Positions 1-64,000 of a DNA stretch of 64,000 bases are shown here, piece after piece. Origin of the DNA: Actinokineospora baliensis (lineage in GTDB: Bacteria; Actinomycetota; Actinomycetes; Mycobacteriales; Pseudonocardiaceae). The DNA is taken from assembly GCF_016907695.1 (NCBI RefSeq), contig NZ_JAFBCK010000001.1:620001-684000 (forward strand). The letters are read 5' to 3'. The stretch's first letter is position 1, and every line of letters begins with the position of its first letter. The translations under genes were made by a program, and so were the position numbers. The notes under the pieces were generated by a model that did not search any database, was not told the DNA's origin, and was given only the letters and a program-made list of their open reading frames with translations.

Positions 1-18
1 CAGCCGCGGCGCCGAGCC

Positions 19-1734
19 CTAGGACTTGATCTCCACCGGTCGGAGCGCGGCCGGGGCGGACGCGGGTACCGCCGGGCTGGCCGGGGGCACCTGCGCGACC
101 CGGCGGTAGTCGGCGCCCTGGTCAGGGCGGGGATCGGGTTCGCCGTTGTTCGGCCAGAACGAGAACGCGCGTTCGGCCTGGGCGGTGATGGTCAGGGAGG
201 GGTTCACGCCGAGGTTGGCGGTGATGGCGGAGCCGTCGACGACCGAGAGCCCCGGGTAGTGGTGCACCCGGTGGTAGGGGTCGAGGACACCGTCGTCGGC
301 GGTGGCGCCGATGGGGCACCCGCCGATGAAGTGCGCGGTCAGCGGGATGTTGGCCAGCTCGCCCCAGGTACCGCCGGGCATGCCGCCGATGTGCTTGGCG
401 GTGAGCTGGTTCGCGTCGTAGCCCGCCTGGATGAACGACGGGTTGGGCTCGCCGTGGCCCTGCCTGGAGGTGTACTTGCGGCGGCCGAACAGGCCCCGGC
501 GGGTGTAGGTGGTGATGGAGTTGTCCAGGCTCTGCATCACCAGCAGGATCACCGTGCGCTCGCTCCACCGGTAGCCCTGCAGCAGCCGGGCCGTCTGGAC
601 GGGGTGCCGGGCGGCGAACCTGAGGGCCTGGCGGTAGCGCGGTACCGGCAGTGAACCGTCGGTGGCGAGGGTTTGCAGCAGGCTCATGGCGTTGCTGCCC
701 TTGCCGTAGCGGACCGGTTCGATGTGGGTGTTCTCGTCGGGGTGGAAGGACGACGTGATCGCGACCCCCCGGCTGTAGTCGTGGGCGGGGTCCACTGTGG
801 TGCGTCCCGCGCCGACGATCGATTCGGAGTTGGTGCGGGTGAGCTCGCCCAGGCGCGGCGAGAGCTTCGGCAGTGAACCGGTGTCGCGCATGGCGTGCAG
901 CAGGTTCTGCGTGCCCCAGGTACCCGCCGCTAAGACGACCTGCCCGGCCGTGATGGTGGTGCGGAACCTCTTAGAGCGTGTGCCGGTCTTACGCAGATCC
1001 AGTTCGTACCCGCCATCTCCCCGCGGGCGGACGGCGGTGACCGTCGTGAGTGGAATGACCTGCGCGCCGTTCTTCTCCGCCAGGTAGAGGTAGTTCTTCA
1101 CGAGCGTGTTCTTGGCGCCAACACGGCACCCGGTCATGCAGGAGCCGCACTCCGTGCACCCCACCCGCTTGGGCCCCTCGCCACCGAAGAACGGGTCGTC
1201 GACGGTCTCACCCGGAGAGCCGAAGAACACCCCCACCGGCGTCGGGTGGTAGCTGTCGGCGACGTCCATCTCCGCGGCGACCTTCTGCATGACCTCGTCC
1301 GACGGCGTCACTGTGGGGTTCGTGACGACCCCCAGCATCCGCGTCGCCTGGTCGTAGTGCGGCGCCAACTCGGCTTCCCAGTCGGTGATGTGCGCCCACT
1401 GCCGGTCTTGGTAGAAGGGCTTGAGCGGCCGGTAGAGCGTATTCGCGTAGACCAGCGACCCGCCGCCGACGCCTGCGCCCGCGAGCACCAGCACGTCCTT
1501 GAGCAGGTGGATCCGCTGGATGCCGTAGCAGCCCAGCGGCGGCGCCCAGAGGTACTTGCGAACGTCCCACGAGGTCTTGGCGAACTCGTCGTCGGCGAAC
1601 CGGCGGCCCGCTTCGACCACGGCGACCCGGTAGCCCTTCTCGGTCAGCCGGAGCGCGGCGACGCTGCCGCCGAACCCGGAACCCACCACCACGACGTCGT
1701 AGTCCGGCTTGTTACCGGTGAGTTGCGCGCCCAT
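19..1734 (-). CDS. GMC-family FAD oxidoreductase, ChoD-like
   Basis: Predicted FAD-dependent GMC oxidoreductase of 571 residues, close in length and gene context to mycobacterial ChoD (putative cholesterol oxidase), which also lies next to guaB3/guaB. The N-terminus has a Rossmann dinucleotide motif (VVVVGSGFGGS, residues 14-24). A cysteine cluster C193-x2-C196-x2-C199-x3-C203 (GCTECGSCMTGC) is typical of this subfamily and could bind metal, but its role is not known to me. The C-terminal part carries the GMC substrate half with NPSLTITAQAERAF. The reading frame stays open to 1914, but the domain begins at ATG 1734. The true substrate (sterol or other alcohol) cannot be read from sequence. 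Confidence 0.8.
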   Translation of the reverse strand: MGAQLTGNKPDYDVVVVGSGFGGSVAALRLTEKGYRVAVVEAGRRFADDEFAKTSWDVRKYLWAPPLGCYGIQRIHLLKDVLVLAGAGVGGGSLVYANTLYRPLKPFYQDRQWAHITDWEAELAPHYDQATRMLGVVTNPTVTPSDEVMQKVAAEMDVADSYHPTPVGVFFGSPGETVDDPFFGGEGPKRVGCTECGSCMTGCRVGAKNTLVKNYLYLAEKNGAQVIPLTTVTAVRPRGDGGYELDLRKTGTRSKRFRTTITAGQVVLAAGTWGTQNLLHAMRDTGSLPKLSPRLGELTRTNSESIVGAGRTTVDPAHDYSRGVAITSSFHPDENTHIEPVRYGKGSNAMSLLQTLATDGSLPVPRYRQALRFAARHPVQTARLLQGYRWSERTVILLVMQSLDNSITTYTRRGLFGRRKYTSRQGHGEPNPSFIQAGYDANQLTAKHIGGMPGGTWGELANIPLTAHFIGGCPIGATADDGVLDPYHRVHHYPGLSVVDGSAITANLGVNPSLTITAQAERAFSFWPNNGEPDPRPDQGADYRRVAQVPPASPAVPASAPAALRPVEIKS

Positions 1735-1810
1735 GGGCGCCAGGCTAAGCGCAGGCGGCGGCAGCGGGCTAGGGCCCGAACGGATTTTTCTGTGACCGCC
1801 GGTAACAGAG

Positions 1811-2311
1811 TCAGCCCAGGTCGGACCGCAGCAGCCCGAACAGCACCATGTCCCTGCGCTGCCCGCCGCGCAGCTGCGCCCCGCGCGCCACGCCCTCCTC
1901 GCGCAGGCCCGCACCGGCGATCGCCCGGCGCGCGGCCACGTTGGTCACGTCGGTGGACGCCTCGACCCGGTCCAGGTCGGTCGTGGCGAACAGGTGCTCC
2001 ACCAGCAACCGCAGCGCCCCGACCCCGGCACCGCGGCCACGCGCCGACGGCAGCAGCCCGATGCCCATGTTCCACGCCGCGCAGCCGCGCGTGGGCCCGT
2101 AGGACACCTGGTGCCAGCTCACGTCGCCGAGCAGCTCGCCGGAGTCCGAGTCGACCACCACCGCCCGACCGATGTCGCGCGGCGGCAGCGACGGCCGGGG
2201 GTCGGGGTCCACGTCGAACGCGCCGTCCGAGGCGGCGCGCAGCCGCTCCACATCGCCCTCGGCGGGTTCGGCCAACGCGAACCCGCCACCGCCGTGCAGC
2301 ACCCGCCTCAT
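1811..2311 (-). CDS. GNAT acetyltransferase, RimJ/RimL type
   Basis: 166-residue GCN5-related N-acetyltransferase. The acetyl-CoA pyrophosphate loop is recognisable as LLPSARGRGAGVGALRLLVEH (residues about 86-106), followed by a helix and VEASTDVTNVAARRAIAGAG, the NxxSxrvxexaG-like segment of the RimJ/RimL subfamily. The start codon overlaps the guaB3 stop by 4 bases, so it is probably translated from the guaB-guaB3 transcript. The acceptor substrate is unknown. Confidence 0.75.
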   Translation of the reverse strand: MRRVLHGGGGFALAEPAEGDVERLRAASDGAFDVDPDPRPSLPPRDIGRAVVVDSDSGELLGDVSWHQVSYGPTRGCAAWNMGIGLLPSARGRGAGVGALRLLVEHLFATTDLDRVEASTDVTNVAARRAIAGAGLREEGVARGAQLRGGQRRDMVLFGLLRSDLG

Positions 2312-3453
2312 CCGCGGACCGTCAGGCCGACCTTCTGGAACTCCTTCAGGTCCGAGTAGCCGGTCTTGGCCATCGCCCTGCGGAGCGCGCCGAACAGGTT
2401 CACCAACCCGTCGGCGTCGGTGGACGGACCGAACAGCAGCGTCTTGAGGTCCACCTCGACGTCCTCGGCGACCGGCAGCACCCGGCTGCGCGGCAGCGAC
2501 GGGTGCGCCGCCGCCGAGGTCCAGTACAAGCCCTGCCCCGGCGCCTCGGCGGCCAGCGCGAGCGGCGCGCCCAGCATGACCGCGTCCGCGCCGCAGGCGA
2601 TGGACTTGGCGATGTCGCCGCTGGCGTGCACGTCGCCGTCGGCGATCACGTGCACGTACCGGCCACCGGTCTCGTCGAGGTAGTCCCGCCGGGCGGCGGC
2701 GGCGTCGACGATCGCCGTGGCCATCGGGGTCCCGATGCCCAGGGAGCTGTCGGTGGTGGTGATCCCCGCGCAGTGCCCGTAGCCGACGATCACGCCCGCC
2801 GCGCCGGTGCGCATCAGGTGCATCGCGGTGCGGTAGTCGTGCACGCCACCGGCGATGACCGGCACGTCGAGGTCGGCGATGAACCGCTTCAGGTTCAGCG
2901 GCTCGTCCCCGCCGGAGTCGCGGGCCACGTGCTCGGCGGAGACGATCGTGCCCTGCACGACCAGGACCTCCACCCCGGCGGCCAGCAGGTGCGGGGTCAG
3001 CTCGGCCGCCCGCTGCGGGCTCACCCGCGCCGCCACCGTCACCCCGGCCTCGCGGACCGGCCGGATCGCCTCGGCGATCAGGTCGACCTGGATCGGCGCC
3101 GCGTGCAGCCGCTGCAGCTCGGCCACCAGCAGCCCGGGGTCATCGCCCTTCTCCGCCGCGCCGACCAGCGCGAACAGCGCCTCCTCCACCTTGGGGTGCC
3201 TGGCCCACAGGCCCTCGGCGTTGATCACCCCGAGCCCGCCGAGCTCCCCGACGGCCACCGCGGTGGCTGGCGAGACGATCGCGTCGGTCGGGTGGGTGAT
3301 CAGCGGGATGTCGAACCGGTAGGCGTCGATCTGCCAGGTGGTCGAGACGTCCTTGGACGAGCGGGTGCGCCGCGACGGCACGATCTCCACCTCGTCGAGC
3401 CCGAAGGCGCGCCGGGCGGTCCGGCCCATGCCGATGTCGACAAGATCCCGCAC
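2308..3453 (-). CDS. guaB3: GuaB3 family IMP dehydrogenase-related protein
   Basis: 381 residues, a single TIM-barrel IMPDH/GMP reductase homologue without the CBS pair found in GuaB. Recognisable parts are the N-terminal MRDLVDIGMGRTARRAFGLD, the barrel strand AGVIVGYGHCAGITTTDSSL (the place of the IMPDH catalytic Cys loop) and DGDVHASGDIAKSIACGADA, the phosphate-binding segment. It lies 29 bases downstream of guaB in the same orientation, as in mycobacteria. The family is annotated as IMPDH-like; whether it oxidises IMP is not established by sequence. Confidence 0.88.
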   Translation of the reverse strand: MRDLVDIGMGRTARRAFGLDEVEIVPSRRTRSSKDVSTTWQIDAYRFDIPLITHPTDAIVSPATAVAVGELGGLGVINAEGLWARHPKVEEALFALVGAAEKGDDPGLLVAELQRLHAAPIQVDLIAEAIRPVREAGVTVAARVSPQRAAELTPHLLAAGVEVLVVQGTIVSAEHVARDSGGDEPLNLKRFIADLDVPVIAGGVHDYRTAMHLMRTGAAGVIVGYGHCAGITTTDSSLGIGTPMATAIVDAAAARRDYLDETGGRYVHVIADGDVHASGDIAKSIACGADAVMLGAPLALAAEAPGQGLYWTSAAAHPSLPRSRVLPVAEDVEVDLKTLLFGPSTDADGLVNLFGALRRAMAKTGYSDLKEFQKVGLTVRG

Positions 3454-3482
3454 GGGGTGTTCCTTTCCGAGCGCTGAGCTGG

Positions 3483-5616
<2,134 letters not shown>

Positions 5617-5619
5617 ACG

Positions 5620-5666
5620 ACCGCGAAAAAGCCCCGCAGGAGCGTCCTGCGGGGCTTTTTCGCGGT
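5620..5666. terminator. Bidirectional intrinsic terminator
   Basis: Perfect inverted repeat with 22-base arms (5620-5641 and 5645-5666) and a 3-base loop, with an A5 tract in the left arm and a T5 tract in the right arm. It sits between the convergent DUF5319-type gene (ends 5616) and rsdA (ends 5705) and can serve both strands. Confidence 0.9.
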
Positions 5667-5704
5667 TGTTCGGGTCTTCGGTCCGGTTCGCCGGTCCGCG
5701 GCCG

Positions 5705-6727
5705 TCAGGAGGTCGTGTCGCCCGCGGCGGGTCCGGACTGCGGCGCACCGGTGTCCGGTTCGTTGATCTTGGGCACCTCGGACTGCGGCGTCGTCGGTTC
5801 GGTGGTCGTGGTCGTCGGCGGCGGGGTGGTCGGCTCGGTGGTCGACACCGGCGGGCTGCTCGGCGATGTGGTGGTCTGCGGGACCGTGACCACGGTCGTG
5901 CTGCTCGGCAGCGTCGAGGTCGCGGGCGGGAGCGTGGTCGGCGTCGCCGACGGCGGCGGCTGCGCGCCGTTGGCTGGCGCACCGGGCAGCTGCGAGAGCA
6001 GGTCGGCGTGGGTCGCGGCGAGTTCGGCGGCGCCGTCCTCGCTGGCCACGGCCGGGAGGCCCTTCTTGGCCTCCTCCAGCTTCGACTTGGCCTCGGCGAG
6101 CTTGCCCTCGGCGAGCGCGGTCTGGGCGATGTCGAGGTCCTGGCGCACCGACGCCGCCGCCTCGACGGACCGGGCGTGGTCGGCGTAGAGGACCTTGGTC
6201 AGGCTCCACAGGGTGTCGCCCGGCTGGGCGTCGCGGGCGGCGAGACCGGCGCCGGTGAAGGCGATGGCCAGCACGGCGGCCGCGGCGGCGAACGGCACCA
6301 GGAGCCTGGGTCTGCGGCGGCCGCGGGCCTTGGCGGCGATCACGGTGGCCACGGCCAGCTTGGCGTCGACCAGTTCGCCGATCGGCGCGGAGTCGACCTC
6401 GTCGCGCCAGGAGCTCAGCAGCGCGGCGAGCTCGTCGTCGCGGAAGTCCGGCGGCAGGTCGGAGTCGAAGGCGGACCCGGCGAAGGGGTCGTCGACGGGC
6501 CGCTCACCGCGGACCGCGGCGCCGAGCGCGTCGAGGAACGCGTCGTCGGCGTGCACCCGGGAGATGTCCACCGCGTCGTCGGACTCGGCCAGGTCGGCGA
6601 ACTCGGCGAGCTCGTCGTCGAGCCGCAGGCCGGAGCCGAACGGGACCGGGGTCACGTTCAGCTGTTCGGCGCGCGCGGACGCGGCGTCATCCGCACCGCG
6701 TTCGTCGCGATCGCTCTGGTCGGGCAC
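5705..6727 (-). CDS. rsdA: Anti-sigma-D factor RsdA
   Basis: 340 residues. It is predicted to hold SigD inactive at the membrane. The N-terminal segment holds VDISRVHADDAFLDALG (about 50-66), the short SigD-binding region in the mycobacterial counterpart. A central membrane span LLVPFAAAAAVLAIAFTGAGL (about 142-162) separates the cytoplasmic binding region from an extracytoplasmic part with an Ala/Lys/Glu helix (residues about 185-240) and a Pro/Thr/Ser-rich tail likely to be disordered. It starts directly after the sigD stop (6728), so the two are co-transcribed. Release by regulated proteolysis is known for the family, not shown here. Confidence 0.85.
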   Translation of the reverse strand: MPDQSDRDERGADDAASARAEQLNVTPVPFGSGLRLDDELAEFADLAESDDAVDISRVHADDAFLDALGAAVRGERPVDDPFAGSAFDSDLPPDFRDDELAALLSSWRDEVDSAPIGELVDAKLAVATVIAAKARGRRRPRLLVPFAAAAAVLAIAFTGAGLAARDAQPGDTLWSLTKVLYADHARSVEAAASVRQDLDIAQTALAEGKLAEAKSKLEEAKKGLPAVASEDGAAELAATHADLLSQLPGAPANGAQPPPSATPTTLPPATSTLPSSTTVVTVPQTTTSPSSPPVSTTEPTTPPPTTTTTEPTTPQSEVPKINEPDTGAPQSGPAAGDTTS

Positions 6728-7336
6728 TCAGGCCACCTCCTCCGCCGACAAAGTCTTGCGCAACCTGGCAAGTGCCCGGTGCTGGGCCACCCGAACCGCG
6801 CCGGGCGTCGATCCGACCGCCTCGGCCGTCTCCTCGGCCGAGAGGCCGACGACGACCCGGAGCACGACGATCTCACGTTGCTTGTCCGGCAGGACGGACA
6901 GCAGTTCGCTCATCCGGCGCGACAGCTCCCCCTGCATCGCCCGCTGCTCCGGACCGGCCTGCGTCTCCGGCTCGTCGGGTACGTCGGCGACGGGGTCGGT
7001 TCGGTTACGCGCGGCCGCGCGGTGCGCGTCGGCGACCTTGTGCGCGGCGATGCCGTAGACGAAGGCCAGGAACGGGCGGCCTTGGTCGCGGTAGCCGGGC
7101 AGGGCCGTCAACACCGCGAGACACACCTCCTGCGCCACGTCGTCCGCCGAGGCGAACGAGCGTTCCTGCCTGCCGACACGGGCGCGGCAGTACCGCACCA
7201 CCAGGGGCCGAACGGACGCCAGGACCCGCTCCACCGCGCGAGGGTCACCCTCGACGGCAGCGCTCACCGACGCGTCCAGTCCGTCCCCCAATGTGGTCAT
7301 CGCAGAATGCAGCCCTGGTGTTACGAGTGCGGTCAT
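6728..7336 (-). CDS. sigD: ECF RNA polymerase sigma factor SigD
   Basis: 202 residues. ECF sigma factor with region 2 (RPLVVRYCRARVG, DDVAQEVCLAVLTALPGY, FLAFVYGIAAHKVADAHR) and region 4 (LPDKQREIVVLRVVVGLSAEETA, GSTPGAVRVAQHRALARLR). Strong likeness to M. tuberculosis SigD, including the neighbourhood. ATG 7336 is taken as start; ATG 7300 (MTTLGDGLDASVSAAV) aligns best with my memory of mycobacterial SigD and is an equally good choice. Neither has a strong Shine-Dalgarno sequence. Adjacent to its anti-sigma gene downstream. Confidence 0.9.
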   Translation of the reverse strand: MTALVTPGLHSAMTTLGDGLDASVSAAVEGDPRAVERVLASVRPLVVRYCRARVGRQERSFASADDVAQEVCLAVLTALPGYRDQGRPFLAFVYGIAAHKVADAHRAAARNRTDPVADVPDEPETQAGPEQRAMQGELSRRMSELLSVLPDKQREIVVLRVVVGLSAEETAEAVGSTPGAVRVAQHRALARLRKTLSAEEVA

Positions 7337-7562
7337 CTGAAGGACACCCAACCGGGGCCGATGCCCCGCTCGGGGTCCACCGTACCGCCCGGCTCGCCCG
7401 GCCGACCCGCGGTGGGCGGGCCGGGGGGCGCGGTGGCACGCGCCACAGTAACCGGCACAGGGGGTGGTGGCGCGGCGGTGGGGACTGACGCAGCGGGTAC
7501 CGCGGGCACTGCTGGCACCTCCACGGCGGTGGGGGAACACCGGACGGGTGAGTGAACACACA

Positions 7563-7610
7563 CGACCAGCCGTGCGTGCCCGGTGCGCTTCGGGCACGCA
7601 CGGCTGGTCG
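7563..7610. terminator. Intrinsic terminator after bldM-like gene
   Basis: Perfect 19-base arms (7563-7581 and 7592-7610) around a 10-base loop, starting 15 bases past the stop of the regulator at 7626. No long T run, which is common for actinobacterial terminators. The rest of the 289 bases between sigD and the regulator shows no gene. Confidence 0.8.
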
Positions 7611-7625
7611 CCGACGCTGGTGCGG

Positions 7626-8222
7626 TTAGGAGACCAGGCCGCGCCGGAACCCATGGGCCACCGCTTGCGCGCGGTCACGGACGCCGAGCTTGCGGAACAG
7701 CCGCCGCGCGTGCGTCTTCACGGTGTCTTCGGACAGGTACAGCTCGCGGCCGATCTGCCCGTTGCTCTTGCCCTGGCTCATGCCGCGCAGCACCTGCAGC
7801 TCGCGGTCGGTGAGCTGGACCCCAGGGTCCGATGGCTGCCTCGGTGCGGGCACCGAGGTGCTGGCCAGCGTGTGCGCGAGCGCGGCGACCAGCTCGGGGC
7901 GCGAGGCGTCCCAGCGGAGGTAACCGCGAGCGCCGCCCGCGATGGCGGCGGCGATGCTGCCCGCGTCGTCCGGCGCGCCGAACACGATGACGTTGGCCTG
8001 CGGGTTCGCCGAGACGAGCCGCCGCGTGGCCTCCACCCCGGTCGGCACCGCGCGCTGGGTGCCCACGAGGACGACATCCACCGGCTGCCGGGAGAACCGG
8101 GCGAGCAGCTCGTCACCGTGCGCTACGCAGTCGATGCGACTGACCCCTGGCACAGCGGACATGACACGGGTCAAGCCCTCCCGCACGCTGCGGCGGTCGT
8201 CGCAGATCAAGACCGTCGTCAC
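7626..8222 (-). CDS. BldM-like orphan response regulator, degenerate receiver
   Basis: 198 residues: receiver domain (1-120) and LuxR/NarL helix-turn-helix (about 135-198; LTDRELQVLRGMSQGKSNGQ, LYLSEDTVKTHARRLFRKLG). Close throughout to Streptomyces BldM, a regulator of aerial development, and located by sigD/guaB as in Streptomyces. The receiver keeps the acidic pair (CDD, 7-9), but the phospho-acceptor position 54 is Gly (VVLVGTQRA), the conserved Thr/Ser is Gly (IVFGAPDD) and the conserved Lys is Trp (GYLRWDAS), so phosphotransfer looks impossible. GTG start with GGAAGGAG upstream. Probably activated by partner binding or ligand rather than a kinase (inference). Confidence 0.85.
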   Translation of the reverse strand: MTTVLICDDRRSVREGLTRVMSAVPGVSRIDCVAHGDELLARFSRQPVDVVLVGTQRAVPTGVEATRRLVSANPQANVIVFGAPDDAGSIAAAIAGGARGYLRWDASRPELVAALAHTLASTSVPAPRQPSDPGVQLTDRELQVLRGMSQGKSNGQIGRELYLSEDTVKTHARRLFRKLGVRDRAQAVAHGFRRGLVS

Positions 8223-8344
8223 GGGGACTCCTTCCTGCAGCCGAGTGACGTTCCATAACCCCTATCGGACGCCGGCGCCCGAACCTTGACACGATTCGGT
8301 GGTAAATCTGTCAACCAATCCACCGGAAGACCGGCCTGCCGATG

Positions 8345-9250
8345 TCACCTGTTCGGACCAAGGTCAAAACCCGAGGTCGGGACCCATGGCGACGCGGCGG
8401 CCGCGGCCCGGCCAGCGGGATCGGCGTGTCGTAACACACAGTCAAGGGCGGTGGCCGCTTCCCGCCGGTGCTCGTCGGCCCGTTCCGGCTCCAGATCAGC
8501 TAACACGATGCGGCAAGGCCAACGCAGCGGTACGAGCCCGTGGGTGATCGCGTCCCGGAGGCAGTCGTTGATCGCCAACAGCGCCCCGGGACGATCTCCG
8601 GCCGCGGCCAGGGTGGCGCCGAGGACGAGGTTGGACTTGGCCACCAGCCGCCGCGACGGCGACCGGGTCGCGGCGGCAGCGGCGGCCCGCGCTGGGGGAA
8701 GTGCGGCCTCGGGGCGCCCGGCCGCCAACTCGACCTCCGCGGCCACCCAGCCGCGTTTGATCTCAGCGCGCCAACCGCCGTCCGTCGAGGCGGACTCGAT
8801 TCCGAGCAGGGTTCGCGCTTCGTGGAGCTCGCCGAGCCCGATCGCGTCGGCCGCGAGGCCGAGCAGGGCGTCCGAGCGGGCGGCCGCGGCGTCGGCACCG
8901 CCCCACCGGCGATCTTGACCGCCGGTCGCCGGTGATCGTTCCCCGGTGGTCGCCGCGGCCTCGGCGAGGCGGCGCAGACCGAGCGCGTCGAGGTCCCTGG
9001 CGATGGCGTGCCCGCCGAGCTGCCTGCGGTGCGCGGCGAGGGTCACGGCGGCCAGCGCGGCGCCGGTCGGGTCGGTCCCGGTGATCACCGGCCACAGCAG
9101 GGTCGCGGCGGCCGCGTAGCGGCCCCGGCCACCGAGAGTGACAGCGGCCAACCAGGAGCGCTCCCAACCGGGACCCACTCTGAGTGGGTGTTCGCCGGGA
9201 TCCGGGCCGAACGCGGCCGCCCACAGCCGAGCACGATCGTGGTCACTCAC
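8345..9250 (-). CDS. Conserved alpha-helical protein of unknown function
   Basis: 301 residues, Ala/Arg-rich and predicted all-helical, with repeated segments such as LLGLAADAIGLGELHEARTL and LVLGATLAAAGDRPGALLAI that resemble TPR-like helical pairs. No catalytic motif recognised. GTG 9250 overlaps the end of the MerR-type gene by 8 bases (stop at 9243), so the two are translationally coupled and may work together. The open frame upstream of 9250 is antisense low complexity and not included. Function unknown. Confidence 0.65.
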   Translation of the reverse strand: MSDHDRARLWAAAFGPDPGEHPLRVGPGWERSWLAAVTLGGRGRYAAAATLLWPVITGTDPTGAALAAVTLAAHRRQLGGHAIARDLDALGLRRLAEAAATTGERSPATGGQDRRWGGADAAAARSDALLGLAADAIGLGELHEARTLLGIESASTDGGWRAEIKRGWVAAEVELAAGRPEAALPPARAAAAAATRSPSRRLVAKSNLVLGATLAAAGDRPGALLAINDCLRDAITHGLVPLRWPCRIVLADLEPERADEHRREAATALDCVLRHADPAGRAAAAASPWVPTSGFDLGPNR

Positions 9251-10304
9251 CCGGTCGACCTTGCCCCAACTCGTGGTCAGAGAGCAGGAGCGCCTCGATC
9301 CGGCCCACCGCGGTGGGCAGGTCGTCGAGCCGCTCCGCACGGGGCGGGAGGTCCGCTTCTGCCCAACCGGGGCCACCGGCGAACACGTGCACCCGTTGGC
9401 TGGTGCGCGGGACCTTGGCCAACGCGGTGGCGGGCACGGGCACCTGTGCCCACACGACGACCGCGGCGGGTGCCGTGCGCCGAACAGCGGCGGTGAGGGC
9501 GGCGTCGGGCACAGCCGCGCCGAGCATGATCGTGCCGATCTCCCGGCAGGCGAGCGCGGCCCGCAACACGTGGAGCGGGAGCGAGTGCGCCTCCTGCGGC
9601 GCGCAGCACAGCATGACCGGCCGCGGGTTGCGCGGAGCCGGGACCAACGGGGTCTTCCGGATCATGGCGGTCAGCACGCACTCGTTGACGAGGTGCTCGA
9701 CCTCGACGCAGTCCCCGGAAGCCGCCCACCGCCCGGCGACGGCGCTCAAGACCGGGCGCACCACCTCGTCCCAGGCCGCGACCACACCGCCGGTGTCGAT
9801 CGCCTCGGTGATGATCCGCTGCACCGACCGGTCGTCCATGGCCATCGCCGCTCGGCCGAGACCGCGCGCGGCCGCCGCCTCGCCGCGCAGGGACAGGCGG
9901 CGCCCGCCGTGCGGGGTGGTCTTGCCGAACCCGGTGGCCTCGCCCGGAGTCGCCCGCAGCGCGTACTCCGCCGCCTGCGCCGGTGCGGCACCTTCGAGCA
10001 GGGCGCGGCGCATGAGTTCGAGCCTGGCGACGTCGGCGGGGCCGTAGCGGCGGTGCGCCCCGGTGGCGTGCCCGGTGGGACCGAGGCCGTAGCGCCGGTC
10101 CCAGGTGCGCAGGGTCGACGGGGCGATGCCGAGCCTGCGGGCCACCGCCGAGACCGGCAGCGTCGGCTCGGCCGGTCCGCTCGTCTTCGTTACACGTCCG
10201 CCGCCGCGCGGACGGCGGCGGAGCGGAAGTTGACCACGCTCGGTGGAAGCGTCCGCGTGGTCGGACGGGATGTCAGCCACCACTGGCCCATCTTCGGGTG
10301 ACAC
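9243..10304 (-). CDS. CarH/LitR-like MerR regulator with cobalamin-binding domain
   Basis: 353 residues. A MerR helix-turn-helix at 48-110 (VSAVARRLGIAPSTLRTWDR, then GAHRRYGPADVARLELMRR) is followed by a four-helix-bundle region and an alpha/beta domain. The bundle has W193-x9-E203-H204, the W-x9-EH signature of AdoCbl photoreceptors of the CarH type. The alpha/beta domain has E238-A-H240 at the place of the cobalt-ligating ExH, and a Gly pair at 310-311. The Gly usually three residues after the ligand His is Pro. GTG start at 10304; about 45 N-terminal residues are likely disordered and the true start could be a GTG a few codons in. Divergent from whiB3. B12 and light sensing are inferred from motifs only. 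Confidence 0.72.
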   Translation of the reverse strand: MSPEDGPVVADIPSDHADASTERGQLPLRRRPRGGGRVTKTSGPAEPTLPVSAVARRLGIAPSTLRTWDRRYGLGPTGHATGAHRRYGPADVARLELMRRALLEGAAPAQAAEYALRATPGEATGFGKTTPHGGRRLSLRGEAAAARGLGRAAMAMDDRSVQRIITEAIDTGGVVAAWDEVVRPVLSAVAGRWAASGDCVEVEHLVNECVLTAMIRKTPLVPAPRNPRPVMLCCAPQEAHSLPLHVLRAALACREIGTIMLGAAVPDAALTAAVRRTAPAAVVVWAQVPVPATALAKVPRTSQRVHVFAGGPGWAEADLPPRAERLDDLPTAVGRIEALLLSDHELGQGRPGE

Positions 10305-10441
10305 CAGGGGTCCGGCAACCGGATGCGTTGACCACGCTGCGTCGAGCGGGTGAATCCGATCGGCTGAATCGCGTATCCGATGAGTCGATCACCCTTGAAC
10401 AAGGGTTGGCGCGCTTCTAGCGTGTAAGCCGCTGCACCGAA

Positions 10442-10457
10442 TGGAGTATTGACTCCA
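10442..10457. promoter_or_regulatory. Short inverted repeat upstream of whiB3
   Basis: TGGAGT-ATTG-ACTCCA, perfect 6-base arms, 29 bases before the whiB3 ATG in the 181-base divergent region shared with the CarH-like gene. It could be an operator or part of the whiB3 leader. The size is small enough to be chance. Confidence 0.3.
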
Positions 10458-10485
10458 CCAGTCCACTTGTCAGGAGGCGGCCACC

Positions 10486-10785
10486 ATGGCGGACACGCGC
10501 AGGCTCCCCGGTCCGAACGCCGACGTGTGGGACTGGCAGCTCGACGGCTCCTGCCGGGGAATGGACAGCGCGTTCTTCTTCCACCCCGACGGCGAGCGCG
10601 GGCCCGCGCGGGCGCGGCGGGAGGCCAAGGCCAAGGCGATCTGCCAGGCGTGCCCGGTGCTGTCGCTGTGCCGCAGCCACGCGCTGGCGGTGCACGAGCC
10701 GTACGGGATCTGGGGCGGGCTCTCGGAGTCCGAGCGCGAGGCGATCATCAAGACCGAGAAGCGCACGCTGGCCGTCGCCAAGTAG
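10486..10785 (+). CDS. whiB3: WhiB3-type iron-sulfur transcription factor
   Basis: 99 residues. Wbl family protein with four Fe-S cluster ligands C23, C53, C56 and C62 (C-x29-C-x2-C-x5-C) and the GIWGG turn (residues 74-78). The N-terminus LPGPNADVWDWQLDGSCRGM and the order next to groEL1/groES and sigD match M. tuberculosis WhiB3, a redox-responsive regulator that binds sigma factor region 4. AGGAGG at 10472-10477 gives a strong ribosome site. The basic C-terminal AT-hook-like tail is short. Confidence 0.9.
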   Translation: MADTRRLPGPNADVWDWQLDGSCRGMDSAFFFHPDGERGPARARREAKAKAICQACPVLSLCRSHALAVHEPYGIWGGLSESEREAIIKTEKRTLAVAK

Positions 10786-10804
10786 CGCGGCGCGAAGACG
10801 AACC

Positions 10805-10832
10805 AGGGCCCGGTCGGGATCGACCGGGCCCT
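10805..10832. terminator. Terminator between whiB3 and groEL
   Basis: Perfect 12-base arms (10805-10816, 10821-10832) with a GGAT loop, between the convergent whiB3 (ends 10785) and groEL (ends 10852). Usable in both directions. Confidence 0.8.
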
Positions 10833-10851
10833 CGTCGTTCACGCGATCGGG

Positions 10852-12477
<1,626 letters not shown>

Positions 12478-12512
12478 CTACCTCTCGTTGGTGGCAGCTC
12501 TAGAGACGCCGA

Positions 12513-12548
12513 GCGCCCCGGGTGCCCCGAACGGGGCCGCCGGGGCGC
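12513..12548. other. Stem-loop in groES-groEL spacer
   Basis: Nested inverted repeats: GCGCCCCGG (12513-12521) pairs with CCGGGGCGC (12540-12548), and inside it GCCCCG pairs with CGGGGC (12524-12529 with 12532-12537). It could be a processing or partial termination site that sets the GroES:GroEL ratio. Intercistronic cleavage of groESL mRNA is known in some bacteria; here it is inference. Confidence 0.45.
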
Positions 12549-12564
12549 AGGGTCAGCCGGGGTG

Positions 12565-12858
12565 TCAGTTGATGACAGCCAGCACGTCGCGGGCGGAGAG
12601 GATCAGGTACTCCTCGCCGTTGTACTTGACCTCGGTGCCGCCGTACTTGGAGTAGATGACGACATCGCCGACGGCCACGTCCACCGGGACGCGGTTGCCC
12701 TTGTCATCGATCCGGCCCGGACCCACGGCCAGGACCTTGCCCTCCTGGGGCTTCTCCTTGGCGGTGTCCGGGATGACCAGGCCGGAGGCGGTCGTCGCCT
12801 CGGCCTCGCTCGCCTGGACGACGATCTTGTCCTCGAGCGGCTTGATGTTCACGCTCAC
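12565..12858 (-). CDS. groES: Co-chaperonin GroES
   Basis: 97 residues, usual length. [15 protein letters not shown] start, mobile loop [20 protein letters not shown] (about 19-38), and the roof/core [27 protein letters not shown] 12858 is chosen because it gives the exact family N-terminus and lies downstream of GGAGG (12868-12872). The open frame to 12984 belongs to the leader that contains the CIRCE operator. Confidence 0.95.
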
Positions 12859-12984
12859 CGCTGTGACCTCCACGGGTCGTCGAAAGCGTTGGCAGGTACA
12901 AGAGCGCGACTCCCGAGGAGCCACGCCCACGGCTCCTGCCACCCCGCCGTCGCGGGGGTCGGGGCGGTACTTGGCGCCGTGCAA

Positions 12985-13011
12985 CTAGCACTCTACCCAC
13001 GCGACTGCTAA
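12985..13011. promoter_or_regulatory. CIRCE operator (HrcA site) of groES-groEL1
   Basis: CTAGCACTC-N9-GACTGCTAA, against the consensus TTAGCACTC-N9-GAGTGCTAA: two departures in 18 positions and the exact 9-base spacer. Located 127 bases before groES. On the minus strand a -35-like TTGCAG (13014-13019) and a -10-like TAGAGT (12990-12995), 18 bases apart, place the operator directly over the promoter, fitting HrcA repression relieved by heat. Confidence 0.85.
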
Positions 13012-13077
13012 GCCTGCAACGACCCCCACGTGTGACATGGGAACGTGGCCTGACCAGCCCGGTTCTGGTAGAGCGGC

Positions 13078-13464
13078 TCAGTTCCCGGCCGAACCCGGCT
13101 CGACCCGGGTCCGGGGGGCCGCGACCAGCCCGGCGACATCCGCGCCGATGAGCTCCAGGACCCCTTTGCCCGCCGCGACACCTTCCGGCGGTAGCGCCAC
13201 GAGTGCCCACCACCGCACTGTTCAGCCGCTCACGCCACTGCCGCGGTGGGATCGAGGCCCTTCCCCCGCGCAGGAGCCCTCGATGTCGTCGCCCAACACC
13301 TCGCGAGTTCCTCCCGCCCCGCGTCGTTGAGCGAGTAGAACGGACGGCCGTTTCGCCACCCGGACGAGCCCGTCGCGCTCCAGCCGCAGCAGGATCGTGT
13401 ACACCGTCCCCTCGACGTCGGCGAAGCCGAGTTCGTTGAGCAGCCGGGTGATCGCGTACCCCTA
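13078..13464 (-). pseudogene. Decayed PadR-type regulator and adjacent fragment
   Basis: Reading the minus strand from 13464, GYAITRLLNELGFADVEGTV then YTILLRLERDGLVRVAKR is a PadR winged-helix segment, but it begins right after an in-frame TAG with no start and the first helix missing. A frameshift near 13340 moves the homologous continuation (RPFYSLNDAGREELARCW) into another frame that stops at 13230. Downstream, 13078-13221 reads WWALVALPPEGVAAGKG and ELIGADVAGLVAAPRTRVEP, coding-like but without a start; it may be the end of the gene that once followed. Upstream, the GNAT gene takes over on the other strand. Confidence 0.55.
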
Positions 13465-13502
13465 GCGAAATCGAGGAGTGGTCCCGCCGGTCCGCGGCTA
13501 CC

Positions 13503-14003
13503 GTGGACCCTGTGATCAGACCGGCCACCCCCGCCGACTTCGAGCGCCTCCGCGAGATCGAAGTCCTGGCAGGCGCCGCCTTCCGCGACGTGGGCATGCC
13601 CGAAATAGCCGACGACGACCCACCGTCGATCGAGGAGTTGGCGGAGTTCACCGCGGACGGCCGCGCCTGGGTAGCCGAGTACCACGGCCGGGTCGTCGGC
13701 TACCTGCAGGCAGAAGTGGTGGACGGCTACGCCCACATCGCCCAAGTAAGCACCGACCCCGCCGTCAGGGGCCGGGGCCTGGGCCGGGCTTTGGTGGACC
13801 ACCTGGAAGCCTGGGCCCGCGACCGCGGCCTAGAAGCCCTGACCCTAACCACATTCCGCGAAGTCCCATGGAACGCGCCCTACTACGAACGCATCGGCTT
13901 CCGCCCTATAGAGCCAACCCCCGCCCTCCAGACCATCATCGACCGCGAAACCCTCTTGGGCCTAGACCCCACCAAACGCACCTGCATGCGCCGCGACATC
14001 TAG
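13503..14003 (+). CDS. GNAT family N-acetyltransferase
   Basis: 166 residues. Acetyl-CoA binding motif A is QVSTDPAVRGRGLGRALVDH (R/Q-x-x-G-x-G/A as RGRGLG, about residues 89-94), followed by motif B NAPYYERIGFRP. Start GTG 13503; GTG 13512 (VIRPATPADF) is an alternative. The last ~150 bases use more A/T-ending codons than neighbours and run up to the repeat arm at 14115, hinting at recent rearrangement on this side. Substrate unknown. Confidence 0.75.
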   Translation: MDPVIRPATPADFERLREIEVLAGAAFRDVGMPEIADDDPPSIEELAEFTADGRAWVAEYHGRVVGYLQAEVVDGYAHIAQVSTDPAVRGRGLGRALVDHLEAWARDRGLEALTLTTFREVPWNAPYYERIGFRPIEPTPALQTIIDRETLLGLDPTKRTCMRRDI

Positions 14004-14154
14004 CGCTGGGACGGCCATCTCTAAGTACCGGTGGCGAGGCCGAAATCGCCCATGGCGCGCGTCCACCCCTGCCCCTCCCGGGGCGGCAAGACTGCGTTGA
14101 GCAGCCTGAGCACTCCCCACCCATTCGGCCACAGGCCGCCCCCCTGGCGGACAA

Positions 14155-14260
14155 CAGACCCCGCCCACCCAGGGGGCCACCCACTTCCAGCCTAGTCGAT
14201 TCCGTTGCTTGTCAAGGGGGTTCGGCGGGAGCTGTGGACCAACGAGCGCATTGTGGATAG
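14155..14260 (-). repeat. Repeat copy A1
   Basis: In repeat orientation: TATCCACA (14252-14259), a second TCCACA word (14233-14240, GGTCCACA), TTGACA (14210-14215), CGGAATCGACTAGGCTGGAA, then GGGTGGGCGGGGTCTG. The most diverged of the six copies. Confidence 0.75.
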
Positions 14261-14470
14261 TCATCGACAGGCGCCAGCCAAGGCGCAGAACCGCCAAGCC
14301 CACTCGCATTCGGCGTGACGTTCCGTGGAGGCAGCGAGGCCGTAGTCGCTTGCGGTGCACACCAACGCGCCCCTAGCCGCCCGCTGTGGCGAAGACCGCT
14401 TCCCCAGCGTGCCACTCGGCGGCCCAGGAGATTACGACTTTTCAACCGAGGCCGCACCCCCACCCGACGG

Positions 14471-14577
14471 CAGACCCCGCCCACCCAGGGGGGCCACCCA
14501 CTTCCAGCGTAGTCGATTCCGGTGCCTGTCAAGGGGGTCCGGTGGGAGCTGTGGATAGACGAGGGCATTGTGGACAG
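14471..14577 (-). repeat. Repeat copy A2
   Basis: In repeat orientation: TGTCCACA (14569-14576), TATCCACA (14550-14557), 19 bases apart, then TTGACAGG, CGGAATCGACTACGCTGGAA and the G-rich GTGGGCGGGGTCTG end. Confidence 0.8.
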
Positions 14578-14710
14578 TCATCGACCGGGACGCCTCGTGG
14601 ACCAGACCCGTCAAGAGCACCTTCATGCGCACGCGAAACCCAGCGCTGAATCCGGCTTGAGGGCGCCGAGAGTGTGAAGAATCGGCCGAAGGCCGCACCC
14701 CGACGGACAA

Positions 14711-14817
14711 CAGACCCCGCCCACCCAGGGGGACCACCCACTTCCAGCCTAGTCGAATCCGGTGCCTGTCAAGAGGGTTCGGTGGGGGCTGTGGACAGAA
14801 GAGGGGATTGTGGACAG
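14711..14817 (-). repeat. Repeat copy A3
   Basis: In repeat orientation: two TGTCCACA words (14809-14816 and 14790-14797), TTGACAGG, CGGATTCGACTAGGCTGGAA, then the G-rich end. The copy nearest to phoD, 77 bases past the phoD stop side. Confidence 0.8.
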
Positions 14818-14893
14818 TCGAGGTGGGGGTCGCGGAAGTCGCAGGGGGCAGATGTGTGATGGCCCCTCTCAACCGAGAGGGGCCACCGAAGGA

Positions 14894-16426
14894 TCAGGCT
14901 TGGTGCAGGGTGTGGCCTCGGTCTTCGACGACGAAGGTTGCGGCTGTGGTGGCTTCGGCGCCCGCGGTGCGCACGTGGGGGAGGACTCGGAAGTCTGCTC
15001 GGAGTTCCTTGGCGGTGATTCGGGTGCGGACGTAGCCGCGGCGGTTCTTGTAGAACTTGAGGTGGGGGTTCTCGGCGAGGACGGTCGCGTTGGTGTCTTC
15101 GCCGCCGTCGCCGGTGGAGGTGATGGAGGTGGTGACCAGTTCGACGGCGACGTTGCGGGACTCGGGGTTGTCGAAGTTCTCCTTGACGTCCCCGGCCCAG
15201 TGGCGGTGCACGTCACCGGTCAGCACGACGCCGTTGCGCGCGGTCGCCAGGCCAGCGGCGACCTTGTCCCGGCTGGCCTTGTACCCGTCCCACGCGTCCA
15301 TGCTGAAGCCCTGCTTCTCGCCGGCGGTCAGGTCCCGCTGCGCGAAGAACACCTGCTGCCCGAGCACGTCCCACCGCGCCCGCGACGTGCGCAGCCCGTC
15401 GAGCAGCCACCGCTCCTGCGCCGCGCCGGTGAGCGTGCGGGCCGCGTCGAGGCGGTCGGCGCAGTCGACCTTGGTGCCGTCGCCGCAGGCCTGGTCGGTG
15501 CGGTACTGGCGGGTGTCGAGCATGTGGAAGTTGGCCAGCGCGCCCCACCGGACCCGGCGGAACAGCTGCATGTCCTGCCCGCGCGGCCGGGCGGTGCGGC
15601 GCAGCGGCATGTTCTCGTAGTACGCCTGGAACGCGGCGGCGCGGCGGGCGGGGAACTCGGGGTCCGGCGCCTCGGGCACGTCGTCGGCCCAGTTGTTCTC
15701 GACCTCATGGTCGTCGAAGACGATCAGCCAGGGGGCGACCTGGTGCGCGAGCCGCAGGTCGGGGTCGGACTTGTACTGGGCGTGGCGCAGCCGGTAGTCG
15801 GCGATGGTGCGGGTCTCCGGTCCGACGACCGCGCGCACGTCGGCGGCCTTGCCCGCGTACTCGTACTGGTAGTCGCCCAGGTGCAGCACCAGGTCGGGGT
15901 GGTCCTCGGCGAGGCGGCGGTAGGCGGTGAAGAAGCCCTCGCCGAAGTGCGAGCAGGAGGCGAAGGACATGGTCAGCGCGCCGGTCAGCGAGTGCGGCGC
16001 CGGGGCGGTGCGGGTGCGGCCGGTCTCGGACACGTGCTCCTGCACCCGGAAGCGGTAGAAGTACTCGGCGCCGGGGCGCAGTCCGGCCAGTTCGACGTGC
16101 ACGCTGTGCGCGGACTCCGGCCGGGCCCACTCGACGCCGGTGCGCACCACGTGGCGGAACCGCTCGTCCGCCGCGACCTGCCACAACACCGGCAGCGTGC
16201 GGTTGGGCATGCCGCCGAGGCCGTCGAGGGCGAGCGGGTCCTGGGCGAGACGCGTCCACAGCACGACGCCGTCGGCGGACGGGTCACCGGAGGCGACGCC
16301 GAGGGTGAACGGGTAGGTGAGGGTGCGGTCGGGCGCGGCCAGCGCGGGCGTACCGACGCCGACCGCGACGAGGCCCGCGGCGGCAGCGCCGCCGAGCAGC
16401 ACGGACCGGCGGTTGGGAGTGTTCAT
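14894..16426 (-). CDS. phoD: PhoD-family alkaline phosphatase, Tat-exported
   Basis: 510 residues. Secreted phosphodiesterase/monoesterase of the PhoD family, which hydrolyses organic phosphates outside the cell with Ca/Fe cofactors. Twin-arginine signal with NRRSVLLGGAAAAGLVAV (residues 5-22) and Ala-rich cleavage region ending near residue 31. N-terminal PhoD domain (YPFTLGVASGDPSADGVVLW, about 38-57), then the metallophosphatase core MSFASCSHFGEGFF, LHLGDYQYEY, FDDHEVENNW and VLTGDVHRHW, which contain the metal ligands (Cys, Asp, Asn, His). Full length. Divergent from patatin, and the pair is enclosed by the inverted repeat arms. Confidence 0.88.
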   Translation of the reverse strand: MNTPNRRSVLLGGAAAAGLVAVGVGTPALAAPDRTLTYPFTLGVASGDPSADGVVLWTRLAQDPLALDGLGGMPNRTLPVLWQVAADERFRHVVRTGVEWARPESAHSVHVELAGLRPGAEYFYRFRVQEHVSETGRTRTAPAPHSLTGALTMSFASCSHFGEGFFTAYRRLAEDHPDLVLHLGDYQYEYAGKAADVRAVVGPETRTIADYRLRHAQYKSDPDLRLAHQVAPWLIVFDDHEVENNWADDVPEAPDPEFPARRAAAFQAYYENMPLRRTARPRGQDMQLFRRVRWGALANFHMLDTRQYRTDQACGDGTKVDCADRLDAARTLTGAAQERWLLDGLRTSRARWDVLGQQVFFAQRDLTAGEKQGFSMDAWDGYKASRDKVAAGLATARNGVVLTGDVHRHWAGDVKENFDNPESRNVAVELVTTSITSTGDGGEDTNATVLAENPHLKFYKNRRGYVRTRITAKELRADFRVLPHVRTAGAEATTAATFVVEDRGHTLHQA

Positions 16427-16569
16427 GTGGTGGGGCCTCCCTGATCAGGTGTTGGCTGGCAGTCACCCTCCTCCGTGGCGGTTTCCCGCGACCCACTTCC
16501 GGATGAGACCTGGGTGATCGCCTGGCATACCCCGGTTGACTTGCCGCCGAAGGGACTAACGTCGACCCG

Positions 16570-17457
16570 GTGCACCCCGTCATCTCGCTGCTGCGCTCCC
16601 GCCTGTCCTCCGGTAGTCGTGCCGACGGCCGCAAGCTCGCCCTCGCCGTGGAGGGCGGGGGCAGCCGAGGCTCGTACTCCGGCGGCATGATCGCGGGTCT
16701 CGACGACTTAGGCCTGACCAGCTGCTTCGACGCCGTCTACGGTGCCTCCGCCGGTGCGCTCAACGGTGCCTGGATGCTCGGCGGTCAAGCGCAGACGGGC
16801 ACCTTCGGCTGGTCGGACCCGGCGATCATGCGGCGGGTGACCAACCCCTGGCGCCTGCGCCGCGTCGTCGACACCGAGCACCTCGTGCAGGTCGTCTACG
16901 AGGCCGTCCCGATGAACTTCGCGGCGATCCTGTCCAACGCCACCACGTTCCACCCGCTCGCCACGGACGCGGCCACCGGGGAGGCGGTGGACCTGCACCC
17001 GTTCTTGAAGGACCAGCGCTCGCTGCAGCTGGCCCTGCGCGCGTCGACGGGTCTACCGATGTTGTCCGGCCGCCCGGTGACCCTGGCGGGCAGGCAGTGG
17101 ATCGACGCGGGATTGGCCGAGGCGATCCCGTTCCGCACCGCGATCGCCGACGGCGCGACCGACGTCCTCGTCCTGAGAACCCGCCCCGACGGCTGGGCAG
17201 CCCTACCCCCCTCGAGAGTCGAAACCGCCGTCGTCTCCCGCTACCTCCGCCGAGTCGCCCCCGGCGCCCTGACGAGCTGGCAATCCCGCCACACCCGCCA
17301 ACTCACCGACGACAACGACCTCGCCGCCCACCCCTCCATCCTCCAGATCCGCCCACCCGCCACCGCCCCCGAGGTCCCCCGCCTCACCCGGGACACCCTC
17401 CTGCTCCGCCGAGCAGTACGCCTCGGCCGCGAAGCCGTCCTCGCCGCCCTGACCTGA
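16570..17457 (+). CDS. Patatin-like phospholipase
   Basis: 295 residues. Patatin hydrolase with the oxyanion loop GGGSRGSYSGG (residues 29-39), nucleophile elbow GASAGALNGAW (Ser at about 61) and the dyad Asp in WIDAGLAEAIPF (about 179). No signal peptide or membrane span, so a cytoplasmic or peripherally bound lipid acyl hydrolase. Start GTG 16570 (VHPVISLLRSRL). The 3' third has a shift to CCC/ACC-rich codons similar to the 3' end of the GNAT gene outside arm A. Divergent from phoD over 143 bases. Confidence 0.8.
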   Translation: MHPVISLLRSRLSSGSRADGRKLALAVEGGGSRGSYSGGMIAGLDDLGLTSCFDAVYGASAGALNGAWMLGGQAQTGTFGWSDPAIMRRVTNPWRLRRVVDTEHLVQVVYEAVPMNFAAILSNATTFHPLATDAATGEAVDLHPFLKDQRSLQLALRASTGLPMLSGRPVTLAGRQWIDAGLAEAIPFRTAIADGATDVLVLRTRPDGWAALPPSRVETAVVSRYLRRVAPGALTSWQSRHTRQLTDDNDLAAHPSILQIRPPATAPEVPRLTRDTLLLRRAVRLGREAVLAALT

Positions 17458-17478
17458 GCACGGCCGTTGCGCGGCCCT

Positions 17479-17585
17479 CTATCCACAATGCCTTCTTCTG
17501 TCCACAGCTCTCGCCGAACCCTCTTGACAGGTGCCGGAATCGACTACGCTGGAAGTGGGTGGCCCCCCTGGGTGGGCGGGGTCTG
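17479..17585 (+). repeat. Repeat copy B1
   Basis: TATCCACA (17480-17487), TGTCCACA (17499-17506), TTGACAGGTGCCGGAATCGA then CTACGCTGGAAGTGGGTGG and GGGTGGGCGGGGTCTG. Confidence 0.8.
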
Positions 17586-17719
17586 CCGTCCGCCGGGGGT
17601 GTGGCCTTTGGTTGGTTCTTCGTTCCCCTCGCCGCCCTCTCGCGTCTGATCCAGCGCCAGGTGTCGTAGCGCGGACGGGTTTAGCGGGTCTGAAACCATG
17701 AGGGTCTGCCGGTCGGCGA

Positions 17720-17827
17720 CTGTCCACAATGCCCTCTTCTGTCCACAGGTCCTACCGGATCCTCTTGACAGGTGCCGGATTCGACTAGGCTGGAAGTGGG
17801 TGGTCCCCCTGAGGTGGGCGGGGTCTG
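17720..17827 (+). repeat. Repeat copy B2
   Basis: TGTCCACA at 17721-17728 and 17740-17747, TTGACAGGTGCCGGATTCGA, then CTAGGCTGGAAGTGGGTGG and the G-rich end, with one extra base (GAGGTGGGCGGGG). Confidence 0.8.
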
Positions 17828-18032
17828 CTGTCGGCCAGGAGGGGACGGGGCCGTGGCCGATCTTCACGCCCGGGCCGTTGAGTGGCGCGCCTGAGGAGCA
17901 GTCTTTCACCGCGCCAGGCGAGTAGGGGTGCGTTGGTGCGGCACCGTAGGCGACCACAACCTCGCTGCCTTCACGGAACTCCGTGACGCATGAGGGCGGG
18001 TTTGCGGTCTAAGCAGGCGCGCCGGTCGATGA

Positions 18033-18139
18033 CTGTCCACAATGCTCTCGTTTGTCCACAGCTTCCGCCGAACCCCCTTGACAGGCACCGGAATCGACTA
18101 CGCTGGAAGTGGGTGGCCCCCCTGGGTGGGCGGGGTCTG
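18033..18139 (+). repeat. Repeat copy B3
   Basis: TGTCCACA at 18034-18041 and 18053-18060; the second reads TTGTCCACA, an exact actinobacterial DnaA-box word. Then TTGACAGGCACCGGAATCGA, CTACGCTGGAAGTGGGTGG and GGGTGGGCGGGGTCTG. Confidence 0.8.
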
Positions 18140-18329
18140 CCGTCGGGCGGGTGCGGCCTGTGGCCGGTGGGGCGGGTGGGCGCTACTGCGACAAGCGCCG
18201 GGCTGGTGGGCGAAGGGCCTCGGCTGGGAACGGTGTTCGGCGCGCAGGAGGACGCGCGGGAGGACTGGGGGGATGGTCCGGCCACTGGGGTGGAGGGGTT
18301 CCGCAGGGGTAGGGGAAGCTCTGCGCGTG

Positions 18330-19313
18330 ATGAGTCGGGGTGGTTGGGGTGTTGTGGCGGGGTTGGCCTGCCTGGTGGCTCTCGTCGTGGGTGGGTTGTC
18401 GGTGGTGCCGCAGTGGTTGTACCCGCCTTTGGGGGGTGGGGAGTTGGCGGCGGTGGGCAGTCCTGAGGTTCGGATCCAGTTGCAGCAGGCGCAGGGGCAG
18501 TTGCAGAACGGGGTTCGGTCGACGTTGTTGCAGTTGGCGGCGGGGTTGTTGGTGATCGCTGGGGCGGGGGCTACGTGGCGGCAGGTGGCTGTGGCCAGGG
18601 AGGGGCAGATCACGGAGCGGTTTACGCGGGCTGTGGAGCAGTTGGGCAGCGGGAACGTGGACGTGCGGATCGGTGCGGTGTACGCGTTGGACCGGATCGC
18701 CAAGAACTCGCCGCCGGATCGGGATCGGGTGCAGTTCATTCTGTGCGCCTTCGTGCGCAACCACGCCGCCTGGCACGTGGGGGCTCCGGATGGGCCGGTG
18801 CACCCGACGCCGACGGTCGAGAATCGGCCGTGGTTGCAGGTGACGGCGCCGGATGTCCAGGCGGCGGTGCACGTCGTGGCGCTGTTGCCCAGTGCTGGCA
18901 AGGCGTCGGAGAACCCGCGGATCTACCTGTCGCGGGTTGACCTGCGGGGGCTGCAGCTGTCCCGGGGCGGGTTGGTCGACGCGCAGCTGCGGCACGTCAA
19001 CCTCGCCCGGTGCTGGCTCAAGGGGATCCGGTTGGACGGCAGTGACCTGAAGGGGTCCGACCTGCGCCGGTCCCAGCTCGAACGGGTCAGCTTGGTCGGC
19101 GCGAGCCTGCACCTGGCCCACCTGGCCGAGGCCGACCTCCGCGACGCCGATCTGCGCGGCGCGGACCTGCGCGGCGCCGACCTGACCGGTGCCGTCCTCG
19201 ACGGCGCCAAGCTGGACGGGGTGCGGGCGGACTCGGCGACGACCTGGCCGAAGGGGTCAGACCGAGGTGGTGGCGACCGGGAGGGCGGGGTCGGTGGTGA
19301 GGTCGAGGGCTGA
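18330..19313 (+). CDS. Membrane-anchored pentapeptide-repeat protein
   Basis: 327 residues. Two membrane spans (about 7-29, [20 protein letters not shown], and about 70-90, [18 protein letters not shown]), then a helical region common in this group ([20 protein letters not shown]) and a C-terminal right-handed beta-helix of A(D/N)LxG pentapeptides ([20 protein letters not shown]). ATG 18330 is chosen after GGGGAAG; upstream frame runs into repeat B3 and is not coding. The last 57 bases overlap the end of tsaD on the other strand. Function of this architecture is unknown. Confidence 0.75.
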
Positions 19314-20300
19314 GGGCTTGACCCCGGCGGCCACCAGGTGGGCGCCGAGGGCGGCGATCATGGCGCCGTTGTCGGTGCAGAGGCGGGGGCGGGGGACGCG
19401 CAGGGTGATCCCGGCGGCGGCGCAGCGTTCCGCGGCGAGCTGCTTGATCCGGGAGTTCGCGGCGACGCCACCGGAGATGACCATGGTGCCGATGCCCAGG
19501 TCGGTCGCCGCGCGGACCGCCTTGGCCGTCAGCACATCCGCAACCGCCTCCTGGAAGGACGCGGCGACGTCGTCGATGGGGACTTCCCCGCCGTCGCGTT
19601 CGCGGGCTTCGACCCAGCGCGCGACGGCTGTCTTGAGGCCGGAGAAGGAGAAGTCGTACTTGGCGTCGCGGGGGCCGGTGAGGCCGCGCGGGAACGCGAT
19701 GGCCGAGCAGTTGCCGCGCTGGGCGGCCTTGTCGATGGGCGGGCCGCCCGGGTAGGGCAGCCCGATCACCCTGGCGACCTTGTCGTAGGCCTCGCCTGCC
19801 GCGTCGTCGATGGTGGAGCCGATCTCGGTGATGCCGCCCGCGAGGTCGTCGACGCGCAGGAGCTGGCTGTGCCCGCCGGAGACCAGCAGGGCCAGCGTCG
19901 GCGACGGCAGCGCGCCGTGTTCCAGGGTGTCGGCGGCGACGTGCCCGGCGAGGTGGTTGACCCCGTAGAGCGGCACCCCCAGCGACAACGCGTACGCCTT
20001 GGCCGCCGACACGCCGACCAGCAGCGCGCCAGCCAGGCCGGGCCCGCAGGTCACCGCGATGGCGTCCACATCGGACAGCGTGAGGCCCGCGACCTCGACC
20101 GCGCGGCGCACGGTCGGGACCATGGCCTCCAGGTGCGCCCGGCTGGCCACCTCGGGCACCACGCCGCCGAACCTGACGTGCTGCTCAACGCTGGAGGCGA
20201 CCTCGTCGGCCAGCAGGTCGACCGCCCCGTCGGGGCCGAGCCGGACGATGCCGACGCCGGTCTCGTCGCAGGAGCTCTCGATGCCCAGGATGATCGTCAC
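19257..20300 (-). CDS. tsaD: tRNA threonylcarbamoyladenosine transferase TsaD
   Basis: 347 residues. Catalytic subunit that transfers the threonylcarbamoyl group to A37 of ANN-decoding tRNAs with TsaB and TsaE. N-terminal [16 protein letters not shown], the metal-binding HLAGH (residues about 111-115, in [13 protein letters not shown]) and SGGHSQLL of the ASKHA fold. Overlaps the rimI stop by 4 bases (20297-20300); convergent overlap with the pentapeptide gene at the 3' end. Confidence 0.95.
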
Positions 20301-20773
20301 GTGGTCTCCTGCACCCGCGCGGGTCGGACCATGGTGAACGCGTCCGCGCCGGAGGGTTGGTAGTAGCGGCGGCGTAGGCCGATGGTGGCGAAGCCGTGTG
20401 CCTCGTAGAGGGCGATGGCGGCGGCGTTGTCGGTGCGGACCTCGAGGAACACCTGCGCGCGCTCGTCGTCGGCCCGCTCGAGCAGCGCGCGCAGCAGTGC
20501 CTTGCCGACGCCGCGGCCCTGCCAGACCGGGTCGACGCCGATGTTGTGCACGCTGGCCTCCATGTCGCCGGGCGCTCCGGCCAGCGACAGGCCCGCGTAG
20601 CCGATCAGCAGCTCACCGGTGTGCGCGCCGACGTAGAAGTGCCCCCAGTCCAGTTCGGCGGCGAAGGCGGACTCGCTCCACGGGTCGTCGGCGGGGAACA
20701 GGGCGCGCTCCAGTTCGGCGCAGCGGCGCAGGTCGGCGCGGCGCAGCGGCTCGATCCGGACCGGCTCGGTCAT
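20297..20773 (-). CDS. rimI: Ribosomal protein S18-alanine N-acetyltransferase RimI
   Basis: 158 residues, GNAT fold. Acetyl-CoA loop [20 protein letters not shown] (Q/R-x-x-G-x-G as QGRGVG) and the RimI-type C-terminal [20 protein letters not shown]. Lies between tsaB and tsaD with 4-base overlaps on both sides, the classic actinobacterial tsaB-rimI-tsaD operon. Acts on the N-terminal Ala of S18 by family assignment. Confidence 0.9.
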
Positions 20774-21414
20774 CCCGGGCTCACCCGTTTGCGGGCGCCC
20801 GGCTCGACCGCGTCCGGCCTGCGCAGGTACAGCGGGGTCAGCGGGCCGGGTTCGCCGGTCAGGTCGGCGGCCAGCACCAGCCCGACCGGGCTGGGGTACT
20901 CCGGCCCGTCGAACGGCACGCCCAGGTCGTAGACCCGCGCGCCCGCGATCCGGGTGACCCCGTCCAGCGGGATGTCCGCCGGGCGGTTCACGTTGGGCTC
21001 ACCGACCCGGGCGCCGTTGGTGTACCGCGCCCAGTAGAGCTCCTTGCGCCGGGCGTCGGTGACCACCAGCAACGACTCCGCAGCGGCTTCGGCGGCGATC
21101 GCGTCGAGCGTGCACACCGGGAACACCGGCCGGTCCAGGGCGTGCCCGAGGGCGGCGGCGGTGACCATGCCCGCCCGCAGCCCGGTGAACGGCCCGGGCC
21201 CGACCCCGCAGACCAGGGCGTCGAGGTCGGCCAGGGTGTGGCCCGCCTCGGCGAGGGCGTCGCGCAGGTGGGGGGTGAGCAGCTCGCCGTGCGCGCGGGC
21301 GTCGACGGTGACCCGCTGCGCGAGCAGCCTGGGGGTACCACCGGTGAGTTCGACGACTCCGGCGGTGACCGCGGGGGTGGCGGTGTCGACCGCGAGGACC
21401 AGCACGGTGGTCAA
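20770..21414 (-). CDS. tsaB: t6A biosynthesis protein TsaB
   Basis: 214 residues. Non-catalytic partner of TsaD. VLVLAVDTATPAVTAGVVEL N-terminus, GVGPGPFTGLRAGMVTAAAL (ASKHA core) and DARRKELYWARY are diagnostic. There is no ATG near the domain start: TTG 21414 (LTTVLVLAV) is taken, GTG 21405 is the alternative; both lack a strong ribosome site. Ends with a 4-base overlap into rimI. Confidence 0.9.
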   Translation of the reverse strand: MTTVLVLAVDTATPAVTAGVVELTGGTPRLLAQRVTVDARAHGELLTPHLRDALAEAGHTLADLDALVCGVGPGPFTGLRAGMVTAAALGHALDRPVFPVCTLDAIAAEAAAESLLVVTDARRKELYWARYTNGARVGEPNVNRPADIPLDGVTRIAGARVYDLGVPFDGPEYPSPVGLVLAADLTGEPGPLTPLYLRRPDAVEPGARKRVSPG

Positions 21415-21440
21415 GGGTACGAGGGTGCCCCGCGCCCCTC

Positions 21441-22076
21441 TTAGGTGACTGCCTTCTCCGGCTGCTGCTTCTTGCGCCGCCGGTAGTCGCCGACGCTGTC
21501 GACCGCGACCGCGCTGAACAGCGCCAGCATGCCGCCGCCCGCGAGGATGCCGCCGACCTTGGTGATCTTCGCCTTGGGCAGCTTCTCCGGCTCGTCCGGC
21601 GCGGCGACCACGCTGACGGTGACCCAGGTGCTCGGCGGCGCGCCGAGGGAGCGCTGCTTGTCGTCGAGGGACCTGCGGATCAGGTCGAACGCCTGCTTGC
21701 CCAGCTCCTTGGCCCGCGCCTGGGTCGCCCCCTCGACCTTGGCGGTCATGAACGGGCCCTCCCTGGTGATCTCGACGGCGTCCTTGGGCTGGGTGACCAG
21801 CTTGCCAGCCGAGACCGCGGTCTCCTCGATGAGCATGATCGTGATGGTGGACAGGGTCGGCGCGAAGGCCAGCAGGGCGTTGGTCTGCTCGAGCTGGCTC
21901 GGCGGGCGCACGATCCGGCCGTCCTTGGGGGCCAGCATGACCACGGTGCCGGTCCACTGGTAGCCCAGCGGGGTGGAGACGTAGGCGTAGCCAGCGCCGA
22001 CGAGCGCGATGAGCAGCAGCGGCACGACCACCAGCCACCGCCGCACCAGCAGCGCGAAGAACTTCCCGAAGTACAC
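21441..22076 (-). CDS. Wzz-like two-span membrane protein
   Basis: 211 residues. N-terminal membrane span (WLVVVPLLLIALVGAGYAYV, about 14-33), an extracytoplasmic region with LEQTNALLAFAPTLSTITIM, and a second span near the C-terminus (GGILAGGGMLALFSAVAV, about 178-195) with a basic tail. The layout resembles the chain-length-determinant (Wzz/CapA) domain without the kinase half. It lies 27 bases upstream of tsaB in the same direction. No partner polysaccharide genes are nearby, so the role is open. Confidence 0.6.
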   Translation of the reverse strand: MYFGKFFALLVRRWLVVVPLLLIALVGAGYAYVSTPLGYQWTGTVVMLAPKDGRIVRPPSQLEQTNALLAFAPTLSTITIMLIEETAVSAGKLVTQPKDAVEITREGPFMTAKVEGATQARAKELGKQAFDLIRRSLDDKQRSLGAPPSTWVTVSVVAAPDEPEKLPKAKITKVGGILAGGGMLALFSAVAVDSVGDYRRRKKQQPEKAVT

Positions 22077-22204
22077 CCGACGCTCCCGACACCTGAGGTC
22101 ACCCAGGTCGGGTATCGCCGAGACCGACCTGGGTGTAACAGCAGCTCACCCTGTGCGACGAAGTTCACCGCCGCGGTCACCGGCCCGCCACTAGGGTTGG
22201 ACCG

Positions 22205-23611
22205 GTGCTGCTGCCCACTCTGGCCGATCGCCCGGACCGTGTCGCGCTGCGCTTCGGGTCCGAGACCCTGACCTACGACGACCTGGCCCACTCCGCCCGG
22301 GGTACCGCCGCCGCTTTGGCCGGTGCCCGGCGCGTAGCGGTGTGGGCGACGCCTACTGCGCACACCTGCCTCGCGGTGGTGGGTGCCCTGGCCGCCGGGG
22401 TACCGGTGGTGCCGATCAACCCCAAGACCGGGGAACGCGAACTGGCGCACATCGTGGCCGACAGCGTCCCGGACGTCGTACTCGCCGAACCCGAGGTCGA
22501 CCTACCGCCCGCGCTGGCTGGGCTCCCCCGTGTGACCGCGGGTCCTGGCGAAGGCCTCTTGCCGGAAGAGGCGGATCCGGAGACTCCGGCGTTCATCGTC
22601 TATACGTCCGGCACCACCGGCCCGCCCAAAGGCGTGCTGCTGCCGCGTAGGGCCATCGCCACGAACCTGGACGCGTTGGCGGCCGCGTGGGAGTGGACCG
22701 GCTCCGACACAGTGGTGCACGCGTTGCCGCTGTTCCACGTGCACGGTCTGATCCTGGGCGTACTGGGCCCGCTGCGGCTCGGCGGCACGGTATGGCACCT
22801 GGGTCGGTTCGACTCGGCGGCGGCCGGGGCGGCGCTGGCGGGCGAGGCGACGGTCATGTTCGGCGTGCCGACGATGTACCACCGGCTCGCCGCCGACTGC
22901 GAGGCCGACCCGGAGCTGGCAGCCGCGTTCGGCAAGGCCCGGTTGCTGGTGTCGGGTTCGGCGGCGCTGCCCGCCCGCGACCACACCCGGATCACCGCGG
23001 CGACCGGTCAACGCGTGGTCGAGCGGTACGGGATGACTGAGACGCTGATGAACTGCGCCATCCGCGCGGCGGGCGACCGCAGGCCGGGGACGGTGGGCCC
23101 GGCGGTCGACGGGGTCGAGGTGCGGGTCGTCAGCGAGTCGGGCGAGCACGTGCCCGACGGGGAGATCGGCGAGATCGAGGTGCGCGGGCCGAACTTGTTC
23201 CTCGGCTACCTCAACCGCCCCGACGCCACCGCCGGGGCCTTCCGCGACGGCTGGTTCCGCACGGGCGACATGGCGGTGCGCGAGCCGGACGGCTACCTGC
23301 GCATCGTCGGCAGGCGGGCGACCGACCTGATCAAGAGCGGCGGCTACAAGATCGGCGCGGGCGAGATCGAGAACGCGCTGCTGGAGCACCCGGCGGTGGT
23401 GGAGGCCGCGGTCACCGGGGAACCGGACGACGACCTCGGCGAGCGGATCGTGGCCTGGGTGGTGACCGCCGACCCGCGGCCGGGGGAACAGGAGTTGGCC
23501 GACCACGTGGCGAAGCTGCTGTCCCCGCACAAGCGGCCCCGGGTGGTGCGCTACCTGGACGCGTTGCCGCGCAACGAGTTGGGCAAGGTCACCAAGCGTG
23601 CGCTCGGGTGA
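22205..23611 (+). CDS. AMP-forming acyl-CoA ligase, MatB-like
   Basis: 468 residues. Adenylate-forming ligase: P-loop-like FIVYTSGTTGPPKGVLLPRR (about 132-151), FGVPTMYHRLA, adenine-binding VERYGMTETLMN, hinge/acceptor GWFRTGDMAVREPDGYLRIV and catalytic Lys motif PRNELGKVTKR. The segment YGMTETLMNC and PGTVGPAVDGVEVR resemble malonyl-CoA synthetase MatB more than long-chain ligases; the substrate is inferred. Overlaps the next gene by 14 bases, so the two act in one operon. Confidence 0.78.
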   Translation: MLLPTLADRPDRVALRFGSETLTYDDLAHSARGTAAALAGARRVAVWATPTAHTCLAVVGALAAGVPVVPINPKTGERELAHIVADSVPDVVLAEPEVDLPPALAGLPRVTAGPGEGLLPEEADPETPAFIVYTSGTTGPPKGVLLPRRAIATNLDALAAAWEWTGSDTVVHALPLFHVHGLILGVLGPLRLGGTVWHLGRFDSAAAGAALAGEATVMFGVPTMYHRLAADCEADPELAAAFGKARLLVSGSAALPARDHTRITAATGQRVVERYGMTETLMNCAIRAAGDRRPGTVGPAVDGVEVRVVSESGEHVPDGEIGEIEVRGPNLFLGYLNRPDATAGAFRDGWFRTGDMAVREPDGYLRIVGRRATDLIKSGGYKIGAGEIENALLEHPAVVEAAVTGEPDDDLGERIVAWVVTADPRPGEQELADHVAKLLSPHKRPRVVRYLDALPRNELGKVTKRALG

Positions 23612-24905
23612 GGGCGCGCGCGGTCTGATCGCCGCCGTCTGCACCGGGTTCGCGGAGTTCACCCCGGTCACCCAGGTCGGCGACGGCCCGCTGGGGTGGG
23701 CCGGGTACGCGGCGGCGCGGGAGCGGGCGACCGAGCGGACCGGTGAGACCGAGTCGGTGGTGTGCGGCACGGCCAGGATCGGCGGGACCGCGGCGGTGGT
23801 GGTGGCCTTCGACTTCCGCTTCCTCGGCGGGTCGGTGGGGACGGCGACCGGCGACCGGATCGTGCGGGCGTTCGACGAGGCCAGGCGCGCTGACCTGCCG
23901 CTGGTGTCGTTCCTGGCGACCGGCGGCAGCCGCATGCACGAGGGGATGCTGTCGCTGCGGCAGCTCCAGCGGATCACCCGGGCCGCGATCGGGGTGCGGC
24001 GCGTGTCGGTGCTGGGTGACCCGACCACCGGTGGCCTGTGGGCGTCGCTGGGGGCGGGCGCGGACGTGGTGATCGCGGTGGCCGGGGCCCAGGTCGGGTT
24101 CGCGGGCAGCCGGGTGCGGCCGGTCGCCGACGACCCCGCGTACACCGCCGAGGGGCAGTTCGCCGCCGGTCACGTGGACGAGGTGTGTGCGCCGGAGGGG
24201 GTGGCCGAGGCGGTCGAGCGGTGGCTGACCCTGCTGACCGCCCGGCCGGGTACAGCGGAAGTCCCCTACGCCATGGGGGAATCGACTCCTGCGGTCGACG
24301 GTTGGTCGGCGGTCCAGCGGGCCCGCGACCCGCGCCGCCCCCGGGCCGGGGCGTACCTCGACGCGTACTTCACGACCCGCCGCCACATCAGCGGCGACCG
24401 GGCGGGCGGAGTCGATCCCGGCATGCTCTGCGGAATCGGCCTGCACAACGCCCACGCTGTCGCGTTCGTGGCCCAGGCGGGCACCGCCACCACCCCGGCG
24501 GGCTTTCGCACCGCCACCCGGCTCATCCGTCTGGCCAACCGGATCGGCGTCCCTGTTTTGACCATTGTGGACACCCCGGGCGCGGCGAACGACCCCGCGG
24601 CCGAACGGGCCGGCGTCGGCCCGTCCATAGCGGAGCTGTTCGCCGCCGTCGCCGCGAGCACGGTCCCGGTGACAACCCTGGTGATCGGCGAAGGCGGCTC
24701 CGGCGGCGCACTGGCGCTCTCCGCCCCCGACAACACCTGGATCACCCCCGACGCCTACTTCTCGGTGATATCCCCAGAACTGTGCGCCGCCATCCTCAAA
24801 CGCCCACCCGACGAGATCCCGGAGACGGCAGGCCAGCTGCGCCTCCGCCCCCAGGACCTCGTCGAGCTGGGCGTGGTGCGCGGAATCGCCCCTAGACGTT
24901 CGTGA
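23598..24905 (+). CDS. Fused two-domain acyl-CoA carboxyltransferase
   Basis: 435 residues with AccD-like and AccA-like crotonase halves in one chain. The N half has LPLVSFLATGGSRMHEGMLS (GG oxyanion glycines) and DPTTGGLWASLGAGADVVIA; the C half has VLTIVDTPGAANDPAAER and VIGEGGSGGALALSAPDN. No zinc ribbon and no biotin carboxylase or biotin carrier nearby. GTG start at 23598 inside the ligase gene. With a MatB-like partner it may work in malonyl-CoA formation or malonate use; a decarboxylase-type role (MdcD/MdcE-like) is possible. The last 14 bases overlap the lectin gene on the opposite strand. Confidence 0.75.
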   Translation: MRSGEGARGLIAAVCTGFAEFTPVTQVGDGPLGWAGYAAARERATERTGETESVVCGTARIGGTAAVVVAFDFRFLGGSVGTATGDRIVRAFDEARRADLPLVSFLATGGSRMHEGMLSLRQLQRITRAAIGVRRVSVLGDPTTGGLWASLGAGADVVIAVAGAQVGFAGSRVRPVADDPAYTAEGQFAAGHVDEVCAPEGVAEAVERWLTLLTARPGTAEVPYAMGESTPAVDGWSAVQRARDPRRPRAGAYLDAYFTTRRHISGDRAGGVDPGMLCGIGLHNAHAVAFVAQAGTATTPAGFRTATRLIRLANRIGVPVLTIVDTPGAANDPAAERAGVGPSIAELFAAVAASTVPVTTLVIGEGGSGGALALSAPDNTWITPDAYFSVISPELCAAILKRPPDEIPETAGQLRLRPQDLVELGVVRGIAPRRS

Positions 24906-25404
24906 CGGACCACTGCTGGTTGTCGCCGCCGTGGCATTCCCACTGGATCACGTTGGCGCCGTCTTCTGTGTCGCCGCCGGTGATGTCGAGGCACTTGCCG
25001 CTGTGGACGGCTTGGAGTTCGTAGGTGGAGCCGGGGCCCGCGATGAGGCGCCACTGCTGGTTGAGGTCGCCGTGACACTCCCACTGGATCACGTTGGCGC
25101 CGTCGTCGGTGGAGGCGCCGTCGACGTCGAGGCACTTGCCGCTGGCGGCGCTGGAGATCTGGTAGATGTCGTTGGACTCGACCAGGACCAGTTGCCACAG
25201 CTGGTTCGTGCCGCCGTGGCAGGACCACTGGATGACGTTCGCGCCGTCCTCCAGGCTGCCGCCGTCGACGTCGAGGCACTTGTCGCTGCTCAGCGGCTTG
25301 AGCTCGTGCCAGACACCGCTGGTGCCCGCCACCGCCGGGAGCGCGCCGCCCGCGAGCAGCCCGAGCGCACCGATGACCGCACCAGCGACCTTGCGTGCCT
25401 TCAT
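24892..25404 (-). CDS. Secreted ricin-type beta-trefoil lectin
   Basis: 170 residues. Signal peptide VAGAVIGALGLLAGGALPAVAG (about 6-27), then a single RICIN beta-trefoil of three subdomains, each with KCLDVDG or KCLDITG, DGANVIQW(S/E)CHG and a closing QxW (NQLWQL, NQQWRL, NQQWSV). No catalytic domain is attached, so it is a free-standing carbohydrate-binding protein. Three Cys pairs are spaced as in the family. Confidence 0.88.
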   Translation of the reverse strand: MKARKVAGAVIGALGLLAGGALPAVAGTSGVWHELKPLSSDKCLDVDGGSLEDGANVIQWSCHGGTNQLWQLVLVESNDIYQISSAASGKCLDVDGASTDDGANVIQWECHGDLNQQWRLIAGPGSTYELQAVHSGKCLDITGGDTEDGANVIQWECHGGDNQQWSVTNV

Positions 25405-25424
25405 GAAGAGACCTCCAGCGTGAA

Positions 25425-25453
25425 TGTCCAGACGGGACTGTCCCGTCTGGACA
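25425..25453. promoter_or_regulatory. Perfect inverted repeat before lectin gene
   Basis: TGTCCAGACGGGA and its exact complement (13-base arms, 25425-25437 and 25441-25453) with a 3-base loop, 20-49 bases upstream of the lectin ATG. It may be a repressor operator or a hairpin in the 5' leader. It is too far from the HAD gene stop (25514) to be an obvious terminator for it, but that remains possible. Confidence 0.5.
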
Positions 25454-25513
25454 CCACCCTGGCCGTACCGCGCCCGCGCGCCGATCCCCCAGTCGGCTTG
25501 TTCGCCGACCCGA

Positions 25514-26215
25514 TCAGGTCAACCAGCGGTCCACGACCGCGGGCAGCTCCGAGAGCCGCTGCACGACCGCGTCCGGGGTCACCTCGACCGGGACCTGCTG
25601 CGCGAGCGGGATGTCGCTGTGCGGGACGAAGATGGTGCGCATCCCGACCGCCTTGGCGCCGCTGATGTCGTCGTAGGGCCGGTCGCCGACGTACACGCAG
25701 TCGGCCGGGTCGTCCACACCGACGGCGGCCATCGCGGCTTCGAACGCGGCCCTGTGCGGCTTGGTGTACTCGAGGTCGCTGCTCCAGACCCGGGCGTGGA
25801 ACAGGTCCAGCACGCCGTCGCGGTGCAGCACCTCCTCGTGCCAGGCGGCGGGCCACGCGGTCGACGAAAGGACGCCGGTGCGCAGGCCGCGCTCGCGCAG
25901 CCCGGTCAGCATCGGCGCGACGTCCGGATCGGTGTGCGTCGCCTGGTCCCAGTAGCCGCGGAACGCCTGCAGCGCCTGTTCGTCGAAGGGCGCCTGCACC
26001 CCCTCCAGCACCTGGGCCAGGGTGAACGCCCGGTGCTCGTCGCGCACCAGCAGCCAGGCCGCGCTCTCCGCCGCGAACACGGTCGCGGCGAGGGTGCTCG
26101 CCGCGGACTCGTCATCGGGGTGCAGGACGTCGGCGTAGGCGCGCCAGGCCGCCAAGTGGTCGATGGTCACCCACGGGGTGAGCGTGCCACCCCAGTCAAA
26201 GATCACCGCGCGCAC
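25514..26215 (-). CDS. HAD-superfamily hydrolase
   Basis: 233 residues. HAD phosphatase: motif I FDWGGTLTPW (nucleophile Asp is D7; the acid/base position Asp is replaced by Gly-Gly, DWGGT, as in a minority of HADs), helical cap, motif II LSSTAW, motif III Lys in YTKPHRAAFEAAM and motif IV VYVGDRPYDDISGAKAVGM. GTG 26215 follows GGGGG. Substrate unknown. Located after tsaE in the same orientation. Confidence 0.82.
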   Translation of the reverse strand: MRAVIFDWGGTLTPWVTIDHLAAWRAYADVLHPDDESAASTLAATVFAAESAAWLLVRDEHRAFTLAQVLEGVQAPFDEQALQAFRGYWDQATHTDPDVAPMLTGLRERGLRTGVLSSTAWPAAWHEEVLHRDGVLDLFHARVWSSDLEYTKPHRAAFEAAMAAVGVDDPADCVYVGDRPYDDISGAKAVGMRTIFVPHSDIPLAQQVPVEVTPDAVVQRLSELPAVVDRWLT

Positions 26216-26229
26216 GGAAACCCCCAGAA

Positions 26230-26685
26230 TCACCCGATCGGTCGGTCGACCCAGGCACCGTACCGCTCGACCGTGGCCACGCGGGAGTCGTCGGGGTGCC
26301 GGTCCAGCCGGATCAGCAGGTGGTCGGCGGAGAGCCGGTCCGCGCTGCCCTCGCCCCACTCGACGACCACGGCGGACTCGACCAGCTCGGTGTCCAGGTC
26401 GAGGTCGTCGAGCTCGTCGAGCGAGCCGCCGAGCCGGTAGGCGTCCACGTGCACCATCGGGATGCCCCTGGCCCCGGCCTTGTGCTCGCGGGCGATGATG
26501 AAGGTCGGGCTGCTGACCCGACCGGACACGCCCAGTCCCGCGCCGATGCCCTGCGCCAGCGCGGTCTTCCCGGCGCCGAGCGGCCCGGCGAGCAGCACCA
26601 GGTCGCCCGGCCGCAGCACACCGCCGAGGGCGCGGCCGAAGTCGTGGGTGTCGCGCGGGGTTGGCAGCCGCACGGTCTCTGCCAT
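26230..26685 (-). CDS. tsaE: t6A biosynthesis ATPase TsaE
   Basis: 151 residues. P-loop GPLGAGKTALAQ (about 40-51) and Walker-B-like HVDAYRL followed by DELDDLDLD are diagnostic. It drives the TsaB-TsaD catalytic cycle. ATG 26685 is preferred because GGGAGG is directly adjacent to the other candidate ATG at 26691, which overlaps the hydrolase stop; either yields the same domain. Confidence 0.92.
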   Translation of the reverse strand: MAETVRLPTPRDTHDFGRALGGVLRPGDLVLLAGPLGAGKTALAQGIGAGLGVSGRVSSPTFIIAREHKAGARGIPMVHVDAYRLGGSLDELDDLDLDTELVESAVVVEWGEGSADRLSADHLLIRLDRHPDDSRVATVERYGAWVDRPIG

Positions 26686-26687
26686 GG

Positions 26688-27734
26688 TCATCCTCCCTGG
26701 TGGCTCTCGCGCAGCAGCGTAGCCAGGTGCTCGGTGACCAGGTCCGCCCGCTCCAGCATCACCACGTGCCCGGCGCCGGGGACGCGGACCAGGGTCGCGT
26801 CGGGCAGCGCGGCGGCGATCCGCTCGGCGTGCGCGAACGGGGTCATCCAGTCGTGGTCGCCGCTGAGCACGAGCACGCGGCAGTGCTTGAGCCCGGCGAG
26901 CGCGGCGTAGCGGTTGTGGCTGCCGAGGGTGTCGACGAAGTCGGCCAGGACCCGCACCGGCGTCACGTCCAGCATCTTGACCAGGAAGTCGACCAGGCGG
27001 GGACTGGTGTTGCCCGGCCCGAAGCCGATGGTCCGCGCGGCTTGGCGGGTGATGCCGCCGCCCGCGGTGCGCACGAGTTCGACGGCGGCGGGCTGCCACT
27101 CGGCGACCCGGCCGAGCACCCTGGTCAGCGGGTTGTACTTGGACAGCAGCGGTCGGGGCAGGCCGCTGCGGCCGACCTCGCCCGCGGAGGTGCCGATGAG
27201 CGCGACGCCGGTGACCCGCTCGGCGAACAGCTCGGGGGCGCGTTCGGCCAGCGCCATGACGACCATGCCGCCCATGGAGTGTCCGATGAGGACGATCGGG
27301 CCGTCCGGCACGACCGCGCGCAGCACCTCGTCGAGGTCGGCGGCGAGTTGGTCGATCGTGCTGGCGGCCGCGGACGAGCGCCCCGACCGGCCGTGGCCGC
27401 GGTGGTCGTAGAGCACTTGGCGCACCCGGGGATCGACGAGGTCGGCCAGGTCGCGGCGCTGGAAGTGCCAGCCCAGCCTGCTCATGGCGAACCCGTGCAC
27501 CAGCACCGCGGTGATCTCGGCCTGGCCGCCGTCCGCCGGGTCGACCTCTTCGTAGGACAGCAGCACGCCGTCGTCGGCGACCACCGACCCGGTCCGGTCC
27601 GGCACCAGTTCGCCCAGCGGCTCGTCCAGGTACGGGTCTTCGCGCGGTGAGCGCTTGCGCACGCCCACCGCGACGGCCGTCGCCGCCGCGGCGAGGACAC
27701 CGGCTCCCGCGGCCAGCTTGCCGATCCGGTTCAT
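26688..27734 (-). CDS. Alpha/beta hydrolase with N-terminal anchor
   Basis: 348 residues. A hydrophobic N-terminal segment (KLAAGAGVLAAAATAVAVGV, 5-24) suggests a membrane anchor. Hydrolase fold with HGFAMSR (oxyanion), nucleophile elbow GHSMGG (Ser about 147), acid strand VLVLSGDHDWMTPF and catalytic His in VPGAGHVVMLE. It lies between alr and tsaE, a conserved actinobacterial position, with one-base overlap with alr and 3 bases with tsaE. Substrate unknown. Confidence 0.8.
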   Translation of the reverse strand: MNRIGKLAAGAGVLAAAATAVAVGVRKRSPREDPYLDEPLGELVPDRTGSVVADDGVLLSYEEVDPADGGQAEITAVLVHGFAMSRLGWHFQRRDLADLVDPRVRQVLYDHRGHGRSGRSSAAASTIDQLAADLDEVLRAVVPDGPIVLIGHSMGGMVVMALAERAPELFAERVTGVALIGTSAGEVGRSGLPRPLLSKYNPLTRVLGRVAEWQPAAVELVRTAGGGITRQAARTIGFGPGNTSPRLVDFLVKMLDVTPVRVLADFVDTLGSHNRYAALAGLKHCRVLVLSGDHDWMTPFAHAERIAAALPDATLVRVPGAGHVVMLERADLVTEHLATLLRESHQGG

Positions 27735-28804
27735 CAGCCCAGGTACCTGCGGCGCACGCGCGGCCGGTACATGCCGGTGACGATCTCGTAGTCGATGGTG
27801 CCGATCGCGTCGGCCCACTCGGTGGCCGTGGGCTCGCCGCGCGCGGCGGACCCGAACAGCACGACCTCGTCGCCCTCGGAGACAGCCGCGTCACCGCAGT
27901 CGACGATGATCTGGTCCATGCACACGCGTCCCCGGATCGGCCGTCGCTCGCCCGCCAGCAGCACGTCCATCCGGTTGGACAGCAGCCGGGGCACACCGTC
28001 GGCGTAGCCCGCGGTGACCAACGCCAACGTGGTGTCGCGGCCCGCGGTCCACGTCTGTCCATACGAGACCGATTCGCCCGCGCGGACCCGTTTGACCAGC
28101 GCGACCTCCGAGCGGAAGCTCATCACCGGCCGCAGGTCTTCCTCTTGCGCCAACGGGTTGAGCCCGTACATGGCGATGCCGAGCCGGACCATGTCGAAGT
28201 GCAGGTCGGGCCGGTTGAGCGTGGCGGCCGAGTTGGCGAGGTGCCGCTTGGGCCGCAGCCCGGCGGCGAGCGCGATGTCGTACGCCTCGCCGAACCGCTT
28301 GGCCTGCTCGTCGGTCGCCGGGTGGGCGGGGTCGTCAGCGCACGCGAGGTGCGACCAGACCGCGTACACCTCGTTGTCCGACGCCGCCGCGGCTTCGACC
28401 AGTTCCGACCACGACTCCGGCGGGCACCCGTTGCGGCACAAGCCGGTGTCGACCTTCAGGTGGATCCTGGCCCCCGACAACCGCTCCAGCTGTTCCACAG
28501 AGGACACCCCGACGTCAACGCCCGCGTCGACGGCGGCGGACATGTCGGCGCCTGGTCCGTCCAACCAGGACAGAATGGGAGCTTCGATCCCGGCTTCCCG
28601 CAACACGAGCGCCTCGTTGAGCGAACACGAACCGAGCCAGGTCACGCCCGCTTCCAGTGCCGCCCTGGCGACCCGAACCGCGCCATGCCCGTACCCGTCG
28701 GCCTTGACCACCGCCATCGCCTCGGCACCGGACGCCCGCGCGACCAGCAGGGACACGTTGTGCCGCAACGCCTCCAGGTCGACAACAACTTCGGCCCGAC
28801 TCAT
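27734..28804 (-). CDS. alr: Alanine racemase
   Basis: 356 residues. PLP-dependent L/D-alanine interconversion for peptidoglycan. The PLP lysine is in MAVVKADGYGHG (about residue 37), the catalytic Tyr in GESVSYGQTW, and substrate Arg in the HLKVDTGLCRNG region. ATG 28804 overlaps the upstream stop by 4 bases. Full length for the family. Confidence 0.93.
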   Translation of the reverse strand: MSRAEVVVDLEALRHNVSLLVARASGAEAMAVVKADGYGHGAVRVARAALEAGVTWLGSCSLNEALVLREAGIEAPILSWLDGPGADMSAAVDAGVDVGVSSVEQLERLSGARIHLKVDTGLCRNGCPPESWSELVEAAAASDNEVYAVWSHLACADDPAHPATDEQAKRFGEAYDIALAAGLRPKRHLANSAATLNRPDLHFDMVRLGIAMYGLNPLAQEEDLRPVMSFRSEVALVKRVRAGESVSYGQTWTAGRDTTLALVTAGYADGVPRLLSNRMDVLLAGERRPIRGRVCMDQIIVDCGDAAVSEGDEVVLFGSAARGEPTATEWADAIGTIDYEIVTGMYRPRVRRRYLG

Positions 28805-30228
28805 GACACCACCGACCTGATCGCTTCCGGCAGGGCTGACACGATCGCCGACGCGGGCGCCGGGGCACCGCGCGCGGCCAACTCCCCGGCCCGCACGTGC
28901 ACGAACGCCGCGCACCCGGCGGCCAACAGCGGGTCCAGCCCGGCGGCCAGCAGCGCCCCGACCATCCCGGACAGCACGTCCCCGGACCCGGCCGTGGCCA
29001 ACCAGTGCGACCGCGCCGGGTTCACCAGCACCGTCCCGCCTGCGTCCGCGATCACCGTCGCGTGCCCCTTGAGCAGCACTGTCACATCCAACTCCGCCGC
29101 CAACGCCACCGCGGCACCGACCCGGTCAGCACCGAGTTCGATCCCGCGCGGCTGCGCGATCCGCGCGAACTCCCGGTCGTGCGGGGTCAGCAGCACCGGC
29201 ACGTCCGGGTCGCGCGCGTCCCACAGGTCCGGGTGCGCGGCCAGCAGCGTGATCCCGTCGGCGTCCACGCACACCGGGACACCGGCGCCGAGCACGTCCC
29301 CGAGCAGGTCCCTGGCGGCCTTACCGGTGCCCATCCCCGGTCCGACTACCCAGGCCTGGACCCGACCGGTGTCGCCGATCGACCCGGTCGCGATCACCTC
29401 CGGCCACCGCCGCCGCACCTCGTCGGCCGCCGATCCCACGTACCTGGTCAGCCCGGAGGTCGCGAGCACCGCGGCACCGACGGACAGCACTGCGGCACCC
29501 GGGTAGGTCGACGACCCGGCGGCCACCCCGACCACGCCCTGCGTGTACTTGTCGTCGCCCGCGCCCGGGAGCGGCCACGCCGACCCGACTTCCCGCTCCG
29601 ACAGCACGGAGAACCTGGGTTCCGGCAGGTCAAGCCCCAGGTCGACCAGGTGAACGACCCCGCACCGGGCGGCGGCGAGGTAGTGCACCGGCTTGTGCCC
29701 GCCGAATGTCACCGTCACGTCGGCCGTCACCGCGGGCCCGCTCACCGCGCCCGTGTCCGGATCGACCCCGCTGGGCAGGTCGACCGCCACCACGGGCGCC
29801 TTGATCCGCGACACCGCGGCCGCGGCGGCGGGCCGCAGAGGTCCGCGCGCCGACAACCCCACGATCCCGTCGATGACCAGGTCCGCGAAGTCCAAGTCCG
29901 CCACCGTGCCGACCCGACCACCAGCGCGCTTCAAGGCGGCCAGCCCTTCGGCGTGCACGCGGTCGGGGTCGAGCAGGACAGCCGTCACCCCGACCGAGCG
30001 CTTGCGCAGGAACGCACCGGCCCAGAGCGCGTCGCCACCGTTGTCACCCGTGCCGACCAGCAGCGCGACCCGTCTGCCGGACACGCCGCCGGTGCGCTGC
30101 TCGAGCAGCCGGGCGGCGTGCAACGCGACGCCGTGCGCGGCTCTGCGCATGAGTGCGCCGGGCGCGGTCGCGGCCAGCACCAGCCGCTCGGCTTCGCGGA
30201 TGGTCGCGGTGGTCCAGGCGCCCTGCAC
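28801..30228 (-). CDS. nnr: Bifunctional NAD(P)H-hydrate epimerase/dehydratase
   Basis: 475 residues. Repairs damaged NAD(P)HX. N-terminal epimerase domain (about 1-210) with VGTGDNGGDALWAGAFL and VDLPSGVDPDTG; C-terminal ADP-dependent dehydratase (about 225-475) with VVGPGMGTG, LLTPHDREFARI and the ATP/ADP site ATAGSGDVLSGMVGALLA. Fused form as in E. coli YjeF/Nnr. Upstream of alr in the glmS-nnr-alr-hydrolase-tsaE run. Confidence 0.92.
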   Translation of the reverse strand: MQGAWTTATIREAERLVLAATAPGALMRRAAHGVALHAARLLEQRTGGVSGRRVALLVGTGDNGGDALWAGAFLRKRSVGVTAVLLDPDRVHAEGLAALKRAGGRVGTVADLDFADLVIDGIVGLSARGPLRPAAAAAVSRIKAPVVAVDLPSGVDPDTGAVSGPAVTADVTVTFGGHKPVHYLAAARCGVVHLVDLGLDLPEPRFSVLSEREVGSAWPLPGAGDDKYTQGVVGVAAGSSTYPGAAVLSVGAAVLATSGLTRYVGSAADEVRRRWPEVIATGSIGDTGRVQAWVVGPGMGTGKAARDLLGDVLGAGVPVCVDADGITLLAAHPDLWDARDPDVPVLLTPHDREFARIAQPRGIELGADRVGAAVALAAELDVTVLLKGHATVIADAGGTVLVNPARSHWLATAGSGDVLSGMVGALLAAGLDPLLAAGCAAFVHVRAGELAARGAPAPASAIVSALPEAIRSVVS

Positions 30229-30237
30229 TCGCGCCTC

Positions 30238-32097
30238 CTATTCGACGGTGACCGACTTGGCCAGGTTGCGCGGCTTGTCCACGTCGTAGCCCCGGGACCG
30301 GGCGATCTCGGCGGCGAGGACCTGCAGCGGCACGGTCGACACCAGCGGCTGCAGCAGCGTCGGCACCGCCGGGATCTCGATGAGCTCGTCGGCGAACGGC
30401 CGCACGGTCTCGTCGCCATCCTCGGCGATGACGATGGTCCGGGCGCCGCGGGCCTGGATCTCGCTGATGTTGGACACCAGCTTCGAGTGCAGCACCGCGC
30501 GCCCCTTCGGCGAGGGCATCACCACGACCACCGGCAGGCCCGGCTCGATCAGCGCGATCGGCCCGTGCTTGAGCTCGCCAGCCGCGAAGCCCTCGGCGTG
30601 CATGTACGCCAACTCCTTGAGCTTGAGCGCGCCCTCCAGCGCCACCGGGTAGCCGACGTGCCGACCGAGGAACAGCACGGCCTTGGCGTCCGACAACTCC
30701 TGGCCGAGCGCCTGGACCTGGGCGGTGGTGCCCAACACCTGCCGCACGGCCTCGGGCATGGCGGCCAGCTCGTGGAACTCGCGGGCGACCTCGTCGGGGT
30801 ACTTGGTGCCGCGCGCCTGCGCCAGGGCCAGGCCGACCAGGTAGTTCGCCGCGATCTGGGCGAGGAACGCCTTGGTCGAGGCGACCCCGATCTCGGGCCC
30901 GGCGTGGGTGTAGAGCACCGCGTCGGACTCGCGCGGGATCTGCGCGCCGTTGGTGTTGCAGACCGCCAGCACCCTGGCCTTCTGCTCGCGGGCGTGCCGC
31001 ACGGCCTCCAGCGTGTCCGCGGTCTCGCCGGACTGCGACACGGCCACGACCAGGGTGTCGCGGTCGAGCACCGGGTCGCGGTAGCGGAACTCCGAGGCCA
31101 GCTCGACCTCGACCGGCAGCCGGGTCCAGTGCTCGATGGCGTACTTGGCGACCAGGCCGGAGTGGTAGGCCGACCCGCAGGCGACGACGAACACCTTGTC
31201 CACGTCGCGCAGGTCCTGATCGGAGAGCCGCTGCTCGTCGAGCACGATCCGGCCGTCGGCGAAGTGCCCGCGCAGGGTGTCGGCCAGCGCGGTCGGCTGC
31301 TCGTCGATCTCCTTGAGCATGAAGTACTCGTGGCCGCCCTTCTCGGCGGCCGAGAGGTCCCAGTCCACGGTGAACGGCTTGGCCGGGGCGGGCTCGCCGT
31401 GGAAGTCGAGCACCTCGTAGCCGCCGCGGGTGATCACCACCAGCTGGTCCTGGCCCAGCTCGACGGCCTCGCGGGTGTGCTCGATGAACGCGGCCACGTC
31501 CGAGGCGACGAAGGTCTCGCCGTCGCCGATGCCCAGCACCAGCGGGGAGCTGCGGCGGGCGGCGACGATCAGGTCCGGCTCGTCGGCGTGCGTGACGACC
31601 AGGGTGAACGCGCCCTCCAAGCGGCGGCACACGGCCCGAACGCTCGCGGGCAGGTCTCCACGGGTGTCGCCGTCGGCGTAGGCGCGGGCGACCAGGTGGG
31701 CCGCGGTCTCGGAGTCGGTGTCGCTGGCCAGCTCGACGCCAGCGGCCTCCAGCTCGGCGCGCAGCGAGGCGAAGTTCTCGATGATCCCGTTGTGCACGAC
31801 CGCGACCCGACCGGTCGTGTCCCGGTGCGGGTGCGAGTTGCGGTCCACCGGGGCGCCGTGCGTGGCCCACCGGGTGTGCCCCATGCCCGCGGTACCCGCG
31901 AACCCCGCCCTGCCGACCTCGTCGAGCCGGGCCTCCAGGTTCGCCAGCCGACCGGCCTTGCGCTCCACGGCCAGCCCGTCGCCCACGAGGACGGCCACAC
32001 CGGCCGAGTCGTACCCGCGGTACTCGAGCCTGCGCAGCCCGTCGAGCACCACGTCGAGAGCCGGTCTGTGCCCCACATATCCCACGATTCCGCACAC
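30238..32097 (-). CDS. glmS: Glutamine-fructose-6-phosphate aminotransferase
   Basis: 619 residues. Makes glucosamine-6-phosphate, the entry to UDP-GlcNAc and the cell wall; GlmM at 38240 uses its product. The mature nucleophile Cys2 follows a GTG start at 32097 (VCGIVGYVG); the frame to 32115 would bury it, so 32097 is the start. Glutaminase domain 1-240 (GHTRWATHG, VVHNGIIEN), two SIS domains with ACGSAYHSG and SQSGETADTLEA, C-terminal LAKSVTVE. Confidence 0.95.
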   Translation of the reverse strand: MCGIVGYVGHRPALDVVLDGLRRLEYRGYDSAGVAVLVGDGLAVERKAGRLANLEARLDEVGRAGFAGTAGMGHTRWATHGAPVDRNSHPHRDTTGRVAVVHNGIIENFASLRAELEAAGVELASDTDSETAAHLVARAYADGDTRGDLPASVRAVCRRLEGAFTLVVTHADEPDLIVAARRSSPLVLGIGDGETFVASDVAAFIEHTREAVELGQDQLVVITRGGYEVLDFHGEPAPAKPFTVDWDLSAAEKGGHEYFMLKEIDEQPTALADTLRGHFADGRIVLDEQRLSDQDLRDVDKVFVVACGSAYHSGLVAKYAIEHWTRLPVEVELASEFRYRDPVLDRDTLVVAVSQSGETADTLEAVRHAREQKARVLAVCNTNGAQIPRESDAVLYTHAGPEIGVASTKAFLAQIAANYLVGLALAQARGTKYPDEVAREFHELAAMPEAVRQVLGTTAQVQALGQELSDAKAVLFLGRHVGYPVALEGALKLKELAYMHAEGFAAGELKHGPIALIEPGLPVVVVMPSPKGRAVLHSKLVSNISEIQARGARTIVIAEDGDETVRPFADELIEIPAVPTLLQPLVSTVPLQVLAAEIARSRGYDVDKPRNLAKSVTVE

Positions 32098-32146
32098 GCG
32101 CACCAGGGTAACCACCGGTTAGTTCGACCACCGATAGGCTGGCCCC

Positions 32147-32950
32147 ATGGCACGCACGGCCAAGCACCTGCTCGACGAGCTCGCCCGCCCCGGTCCGCAC
32201 CAGGTCCTGCGCGGCGACCTGGCGTTGGTCGGCATGCCGGGGGTGGTGTTCACGCCTGCCGCGGGCCTCGGACTGCCCGCGATCGCGTTCGGCCACGGCT
32301 GGCTGCAGCCGCCCAGCCGGTACCGGGGCCTGTTCCGGCACCTGGCGTCCTGGGGCGTCGTGGTCGCCGCTCCCGGCACCCACGTCGGTCCACTCGGGTC
32401 GCACCGGCTGCTGGCGTCGGACCTGCGCACCGCGCTGGACGTCTGCTCGGGCGTCCGGCTCGGCGACGGGGCCATCAGCGTCGACCAGGACAAGCTCGGG
32501 CTGGCGGGGCACTCGACCGGGGGTGGGGCCGCCGCGCTGGCCGCAGCGGACGACCCCCGGGTCAAGGCGGTCGCCACGCTCGCCGCGGCCCAGACCAAGC
32601 CCTTCGCGACCGACGCCGCCGCCCGCTGCCGCGTCCCGTCCCTGCACCTGGTCGGCGGGAACGACCTGGTGGCGCCGCCCAGCGCGCACGGCGAGCTGAT
32701 CGCGCAGGCGTGGGGCGGGCCGACGCAGCTGCGGACGCTGCCGAAGGCGTCGCACCTGGGGTTCGCCGAGGGCAAGCACTGGAGCGGGCTGCTGGTCCAC
32801 GGCAAGTCCGAGCACGCCACGCAACGGGTCAGCCGGGCCCTGCTCACCGCGTTCTTCCTGGTGCACCTGGCTGGCCAGAAGACCTACCAGCCGCTGCTGG
32901 ACGAGCCGGTGAAGGCGGCCCCGGTCACCTTCGAGACCGTCAGCGCTTAG
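32147..32950 (+). CDS. Alpha/beta hydrolase, chlorophyllase/DLH-like
   Basis: 267 residues. Single alpha/beta hydrolase domain with oxyanion region FGHGWLQPPSRY, nucleophile elbow GLAGHSTGGGAAAL (Ser about 124), acid region VGGNDLVAPPSAHG and His in LPKASHLGFAEGK. No signal peptide. Lies alone on the plus strand, convergent on the ESX-associated genes; its last 11 bases overlap the small gene at 32940. Substrate not predictable. Confidence 0.78.
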   Translation: MARTAKHLLDELARPGPHQVLRGDLALVGMPGVVFTPAAGLGLPAIAFGHGWLQPPSRYRGLFRHLASWGVVVAAPGTHVGPLGSHRLLASDLRTALDVCSGVRLGDGAISVDQDKLGLAGHSTGGGAAALAAADDPRVKAVATLAAAQTKPFATDAAARCRVPSLHLVGGNDLVAPPSAHGELIAQAWGGPTQLRTLPKASHLGFAEGKHWSGLLVHGKSEHATQRVSRALLTAFFLVHLAGQKTYQPLLDEPVKAAPVTFETVSA

Positions 32951-33152
32951 TCATCCAGCTGACGTTGAACACGCCGGTGTCGTTCGGGTCTTCCGCCCAC
33001 GACCGCCTCTTACGCGCGGGGCGTTCGTCCGGCTTGGCCATGTCCTGCTCATAGGCGGCCCGCGAGCGCGCTAGCTCGTCGGACAGGGCCCTACTGAGCT
33101 GCTGGAACGGCGCGCGTATGGCCCGCACGGTCGGGTCGTTGTCGTCGAGCAC
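32940..33152 (-). CDS. Small ESX-locus protein, unknown
   Basis: 70 residues: a charged helix (TVRAIRAPFQQLSRALSDEL, then ARSRAAYEQDMAKP) and a C-terminal tail with RKRRSWAEDPNDTGVFNVSW. GTG 33152 begins two bases after the stop of the PPE-like gene upstream, so they are coupled. The tail resembles the ends of other ESX-associated proteins here (basic patch, Trp, acidic patch). No known domain. Confidence 0.55.
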   Translation of the reverse strand: MLDDNDPTVRAIRAPFQQLSRALSDELARSRAAYEQDMAKPDERPARKRRSWAEDPNDTGVFNVSWMTKR

Positions 33153-33154
33153 GG

Positions 33155-34450
33155 TCAGCCCCTGGCTCGGTTGGCCGGGTCCTCGCCGACAACGCCGCCG
33201 AACCGGGCAGCCGGGTCTTCTTCGTCGAAGAGGCTGCCGACGAGCTTCCACTGGCTGCTCTTGCGCTCGGAGTCACCGCCGCCCTGGCCGCCCATGCCCC
33301 CCATCCCACCCATCATCCCGCCGCCGCCTCCGAAACCGCTCTGGCCCGACGTCGCGGCTGCCGGGACAGCGGCTGCGGGCTGGCGCTGGGGTTCGGCGCT
33401 CGGTGGCACCTCGGCGCCGGTGGCCGCGCCGGGCCCCGGCTCGCGGACCGACGGGGTGCCGGGCGCGTTCCCCCCGGAATGCGCGGGTGCCTGCTGCGCG
33501 GGTGGGGTCTGCGGGACTGGGCTCTGTGCGGCGGGAGTTGGTTCGGCGGGCTGGGTCTGCGGGGGTGGCCGGCGCAGGCCGTCGATGACGTACTGCTTGC
33601 CGTCCACCGCGACCGCCACCGAATCCGGCCGCGCCGTCACCTCGACCACCGGAGAGTCCACTGTGGACCTCTCGGGCAGGAGGGAGGCGAAGAGGCCCCA
33701 GGCGTCGGTGGTGGCCTTGTGCACGGCGGCCAGGTCCCGGCGGAACCGGGCGATCGCGGCCTCGTACCTGGCGCAGTACCCGTCGAGGTACTCGATCACC
33801 TCGGCGGTCGGCCACGGTTCTTCGCCTGGGGCGTTCAGTTCGTGCGCACCGCGCGAACGCAGCAGGTCGACGGGGTTCGCCCGCACCGCGCCGTCGAGCC
33901 GGTCGATCTGGGTGAGCCTGGTCGGCAGGTGGTCCACTTCGAGCCCGCGCACGGTGTCGGCCTGCTCCGCCCACCCCCGAAGGGCAGTGCGGACAACCTC
34001 CCGCGCCCCGTCCACCGCCGCCGCGAGCCGCACCGACGACTCCTGCCACCCACGGGCCTTCACCGCGAACTCGTCAAACCGCCCCGCGGCCAAGTCCGCC
34101 CCACGCCCACCCCAGGTGTCGGCCAACCTGCCCCGCAACCCGGCGGCCCCATCCCGCACCGCCCCAGCCGCGTCCGCGATCGAAGCCAACCGCTCAGCGG
34201 CGGCCGAGAGCGCCCCGAAGTCGGTGCCCCGCAAGTCATCGATCAACCGCTCATCGCGCGGCCCCCACGTCTCCTGCCGCCACCCCCCAGCCGCGGCCGG
34301 GTGGTCGCGCCACCGCTGGAAGACCGCCCCACCCTCCCGAGTGGACAGAGCAAGCCGAACCCCGGCCAATCCCCCGTCCACCACCACATCAGCCAAGTCG
34401 ATCTCCCTGACCGGCTCGACCAACACCTCCCGCACCACCCCAGCCGTCAC
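33155..34450 (-). CDS. PPE/WXG-like ESX-associated protein
   Basis: 431 residues. Helical N-terminal two thirds (LSAAAERLASIADAAGAVRD; LRGRLADTWGGRGADLAAGR has a WxG turn) followed by a Pro/Gln/Ala-rich linker (about 285-370), a Gly/Met-rich stretch (GGGGMMGGMGGMGGQGGG) and a tail DSERKSSQWKLVGSLFDEED. The tail recurs in the 702-residue protein at 35243. Likely a type VII substrate or substrate-like component; inferred from WxG, composition and location. Overlaps the EspC-like gene upstream by 4 bases. Confidence 0.6.
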   Translation of the reverse strand: MTAGVVREVLVEPVREIDLADVVVDGGLAGVRLALSTREGGAVFQRWRDHPAAAGGWRQETWGPRDERLIDDLRGTDFGALSAAAERLASIADAAGAVRDGAAGLRGRLADTWGGRGADLAAGRFDEFAVKARGWQESSVRLAAAVDGAREVVRTALRGWAEQADTVRGLEVDHLPTRLTQIDRLDGAVRANPVDLLRSRGAHELNAPGEEPWPTAEVIEYLDGYCARYEAAIARFRRDLAAVHKATTDAWGLFASLLPERSTVDSPVVEVTARPDSVAVAVDGKQYVIDGLRRPPPQTQPAEPTPAAQSPVPQTPPAQQAPAHSGGNAPGTPSVREPGPGAATGAEVPPSAEPQRQPAAAVPAAATSGQSGFGGGGGMMGGMGGMGGQGGGDSERKSSQWKLVGSLFDEEDPAARFGGVVGEDPANRARG

Positions 34451-34752
34451 CGCTCACCCGCCCGCGTGATCCGAGCGGCGGCGTCCCGGTCCACCTCAAC
34501 AACCCGCTCCGCGGCCTTGACCAGCCCGGAGACCGCGTTCTCCAGATCAGGCGCCGCGCGCTCGACCTCCGCCAGGATCCCGTCGTGCCAGGTGGCGAAG
34601 GCTTCGCCCGCGCGGGCGCCCAACGGGCCGAATTGGCGCGGGGTCAGGGTTTCGGCCTTGGCGAAGGCCGCGATGTCGGCTACCGCGGTGCGGAGGTCGT
34701 CGACCTCGGCGGCGAGGGCGGTGATCGCCTCGTGGTCGATGCGCAGGCTCAC
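34447..34752 (-). CDS. EspC-like type VII secretion-associated protein
   Basis: 101 residues, two long helices around a turn (LTPRQFGPLGARAGEAFATW). The pattern MxIDxxxIxxLAxEVDDLRxxV at the N-terminus is that of small EspC/DUF2580 proteins encoded beside PPE-like genes. Overlaps the neighbours by 4 bases on both sides. Probably a secreted partner of the 431-residue protein. Confidence 0.6.
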   Translation of the reverse strand: MSLRIDHEAITALAAEVDDLRTAVADIAAFAKAETLTPRQFGPLGARAGEAFATWHDGILAEVERAAPDLENAVSGLVKAAERVVEVDRDAAARITRAGER

Positions 34753-35240
34753 CGCACCCAGCTCCGGCCGGACCAGTCGTCGTCCTGGTCGTCGGTGGGG
34801 GTGGGGGCTTGGCGGCGGGGTGGGGGCGGGGGTGCCTCGTCCTCAACTGCGAACGACAGGACGGAGGGGCGTTGGTCGCGGGGCCAGGTGGGGGTTTCCG
34901 CCGGGGCCGGTCGGGGAGCGGGTTCGGGGGTGTGCGGCGGGGTGGGTCCGTCGTCTTCGGCGGTGAAGGACAGGACGGTGGGGCGGGTTTCGCGGGTCCA
35001 GGTGGTCGCCTTCTCCTCAGCGGCCTCGGCTTGGGCCTTGGCGAACTCCGCTTTGGCCGCCTCGTGCGCCGCGTTGATCGCGGGTAAGGCCTCGGCGGCG
35101 ACCCGGTCGCGCTCGGCGGCGGCCGCGTCGTGCTTGGCCAGGTCGGCGGCGAACTCCTCGCCGATCTGGTTGACCCTGGCGGCGTGCTGCGCGGCGATGT
35201 CCTCGTAGCGGGCCAACACCTGCCTGCTCTCCGGCGTCAT
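34749..35240 (-). CDS. ESX-associated coiled-coil protein with repeated motif
   Basis: 163 residues. N-terminal coiled coil (about 10-75, Ala/Glu/Lys-rich) then a Pro-rich tail that contains the same motif twice: TWTRETRPTVLSFTAEDD and TWPRDQRPSVLSFAVEDE, about 36 residues apart. No known domain. ATG 35240 lies two bases after the stop of the 702-residue protein. The repeated peptide may be a docking motif (inference). Confidence 0.55.
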   Translation of the reverse strand: MTPESRQVLARYEDIAAQHAARVNQIGEEFAADLAKHDAAAAERDRVAAEALPAINAAHEAAKAEFAKAQAEAAEEKATTWTRETRPTVLSFTAEDDGPTPPHTPEPAPRPAPAETPTWPRDQRPSVLSFAVEDEAPPPPPRRQAPTPTDDQDDDWSGRSWVR

Positions 35241-35242
35241 GG

Positions 35243-37351
35243 TCACCGCCCCCCGTCGAACACGGTGCTGATCCGGGCTTCGGCCTCGCTGAAGTCGTCG
35301 TCGAAGAGGGTTCCGCTGGTGCGCCACTGCGACCCGGCGCGCTCGGAGTCACCCGAGCCGTTGCCGCCGCCACCGCCCATCGCGCCCATCGGCATGCCGC
35401 CGAGGCCGGAGCCCGCCTGCCCGCCCGCCGGGTCGCCGCCGCCGGGTTGGGCGGTGGCCAGACCGGCCTCACCGGCGCCGGAGGCCTGGGTGGCGCTGGA
35501 CATGTCGTCGGCCCGGTCGAGGTCGTCGAACACGCTGCCCGCCGCGCCCCAGGCGCCGGACTGCTCGCTGGCCGCGTAGGTCGACTGCGTCCCGGACGCC
35601 TCGGCGCCAGCGGGTTCCGGTGCGCCGGGGAGGTCACCGGCGAAAGCGCTTGCGACCGGCCTGGCCACTGGCTCGGCGGTGGCGGACCCGGTCTGCGGCG
35701 TGTCGACGGTCGGCGCGCTCGGGTCCTGGTAGTCCACGGTGTAGGTGACCGGCTCGCCGGTGCCGTCGGACACGGTGATCTTGACGGTGTCCGGGGCGTC
35801 AGCGGGCCGCTCGGCGGTGATGGTCAGGTCACCGTCCTGGATCACCGCCTTGCCGTCCGGTCCAGCCTGGACGTGCCGCACGGCGTCGGCCTGGTCGGTC
35901 GGACCGAAGCCCGGGTCCAACCGCGCCGGGTCGGCCCCGGAGCCAGGCGCACCCGGTGTGTCCGGTGTGGACGCCCCGAAGTCGAGCTCGTAGGTCTTAG
36001 GCGTGCCGGACCCGTCGTCGACGGTGACGGTGACCCGCCCCTGGCCGTCCGGGCTCTGCACACTGATCGACCGGTCACCGTCGGTGATCGTCACCGTCTC
36101 CGGCGCACCGGTCGCGGGGACCTCGGGCGTCGTCGTGGGGACCTCGGGCGCCTCCGGCATGACCGAGGCCGGGTCGGTCGGCTGCGGCATCTGCATCGGC
36201 TCGACGTTCGCCTTGACCGGCCCGCCACCACCGCCGCCTCCACCACCCCCGCCGCCGGTGTCGGTGGGCCCGCCGCCGGTGTCCACCGGCTTCTTCTCCT
36301 CGGGCTTCTTCTCTTCCGGCTTCTTCTCCTCGGGCGGCGGCTGGGACGGCCCGGCGAGGCTGAGCTTGCCGAACGGGTCGGCGGTCATGGTGATGGTCGC
36401 CGAGTTGAGCTCGTCCCACGCGGCCTCGACGGCCTTGATGGTCTCCTCGATCTGACGGCGGAAGTTGCCGATGGTGAGGAAGTAGCACTCGCAGAAGTCG
36501 TTGAGCTCGCGGCAGACGATGTCGGACCAGACGTTGTCGCCGTCGGTGAGGTACGCCTGGCTCGCCCCGTGCAGGGTCTCCGCCGTCATCGGCACGGTGT
36601 CGAGGAACAGCAGGCCCTGGCCGAAGCCGCTGAGCGTGGTGACCTCCTCGCGGGCGGAGAACCCGCCCTTCCAGACGCCGTGCTCGAGCATCCGGCCCAT
36701 CTCGTTGATGTACTTCTCGTACCGGTCGCGGGGGAACACGACGATGCCGGGGCTGCCGATGGACAGGCTCGCGTACCGCTCCATGATCGGCTTGCCGCCC
36801 ACGTCGGACGAGGTGCCGAACCCGGCGAGCTTCTCGACCACGGCGCGCGTGGCCGACCTGGCACCGTCGACGTGGTCGCGCAGTTCGCCGAGCAGCGCCT
36901 GGTAGTCCATCGAGGCCGACCGCAGGTCGTTGATCTTGGCGGTGGCCGCTTCACCGGCCTTGCTGCTCCACGCACCCTGCAGCTTGGTGGCCACCGCGCC
37001 CGCGGCGCCGTCCATCGCGCCCGCAGCCTTGGCCAGGTTGTCCAGCCTGCCCCTGGCGCCCCAGAGGTAGCCCCAGTTGATGATCTTGAGCTTCCACATG
37101 CCGCCGGAGGAGTCGGTCTTCTCCTGCCAGCCGTCGCCGCACGCGGGCTGCGCCGACCACTTGCTCCGGTTGCCCGGCAGGCACGCCGGGTGGTTGCGCC
37201 ACAGGTCGTAGAGGTGACCGAGCTGGTCCTTGCCCATGATCTTGGTGAAGGGGTCCAGCTTGGCCAGCATGGCCTCGGAGTGGTCCTCGGTGTGCACGTC
37301 CGAGGGGGTCTGCAGGGCGTCCTGGACCTCGTGGCTGAACTGACCGGCCAT
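35243..37351 (-). CDS. Large PPE-like ESX-associated protein
   Basis: 702 residues. Helical N-terminal domain (1-320) with WXG-like turn (LQGAWSSKAGEAATAKINDL) and a Cys-containing segment NDFCECYFLTIGNF; a Pro/Glu/Lys linker (EEKKPEEKKPEEKKP) and poly-Gly; then two beta-rich repeats of about 60 residues (VTITDGDRSISVQSPDGQGR..., LTITAERPADAPDTVKITVS...); then a Gly/Met-rich stretch and the tail SGDSERAGSQWRTSGTLFDD. Probably secreted by the ESX system; family assignment is by architecture only. Confidence 0.6.
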   Translation of the reverse strand: MAGQFSHEVQDALQTPSDVHTEDHSEAMLAKLDPFTKIMGKDQLGHLYDLWRNHPACLPGNRSKWSAQPACGDGWQEKTDSSGGMWKLKIINWGYLWGARGRLDNLAKAAGAMDGAAGAVATKLQGAWSSKAGEAATAKINDLRSASMDYQALLGELRDHVDGARSATRAVVEKLAGFGTSSDVGGKPIMERYASLSIGSPGIVVFPRDRYEKYINEMGRMLEHGVWKGGFSAREEVTTLSGFGQGLLFLDTVPMTAETLHGASQAYLTDGDNVWSDIVCRELNDFCECYFLTIGNFRRQIEETIKAVEAAWDELNSATITMTADPFGKLSLAGPSQPPPEEKKPEEKKPEEKKPVDTGGGPTDTGGGGGGGGGGGGPVKANVEPMQMPQPTDPASVMPEAPEVPTTTPEVPATGAPETVTITDGDRSISVQSPDGQGRVTVTVDDGSGTPKTYELDFGASTPDTPGAPGSGADPARLDPGFGPTDQADAVRHVQAGPDGKAVIQDGDLTITAERPADAPDTVKITVSDGTGEPVTYTVDYQDPSAPTVDTPQTGSATAEPVARPVASAFAGDLPGAPEPAGAEASGTQSTYAASEQSGAWGAAGSVFDDLDRADDMSSATQASGAGEAGLATAQPGGGDPAGGQAGSGLGGMPMGAMGGGGGNGSGDSERAGSQWRTSGTLFDDDFSEAEARISTVFDGGR

Positions 37352-37354
37352 CGA

Positions 37355-37678
37355 CTACTTACCCCCAGCCGCGGTGATGCCCCACGCGTTGTCGACGTCG
37401 GTGCCGTCGGTCGCCTTGGCGGTCTCGGTCAGCCGCTTGGCCGCCTCGACGCAGTACTGCTGCGCCTTGCCGACCGACCCCGCGAGCTGCTGGACGACGC
37501 CGTTGAACGCCCCGAACGCCGCCGCCCCGTCCGCCGTGCCGCCGAAGTGCTCCTGCTTGAGCCCGTCCCCGGCGGCGTAGCGCTGCACCTCCTGCAGCGA
37601 GACGGCCAGATCGGCCATGTCCAGACCAGCGGACCGCACCACCTCGTGGTCCATCTTCATGGTCTCGTCCAGCGCCAC
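37355..37678 (-). CDS. EspC-like type VII secretion-associated protein
   Basis: 107 residues, predicted helical hairpin: MKMDHEVVRSAGLDMADLAV, Gly turn (HFGGTADGAAAFGAFNG), second helix VVQQLAGSVGKAQQYCVEAA. GTG start at 37678. Three bases before the 702-residue gene, with which it is probably co-secreted. Same size class as the proteins at 34447 and 54617. Confidence 0.6.
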   Translation of the reverse strand: MALDETMKMDHEVVRSAGLDMADLAVSLQEVQRYAAGDGLKQEHFGGTADGAAAFGAFNGVVQQLAGSVGKAQQYCVEAAKRLTETAKATDGTDVDNAWGITAAGGK

Positions 37679-37809
37679 AGCTCCCCCTGACTCTCCGGCC
37701 CCTCGATGTCGTCGTGCGTTGGACGCGACCCGCTGACCTGCGGTGCCGTCACTTACGCAAAGAAGAAACTACCGACTCCACCTGTGCATCGACCCAGGAA
37801 TCACTGCAT

Positions 37810-37974
37810 TCACTGCGGCGGGCGGTCCGGGTGCTGCGGCGGACGCTGGTCGGGCCGCTGGCGCGGCGGCTGCCGCCGGGCGCGCTTGCGCCGCACCAGC
37901 ACCATGACACCACTGATGACCCCACCGGCGATGGCTCCCGCCAGCATGCTCTCGAGGATGGATCCCAACTCCAC
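37810..37974 (-). CDS. Small one-span membrane protein
   Basis: 54 residues beginning VELGSILESMLAGAIAGGVI. One membrane span (MLAGAIAGGVISGVMVLV) and a basic, Pro/Gln-rich tail (RRKRARRQPPRQRPDQRPPQ). GTG 37974 shares one base with the TAG of the upstream 63-residue gene, which makes coupled translation likely. No homologue recognised. Confidence 0.5.
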   Translation of the reverse strand: MELGSILESMLAGAIAGGVISGVMVLVRRKRARRQPPRQRPDQRPPQHPDRPPQ

Positions 37975-38165
37975 TACCGGTCTCCCCCGTGCGGTGGCTC
38001 CAGCCTGCGCAGCTGTTCGCGCAGGCGGGCCAGTTCGGCGATGTCGCGCTCGCGGAGTTCGCGGGCCCTGCGCTGCTTCTCCGCGGTCCTGGCCACCACC
38101 ACGACGGTGACCAGGATGAGGGCGACGACCAGCACGATCAGGAACTCGGACAGCCCGATGCTCAC
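37974..38165 (-). CDS. Small membrane protein with coiled coil
   Basis: 63 residues. N-terminal span (FLIVLVVALILVTVVVVA, 8-25) followed by a charged amphipathic helix (QRRARELRERDIAELARLRE). Pairs with the 54-residue protein downstream. Unknown function; location suggests accessory membrane proteins of the ESX-associated gene set. Confidence 0.55.
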   Translation of the reverse strand: MSIGLSEFLIVLVVALILVTVVVVARTAEKQRRARELRERDIAELARLREQLRRLEPPHGGDR

Positions 38166-38239
38166 GGCGAACCCCCCTCCGGCGCGGGCATGGTAACCAC
38201 GGCCCGCGCCGGGGGGTTAGGACTCAGCGCACTCGGCGC

Positions 38240-39571
38240 TCAGACACCGGCGACGACGGCGGCGAGGCGGTCGGCGGCGGTTTGGGCGGCTTCCTCGCTG
38301 GGCGCCTCGACCATGACCCGGACCAGCTGCTCGGTGCCCGAGGGGCGCAGCAGCACCCGGCCGGTGTCGCCGAGCTCGGCTTCCACGGCGGCCACGGCCG
38401 AGCTGACCAGCGGGGACGCCGCGACGGTCGCCTTGTCGGTGACCTTGACGTTGACCAGGACCTGCGGCATGCGGGTCATCACGCCCGCCAGCTCGGCGAG
38501 CGGGCGGCCGGTGGCGGCCACGCGGGCCATCAGGCGCATGGCGGTGAGCAGGCCGTCGCCGGTGGTGGCGTGGCCGGGGATGAGGACGTGGCCGGACTGC
38601 TCGCCGCCGAGGGCGAGGCCGGTGGCGCGCAGCTCCTCGAGCACGTAGCGGTCGCCGACGGCGGTGGTGCGCAGCTTCAGGCCGGCGTCGCGCATGGCCA
38701 CGTGCAGGCCCAGGTTGCTCATCACGGTGACCACGAAGCTGTCGTCGACCAGCTCACCGGCGTCGCGCATGGCCAGGGCGAGCACGGCCATGATCTGGTC
38801 GCCGTCGATGACCGCGCCGGTGGCGTCAACGGCCAGGCAGCGGTCGGCGTCGCCGTCGTGCGCGATGCCCAGGTCAGCGCCCTCGGCGAGCACGGCGGCG
38901 CGCAGGTCGTCGAGGTGGGTGGAGCCGCAGCCGTCGTTGATGTTCTCGCCGTCGGGCAGGGCGTGGATCGCGATGACCTCGGCGCCCGCCTCCCGGTAGG
39001 CCTGCGGCGCGGCGGCCCAGGCGGCCCCGTTGGCGCAGTCGACGACGACCTTGAGGCCGTCGAGCCGGTTGGGGACCGCGGCCAGCAGGTGCGCGACGTA
39101 GCGGTCGTGCGCGTCGGCGATGTCGTAGATCCGGCCGACCCCGGCGCCGGTGGGGCGCTCGGCAGGCGAGTCCAGACCGGCCTCGATCGCGTCCTCGATG
39201 GCGTCGGGCAGCTTGTGCCCGCCCGCGGCGAACAGCTTGATCCCGTTGTCCGGCATCGGGTTGTGCGAGGCGGAGATCATCACGCCCAGGTCGGCGCCCA
39301 GCGCGCCGACCAGGAAGGCCACCGCCGGGGTGGGCACCACGCCGACCTGCATGACGTCGGCACCGGCCGAGGCCAGCCCGGCGGCCACGGCGGCCTGCAG
39401 CATCTCACCGCTGGCCCTCGGGTCGCGGCCGACCACGGCGACCGGGCGGTGCGAGGTGTCGCGCGCGGCGAGCACCCTGGCCGCCGCCGCGGCGACCGAC
39501 ATCGCCAGTTCCGGGGTGAGGTCCGCGTTGGCGAGACCGCGTACGCCGTCGGTGCCGAACAGTCGAGCCAT
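38240..39571 (-). CDS. glmM: Phosphoglucosamine mutase
   Basis: 443 residues. Converts glucosamine-6-P to glucosamine-1-P after GlmS. Start [20 protein letters not shown]; active-site phosphoserine in [17 protein letters not shown] (Ser about 102); metal loop DGDADRC; sugar loop GEQSGH; phosphate loop [17 protein letters not shown] upstream of ATG 39571. Follows rplM-rpsI on the same strand, separated by a terminator. Confidence 0.95.
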
Positions 39572-39661
39572 GGACTGGTTCCTCCACGTGTGGGGACGGG
39601 GGTGGGAGGCAGGGGTGGGCCGAGCCGGGTGGGACTGGTGGGACGACCGGGGGGAAAAGCA

Positions 39662-39706
39662 CAGCGGGAGCAGCCTGTTCGGTGTCGAACGGAGCTGCTC
39701 CCGCTG
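39662..39706. terminator. Terminator of rplM-rpsI
   Basis: CAGCGGGAGCAGC (39662-39674) pairs exactly with 39694-39706, with a further GTTCG/CGAAC pairing in the loop. It lies between the rpsI stop (39734) and the glmM start (39571). Confidence 0.8.
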
Positions 39707-39733
39707 GGTCGTGCTGTGGCTGACGCCGAAGGG

Positions 39734-40342
39734 TCAGCGCTTGCTGTACTGAGGCGCCTTGCGGGCCTTCTTCAGGCCGTACTTCTTGCGCTCCTTGGCC
39801 CGCGGGTCACGGGTGAGGAAGCCTGCCTTCTTCAGGACCGGGCGGTCCTCGGAGTCGAGCTCGATCAGCGCGCGGGCGATCGCCAGGCGCAGCGCACCGG
39901 CCTGGCCGGTGATGCCGCCGCCGTGCAGGTTGGCGCGGATGTCGAAGGACTCGGGCTTCTCGACGACCACGAGCGGCTCGCGGATGAGCTGCTGGTGGAC
40001 CTTGTTCGGGAAGTAGTCCTCGAGCGACTTGCCGTTGAGCAGGAACTTGCCGGAGCCCGGGGTGATCCGGACGCGGACGACGGCCTCCTTGCGGCGGCCG
40101 ACGGTCTGCGCGGTCTCCGAGGTCAGGTGCGGCAGCGCCGGGGCCGGGGCCTCGGCGGCGTCGGCGGCGTCGTTGTCGAGCGCGTCGAACTCGGCGACGG
40201 CGGCCGCCTCGTCGGTCTCGGCAGCGGTCTCGTCGGCGTCGACCTCAGCCACCTCGGCGACCTCGGTGGCGGCGGTCTCGTCGGTCTCGACCGCGGCGGC
40301 GTCGTCCTCGACGGGCTCGGGGGTCACGACGTCTTCACTCAC
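39734..40342 (-). CDS. rpsI: 30S ribosomal protein S9 with acidic extension
   Basis: 202 residues against about 130 for most S9. The S9 core starts at [19 protein letters not shown] (about 83) and ends with the basic tail [12 protein letters not shown] that reaches the ribosomal P site. The first ~75 residues are Glu/Asp/Ala-rich and probably disordered; extensions of this kind occur in actinobacterial S9. Overlaps the rplM stop by 4 bases. Confidence 0.95.
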
Positions 40343-40782
40343 TTGGTGACCTTCGCAATCTCGAACGGCTGGGGCTGCTGGGCGGCGTGCGGGTGGGCCG
40401 GGCCTGCGTAGACCTTGAGCTTCTTGCCCTGGGCGCGGCCGAGCTTGTTCTTGGGGAGCATGCCCTTGACGACCTTCTCCAGCAGCCGGTCGGGGCGGGT
40501 GTCGAGCAGCTCGCCGAAGGACTGCTTGCGCAGACCGCCGGGGTAGCCGCTGTGCCGGTAGGCGAACGCCTGGTCCCGCTTGTTGCCGGTGAGGACAACC
40601 TTCTCCGCGTTGACGATGACGACGAAGTCGCCGGTGTCGACGTGGGGGGCGTAAGTGGGCTTGTGCTTGCCGCGAAGGAGCGTCGCGACGTGCGTGGCGA
40701 GACGACCGAGCACCACGTCCTCGGCGTCGATCACGTGCCAGGCTCGGTCGACCTCGCCGGGCTTAGGGCTGTACGTGGGCAC
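40339..40782 (-). CDS. rplM: 50S ribosomal protein L13
   Basis: 147 residues, standard length. [39 protein letters not shown] and [20 protein letters not shown] are diagnostic. GTG start at 40782 after GAGG. Confidence 0.96.
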
Positions 40783-41082
40783 GGGTCTACCTCATCGTCA
40801 ACATGCGTCATGGGTGCCTGTGCGGGCATCACCCCTGGGCGAACGGGTCGTCCAGGGGCGCGCAACGCGGCTCGACTCGCGCTAAACCAGCCGAGCTTTA
40901 CGCCCCGCGCCGCACAACAACGTAAGAAGATACCGGGTGGCCGTTGGGGGGTCAAAACCACCCCCGTTCACCCGGCCGGGTGTGGCCTTCGACACGCGGT
41001 CCCCGACACGCGGCAAGGCCCGGGGGCAGCCCCCGGGCCTTGGCGGTACGAGCGGGTGACCGGCCGGTGGCCGGTGGTCGGC
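40783..41082. other. rplM leader and esx terminator region
   Basis: 300 bases without a gene. The rplM-proximal part has an inverted repeat CCCCTGG/CCAGGGG (40832-40838, 40852-40858) that may belong to the rplM-rpsI 5' leader. The far part carries the esx terminator listed separately. No clear promoter was picked. Confidence 0.45.
41014..41042. terminator. Terminator after the esx pair
   Basis: Perfect 13-base arms (41014-41026, 41030-41042) with a CAG loop, 41 bases past the stop of the second WXG100 gene. Confidence 0.85.
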
Positions 41083-41376
41083 TCAGCCCCAGCGGTTGGC
41101 GTTCGCGCGCTCGGTGGCCTCGTAGTTCTCACCGGACTGCTGCACCGCGACCGCGATGGAGGACAGGACCTGCTTGAGCTCGTCGTAGGCCTTGTCCCAC
41201 TCGGCCTGCTTGGCGTTCCACGCCTCGGAGGCGGCACCGGTGTAGCCCGCGGCGAGCGGGGCCAGGCGCTGCTTGAGGTCGCCGAGCAGGGTCTCCAGCT
41301 GGCTGGAGGTGGACGCGAGCGACTGCGACGCGTTCGCGACCTCCGCGAAATTGACCTTGATGATGTCGCCGGACAT
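41083..41376 (-). CDS. WXG100 family protein (EsxU/EsxT-like)
   Basis: 97 residues, the size of ESAT-6/CFP-10 proteins. Helix-turn-helix with AGYTGAASEAWNAKQAEWDK at the turn; the WxG Gly is Ala (WNA). MSGDIIKVNFAEVANASQSL N-terminus. ATG 41376 follows AGGGAG. Second gene of an esx pair with 41445, likely forming a heterodimer secreted by the EccC machine; equivalent position to Rv3444c/Rv3445c. Confidence 0.85.
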   Translation of the reverse strand: MSGDIIKVNFAEVANASQSLASTSSQLETLLGDLKQRLAPLAAGYTGAASEAWNAKQAEWDKAYDELKQVLSSIAVAVQQSGENYEATERANANRWG

Positions 41377-41444
41377 TGGGTTTCTCCCTGAAGTCGTCAA
41401 TCAAGTACGAGATGGGCCGGAAAGCACTACCGCGGAAAGAGGAC

Positions 41445-41756
41445 TCAGCCGCCGAGGACGCTGGTGATGTTCGACAGCGAGGAGGAGGACTCCTCTTCCT
41501 GGCGGACGTAGGCCGCGTTGCTCTCCTTGAGCTGCTGCGAGATCGCCTCGAGGGCGGTGTGCAGCTTGTTGGCGTCGTCGTTGTAGCGCTGCATCAGCGT
41601 GGCGAAGGCGCGAGCGGCGTTACCCGACCAGTTGTCGTGCAGCGGCTGCAGGGCGCTGCCCAGGCTCTTGAGAGAGTTCTGGCTCTGCTCGTTGACGTTG
41701 TCGACGTCGACAGCGGCCTTGGCCATCTCTTCTGGCGTGATTCCGTAACCGGACAT
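41445..41756 (-). CDS. WXG100 family protein with secretion signal
   Basis: 103 residues. WSG turn at LHDNWSGNAARAFATLMQRY and, after the second helix, YVRQEEE, which fits the YxxxD/E type VII export signal carried by one partner of each Esx pair. Precedes the other esx gene by 68 bases and is presumably transcribed with it. Confidence 0.88.
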   Translation of the reverse strand: MSGYGITPEEMAKAAVDVDNVNEQSQNSLKSLGSALQPLHDNWSGNAARAFATLMQRYNDDANKLHTALEAISQQLKESNAAYVRQEEESSSSLSNITSVLGG

Positions 41757-41973
41757 TGGGAGAAACCCCCTGGCTTGTGGTTGGGTCGTACGCCTTCTTC
41801 GTTCGTACGCCGCTTACGACGAAGACCCTGCCAGGTTTGGTTCCCCCTCGGTGCGGGTTGGTTGCAGGTCGTTGCTCCCGTTAACGGTCTTGCCGGGAAC
41901 CCGCAGGTCAGACCGGGTCCACCGGGACCGGACAAGGCGCAGATGAGTTCACAGGTGTGAACGTCGCCGCAGG

Positions 41974-42210
41974 TCAGCCCCCGTGCAGCAGGATCTGGTC
42001 CTGCGAGAAGTCCTCGTCGTCAGGGGTGTTCGGCTCCTTGCGCGCCTGCTCCGGCGGCGCGCTGGTCGACTTGGCCGCCAGCCGCTGGGTGTCGCGCCGG
42101 AACGCGGCGCTGGTCTCGCGCGCCTCGGCCGAAGCGCGGCGCGCGGCGGTCACCGCGGCGGACACCTCGGCCCGGAACTTCGCGACCGACTCGGCGAATC
42201 CCTCGTTCAC
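41974..42210 (-). CDS. Small ESX-locus helical protein
   Basis: 78 residues: long Ala/Arg/Glu helix (FRAEVSAAVTAARRASAEAR) and an acidic tail (NTPDDEDFSQDQILLHGG). GTG 42210 overlaps the stop of the Hsp70-like gene by 4 bases. Corresponds in position to the small genes between the Rv3446c-like gene and esx genes. Function unknown. Confidence 0.55.
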   Translation of the reverse strand: MNEGFAESVAKFRAEVSAAVTAARRASAEARETSAAFRRDTQRLAAKSTSAPPEQARKEPNTPDDEDFSQDQILLHGG

Positions 42211-43925
42211 TGCCCACCTCCGACCACGGTGGAGCGCACCACCGTCTCGCAAGCCTGCCGCACCAGTTCCCGGCCGCCTTCTGTGTACTGGCAGCCGATG
42301 CTGACCTGGTACCTGCCCTCCAGGAGCACGTACCAGTCGACGGTAGCGCCCTGCTTGGCCACCTGCTCGCGGTAGTACACAACATCGCGGCCCGCGAAGC
42401 TGGCCTTTTCGTCGTATCCCGACAGTTCCGAACCGCGGCCGTCGAAGTCCGCCCGCAACCGCTCCAACGCGCGCGCACGGTCGGTGCCGCTGTCGAACGA
42501 GAGTTGGCGCTCTTGCACCAGGACCAGGTCGTTGCCCTGCTCGGCACCGGTCGGTTTGATCTCCGTGCGCATGATCCCGGGGTTGCCGCCGGTCTGCGTC
42601 CAGTCGTCCGGCAGCGCGAACCGGTAGTCGTAGCGCGAGATCGTGGTGCTGCCCGCGCTGTCCTGGTTCACGGCGAGCAAGAGCCCGACACCGCCGCCCA
42701 CCAACGCGAGCAGAACGCCGATCCCTATGTAGAGCCCCGTCTTCCGCTTCTTCTTCGGCTGTTGTTCGGCGGCGGGCAAATAGGGCTGCGGTGCCCGGTA
42801 AGGGGGTTGCTGGTGCGATCCGGTCCCGTGCGGGGCGCCTGCGAGCACACCGGTGTGGTCCACATCGGGGGCGACCGCCCGCAACGCCCCCCTGGCGACG
42901 ACGGTCTCCGGCTGGTCGAGCGTGACCGGCACGACCCCCGTCCGCTCCGCGACCAACCGCGCCACCAACGGGATCCGGCTCGACCCGCCGACGAGGAAGA
43001 TCCCGGCCAACCCCGAGGGCGCCAACCCCGCGTCCCGCACCGCGGCGAGGGTGAGCGCCACGGCGGCGGCGACGGGCTCGGCGATCAACCGCTCGAAGTC
43101 GTCGCGGGTCACGTGGGCGTCGGGGAAGGGGGACGGGAGCGGGATGTCGGTGTAGGTGTGCCGCGACAGCGTCTCCTTGGCGTTGCGGACGTCCTGCCGC
43201 AGCACCCGTCTCCGGCGCCGGTCGAGCAGGTCCCTGCCCTCGATGAGCTCCGCCCACGCGTCGCGGTGCTTGGCGGCGGCCGTGCGGCCCAGGTGCTCGA
43301 GCAGGAGCTGATCGATGTCGGCGCCGCCGAAGGTCGGGTTTCCCTTGGTGGCCAAGACGGTGAAGAGGGTGGTGTGCTGCTCGGTCCGCACAACGCTGAC
43401 GTCCACGGTCCCGCCACCGAGGTCCAGGACGGCCAGGGTGCGCCCCTGGCCGGGGAAGCTCGCGGAGTGGAAAACGGCCGCCGCCACGGGTTCCGGCACC
43501 AACAGCACCCTGGCGGCGAGCCCGGCAGCGGCTTGGCGCAGCACCTGGGTGCGCACACTCCCCCAGTCGGCCGGGTGGGTCAGCACGAGCTGGTCGACCT
43601 GCACACCCCCGGCCACCCGCCGCGCCTCGGCGACGGCGCGCCCGATCACCGCCCGGAACACCTGGACCACGGGGATGACCGCGGCACCGAGCAACAGCTC
43701 ACCCTCGTCGATCCGCCGCTTGGGATGCGGCTCGAACCGCGAGGGGTCCAGCGCGGCCTGCCGCTCGGCCTCCTGCCCCACGAACAACGTGCCGTCGATG
43801 CCGGCGTACACGGCCGACGACAACAGCGGCTGCCCGTCGATGACGATCACTTGCGGTTCCCGCCCGTTGAGCGAGATGGCGACACAGGTGCTGGAAGTGC
43901 CGAAGTCGACAGCTACACGCAGCAC
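42207..43925 (-). CDS. Type VII secretion-associated Hsp70-like membrane protein
   Basis: 572 residues. N-terminal Hsp70/actin-like ATPase (VAVDFGTSSTCVAISLNG; LDLGGGTVDVSVV; GIFLVGGSSRIPLVARLV), without a DnaK substrate-binding domain. A Lys/Arg run (KKKRK) and one span (TGLYIGIGVLLALVGGGVGL, about 395-415) lead to a C-terminal extracytoplasmic domain (DYRFALPDDWTQTGG ... CQYTEGGRELVRQAC) of the Rv3446c family. GTG 43925 is 8 bases after AGGAGG; GTG 43934 abuts the ribosome site and is less likely. Its place in an ESX-4 locus supports an assembly or chaperone role (inference). Confidence 0.8.
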   Translation of the reverse strand: MLRVAVDFGTSSTCVAISLNGREPQVIVIDGQPLLSSAVYAGIDGTLFVGQEAERQAALDPSRFEPHPKRRIDEGELLLGAAVIPVVQVFRAVIGRAVAEARRVAGGVQVDQLVLTHPADWGSVRTQVLRQAAAGLAARVLLVPEPVAAAVFHSASFPGQGRTLAVLDLGGGTVDVSVVRTEQHTTLFTVLATKGNPTFGGADIDQLLLEHLGRTAAAKHRDAWAELIEGRDLLDRRRRRVLRQDVRNAKETLSRHTYTDIPLPSPFPDAHVTRDDFERLIAEPVAAAVALTLAAVRDAGLAPSGLAGIFLVGGSSRIPLVARLVAERTGVVPVTLDQPETVVARGALRAVAPDVDHTGVLAGAPHGTGSHQQPPYRAPQPYLPAAEQQPKKKRKTGLYIGIGVLLALVGGGVGLLLAVNQDSAGSTTISRYDYRFALPDDWTQTGGNPGIMRTEIKPTGAEQGNDLVLVQERQLSFDSGTDRARALERLRADFDGRGSELSGYDEKASFAGRDVVYYREQVAKQGATVDWYVLLEGRYQVSIGCQYTEGGRELVRQACETVVRSTVVGGGQ

Positions 43926-43985
43926 CCTGGCCACCTCCTGACGGTATGTCCAAGGTCACCCTACGTGGCGACCCGCCGTCAAGGC

Positions 43986-44099
43986 TTACGGGCCCGGGTG
44001 CACAGCCTTGGCCCGCCAGGACCAAGCCTGAGCGGGCACGACACCACCCCGCCCCGGGGCGCGACCGGGGGGCTTGACGGCGCCGAAGCAGGCACCGTC
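43986..44099 (-). pseudogene. Oldest decayed copy of eccC 3' end
   Basis: Minus-strand reading DGACFGAVKPPGRAPGRGGV ... ending HPGP-stop (TAA at 43986) aligns with the EccC terminus DEGALLGTVKPSALPPGRGT, with the same length to the stop within one codon. It has no start and is not a gene. Third and most diverged of three serial copies. Confidence 0.6.
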
Positions 44100-44156
44100 G
44101 GCGGGCTGGCTTCACCAAGCGGGCACCACGCGGTGTCCTTGATCGGGTCGGGCCCC

Positions 44157-44357
44157 GCTCGGCGGACACCGAGCGAGGCACCGGCGGGCCGCGGCAGCGA
44201 GCGCTCCTCCCGCTCGGCCAGGCCGAGCGGGAGGGTGGCGGCGGCTACTCCGGCTGGATCCAGGCGGCGCGCATAAGGGATCGGCCCACCTCGCAGCTGA
44301 CCACCGTGCCCCGGCCTGGTGGCAGCGCGGAGGGGTTGACGCCATGGAGGAGGGCTC
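44157..44357 (-). pseudogene. Younger duplicated copy of eccC 3' end
   Basis: Minus-strand reading DGALLHGVNPSALPPGRGTV VSCEVGRSLMRAAWIQPE-stop (TAG at 44245) matches the last ~37 codons of EccC. Its distal part (44157-44266) is identical to 44390-44499, offset 233. Upstream of the homologous stretch the frame hits TGA. It is the middle of three serial copies. Confidence 0.75.
44207..44233. terminator. Duplicated copy of eccC terminator
   Basis: CTCCCGCTCGGC-CAG-GCCGAGCGGGAG, identical to the hairpin at 44440-44466 and 233 bases away. Confidence 0.7.
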
Positions 44358-44384
44358 CGTCGGCAGGCCTGTTTCACCACGCGT

Positions 44385-44412
44385 GCCTCGCTCGGCGGAC
44401 ACCGAGCGAGGC
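44385..44412. terminator. Distal terminator hairpin after eccC
   Basis: GCCTCGCTCGG pairs exactly with CCGAGCGAGGC (11-base arms, 6-base loop), second of two hairpins downstream of the eccC stop. Confidence 0.7.
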
Positions 44413-44439
44413 ACCGGCGGGCCGCGGCAGCGAGCGCTC

Positions 44440-44466
44440 CTCCCGCTCGGCCAGGCCGAGCGGGAG
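44440..44466. terminator. Terminator hairpin after eccC
   Basis: Perfect 12-base arms (44440-44451, 44455-44466) with CAG loop, 12 bases past the eccC stop. Confidence 0.85.
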
Positions 44467-44477
44467 GGTGGCGGCGG

Positions 44478-47400
44478 CTACTCCGGCTGGATCCAGGCGA
44501 TGTGCATGAGGGATTGGCCGACCTTGCGGCTGACCAGGGTGCCTCGGCCTGGGGGCAGCGCTGACGGTTTGACGGTGCCGAGGAGGGCGCCTTCGTCTTT
44601 GCTGCCGCTCATGACGATGCCGGGGCTGGCGATCTCGCGGAGTTTGCCCAGGACCGGGTCGAACATGGCGCGGCTGGCGCCGCCGGTGCGGCGGACGGTG
44701 ATGACGTGCAGGCCGACGTCCTTGGCCTGGGGGAGGAACTCGGCGATGGGCTGCAGCGGGTTGTTGCCCTGGGTGGCGACCAGGTCGTAGTCGTCGACGA
44801 TGACGAACAGTTCCGGGCCCTTCCACCAGGAGCGGTTCTTGAGCTGCTCCTGGGTGACGTCCGGGCCGGGGAGGCGCTTGAGCATGGAGCCCCGGACGTC
44901 CTTGATCATGTCGCCGAGCTGGTTGGAGGAGACGGCGTAGCCGAGCAGGTGCTCGGTGTTGATGTAGCCGAGCATGGTGCGCCGGTAGTCGACCAGGATG
45001 ATGACCGCTTCCTTGGGGGTGTAGCGGTCCATGATGCCGCGCACGATCACCCGCAGCAGGTTGGTCTTGCCGGACTCGCCGTCGGCGAAGGCGACGAAGT
45101 GCGGCTCGGACTCCAGGTCCAGGTACACCGGGGCCAGGTCGTTCTCGTCGACGCCGATCGGCACGAGCTTGCTGTCGCGGCGCGGGTCCTGGGCGATGAG
45201 GTCCTCGTAGGGCAGGACCTCCGGCAGCAGCCGGACCTTCGGCGCGCTGCGGCCGCGCCAGCCGGACTTGATCTTGGCGACCGCGTCCTGCACGCCACCG
45301 GCGACGTCCTCCGGGTTGCTCGACCCGTCGATGCGCGGCAGGCCGGTCAGGAAGTGCAGCTTGTCCCGCGACAGTCCGCGACCAGGCCGCCCGGCTGGCA
45401 CGTTCACCGCCACCCGACGGTCCACATCGGACTCCGACGGGTCACCGAGGCGCAGCTCGAACCGGGTGCCGAGCAGGTCCTTCAACGCGGGCCGGATCTC
45501 CGCCCAGCGGTTGGCCGCGACCACGACGTGGATGCCGTAGGACAGGCCCTGGGCGGCCAGGTTGACGACCTGCATCTCCAGCGTCTCGAACTCCTGGCGG
45601 AAGTTGAGCCAGCCGTCGACGATCAGGAAGACGTCGCCGAACAGGTCGTCCTTGAGCTCACCTCGGCGCTTGCGGTTGCGGAAGTCGGTCATCGAGTCGA
45701 TGCCCACGTCGCGGAAGCGCTGCTCGCGTTCGGTGACCAGACCGGTCACCTCGGCCACCATCCGGCGGGCCTTGTCCGGGTCGATGCGACCGGCGACCCC
45801 GCCGACGTGCGGCAGGCCCTCCAGCGTGCCGAGCGTGCCGCCGCCGAGGTCGAGGCAGTAGAACTGGACCTCTTCGGCGGTGTGCGTGAGCGCCATCGAC
45901 ATGACCAGCGTGCGCAGCATCATCGACTTGCCCGACTGCGGCCCGCCCGCGATCGCGGCGTGGCCAGCGGCACCGGAGAAGTCCGCCCACAGCAGGTCTC
46001 GCCGCTGCTCGAACGGCTTGTCGATGATGCCGAGCGGCACCTGGAGCCTGCCGTTGCCGTAGAACCCGACCGGCGACAGACCGCGGTCCTCGGTCGGCTG
46101 CAGCGGCGGGAAGAGCGTGTCGAGCGAGTTAGGCTCGTTCAGCGGCGGCAACCACACCTCGTGCGCGGGCGGACCCTGCCCCACGAGCCGGTTGACGATG
46201 ACGTCGAGCTCGCTGGCCTCTTGCCCGCCCTCGGGCTTCTTCTCCTCCTGGACCGGCTCCAGGGGCTTCTCCGGCTCCTTGGGGATCTCCACGTAGTCCG
46301 GCACGAACAGCTTCGCCCGCCGGTCACCCGAGACGGCGGCGACCGGCCCGGCCGCCTGCATGCCCGCGGGGCGGTACGGCCCGGACACGTACGCGGCCTT
46401 GAACCGAACCATGGTGCTGGTGTCGAACTTCAGGTACCCGGAGCCGGGGATCGACGGCAGCTCGAACGCGTCCGGCACGCCGATGGCCGCGCGGGACTCG
46501 GCCGCGGAGAACGTCTTGAGGCCGATCCGGTAGGACAGGTGCGAGTCGAGACCGCGCAGCTTGCCCTCTTCCAGCCGCTGCGAGGCGAGCAGCATGTGCA
46601 TCTGCAGCGACCGGCCGAGCCGTCCGATCGCGACGAACAGGTCGATGAAGTCCGGTTTGGCCGACAGCAGCTCGGAGAACTCGTCGACCACGATGAACAG
46701 CGCGGGCAGCGGGTCGAGGTCGGCGCCGTTCTCGCGCGCTTTCTCGTACTCCCAGACGTTCTTGAAGTTGCCGCCGTTCTTCAGCGCCTCCTGGCGCCGG
46801 TTCATCTCACCGGCCAGCGCGTCCTTCATGCGGTCGACCAGGGTCAGGTCGCCCTGCAGGTTGGTGATGACCGCGGCGACGTGCGGCGCGGAGTCCAACC
46901 CGAGGAAGGTCGCGCCACCCTTGAAGTCGACCAGCACGAAGTTCAGCGTCGACGACGAGTGCGTGGCCAGCATGCCCAGCACCAGCGTGCGCAGGAACTC
47001 CGACTTGCCGGACCCGGTCGCGCCGATGCACAGGCCGTGCGGGCCCATGCCCTCCACCGCCGCTTCCTTGATGTCGAGCTCGACGGCCTGGCCGAACTCG
47101 CCGACGCCGAACGGGACCCGGTAGCGGTCGCGCACCGGCCGGGGCCGCCACGCCTGCTGCACGTCGAAGGTCATCGGGTCGCCGGGGATGCCGAGCAGTT
47201 CCAGCAGCGTCGGGTTGGACAGCAGCGGTTCCTCGTCGCCGGAGTCGGCGGCCGCGGCGGAGAGCCGGTACGGGGACAGCTTGCGCGCCAACGCTTCCGC
47301 CTCGGCGACGCTGAGCACGTCCGGGCTGGCGAACCACTCCACGCCGGAGGCGCTGCGCGCGCCGAGCCGGTCCGCCTCGACCACCAGCCGCAATCCGCGC

Positions 47401-48470
47401 CGGGCGGTGAGGTTGCCCAGGCACTCGGACAGGTCGACCAGCGTGACGCCGACCAGCCCCTCCTCCAGGATGATCTGCTCTTCCTTGGTGACCTCGCCGT
47501 CGTCGATGACGATCACCACGTGCGGCTGGTCCGGCTGCGGCGGGGCGTTGCGGGTGAACCGCTGCCGGTCGCGCAGCTCGTCGTCGAGCCATGCCTCGAT
47601 CTGGGCCAGCGAGCCGCTCATCATGCGCAGCTGGCCGATGCCGTCGAGCAGCGTCGGGTGCTGGGCGTGCGGCAGCCACTTGGCCCACTCCCACTCCGCC
47701 TTGGCCTTGCCCGAGGTGACCACCGCGATCAGCACGTCGTCGGGGGTGTGGAAGGTGACCAGCTGGGCCAGCAGCGCGCGGGTCAGGCCGCGGGTGAGCG
47801 CCTTGTCGCCGGTGAGGCCGACCGCGGCGAACCCGCGCACGGCGACCTGGATGGGCAGGTCCGGGACGATCGAGTGGGCGCGGACGAACCGGCGCAGCGC
47901 CAGCGTCGCGATCGGCTCCAGCTCGTCGACCGGGCCGGTCTGCGGCGGCACCAGCCGGGTGGCCAGCCGCTGCGAGCCGCGGCCGACGCGCAGGTGGCAG
48001 AAGTCCGAATCGGCCTGGCGGCGCTCCCACATCCGCCTGCTGGTCGCGATCGACCACAGCGCCTGCGGGTCGGGGTGCGTCCACTCCAGGGCGGAGCGCT
48101 GGTCGAGCGCGGCCTCGCGGGCCCGGTCGCGCATCTGGCCGAGGTAGCGCAGGTAGTCCTTGCGGTCCTCGTTCATCTCGGCCTTCTTCTGGCCGCCGCC
48201 GCGCCCGCCCATGCCGCCCGCCATCATGCCGACGGTCGACATCAGGAACATGCCGCCGAAGAGCAGGGACGTGGGGTTGCGCCCGCCCACGACGAACATG
48301 AAGGCCATCATGCCCACGGAGGCGACGATCATGACCCCGGGCAGGATCTTCATCAGGATGTTGCCGGGGATGACCCTGGGCACCTCGGGTGGCGGTTCGA
48401 GGTGGACCTCGCCGCCGGGCTGCCTGGGCGCGGCAAGGCGGGGCGAACGCTTGAACTGCAGCGTGCTCAC
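44478..48470 (-). CDS. eccC: Type VII secretion ATPase EccC (fused, three ATPase domains)
   Basis: 1330 residues. Motor of the ESX system, recognising Esx substrates. Two N-terminal spans (about 43-62, 67-85), then three FtsK/SpoIIIE-type ATPase modules with Walker A motifs GATGSGKS (about 482), GGPQSGKS (about 841) and DGESGKT (about 1129). The first has a full Walker B (LFIVVDEFSELL). EccCa and EccCb are one polypeptide, as in ESX-4. GTG start at 48470 (VSTLQFKRSPRL). The 3' end is followed by two terminators and then by decayed tandem copies of itself. Confidence 0.95.
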   Translation of the reverse strand: MSTLQFKRSPRLAAPRQPGGEVHLEPPPEVPRVIPGNILMKILPGVMIVASVGMMAFMFVVGGRNPTSLLFGGMFLMSTVGMMAGGMGGRGGGQKKAEMNEDRKDYLRYLGQMRDRAREAALDQRSALEWTHPDPQALWSIATSRRMWERRQADSDFCHLRVGRGSQRLATRLVPPQTGPVDELEPIATLALRRFVRAHSIVPDLPIQVAVRGFAAVGLTGDKALTRGLTRALLAQLVTFHTPDDVLIAVVTSGKAKAEWEWAKWLPHAQHPTLLDGIGQLRMMSGSLAQIEAWLDDELRDRQRFTRNAPPQPDQPHVVIVIDDGEVTKEEQIILEEGLVGVTLVDLSECLGNLTARRGLRLVVEADRLGARSASGVEWFASPDVLSVAEAEALARKLSPYRLSAAAADSGDEEPLLSNPTLLELLGIPGDPMTFDVQQAWRPRPVRDRYRVPFGVGEFGQAVELDIKEAAVEGMGPHGLCIGATGSGKSEFLRTLVLGMLATHSSSTLNFVLVDFKGGATFLGLDSAPHVAAVITNLQGDLTLVDRMKDALAGEMNRRQEALKNGGNFKNVWEYEKARENGADLDPLPALFIVVDEFSELLSAKPDFIDLFVAIGRLGRSLQMHMLLASQRLEEGKLRGLDSHLSYRIGLKTFSAAESRAAIGVPDAFELPSIPGSGYLKFDTSTMVRFKAAYVSGPYRPAGMQAAGPVAAVSGDRRAKLFVPDYVEIPKEPEKPLEPVQEEKKPEGGQEASELDVIVNRLVGQGPPAHEVWLPPLNEPNSLDTLFPPLQPTEDRGLSPVGFYGNGRLQVPLGIIDKPFEQRRDLLWADFSGAAGHAAIAGGPQSGKSMMLRTLVMSMALTHTAEEVQFYCLDLGGGTLGTLEGLPHVGGVAGRIDPDKARRMVAEVTGLVTEREQRFRDVGIDSMTDFRNRKRRGELKDDLFGDVFLIVDGWLNFRQEFETLEMQVVNLAAQGLSYGIHVVVAANRWAEIRPALKDLLGTRFELRLGDPSESDVDRRVAVNVPAGRPGRGLSRDKLHFLTGLPRIDGSSNPEDVAGGVQDAVAKIKSGWRGRSAPKVRLLPEVLPYEDLIAQDPRRDSKLVPIGVDENDLAPVYLDLESEPHFVAFADGESGKTNLLRVIVRGIMDRYTPKEAVIILVDYRRTMLGYINTEHLLGYAVSSNQLGDMIKDVRGSMLKRLPGPDVTQEQLKNRSWWKGPELFVIVDDYDLVATQGNNPLQPIAEFLPQAKDVGLHVITVRRTGGASRAMFDPVLGKLREIASPGIVMSGSKDEGALLGTVKPSALPPGRGTLVSRKVGQSLMHIAWIQPE

Positions 48471-48515
48471 CGGGTGGACACCTCTTCGACTCGCTGGCGG
48501 GAGGACTGGGAAAAG

Positions 48516-48875
48516 CTACCGAACCACCGGTCCGTTCACGGTGGACTTCGACCGCGCTCCGGGTAACACCGCGCTCACCAGGACCGCGACCAGGAACAAC
48601 GCGCCGCACAGGGCGCCGACGAGACCCGCGCCGGAGATCGCCTGGAAGTAGGTGAGCCCCGCGGCGACCGCGAGCCCCAGCACGGCGGTGGCGAACCGCC
48701 CCGGCCCGCTCGAGCGGCGACCGAGCAGCACGACCACGGCGACCAGCGCGAACAACGCGCCGAGGACCACCCTGGTCGTGTTGGCACCGGCGACGAACAC
48801 GGGTACGACGGCGGCGACCGCGGCCGTCGCGAGGACAGCAGCGGGCAGCACAGGGCCGTGGTCGTGCTCGGCCAT
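48516..48875 (-). CDS. Four-span small membrane protein of the ESX locus
   Basis: 119 residues, almost entirely hydrophobic: four predicted spans (AAVLATAAVAAVVPVFVAG, VVLGALFALVAVVVLL, FATAVLGLAVAAGLTYF, LVGALCGALFLVAVLVSAV) and a His/Asp N-terminus (MAEHDHG). It sits 45 bases upstream of eccC and divergent from eccD. No homologue recognised; an accessory of the secretion complex is plausible from position. Confidence 0.6.
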   Translation of the reverse strand: MAEHDHGPVLPAAVLATAAVAAVVPVFVAGANTTRVVLGALFALVAVVVLLGRRSSGPGRFATAVLGLAVAAGLTYFQAISGAGLVGALCGALFLVAVLVSAVLPGARSKSTVNGPVVR

Positions 48876-48993
48876 CTCTCCCCCTGTTCGTCGCCCCTCG
48901 TCGCCGACTTCCGCCGAACCGGCGCATCCCGAGATATCGGTGCGGCCATACTAGGACCGATTCCGGTCGCGCCGGGGTCGGTCCGAGCAGACC

Positions 48994-49002
48994 TGTGGAC
49001 AA
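48994..49002. promoter_or_regulatory. TGTGGACAA word upstream of eccD
   Basis: Exact complement of TTGTCCACA, the actinobacterial DnaA-box word, 18 bases before the eccD GTG in the divergent region. The same context (CCTGTGGACAAC) occurs before eccE. Regulatory meaning unproven. Confidence 0.35.
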
Positions 49003-49020
49003 CTCACGAGGGGGCGGGCA

Positions 49021-50415
49021 GTGGCAGCCGGTACGACCGTGTTCAGCAGAGTGACCGTGGTCGCGCCGAGAACGCGCATCGACGTGGCGCTCCCGGCCGA
49101 CGTCTCGGTCGCCGACCTGCTGCCGATGCTGCTGGAGATGGCCGGGGAGACCACCCCGGACGGCGGCGCGCGCCACGGCGGCTGGTGCCTGGCCAAGCTG
49201 GGCGACAACCCGCTCGACCCCAGCCGCACCCTCGGCTCGCTCGGCGTCGTCGACGGCGACATGCTGCAGCTGCGCAAGCGCGCGGAGAACCCGCCGCCGC
49301 CGCTGTTCGACGACGTCGTGGACGCCATCGCCGAGTCCACCCCGGACAGCTACCGGCCGTGGACCAAGGAGACCGCCAACCGGATCGGCCACATCGCGGG
49401 CGCGCTCGCGCTGGTCACCGGCGCGTTCGCGGTGCTGATGGCCGGTCCGCTGTGGGGCGGGGGCAACCTGGGTCCGGCGATCACCGCGGGCACCGGCGCG
49501 GTGATCGCGGTCGCGCTCGGCGCGGTGTTCGCCCGCGCCTACCAGGCCCGCACCACCGGTGTGCTGATCGCGGCGGCTGGCGGGCTGCCGCTGGCGTTCG
49601 TCAGCGGGTTGTCCATCGTGCCTGGGGAACCGGGGCGGCCGAGCCTGCTGCTGGCCTCGGCGCTGGTGCTGATCGTGGCGTCGGCGTCGATCATGGTCAT
49701 CGGCGCGGGGATCACCACCTTCGTCGCGGCCGGGACCGCCGCCGCGCTCGGGGTGATCGCCTTCGCCGTGGCGACGCTGATCGCGCACCCCGCGGCCGGG
49801 ATCGCGGCCGGGACGGTCGCGGTGGCGCTGGGCGCGCTGTCGGTGCTGCCCCGGTTGACCATCCAGTTGGCGAGGTTGCCGCTGCCGAACGTGCCGGGCA
49901 GCGCGGAGGACCTCAAGGAGGACACCGGTTTCCCCGACTACCGCTCGATCGAGCGGCGCGCGGGCCTCGCGCACGAGTACATGACCGGCATGATCATCGG
50001 TTGCGGTTCGGCCGCGGCGATCGGCGCGATCGTCTCCGCGGGCGCGCCCGGTGTCTGGGGCGTGCTGCTCGGTGTCGTCGCGACGCTGGTGCTGCTGCTG
50101 CGGGCGCGCACCTACGCCAACGGCAGCCAGGCGATCGCGTTGCTGGCCACCGGGATGCTGGCCGCGGCGGGGATCCTGCTCGGCTGGCTGTTCACCGCGG
50201 ACACCTTCGGTCGGCTGCTGTGGGTCTTCGGCGCGCTGGTGCTGCTCTCGGCCGGGGCGCTGGTGCTCGGTGTGGTGTTCCCCGAGCAGCGCTTCTCGCC
50301 GCCGCTGCGCCGGACCGTGGAGATCATCGAGGCCATCTGCATCGCGGTGGTGCTGCCGATCGCGCTCGCGGTGATGGACCTGTACTCGACGCTGCGGGGT
50401 GTGAGCTTCTCATGA
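49021..50415 (+). CDS. eccD: Type VII secretion integral membrane protein EccD
   Basis: 464 residues. Ubiquitin-like cytoplasmic N-terminus (FSRVTVVAPRTRIDVALPAD, to about 95) followed by about eleven spans (from IGHIAGALALVTGAFAVLMA to the C-terminus), forming the membrane channel part of the ESX complex. GTG start at 49021 (VAAGTTVFSRV). Overlaps mycP by 4 bases (ATGA). Confidence 0.93.
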   Translation: MAAGTTVFSRVTVVAPRTRIDVALPADVSVADLLPMLLEMAGETTPDGGARHGGWCLAKLGDNPLDPSRTLGSLGVVDGDMLQLRKRAENPPPPLFDDVVDAIAESTPDSYRPWTKETANRIGHIAGALALVTGAFAVLMAGPLWGGGNLGPAITAGTGAVIAVALGAVFARAYQARTTGVLIAAAGGLPLAFVSGLSIVPGEPGRPSLLLASALVLIVASASIMVIGAGITTFVAAGTAAALGVIAFAVATLIAHPAAGIAAGTVAVALGALSVLPRLTIQLARLPLPNVPGSAEDLKEDTGFPDYRSIERRAGLAHEYMTGMIIGCGSAAAIGAIVSAGAPGVWGVLLGVVATLVLLLRARTYANGSQAIALLATGMLAAAGILLGWLFTADTFGRLLWVFGALVLLSAGALVLGVVFPEQRFSPPLRRTVEIIEAICIAVVLPIALAVMDLYSTLRGVSFS

Positions 50416-51848
50416 GGACGGCCCGCCGGTTCGCCGCTGTGGTCGGCGCGGCGGCGTTGGCGGTCGCGTTGCCGCTGCCCGGTTCGGCGCAGACCAGCCC
50501 GACCAGGACGCCGGACGAGCGGGCCGAGCGGATCGCGTCGATGGCCGAGCCGCCACCGCCGGACCCGGCGGTGGCCGTGCCGAGCGGGTCCGACCCGGAC
50601 ACCGCCTACACCCTGGCCAACAACTGCATCGGCTCGCTCAACCAGGGCACGGACCTGAAGAACAAGCCGTGGGGCCAGATGCAGCTGCGCTTCGACGAGC
50701 TGCACCAGTTCGCCACCGGCAAGGACGTGCTGGTCGCGGTGATCGACACCGGCGTGCGCGCGCACCCGTACTTCGGCGGGCGGGTGCAGCCGGGCGGCGA
50801 CTTCGTGGTCAAGGACAAGCAGGGCCTCGAGGACTGCGACGGGCACGGCACCGAGGTCGCCGGGATCATCGCGGCCAACCCGCCCGGCGACATCGGTTTC
50901 CGCGGTATCGCCCCGGAATCGCGGATCCTGTCGATCCGCCAGTCGAGCGCGAACTACAAGGGCGTGCGGGTCCCCGGCGAGCAGGCGCTGCCCGCGGGCA
51001 CGTTGGAGACCCTGGCCAAGGCCGTGGTGCTGGCCGCGGACCAGGGCGCGCGCGTGATCAACATGTCGGTGGACAACTGCCGCGCGGTCGCCGACGGTCC
51101 GATCACCCCGGCGGAGCGGCAGCTGCAGGCCGCGCTGCGCTACGCCTACGAGCAGAAGGACGTCGTGCTCGTCGCCTCGGCGGGCAACACCGGCGAGAAG
51201 GGCTGCCCCGACCAGCGCAACGGCGTCGACCCGAACAAGCCGACGCACATCGTCACCCCGCCCTGGTTCGCCGACTACGTGATCTCGGTGGCCGCCATGG
51301 GCCGCAGCGGCGACCCGGCCGAGTTCTCGGTGCAGGGCCCGTGGGTGAGCGTCGCGGCGCCGGGCACCGACATCATCTCGCTCGACCCGGCGACCAACGG
51401 CCTGGCGAACCTGCAGGTGCTGCAGGACGGCAAGCAGGTGTCGATCCAGGGCACCAGCTTCGCCGCGCCGTACGTGGCCGGGTTGGCCGCGCTGATCCGC
51501 GAGCGCTTCCCGTACCTGAAGGCGGACCAGGTGGCCAACCGGATCAAGGTCTCCGCCTCGCACCCGGCGGCGCCGGGCGGCCGGGACAACCTGGTCGGCT
51601 ACGGCATGATCAACCCGATCGGCGCGCTGACCACCCTGATCCCCAGCGAGCAGGGCGTCCGCCCGGACGAGGCGCTCAACGTCCGCGCCGCGCTCCCGGC
51701 CCCGGAGATCAAGAACTGGGCGCCGACGCAGGTGGCGATGGTCGGCGCGGCAGGCGGGGTGCTGTTGTTGCTGCTCACGCTGTTCGTGGTGCACACGATC
51801 CGCCGCAACCGACCCGGCACGCGCCGCGAGATCCGCGGGTCGGCCTAG
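50412..51848 (+). CDS. mycP: Mycosin protease MycP
   Basis: 478 residues. Membrane-anchored subtilisin-like protease that is part of every ESX system. Signal peptide (1-27, AVVGAAALAVALPLPGSAQ), catalytic Asp112 (VAVIDTGVRAHPYF), His145 (DGHGTEVAG) and Ser349 (GTSFAAPYVAGLA), then a C-terminal span (VAMVGAAGGVLLLLLTLFVV) and a short basic tail. Starts inside the eccD stop. Confidence 0.95.
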   Translation: MRTARRFAAVVGAAALAVALPLPGSAQTSPTRTPDERAERIASMAEPPPPDPAVAVPSGSDPDTAYTLANNCIGSLNQGTDLKNKPWGQMQLRFDELHQFATGKDVLVAVIDTGVRAHPYFGGRVQPGGDFVVKDKQGLEDCDGHGTEVAGIIAANPPGDIGFRGIAPESRILSIRQSSANYKGVRVPGEQALPAGTLETLAKAVVLAADQGARVINMSVDNCRAVADGPITPAERQLQAALRYAYEQKDVVLVASAGNTGEKGCPDQRNGVDPNKPTHIVTPPWFADYVISVAAMGRSGDPAEFSVQGPWVSVAAPGTDIISLDPATNGLANLQVLQDGKQVSIQGTSFAAPYVAGLAALIRERFPYLKADQVANRIKVSASHPAAPGGRDNLVGYGMINPIGALTTLIPSEQGVRPDEALNVRAALPAPEIKNWAPTQVAMVGAAGGVLLLLLTLFVVHTIRRNRPGTRREIRGSA

Positions 51849-51921
51849 GTCGATTCCGCCCTTCTGCGGAACCTTATGGGCCAGATGGTCGTATCCTCCT
51901 TGTGGGACAACGGGAGGAACC

Positions 51922-52731
51922 GTGACTCGTCGACTGCGCCCAGCACGACCGTCCGGCTCCGTCCTGATCTGGCCCGTGGTCGGCCTCGTGCTCATGGGCC
52001 TGCTCGCGATCCGCGCCGCCGAGTCGGACGAGCCCGCTGCCGTTGCCCCAGCCGCACCGACTCCGACGATCTCCACCACCGCGGTGGTCGACGACGTGGA
52101 CCGGGCCCAGGTCGGCAACTGCTTCCGCGACCTGAACAGCGGTGACACCCACGACTTCCGGCTGACCGATTGCGGTTACGACACCTACGAACTCCTGGCG
52201 CGCCTGCCCGGCAGCGCGGACACCTGCCCGTCGGACAAGGCGAACTGGTCCGCCCGCTCCCACGACACGACCCTCTGCCTGCGGTACCGGTACCCCGGCG
52301 GCACGGGCAACCTGGAGGTCGGCGAGTGCGCGACCCGAACCCCCGGCGGCAAGACGGTCCCCGGGGACTGCCGCCCCGGCGCGTTCACCGTGTCCGGCAA
52401 GCACTACAAGACCGCGGACGCGGGCAAGTGCGGCAAGGACATCGGATTCGCCCAACCCCATCCCAGCCGGGCGGAGCTGGACGTGGTCCTGTGCCTGCGC
52501 TACCGCTACATAGACGACACGGGCGCGGCCGAAGTCCGCAATTGCCTGACGAAGGTCCGGGAAAACGGCGTGGAACTCCTCCGCTTCGGCGACTGCGTCA
52601 AGGGGAACCTCTACCTGACCGGCCGCACCAAGGGGAACAACAAACCCTACTGTGCCACCGACGTCGCCGTGTTCTACGACCAACCCCAGTTCCCGGAGCT
52701 GGATTACACCGTCTGCTTGCGCTGGATCTGA
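51922..52731 (+). CDS. Cys-rich repeat exported protein, LppU-like
   Basis: 269 residues. One N-terminal span (GSVLIWPVVGLVLMGLLAI, about 12-30), a short Pro/Thr stalk and a region with three repeated units each built around C-LRYRY and a following EVGEC or EVRNC; the last reads YTVCLRWI. About 14 Cys suggest disulfides outside the cell. Resembles the LppU-type repeats seen near mycobacterial ESX/PE loci, but the match is loose. GTG with GGGAGG upstream; follows mycP at 73 bases. Confidence 0.6.
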   Translation: MTRRLRPARPSGSVLIWPVVGLVLMGLLAIRAAESDEPAAVAPAAPTPTISTTAVVDDVDRAQVGNCFRDLNSGDTHDFRLTDCGYDTYELLARLPGSADTCPSDKANWSARSHDTTLCLRYRYPGGTGNLEVGECATRTPGGKTVPGDCRPGAFTVSGKHYKTADAGKCGKDIGFAQPHPSRAELDVVLCLRYRYIDDTGAAEVRNCLTKVRENGVELLRFGDCVKGNLYLTGRTKGNNKPYCATDVAVFYDQPQFPELDYTVCLRWI

Positions 52732-52751
52732 CCCCGCCGATGAGGACGGGA

Positions 52752-53198
52752 TCACCGGGGTAGGCATCTTCGATCCGGCTGCCCGACCTTGGGTTCGTCC
52801 TTGTGCTTCTGCCGCGCGGATTTGGCAGCACAGGCGCTTTGCGCTTCATCCCGCACCTGCTCGCCGTTGTCCCCGCACGGGGCGGGATCAGCGTCGACCT
52901 GGGCCGCCCGCGTATCCGCGGCGGGGCTGGGATCGGGCCGCCGCGGCTCTGAAGTGCCGAAGAACACGGTGAACTGGCGGTTCTCCGCCGCGCGGGCCAG
53001 CGGCTGGACGACCAGTGCGACCACGGTGAGTGAAAGGGCGACGACCGCGGCCGCGGCGAAGACCGGCCCGTTCACCCGCTTGCCGCAGCCGCCTGGGGCC
53101 ACGACGTGCACGTCGCCGATGTTGTGCCCGATCTGGACCGAGTCACCGCCCACCGCGGTGACCTCGTTGTTGTTCGCCCCGGGTTGTTCGCCGACCAC
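52752..53198 (-). CDS. One-span protein with RHIM-like N-terminal motif
   Basis: 148 residues. N-terminal SVQIGHNIGDVHVV (about 20-33) fits the RHIM/amyloid-type core [IV]-Q-[IVL]-G followed by N. A single span follows (FAAAAVVALSLTVVALVV, about 48-65), then a charged, Pro-rich tail with several Cys. With this order the motif would be cytoplasmic. GTG start. Divergent from nothing obvious; 187 bases of gene-free DNA precede it. Function unknown. Confidence 0.55.
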   Translation of the reverse strand: MVGEQPGANNNEVTAVGGDSVQIGHNIGDVHVVAPGGCGKRVNGPVFAAAAVVALSLTVVALVVQPLARAAENRQFTVFFGTSEPRRPDPSPAADTRAAQVDADPAPCGDNGEQVRDEAQSACAAKSARQKHKDEPKVGQPDRRCLPR

Positions 53199-53385
53199 GA
53201 CCGTTCACCGCGCCTTCCACGACCTCATGTTGGGTGAACCATGATCGCGCAAGGTGCTATCGGGTGACCCCCGATGTGATCAGCTCAGTGGTGTCTGTTT
53301 TCCTCCGCGTTCGCGGAATTTCGTCGATTCCGGGCATTGGTTGTCCGAGATCTGTCATCCCCGCCGGGAACTGGCGGAAAAGCGC

Positions 53386-54606
53386 TCAGTCGTCGCCGAT
53401 TACCGGTGGGGAGGATTTGGTGGGCTTGCCGAAGATCTCCTCAGGGTCGCCGGTGACGCGGGTGCGGCGCTTGTGGTCGGTGTTGCCTCCGCCCGCTCCC
53501 ATGCCGCCCATGCCCATGGGCATGCCGCCCATCATCCCGCCCGCGCCGGTGGGTCCACCGCTGGCCGCGGCGCCCGCGACCGGCATGCCAGCGGGCTTGC
53601 TGGGGCCCGCTTCGCCGAGGGTCACGTAGGCGCCGGGCTGCGGCTGGGTGCCCGGGGCCGAGCTGAGACCGCTACCCGTGCCGCCGAATCCCCCGCCACC
53701 GCCACCGAAACCGCCGCCACCGCCGAAGTCGGGCGAGGAGGGGATGGTCGACGACGAGGGCACGGAGGTGCCGGGGCCGCCGGGAACGGTCACCGAGGGG
53801 ACCTGGACCGGGGTAACGGCCCAGTTCTCCTCCGGGAACGTGTGCGCCATGGTGATCGGCTCGAACACCTTGGACCCGTCCATGCCGTCGAACAACCGCA
53901 CCAGGGCTTCCATGATCTGGCGGACGGCCTCGAACAGCTGGCGGGTGGGGCGGTTCATCTGGTCGAGGTACTGGCGGGTGCGGTCCTCGCCCCGGCCGGG
54001 TTGGGCCATCGCCTGGGAGGTGTTGTGCGCGACCTCCGCGAGCACCCCGGCCAGCTCGAGGACGACCTCGCGCAGGCCGTCGGCGGTCAGGTCGAGCACC
54101 TCGCCCATCGCGATCATGGCGTCGGACATGTCGTTGCCCGCGAGGCCGACCCTGGTCATGTACTCGATGAACGAGTCGGCGTCGGCGCCCTGCCAGGCCG
54201 CGTCGAGGCCGCCGAGCGGCTTGGTCAGCTCGCCGACCACGACCTCGGAGTACGCGCCGACCGCGCGCCAGCGGTCGGCCTCGGCGTGCAGCTCGCTCCA
54301 CCGGCCGACCACCGGCGCGAAGTACTCCTCGACCGGGTCGGGGACGCCGAGCTCGCGGCACAACCGGCTCAGGAAGTCCAGGTACGCCGCGTAGTTCGAC
54401 TCGATGTCGGCACCGTCGAGGCCGCCGTGCGACGGCAGCGGCTGCGCGGCCGAGGCCAGCTCGGGCTGCCCCCACGGCTGCTCGGCGGCGGCCACCGGCT
54501 CGGCGGCGGTGGCCAGCGCGGCCTCCCGCGGCGCGGGCTGCCAGTCGTCGGTGGTGCTGACCACCGGTGCCCAGTCCCAGCTGTCGTTGTCGTCGGCTCG
54601 CCGCAT
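53386..54606 (-). CDS. PPE/WXG-like ESX-associated protein with Gly/Met tail
   Basis: 406 residues. Helical WXG-like region (YSEVVVGELTKPLGGLDAAW then QGADADSFIEYM, WxG turn) at about 130-165, further helices to about 255, a Pro/Ser/Gly linker, then GGMMGGMPMGMGGMGAGGGN and a tail THKRRTRVTGDPEEIFGKP-like segment (TDHKRRTRVTGDPEEIFG). Same layout as the proteins at 33155 and 35243. Paired with the EspC-like gene upstream. ATG 54606. Confidence 0.6.
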   Translation of the reverse strand: MRRADDNDSWDWAPVVSTTDDWQPAPREAALATAAEPVAAAEQPWGQPELASAAQPLPSHGGLDGADIESNYAAYLDFLSRLCRELGVPDPVEEYFAPVVGRWSELHAEADRWRAVGAYSEVVVGELTKPLGGLDAAWQGADADSFIEYMTRVGLAGNDMSDAMIAMGEVLDLTADGLREVVLELAGVLAEVAHNTSQAMAQPGRGEDRTRQYLDQMNRPTRQLFEAVRQIMEALVRLFDGMDGSKVFEPITMAHTFPEENWAVTPVQVPSVTVPGGPGTSVPSSSTIPSSPDFGGGGGFGGGGGGFGGTGSGLSSAPGTQPQPGAYVTLGEAGPSKPAGMPVAGAAASGGPTGAGGMMGGMPMGMGGMGAGGGNTDHKRRTRVTGDPEEIFGKPTKSSPPVIGDD

Positions 54607-54616
54607 CGCCGCCCCC

Positions 54617-54931
54617 TCAGCCCTGGCCGCTGCGCTTGATCGACTGCGCGCCCTCGTCGTCGGAACCCTGGTGCTTGTCGGCGATCTGCGACAGCGCGGT
54701 GGCCGCGGCCCCCAGCGCCTCCACACCGCGGGTCAGCTGCGAGCGCAGCAGGTCCGAGGCGCGCAGGTACGAGTCGGTGACCCTGGTCGTCTTGCCGACG
54801 GACCCGAAGGACTCCTGGGTCAGCGGCGCGGTGCGCAGGGTGTCGGCACCCTTGCCGAGCTCGTCGGCGGCGGTGGCCACCGTGGTGGCGTAGCCGCTGA
54901 TCCACGCGGGGTCTACCTCGATGGCAGCCAT
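54617..54931 (-). CDS. EspC-like type VII secretion-associated protein
   Basis: 104 residues: IEVDPAWISGYATTVATAAD, central SFGSVGKTTRVTDSYLRASD, second helix LLRSQLTRGVEALGAAATAL. Same class as 34447 and 37355 and likewise directly before a PPE-like gene (10 bases). It follows eccB-eccE in the locus. Confidence 0.6.
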   Translation of the reverse strand: MAAIEVDPAWISGYATTVATAADELGKGADTLRTAPLTQESFGSVGKTTRVTDSYLRASDLLRSQLTRGVEALGAAATALSQIADKHQGSDDEGAQSIKRSGQG

Positions 54932-55010
54932 GGCTGACCTCCCGGTTGTCGATTCCGGTGCCGGTTCGACGTCGATGCTCCCCGCTCGGTTCCCGTCCCG
55001 GGAGGGGAGA

Positions 55011-56645
55011 TCAGCCGCCCGGCGTCGGTTGCGGTTGTTGGACCGGCAGCGCCGACGGCGTGGTGGACGGGAACCTGCCCGCGTCGACCGGCACCACGTC
55101 GTAGGTCTGCAGCACGTCCCTGGTGTTGAGCGAGGCGCCGTTGGGCAGCAGCCGCACGATCGCGTCCGGTGCGGGCAACTGGTCGGCGAGGCCGAGCGCG
55201 GCGGCGGTCCGCTGGTCGGGGATGCCGAACTTCACGCCGCGGTCGGAGATCAGGTAGATCGGCCCGGTCGCGAAGTCCTGCGGCGAGGTGGCGCCGCGCA
55301 CGACGGCCGCCCGGCCCGGCGGCATGTAGAAGTAGTTGAGCCGCTCCCCGTCCGCGCTCGGCGTGGTCACCTCGATGGAGGCGGGCTTGCCGGTCGCGTT
55401 GCGCGGCAACGGCATCTCCTTGCCGATGTGCACCTCGGTGTGCTGTTCGGCGGTGGGGCCGGAGCCGACGATGTTCCACCCCAGGCAGGCGACGGGGTAG
55501 TTCACCGGGCTGAGCACCTCGGGGACGACCTCGGGGTAGGAGTTGTCGTCGATGGGGGGTGTGGCCGAGGAGGCCGGGATCTGGTCCGGCCGGACCTTGG
55601 TGATCTCCGCGCCGCCCTCGGTCGTGGTGAACCGGATCAGGTCCGCGGTGGTCTTCTTCACCTGCTGCACGCCGTCGACGAGCACCACGTAGTAGTCGGT
55701 GCGGCCCGCGCGCTCCACCTGCACGACCGACCCGACCGGCATGCCGTTGACGTCGACCTGGCTCTTCTCGCCCCGCCCCGGGATGGTCGGCGGGGTGAGC
55801 GCCGGGGCCTCCGGGATGGCGTTGAGCAGGCCCGTGGTGATCTGCCTGGTGGAGCTGTCCGACAGCGCGAGCGCCGCGCGGACGTTGCCCTTGCTCATGT
55901 CCACCTTGGCGCGCACCGTGTTGGCGTTCTTGATGTTCGCCGTCGCCGGGGTGCGGTAGACCAGGTAGGTGTCCTTGGTCGCGGACTTGACCAGCAGCGC
56001 TTCCTCGGCGGCCAGCTCGGGGCCGAGCTCGGTGACCCCGCCTGCCACGGTCGTCTCGATCTTGTTCTCGGCGGCCTTGTTGTTCAGGCTCGGGTCGAGC
56101 TTGTACTCGTCGCACACCGCCCAGTCGGCGCCGATGCGCTGGCCCGCGCCCGGCAGCAGCTGCGGGCCGTCCTGGATGCCGGTGAGCCGGTCGCGCGGGA
56201 TGCCGACCAGCTTGTCGTCCGGGATCACCTCGGCCTCGGTCGGCGCGGTCGTGCCGCCGCCGTCGGTCTGGCTGCCCGGCTGGCCCTGCGCGCCGGGGTT
56301 GGTGCGGGCGAGCAGCAGCAGCCGCGCCGAGGCGAGGTTGAAGGTGGGGATGAGCACCTTCCCCTTCTCGGTGTTGGTGAGCAGCACGTACACCGCGCCG
56401 GAGGGCTTGGCGATGATGATCCCGGACTCGTTGGGCAGCTTCGGCGCGGGCTTGAGCAGCCCGTAGACCAGGAAGCCGACCATGGCGACCGCGGCGATGC
56501 AGATCCCGACCACGGTGGCCCTGCTGTGCGTGCGCATCGGGTCGTGCAGCATGACCGCGTCCTTGCGCACCAGGGCGGATTGCATCCGCCGCAGCACGAA
56601 GCGGTACGCCTGGACCTGGGACTTGGTTGTCGGTGTTGATGGCAT
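55011..56645 (-). CDS. eccB: Type VII secretion protein EccB
   Basis: 544 residues. Conserved N-terminus (MPSTPTTKSQVQAYRFVLRR, residues 1-20), one span (ATVVGICIAAVAMVGFLVYG, about 46-65) and a large periplasmic part of EccB repeats with Cys in DWAVCDEYKLD and PVACLGWNIV. ATG 56645 fits the family start; the open frame beyond is in the divergent eccE leader. C-terminus is Pro-rich. Confidence 0.93.
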   Translation of the reverse strand: MPSTPTTKSQVQAYRFVLRRMQSALVRKDAVMLHDPMRTHSRATVVGICIAAVAMVGFLVYGLLKPAPKLPNESGIIIAKPSGAVYVLLTNTEKGKVLIPTFNLASARLLLLARTNPGAQGQPGSQTDGGGTTAPTEAEVIPDDKLVGIPRDRLTGIQDGPQLLPGAGQRIGADWAVCDEYKLDPSLNNKAAENKIETTVAGGVTELGPELAAEEALLVKSATKDTYLVYRTPATANIKNANTVRAKVDMSKGNVRAALALSDSSTRQITTGLLNAIPEAPALTPPTIPGRGEKSQVDVNGMPVGSVVQVERAGRTDYYVVLVDGVQQVKKTTADLIRFTTTEGGAEITKVRPDQIPASSATPPIDDNSYPEVVPEVLSPVNYPVACLGWNIVGSGPTAEQHTEVHIGKEMPLPRNATGKPASIEVTTPSADGERLNYFYMPPGRAAVVRGATSPQDFATGPIYLISDRGVKFGIPDQRTAAALGLADQLPAPDAIVRLLPNGASLNTRDVLQTYDVVPVDAGRFPSTTPSALPVQQPQPTPGG

Positions 56646-56729
56646 TCTCGGCCTGCTGCTCTCCCCGTCGCGGTACGGTTCCGCAGGATAGCCGTACGGT
56701 GTCGGCTGGAAGCGGGTCTCCGGGAAACC

Positions 56730-56738
56730 TGTGGACAA
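56730..56738. promoter_or_regulatory. TGTGGACAA word upstream of eccE
   Basis: TGTGGACAA with flanking CCTGTGGACAAC, 38 bases before the eccE ATG in the eccB/eccE divergent region, as upstream of eccD. Confidence 0.35.
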
Positions 56739-56776
56739 CCCGCGCGGTGGCCGGACGAGGGGAAGAGAACGAGCGG

Positions 56777-58321
56777 ATGTCGGTGAGCACGTCTGGACGG
56801 CACGGCCGCACGCCTCCCCCTGGTCAGCCACCCCGCCCGGCAGGCCCGCCGCCGGGACCCGGTCCCGGCAGGCCACCCGGCCCACCGCACGGTGCACAAC
56901 CTCCTGGCGCACAACCCCCGGGCGCACAGCCTCCCGGCGCACAGCCCCCTGGCGCCAAGCCACCCGGCCCGCCGCCGGGCAACCAGCCTCCCGGCCCGCC
57001 GCACGGCGGCCAACCGCCGGGACCGCCCCCCGGGGCCAAGCCACCCGGTCCGCCGCCGGGCGCCCAGCCGCCGCGGCCCGCCACCCGGGTGTCCGCGCGC
57101 AGGCGCAACCGGGGCGCGAGCCTCGGCGCGCTGCCGGTGGCGAACCTCGTGGTGCTGGAGGTCGGCGTCGCGATCGGCTTGGTGCTGCTGGCGATCGACG
57201 TGAAGCTGGTCTACGTCGCGATCGCGGTCGCCGCCGTCGCGCTGGTGGTCGCGTTCCTGCGGTGGCGCGGCCGCTGGTTCACCCAGTGGATCGGCCTGAC
57301 CGTGCGCTACACGTTCCGCTCGCACTCCCGGGTCAGCAAGCCCGCTGCCCCGGTGAGCATCGAGGAGTTGGCCGCCACCGACGGGTCCGCGGTCACCGGC
57401 CCGGACGACCCCAGGGTGAGCCTGCTGCGGTTGGCCGTGCCCGACCTGGTCGTCGCGCACGGGGTCGACCACGAGCGCAGGCCGCTGGGCATGGCCTGGC
57501 ACGAGGGCACCTGGACCGCGGTGCTGCTGGTGGACCCGGCGCCCGCGCTGGTCAGCCAGGTCGGGTCGACGCCGAGCCTGCCGCTCGGCGCGCTGGCGCC
57601 GTGCCTGGAGGACCGCGGTGTGGTGCTCGACGCGATCCAGGTGATCTGGCACTGCTACCCGGGTAGCGCGGCCCTGCCGCCCAACTCCCCCGCGCTGGCG
57701 TCGTACCTGGAGGTGCTCGGCCCGCTGTCCGCGGCGGCCAGGCGCACCACCTGGGTCGCGGTGCGGCTGGACCCGAGGCGCTGCCCGGCGGCGGTCCGCG
57801 AGCGCGGCGGCGGCGTCGTCGGCGCGCACCGGGCGCTGATCGGCGCGCTGTCGCGGGTGCGCAACGCGCTGGAGTCGCGCGGGGTGCCGACCCGCCCGCT
57901 GGACCCGGACGAGCTGCTCAAGGCGGGCATCGCCGCGGCCGAGCTGACCGGGGTCGCCGGGTCGAACACCCCGGTCGGCCTGCGCGAGCGCTGGACCGGG
58001 GTCACCGCGGCGGGCATCGGGCACGCCAGCTACGCGATCACCGGCTGGCCGCAGGGCAAGGCGGCGACCACCCTCAACGCGCTGACCGGGGTGCGCGCGC
58101 TGTCGGCGACCGTGGCGATGTCGATCTCGCCGGGTGCTGACGACGGCCAGGTCGGCCTGCGCGGCCTGGTCCGGGTCAGCGCCCGCACGCCGGAGGAGCT
58201 CAGCCACGCCGACGAGCGGCTCGACGCGATCTCCGACCGGCTGGGGATCACCCTGACCCCGCTGCGCGGCCTGCAGGTCGCCGGGCTGGCCGCCACGCTG
58301 CCGCTGGGAGGGCAGGCATGA
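56777..58321 (+). CDS. eccE: Type VII secretion protein EccE
   Basis: 514 residues. Cytoplasmic N-terminus of about 95 residues built of PPGAQ/PPGAK-type proline repeats, two spans (ANLVVLEVGVAIGLVLLAID and VYVAIAVAAVALVVAFLRW) and the EccE domain (ISIEELAATD... DRLGITLTPLRGLQVAGLAA). ATG 56777 is the first Met after the eccB/eccE leader. The mycobacterial ESX-4 lacks eccE, so this locus has a fuller set. Ends ATGA into the repeat block. Confidence 0.88.
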   Translation: MSVSTSGRHGRTPPPGQPPRPAGPPPGPGPGRPPGPPHGAQPPGAQPPGAQPPGAQPPGAKPPGPPPGNQPPGPPHGGQPPGPPPGAKPPGPPPGAQPPRPATRVSARRRNRGASLGALPVANLVVLEVGVAIGLVLLAIDVKLVYVAIAVAAVALVVAFLRWRGRWFTQWIGLTVRYTFRSHSRVSKPAAPVSIEELAATDGSAVTGPDDPRVSLLRLAVPDLVVAHGVDHERRPLGMAWHEGTWTAVLLVDPAPALVSQVGSTPSLPLGALAPCLEDRGVVLDAIQVIWHCYPGSAALPPNSPALASYLEVLGPLSAAARRTTWVAVRLDPRRCPAAVRERGGGVVGAHRALIGALSRVRNALESRGVPTRPLDPDELLKAGIAAAELTGVAGSNTPVGLRERWTGVTAAGIGHASYAITGWPQGKAATTLNALTGVRALSATVAMSISPGADDGQVGLRGLVRVSARTPEELSHADERLDAISDRLGITLTPLRGLQVAGLAATLPLGGQA

Positions 58322-58467
58322 GCCCCGGCGGTACGCCGTACAACCACAGCGCGGTGCCGCGCGAGAACCGCACCCACCCGTTCGCGGCTGGGAGAACGCG
58401 CATGATGCCGAGCCGCGGCACCCGCGTGCTCCCCGCTGCGCGGTCATCGCTGGGAGGGCAGACATGA
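58318..58467 (+). CDS. Mini-ORF in repeat unit 1
   Basis: 49 codons from ATG to TGA: MSPGGTPYNHSAVPRENRTH, then PFAAGRTRMMPSRGTRVLPA and ARSSLGGQT. Its ATG lies inside the eccE stop (ATGA) and its stop overlaps the next ATG. Predicted basic, no hydrophobic segment. Coupling and GGGAGG ribosome sites are what would be needed for expression, but no homologue is known to me and it may simply be a repeat artefact. Confidence 0.35.
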   Translation: MSPGGTPYNHSAVPRENRTHPFAAGRTRMMPSRGTRVLPAARSSLGGQT

Positions 58468-58613
58468 GCCCCGGCGGTACGCCGTACAACCACAGCGCGG
58501 TGCCGCGCGAAAACCGCACCCACCCGTTCGCGGCTGGGAGAACGCGCATGATGCCGAGCCGCGGCACCCGCGTGCTCCCCGCTGCGCGGTCATCGCTGGG
58601 AGGGCAGACATGA
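58464..58613 (+). CDS. Mini-ORF in repeat unit 2
   Basis: Same 49-residue product as unit 1, with the same ATGA overlaps. Confidence 0.35.
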   Translation: MSPGGTPYNHSAVPRENRTHPFAAGRTRMMPSRGTRVLPAARSSLGGQT

Positions 58614-58759
58614 GCCCCGGCGGTACGCCGTACAACCACAGCGCGGTGCCGCGCGAAAACCGCACCCACCCGTTCGCGGCTGGGAGAACGCGCATGATGC
58701 CGAGCCGCGGCACCCGCGTGCTCCCCGCTGCGCGGTCATCGCTGGGAGGGCAGACATGA
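58610..58759 (+). CDS. Mini-ORF in repeat unit 3
   Basis: Same 49-residue product; its TGA overlaps the ATG of the 242-residue gene at 58756. Confidence 0.35.
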   Translation: MSPGGTPYNHSAVPRENRTHPFAAGRTRMMPSRGTRVLPAARSSLGGQT

Positions 58760-59484
58760 GTTCGAGCCGGTTGCTCGACACCAAGGGCGGTGCCGGGGGC
58801 ATCGCGCCGGAGTTCCTCGTCTCGCCGGACATGCTCGACGCGGTCAGCCCGTCCGGGGACCGCGGCGGGATGGTGCTCGGGTCGGGGCTGCAGGGCGAGC
58901 CGCTGACGATCTCCGCGCTGCGGCCCGCGCCGACCAGGATCGTGCTGGTGGGTGGTCTGTACCTGGCCAGGCAGGTGGCGCTGCGGGCGATGGCCGTCGG
59001 CGCCTGGGTGGTGGTCGCCACCGGGCGGCCCGCCGCCTGGCAGGTGCTGCAGAAGGCCGCGGGCACCGGGCCGGACGGCCGTCCCGCGCCCCTGGTGCAG
59101 ATCCGCAGGCTCAGCCCGGTGGAGCTGCCGCGGCCGTCGGAGGACGGTCCGCTGCTGGTCGTGCACGACGGCGGGCCCACCCCGCAGGAGCTGTTCCCGC
59201 CCCGCTCGCCGTGGCAGACCACGGTCTACGTGCTGCCCTACATGCACCCGCAGGCGGGCGCGACGGCCAACGCCGCCGACCTGGTGCTGCTGCAGCGGCT
59301 CCCGGTCGGGCAGGCCCAGTTGGCCGCGCGGGTGTGGCGGCTGCCCCCGCCGATGGTCCAGCAGTTGACCACGCTCGCCGACGACCAGGTGGTCGCGCTG
59401 GGCAAGAACCTGTGGCGCCCGCTGCGGTTGGTGACCACGCAGAAGGAACAGCAGATCCTGGGCCCGGTCCGCCGAGGAGACTAG
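58756..59484 (+). CDS. ESX-locus protein downstream of eccE, unknown
   Basis: 242 residues, soluble, mixed alpha/beta. TRIVLVGGLYLARQVALRAM (about 63-82) resembles a Rossmann-like strand-loop-helix, followed by WVVVATGRPAAWQVLQKAAG and LLVVHDGGPTPQELFPPRS. No known catalytic motif. Coupled by ATGA to the repeat block and hence to eccE. Possibly a cytoplasmic accessory of the ESX complex (position only). Confidence 0.6.
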   Translation: MSSSRLLDTKGGAGGIAPEFLVSPDMLDAVSPSGDRGGMVLGSGLQGEPLTISALRPAPTRIVLVGGLYLARQVALRAMAVGAWVVVATGRPAAWQVLQKAAGTGPDGRPAPLVQIRRLSPVELPRPSEDGPLLVVHDGGPTPQELFPPRSPWQTTVYVLPYMHPQAGATANAADLVLLQRLPVGQAQLAARVWRLPPPMVQQLTTLADDQVVALGKNLWRPLRLVTTQKEQQILGPVRRGD

Positions 59485-59896
59485 CGTCACAAAGGTGCGC
59501 GCAGGGTAATCACCCGGGTTCTCCGCGTGGTTTTCCGAGCCCATTTTCCGCGCTACCGTCCCGCAACCGTCGCGCACCGGATCCGAATACGAACACCCGG
59601 TGTCCTAAACCGGCGACCCCCGGTGGGATTCCGGACGTCCGTCACACCGTCCGCAACCGTGATGCCTCAGAAGTACCCCCGATCGGCCGAACTGACAGAC
59701 CCGAGCGGAGTTAACGGGTAACCGAGAGCTCCGTGACTGTCGGTCTCAGGCACACGAACGGGTCGGTCCCCCCTTCGCGGCACGAGATCACCGGAGAAGG
59801 AAAGTCGTCGTTTCCGCGCGCCTGCTCCTCCCGGTGATCCCGTTTCCGCGAAACGGTCCGGCACGCTTGGTGTCCTCCTGTGAAGGAGTCCAAGGA
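59485..59896. other. Leader region before the subtilase gene
   Basis: 412 bases without a credible gene. Near 59700 a nested short hairpin CGGAGTTAACGGGTAACCG (CGGAG/CTCCG and GTTA/TAAC) may belong to a structured 5' leader. A c-di-AMP (ydaO) riboswitch was considered and not supported. No terminator was found right after 59484. Confidence 0.4.
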
Positions 59897-61525
59897 ATGG
59901 GTATGTCTCGCGCCGCACGGATGCGGCGAATCGGCGGAATCGGTCTCGCGGTCACCGCGACGGTCGCCACCGCCGCTGTCGGTTTCAGTCTGTCCAACTC
60001 GGCCACGGCCGCCGAAGGCCCCATCCTGGGTGCCGACAAGCCGACCGCCATCGCGGGCAGCTACATCGTCGTCCTCAAGGACGGGGTCTCCGCCGCGGCG
60101 GCCACCTCGACCTCCGACGGCATCACCAAGAAGTTCGGCGGCACCATCAAGCAGCGCTTCTCCCAGACGGTGAAGGGCTACTCGGCCAAGATGACCGAGC
60201 AGCAGGCCAAGTACACCGCGGCGGACCCGTCGGTCGCCTACGTCGAGGCCGACCAGAAGGTCGTCGCCAGCGCCGACCAGCTGACCCCGCCGTCGTGGGG
60301 CCTCGACCGCGTCGACCAGGCCGCGCTGCCGCTGAACAACAAGTACACCTACGCCACCACCGCGTCGAACGTGAACGTCTACGTCATCGACACCGGCGTC
60401 AACCTCACGCACGCCGACTTCGGCGGGCGCGCGGTCAGCGGCACCGACAAGGTGGACAACGACAACAACGCCACCGACTGCAACGGCCACGGCACGCACG
60501 TGGCGGGCACCATCGCGGGCAGCACCTACGGCGTCGCCAAGGCCGCCAAGATCATCGGCGTCCGGGTGCTCGACTGCAACGGCTCCGGCAGCACCGCCGG
60601 GGTCATCGCCGGTGTCGACTGGGTGACCGCGAACCGGGTCAAGCCCGCCGTGGCCAACATGAGCCTCGGCGGCGCCGCCTCCACCGCGCTCGACCAGGCC
60701 GTGCAGCGCTCCATCGCCGCGGGCGTCACCTACGCGGTGGCCGGTGGCAACTCCAACGCCAACGCCTGCTCGTACTCCCCGGCCCGCGTGCCGGAGGCGA
60801 TCACCGTCGGCGCCACCACGAAGACCGATGCCCGCGCCAGCTTCTCCAACTACGGCACGTGCACCGACATCTTCGCCCCGGGCGAGGGCATCACCTCGGC
60901 GTGGATCGGCGGCACCACCGCCAAGAACACCATCTCCGGCACCTCGATGGCTTCCCCGCACGTGGCGGGCGTGGCCGCGCTCTACCTGGCCACCAACCCG
61001 AACGCCACCCCGGCGCAGGTCGCCACCGCCCTGCTGGGCGCCGCGGCCACCGGCAAGGTCACCAACGAGGGCACCGGCTCGCCGAACAAGCTGCTGCAGG
61101 TCGTCGCGGCCCCCACCACGACGCCCACCCCGACCCCGACGCCCACGCCCACCCCGACCCCCACGCCGACCCCGGTCGGCTGCGCCGCGGTCACCGCCGC
61201 GACCAAGGTCACCATCCCGGACATGGGCGCCGCGGTCACCAGCCAGGTCACCGTCAACTGCACCGGCAAGGCCGACGTGGCCAGCAAGGTCACCGTCGAC
61301 GTCATCCACACCTACCGCGGTGACATCAGCATCGACCTGATCGCGCCGGACGGCACCACCTACCGGCTGAAGAACACCTCCACCAGCGACTCGGCGGACA
61401 ACATCAAGGAGACCTACACGGTCAACCTGTCCGCCAAGAACGCCGCAGGCATCTGGAAGCTGTCGGTCAAGGACGGCTACAAGGCCGACGTCGGCTACCT
61501 CAACAGCTGGACCCTCGACGTCTGA
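59897..61525 (+). CDS. Secreted subtilase with inhibitor and P domain
   Basis: 542 residues. Signal peptide ([20 protein letters not shown], 15-34), inhibitor I9 propeptide (about 50-125; [10 protein letters not shown] ... AYVEADQKV), S8 catalytic domain with Asp165 ([13 protein letters not shown]), His198 (NGHGTHVAG) and Ser350 ([13 protein letters not shown]), a TPTP repeat linker and a C-terminal proprotein-convertase P domain ([16 protein letters not shown] ... [10 protein letters not shown]). GAAGGAG 8 bases before ATG 59897. Exported protease, likely for nutrient or wall protein processing. Confidence 0.93.
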
Positions 61526-61562
61526 TCGAGACAACCCACCCAGAAGTCCGTAACAGGTGATC

Positions 61563-61596
61563 GACCCCCGGGAGACACGGACGTCTCCCGGGGGTC
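61563..61596. terminator. Terminator between subtilase and truA
   Basis: Perfect 14-base arms (61563-61576, 61583-61596) with 6-base loop between convergent genes ending 61525 and 61607. Confidence 0.85.
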
Positions 61597-61606
61597 ACAC
61601 CCGTGT

Positions 61607-62452
61607 CTACCGGGTCCGCACGCGCCGGGTCTGCTCGGCGCGCAGGGCCAGGTCCTCGTCAGCCGGGTAGTCGACGGCGGTGAGGGCGAGGCCGTGGGCG
61701 GGGGCGACGGTGATGGCGCTGGGGCGGGTGGTGGCGGTCAGCATGGACGCGGGCCAGTCGAGGGGTTTGCGGGACTCGCCGACGGCCAGGAGGGCGCCGA
61801 CGAGGCTGCGGACCATGGAGTGGCAGAAGGCGTCCGCCGAGACGAAGGCGGTCAGGGTGCCGTCGGCGGACCTGGTCCACTCGAGGCGCTGGAGCTCGCG
61901 GATCGTCGTCGCGCCCTCGCGGCGCTTGCAGAAGGCGACGAAGTCGTGTTCGCCCAACAGCAGTGCCGAGGCCGCGTTGAGGGCGTCCAGGTCGAGCGGC
62001 CGGGGCCAGGTGACGACGTGGTTGCGGCGCAAGGGATCCGCGGTCCACTGCCGGTCGCACACCCGGTACTCGTAGTGGCGGCGCAGCGCCCCGAAGCGCG
62101 CGTCGAACTCTGCGGGGACCCGCCGCGCACCGGTGACCCGAACATCCGCGGGCAACGCTCGCCCAAGCCGGAACACCAGTCCGTCGGGGTCGACGTCCGC
62201 GGGCAGATCCGCGTGCGCGACCTGGCCCGTCGCGTGCACGCCCGCGTCCGTGCGGCCCGCCACGGTGAGCCGGACCTTGCGGCGCAGGACGTGGAAGAGC
62301 GCTTCCTCCAGCACACCGCACACCGTGCGCCGCTCGGGCTGCACGGCCCACCCGGAGAAGTCGGTGCCGTCGTAGGCGATGTCGAGCCGAACGCGGACGA
62401 GCCCGCCGTCCCCGGTGGGTTCGGCGGGCTCGTCGCGGTGCTGCTGGGTCAG
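61607..62452 (-). CDS. truA: tRNA pseudouridine(38-40) synthase TruA
   Basis: 281 residues with the start taken at CTG 62452. Catalytic Asp in [17 protein letters not shown]. The family N-terminus [18 protein letters not shown] lies upstream of the first GTG (62344), so a start there would delete an essential strand. No ATG, GTG or TTG exists in frame between the rplQ stop and this segment; CTG 62452 overlaps the rplQ TGA (CTGA), which suggests a coupled non-standard start. Nearby CTC/GTC codons are less likely. Operon rpoA-rplQ-truA. Confidence 0.85.
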
Positions 62453-63009
62453 GACTTGTCCTTGTCCTCAGCGGACTCGGTGGCCTCGCTGGTCTCCGCG
62501 GCCTCAGTGGTGTCGGCCTCGGGGGCGTCCTCCACCTTGTCCTCGACCTTGGCGTCCTCGACCGTGGTCTCCTCCGCCGCGGGCGCCTCGTCCTTCTTGG
62601 CGTCCTTGGCGAACTTGGTCTTGCGCGCGGCCTCGGCCTCGGCGGTGACCGTCTTCTCCTGGATCAGCTCGATCACGGCCATGGGGGCGTTGTCGCCCTT
62701 GCGCGGCATGGTCTTGGTGATCCGGGTGTAGCCACCGTTGCGGTCGCTGAAGAACGGGCCGATCTCGGTGCACAGGCGCTGCACGACGTCCTTGTCGCGG
62801 ATCACCTTCATGATCTCGCGGCGGTTGTGCAGGTCACCGACCTTCGCCTTGGTGATCAGCTTCTCGGCGTAGGGGCGCAACCGCTTCGCCTTGGCCTCGG
62901 TGGTGGTGATCCGGCCGTGCTCGAACAGCGCGGTGGCCAGGTTGGCCAGCAGCAGCCGCTCGTGGGCCGGGCCGCCGCCGAGGCGGGCGCCCTTGGTTGG
63001 GGTGGGCAT
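62449..63009 (-). CDS. rplQ: 50S ribosomal protein L17 with acidic tail
   Basis: 186 residues; the L17 core (1-118, [60 protein letters not shown]) is followed by an Ala/Glu/Asp-rich tail of ~65 residues ([20 protein letters not shown]), as in other actinobacterial L17. 46 bases downstream of rpoA. Confidence 0.95.
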
Positions 63010-63055
63010 TGCTTGCTCCTTGGGGAAATCCGCGGCTCAGGGAGTCCAATCAGGA

Positions 63056-64000
63056 CTAGAGCTGCTCGGTCTCTGCGTAGTCCTGGCCGTCGTCGGTGCC
63101 GGTGTCCGCGCTGTCGGTCCACGTGTCGGCAGCGAAGTCGGTCGCGGCCGCGGTGGGGTCGAACCCGGGCGGGCTGTCCTTGAGCGCCAGGCCCAGGCCG
63201 ACGAGCTTCATCTTGACCTCGTCGATGGACTTGGCACCGAAGTTGCGGATGTCCAGCAGGTCCGCCTCGCTGCGCGAGACGAGCTCACCCACGGTGTGGA
63301 TGCCCTCGCGCTTGAGGCAGTTGTAGGAGCGCACGGTGAGGTCGAGGTCCTCGATCGGCATCGCGTAGGCGGCGATGGTGTCCGCTTCCTGCGGCGACGG
63401 GCCGATCTCGATGCCCTCGGCGTCGACGTTGAGCTCGCGCGCCAACCCGAACAGCTCGACCAGCGTCTTGCCGGCGGACGCCACGGCGTCGCGCGGGGTG
63501 ATCGACGGCTTGGTCTCCACGTCCAGGATGAGCTTGTCGAAGTCGGTGCGCTGCTCGACGCGGGTGGCCTCGACCTTGTAGGTGACCTTGAGGACCGGCG
63601 AGTAGATCGAGTCGACCGGGATCCGGCCGATCTCCGCGCCCGCCTGCTTGTTCTGCACGGCGGGGACGTAGCCGCGACCGCGCTCGACGACGAGCTCGAT
63701 CTCCAGCTTGCCCTTGCCGTTCAGGGTCGCGATGTGCAGGTCGGGGTTGTGCACCGTGACGCCGGCTGGCGGCACGATGTCACCGGCGGTCACCTCACCG
63801 GGGCCCTGCTTGCGCAGGTACATCGTCACCGGCTCGTCCTCCTCCGAGGAGACGACGAGCTCCTTGAGGTTGAGGATGATGTCGGTGACGTCCTCCTTGA
63901 CCCCCGGCACGGTGGTGAACTCGTGCAGCACGCCGTCGATGCGGATGCTGGTGACCGAGGCGCCGGGGATCGAGGACAGCAGGGTCCGCCGCAGCGAGTT
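63056..64000 (-). CDS. rpoA: RNA polymerase alpha subunit, partial
   Basis: Partial: the window ends inside the gene, and the first visible residues are [21 protein letters not shown], in the alpha N-terminal domain. Alpha-NTD motifs [20 protein letters not shown] and ending with the alpha-CTD ([46 protein letters not shown]). About 35 N-terminal residues are missing. Confidence 0.96.

Follow-up and report, generated by a model that had tools for sequence, protein, structure and literature searches.

In the window analysed here (the whole stretch of 64,000 nucleotides of Actinokineospora baliensis DNA), the gene for the type VII secretion protein EccE is linked to the 242-aa gene that follows it by three tandem copies of a 146-bp unit, each encoding a 49-codon mini-ORF that starts on the stop codon of the frame before it. 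Judged by its layout, the array is best read as working like the MIRU insertions of mycobacteria, without being dispersed here, and as a coupling-preserving relay the phase of which would be re-set by every unit. We consider it likely that ribosomes are handed along this relay and that translation of the downstream gene (the partner, below) is thereby kept coupled to that of eccE, the encoded peptides themselves being probably devoid of function.

The eccE ORF runs on the forward strand from its first in-frame start at 56627 to 58321, and its product matches Pfam PF11203 (E = 4.6e-29) and NCBIfam TIGR03923 (194 bits for a cut-off of 108). Start codons were taken throughout from ORF logic and are neither annotated nor measured starts; as inferred from the sequence, the real start of eccE may be the ATG at 56777. 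Imperfect tandem repeats with units of 15-30 bp occupy positions 56872-57088, in the Pro/Gly-rich N-terminal part of the ORF. The TGA of eccE (58319-58321) overlaps the ATG of unit 1, and the array spans the distance from there to the ATG of the partner gene (58756..59484, forward strand), which overlaps the stop codon of the third mini-ORF. Mini-ORFs 1 (58318..58467), 2 (58464..58613) and 3 (58610..58759), all on the forward strand and listed with an identical 49-codon peptide, correspond to units at 58318-58463, 58464-58609 and 58610-58755, respectively. ATGA is found at 58318, 58464, 58610 and 58756, the TGA of one frame overlapping the next ATG (a -4 nt overlap at every junction), and GGGAGG lies 6 nt ahead of all four starts. 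The ribosome site for unit 1 sits inside eccE, the tail of which (CGCTGGGAGGGCAGGCATGA, 58302..58321, forward strand) carries that site and the ATGA ahead of the unit and is one base off the 3' edge of every unit. TRF reported a period of 146 with 3.1 copies and 99% matches over 58302-58760, so that its array begins 16 bases ahead of the first ATG; the 3' edge of the repeat (CGCTGGGAGGGCAGrCATGA) is common to the eccE tail at 19 of 20 bases. The only variable site among the units is position 48, where unit 1 differs from the identical units 2 and 3 (G/A, yielding the synonymous GAG/GAA). The three tandem units with their GGGAGG sites, 49-codon frames and ATGA overlaps, as well as the single synonymous difference, had been reported in a preliminary description of this DNA and are confirmed by the sequence, the ORF list and TRF. 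The same description held that coupling survives changes in repeat number, which is correct as read from the sequence: since 146 is 2 mod 3 and the frame is re-set at each ATGA, the chain would stay intact at any number of units.

That the tandem array exceeds chance is beyond doubt. Taken alone, the open 49-codon chain exceeds chance weakly (0.17 in shuffles with a random frame), and the weight of the case thus rests on relatives. A second tandem repeat is present in the window at 44152-44595, where TRF found two 233-bp copies (89% matches), each with a short minus-strand frame ending in AWIQPE and a stop.

Junctions between eccE and the partner were parsed in relatives by a script that looked for a start overlapping the eccE stop, read that frame to its own stop, and repeated these steps until the partner was reached. 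A first survey of 213 loci, less 53 duplicates and 4 loci without eccE, yielded 156 distinct junctions, among which were 138 direct nTGA overlaps, 17 chains of mini-ORFs and a single junction (L153) without an overlapping start at the eccE stop. There the stop codon of eccE is TAG; TAGTG provides the start of a 22-codon ORF, which meets the partner in an ATGA. A second survey covered 30 genomes from thinly represented genera, of which one lacked eccE and two had already been counted; its 29 junctions comprised 26 direct overlaps, two chains and one exception (L344, from a draft genome), in which the mini-ORF of a 46-bp insert (1 mod 3) runs 17 nt into the partner before it stops, breaking the chain. 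The family total came to 183 distinct junctions, 162 with a direct nTGA overlap and 21 with an insert, and a recount of 243 loci with another duplicate key (the last 150 bases of eccE) again returned 183, 162 and 21. Twenty of the 21 inserts are chained, 19 by exact nTGA overlaps and L153 by TAGTG and then ATGA; each consists of one mini-ORF, or three in the array described here, leading from the eccE stop to an overlap with the partner start. Per unit, the length of the insert is 2 mod 3 in all cases save L344. In the 162 direct cases the first residue of the partner lies between -15 and +12 nt of the start of the overlap, and in none at +15 nt or beyond, so that none of these overlaps conceals an insert read in frame with the partner, and the three frame classes hold 20, 1 and 0 inserts.

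The inserts range from 23 to 185 bp per unit (8 to 62 codons), L347 and L348 measuring 185 and 125 bp, and in all 17 chains examined for it the start of the partner has a Shine-Dalgarno-like 4-mer ahead of it. Their sequences and peptides are mostly unrelated, with likeness confined to clades (four Amycolatopsis; L190 and L206; genus g4) or to a shared element motif considered below. Within genus g4 (L054, L344, L347 and L348), sister genomes vary in both the number and the kind of repeats that they carry at this junction, and in one of them the chain is broken. Given a start/stop overlap at both ends, shuffles with a random frame placed the chance of a clean chain at 0.15-0.33 per insert. For the unit described here, an open mini-ORF is in itself not improbable (0.49 with the length fixed), which counts against the relay reading. 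Over the 12 sequence groups of the first survey the chance product is 2.2e-8, against 1.9e-6 for the frame alone and 3.9e-6 if inserts bearing the motif are lumped; these products are rough, as the insertion events are not all independent, and they omit L153, L344, L347 and L348, of which L344 counts against. Together, these figures say that the reading phase of the inserts is kept by something, and that what the inserts have in common is that they lead from eccE to the partner.

The partner is an unnamed and highly conserved gene, present downstream in all 16 genomes of the genus group, our own included. Its product has no match in Pfam or NCBIfam, and a search by sequence found no solved structure. 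An AF2 model of moderate quality (pLDDT 67.8, with the first 38 residues below 50) and its fold matches are RecA-like, of the VirB4/HerA/FtsK type. The protein is thus predicted to have a RecA-like ATPase fold in general, fold matches being indicative of fold and not of function, and the Walker A motif G....GK[ST] is absent from all 22 aligned partner sequences. Over 56627-58318, EccE itself scores 46.5 bits against the NCBIfam SCO6880 family, below the cut-off of 60, and faintly matches a VirB4-like conjugation ATPase with 12.4 bits, for a cut-off of 325. Taken with the fold of the partner, these matches hint that EccE and its partner together may resemble a whole VirB4.

At 13 of the 31 loci examined in other families of the order (L316, L317, L319, L321, L323, L324, L327-L331, L333 and L334), EccE and the partner lie in one ORF of 611-870 codons from stop to stop, of which the partner forms the C-terminal part. 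All 13 fusions belong to family f15, three more loci of which (genus g81) are separate, and the one fusion that was checked (L316) carries an EccE domain above the TIGR03923 cut-off. Of the separate pairs in other families, 17 of 18 overlap by nTGA. As the chained inserts of relatives are mostly unrelated, and as other families either overlap or fuse the two genes, it is the coupling, and not the peptide, that looks conserved. The suggestion in the preliminary description that the repeat tracks a translational coupling signal is thereby supported.

In the relay as we picture it, the direct overlap of eccE and partner would be the ancestral state, and a ribosome ending eccE at the array would reinitiate at the ATG that follows, three times in succession, before reaching the partner. 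PMC10666635 reports that coupling in E. coli and Haloferax is nearly lost with gaps of about 20 nt, and that short overlaps are enriched for subunits of complexes. An insert of at least 23 bp would thus be expected to uncouple the pair unless itself translated, and the array would answer this by consisting of units that can each be translated. Inserts breaking the chain would mostly have been lost by selection because EccE and the partner, which form a single polypeptide at some loci of another family, would be two halves of one functional unit and would have to be made in step. The three copies could all descend from a single insert that was duplicated in tandem by way of the 20-base repeat at its edge. 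Such growth would be tolerated since the frame is set anew in every unit, and a change in partner dosage with copy number, if any, would be a side effect. With a ribosome site in each unit, the partner could also start afresh without coupling. A bolder version of the relay, in our judgement possible but doubtful, would make the partner an overlooked obligate half of EccE (predicted to be VirB4/HerA-like, with Walker A lost) that is produced one-for-one with it; the junction would then be a natural laboratory where actinomycetes have time and again accepted inserts only as relays, and in the triple unit one would see a relay that is phase-proof and expandable and that sets the EccE:partner ratio by its copy number.

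MIRUs (mycobacterial interspersed repetitive units) also form tandem arrays. The review PMC12548453, citing Supply et al. 1997, describes them as short, apparently mobile repeats that insert at start codons, where an ORF inside the repeat is coupled to the gene at -4 spacing, probably with very little effect on it. The array resembles them in that the ORF of the repeat is joined to a neighbouring gene by a start/stop overlap. Unlike MIRUs, which have many dispersed copies, it occupies one locus, with no dispersed copies found in the genome, and it belongs to a non-mycobacterial actinomycete, with a 146-bp unit and a 49-codon ORF. For want of dispersed copies we do not file it as a MIRU; the likeness meant here is one of arrangement. 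With the gene pairs that undergo termination-reinitiation at -4 overlaps, as PMC10666635 presents them, it shares ATGA overlaps, co-directional genes, a ribosome site in the upstream gene and products that are likely subunits of a complex; it differs from them in the three mini-ORFs that lie between the coupled genes. The coupled-pair arrangement itself is kept in relatives, as 162 direct overlaps plus 20 chains among the 183 junctions. A third comparison is with iraD, where a short upstream ORF reportedly delivers ribosomes. Such short ORFs, which supply the gene behind them with ribosomes, are treated in PMC12548453, and the likeness would lie in a short translated ORF serving to bring ribosomes to that gene; the array differs in that a long gene upstream would be the source of its ribosomes and in that its units are tandem copies. 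A literature search on such inserts, the genus or the gene pair, with coverage that mostly leaves out subscription papers, returned no description that we recognised.

In a comparison of the unit with the eccE tail, only the last 20 bases of the tail were shared (equalled by 3 of 1000 shuffles), besides a 13-base stretch that was not significant (80 of 1000); one half of the unit showed no likeness to the other (575 of 1000). The 16 genomes of the genus group include no other genome of the species, and the nearest named junction is that of the sister species Actinokineospora diospyrosa (L060, the same stretch as L030), whose partner protein is 100% identical. Its insert is shorter, with 15 codons that are at most weakly similar, and shows a weak alignment to the stretch of the unit from base 51 to base 88 (matched by 9 of 1000 shuffles with the start site included, 41 of 1000 without it), suggesting a common origin of the two inserts. 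A structured RNA was considered and dropped, as folding of 58440-58640 was unremarkable (z = -1.15; 24 of 200 shuffles as stable) and Rfam gave no match, none reaching the gathering score over 58000-59000. A consensus scan of 56400-59900 found neither a promoter, for which only a sigma-70-type consensus was used, nor a terminator.

Among other explanations, the one that survives best is that of a neutral minisatellite in a tolerant junction, where the chain would be a by-product of ATGA-edge duplication and coupling would be unneeded. Duplication through the 20-base edge does yield an ATGA per unit automatically, the probability of 0.17 for an open chain in a random frame is compatible with it, and L344 shows that a broken chain can exist. 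This reading is nonetheless unlikely, in that 20 of 21 inserts differing in sequence have stayed chained, and in that the direct overlap is kept at 162 junctions while other families overlap or fuse the genes.

More improbable still is a functional 49-residue peptide, the dose of which would be set by the number of units. The open frame, the ribosome sites and the fact that the sole difference between units is synonymous speak in its favour, even though a single synonymous base has no statistical weight. When about 5.8 billion proteins were searched by a word-based method, the peptide retrieved itself and nothing else, and it is thus without conserved homologues in that set. The 146-bp unit is present at one locus of its own genome, in which the window occupies positions 620001-684000 of one 7.68-Mb contig. 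Among 296 other genomes of the family, with few candidates scored in each, 273 had no match and 23 had pieces of 27-73 bases only. A second DNA match in the own genome (33 bp, 86%) looks like chance, and a 24-base piece of the unit had no exact match in viral contigs. The sister species carries its different insert at the same site, and the other peptides found there in relatives suggest that the sequence is free. The new small peptide family tuned by copy number that the preliminary description had put forward is accordingly not supported, and the search for the unit elsewhere, which it had also raised, led to one locus and to short pieces.

We regard it as very improbable that the unit is a member of a dispersed, mobile MIRU-like element targeting coupled start codons. 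Such an element is seen in relatives, where the motif CGAATCATCG recurs: exact matches versus a reversed control numbered 14 versus 1 in genome G228, 29 versus 2 in G003, 14 versus 0 in G321, 8 versus 1 in G322, 4 versus 3 in G244, 3 versus 0 in G100 and 2 versus 0 in the genome of the array (G000). The element stands directly behind ATGA in 9 of 20 stretches, 3 of 13 from G228 (L251, L252 and L261) and 6 of 7 from G003 (L264, L265, L266, L268, L269 and L270), and in five of these nine (L251, L252, L265, L266 and L270) the TGA closes an open frame of more than 50 codons. In 20 further stretches from G000, G244, G321 and G322, it did so only in L289, the very stretch in which eccE of G322 meets its partner; G228 and G003 likewise carry the element at their eccE junctions. 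Some of these elements form coupled mini-ORFs and others read on as N-terminal extensions, and those of G003 are partly tandem 33-bp copies. From their dispersal behind ATGA, a MIRU-like element probably exists outside mycobacteria. The unit described here, however, lies at one locus and lacks the motif, and neither of the two matches in its own genome is directly behind ATGA, one having GTGA 10 bases upstream. As for an assembly artefact with fewer real units, which the identity of units 2 and 3 might suggest, the one 7.68-Mb contig and the distinguishing base in unit 1 make it equally hard to credit, and the relay reading would be unchanged even with one unit.

If the relay reading is right, this one junction would amount to an evolutionary assay of translational coupling, in which repeated insertions of mostly unrelated DNA have survived almost exclusively where their phase allows ribosomes through. 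The unnamed EccE-linked protein would likewise be likely to accompany EccE constantly in these bacteria, and the array would show how a tandem repeat could grow within an operon without uncoupling its genes.
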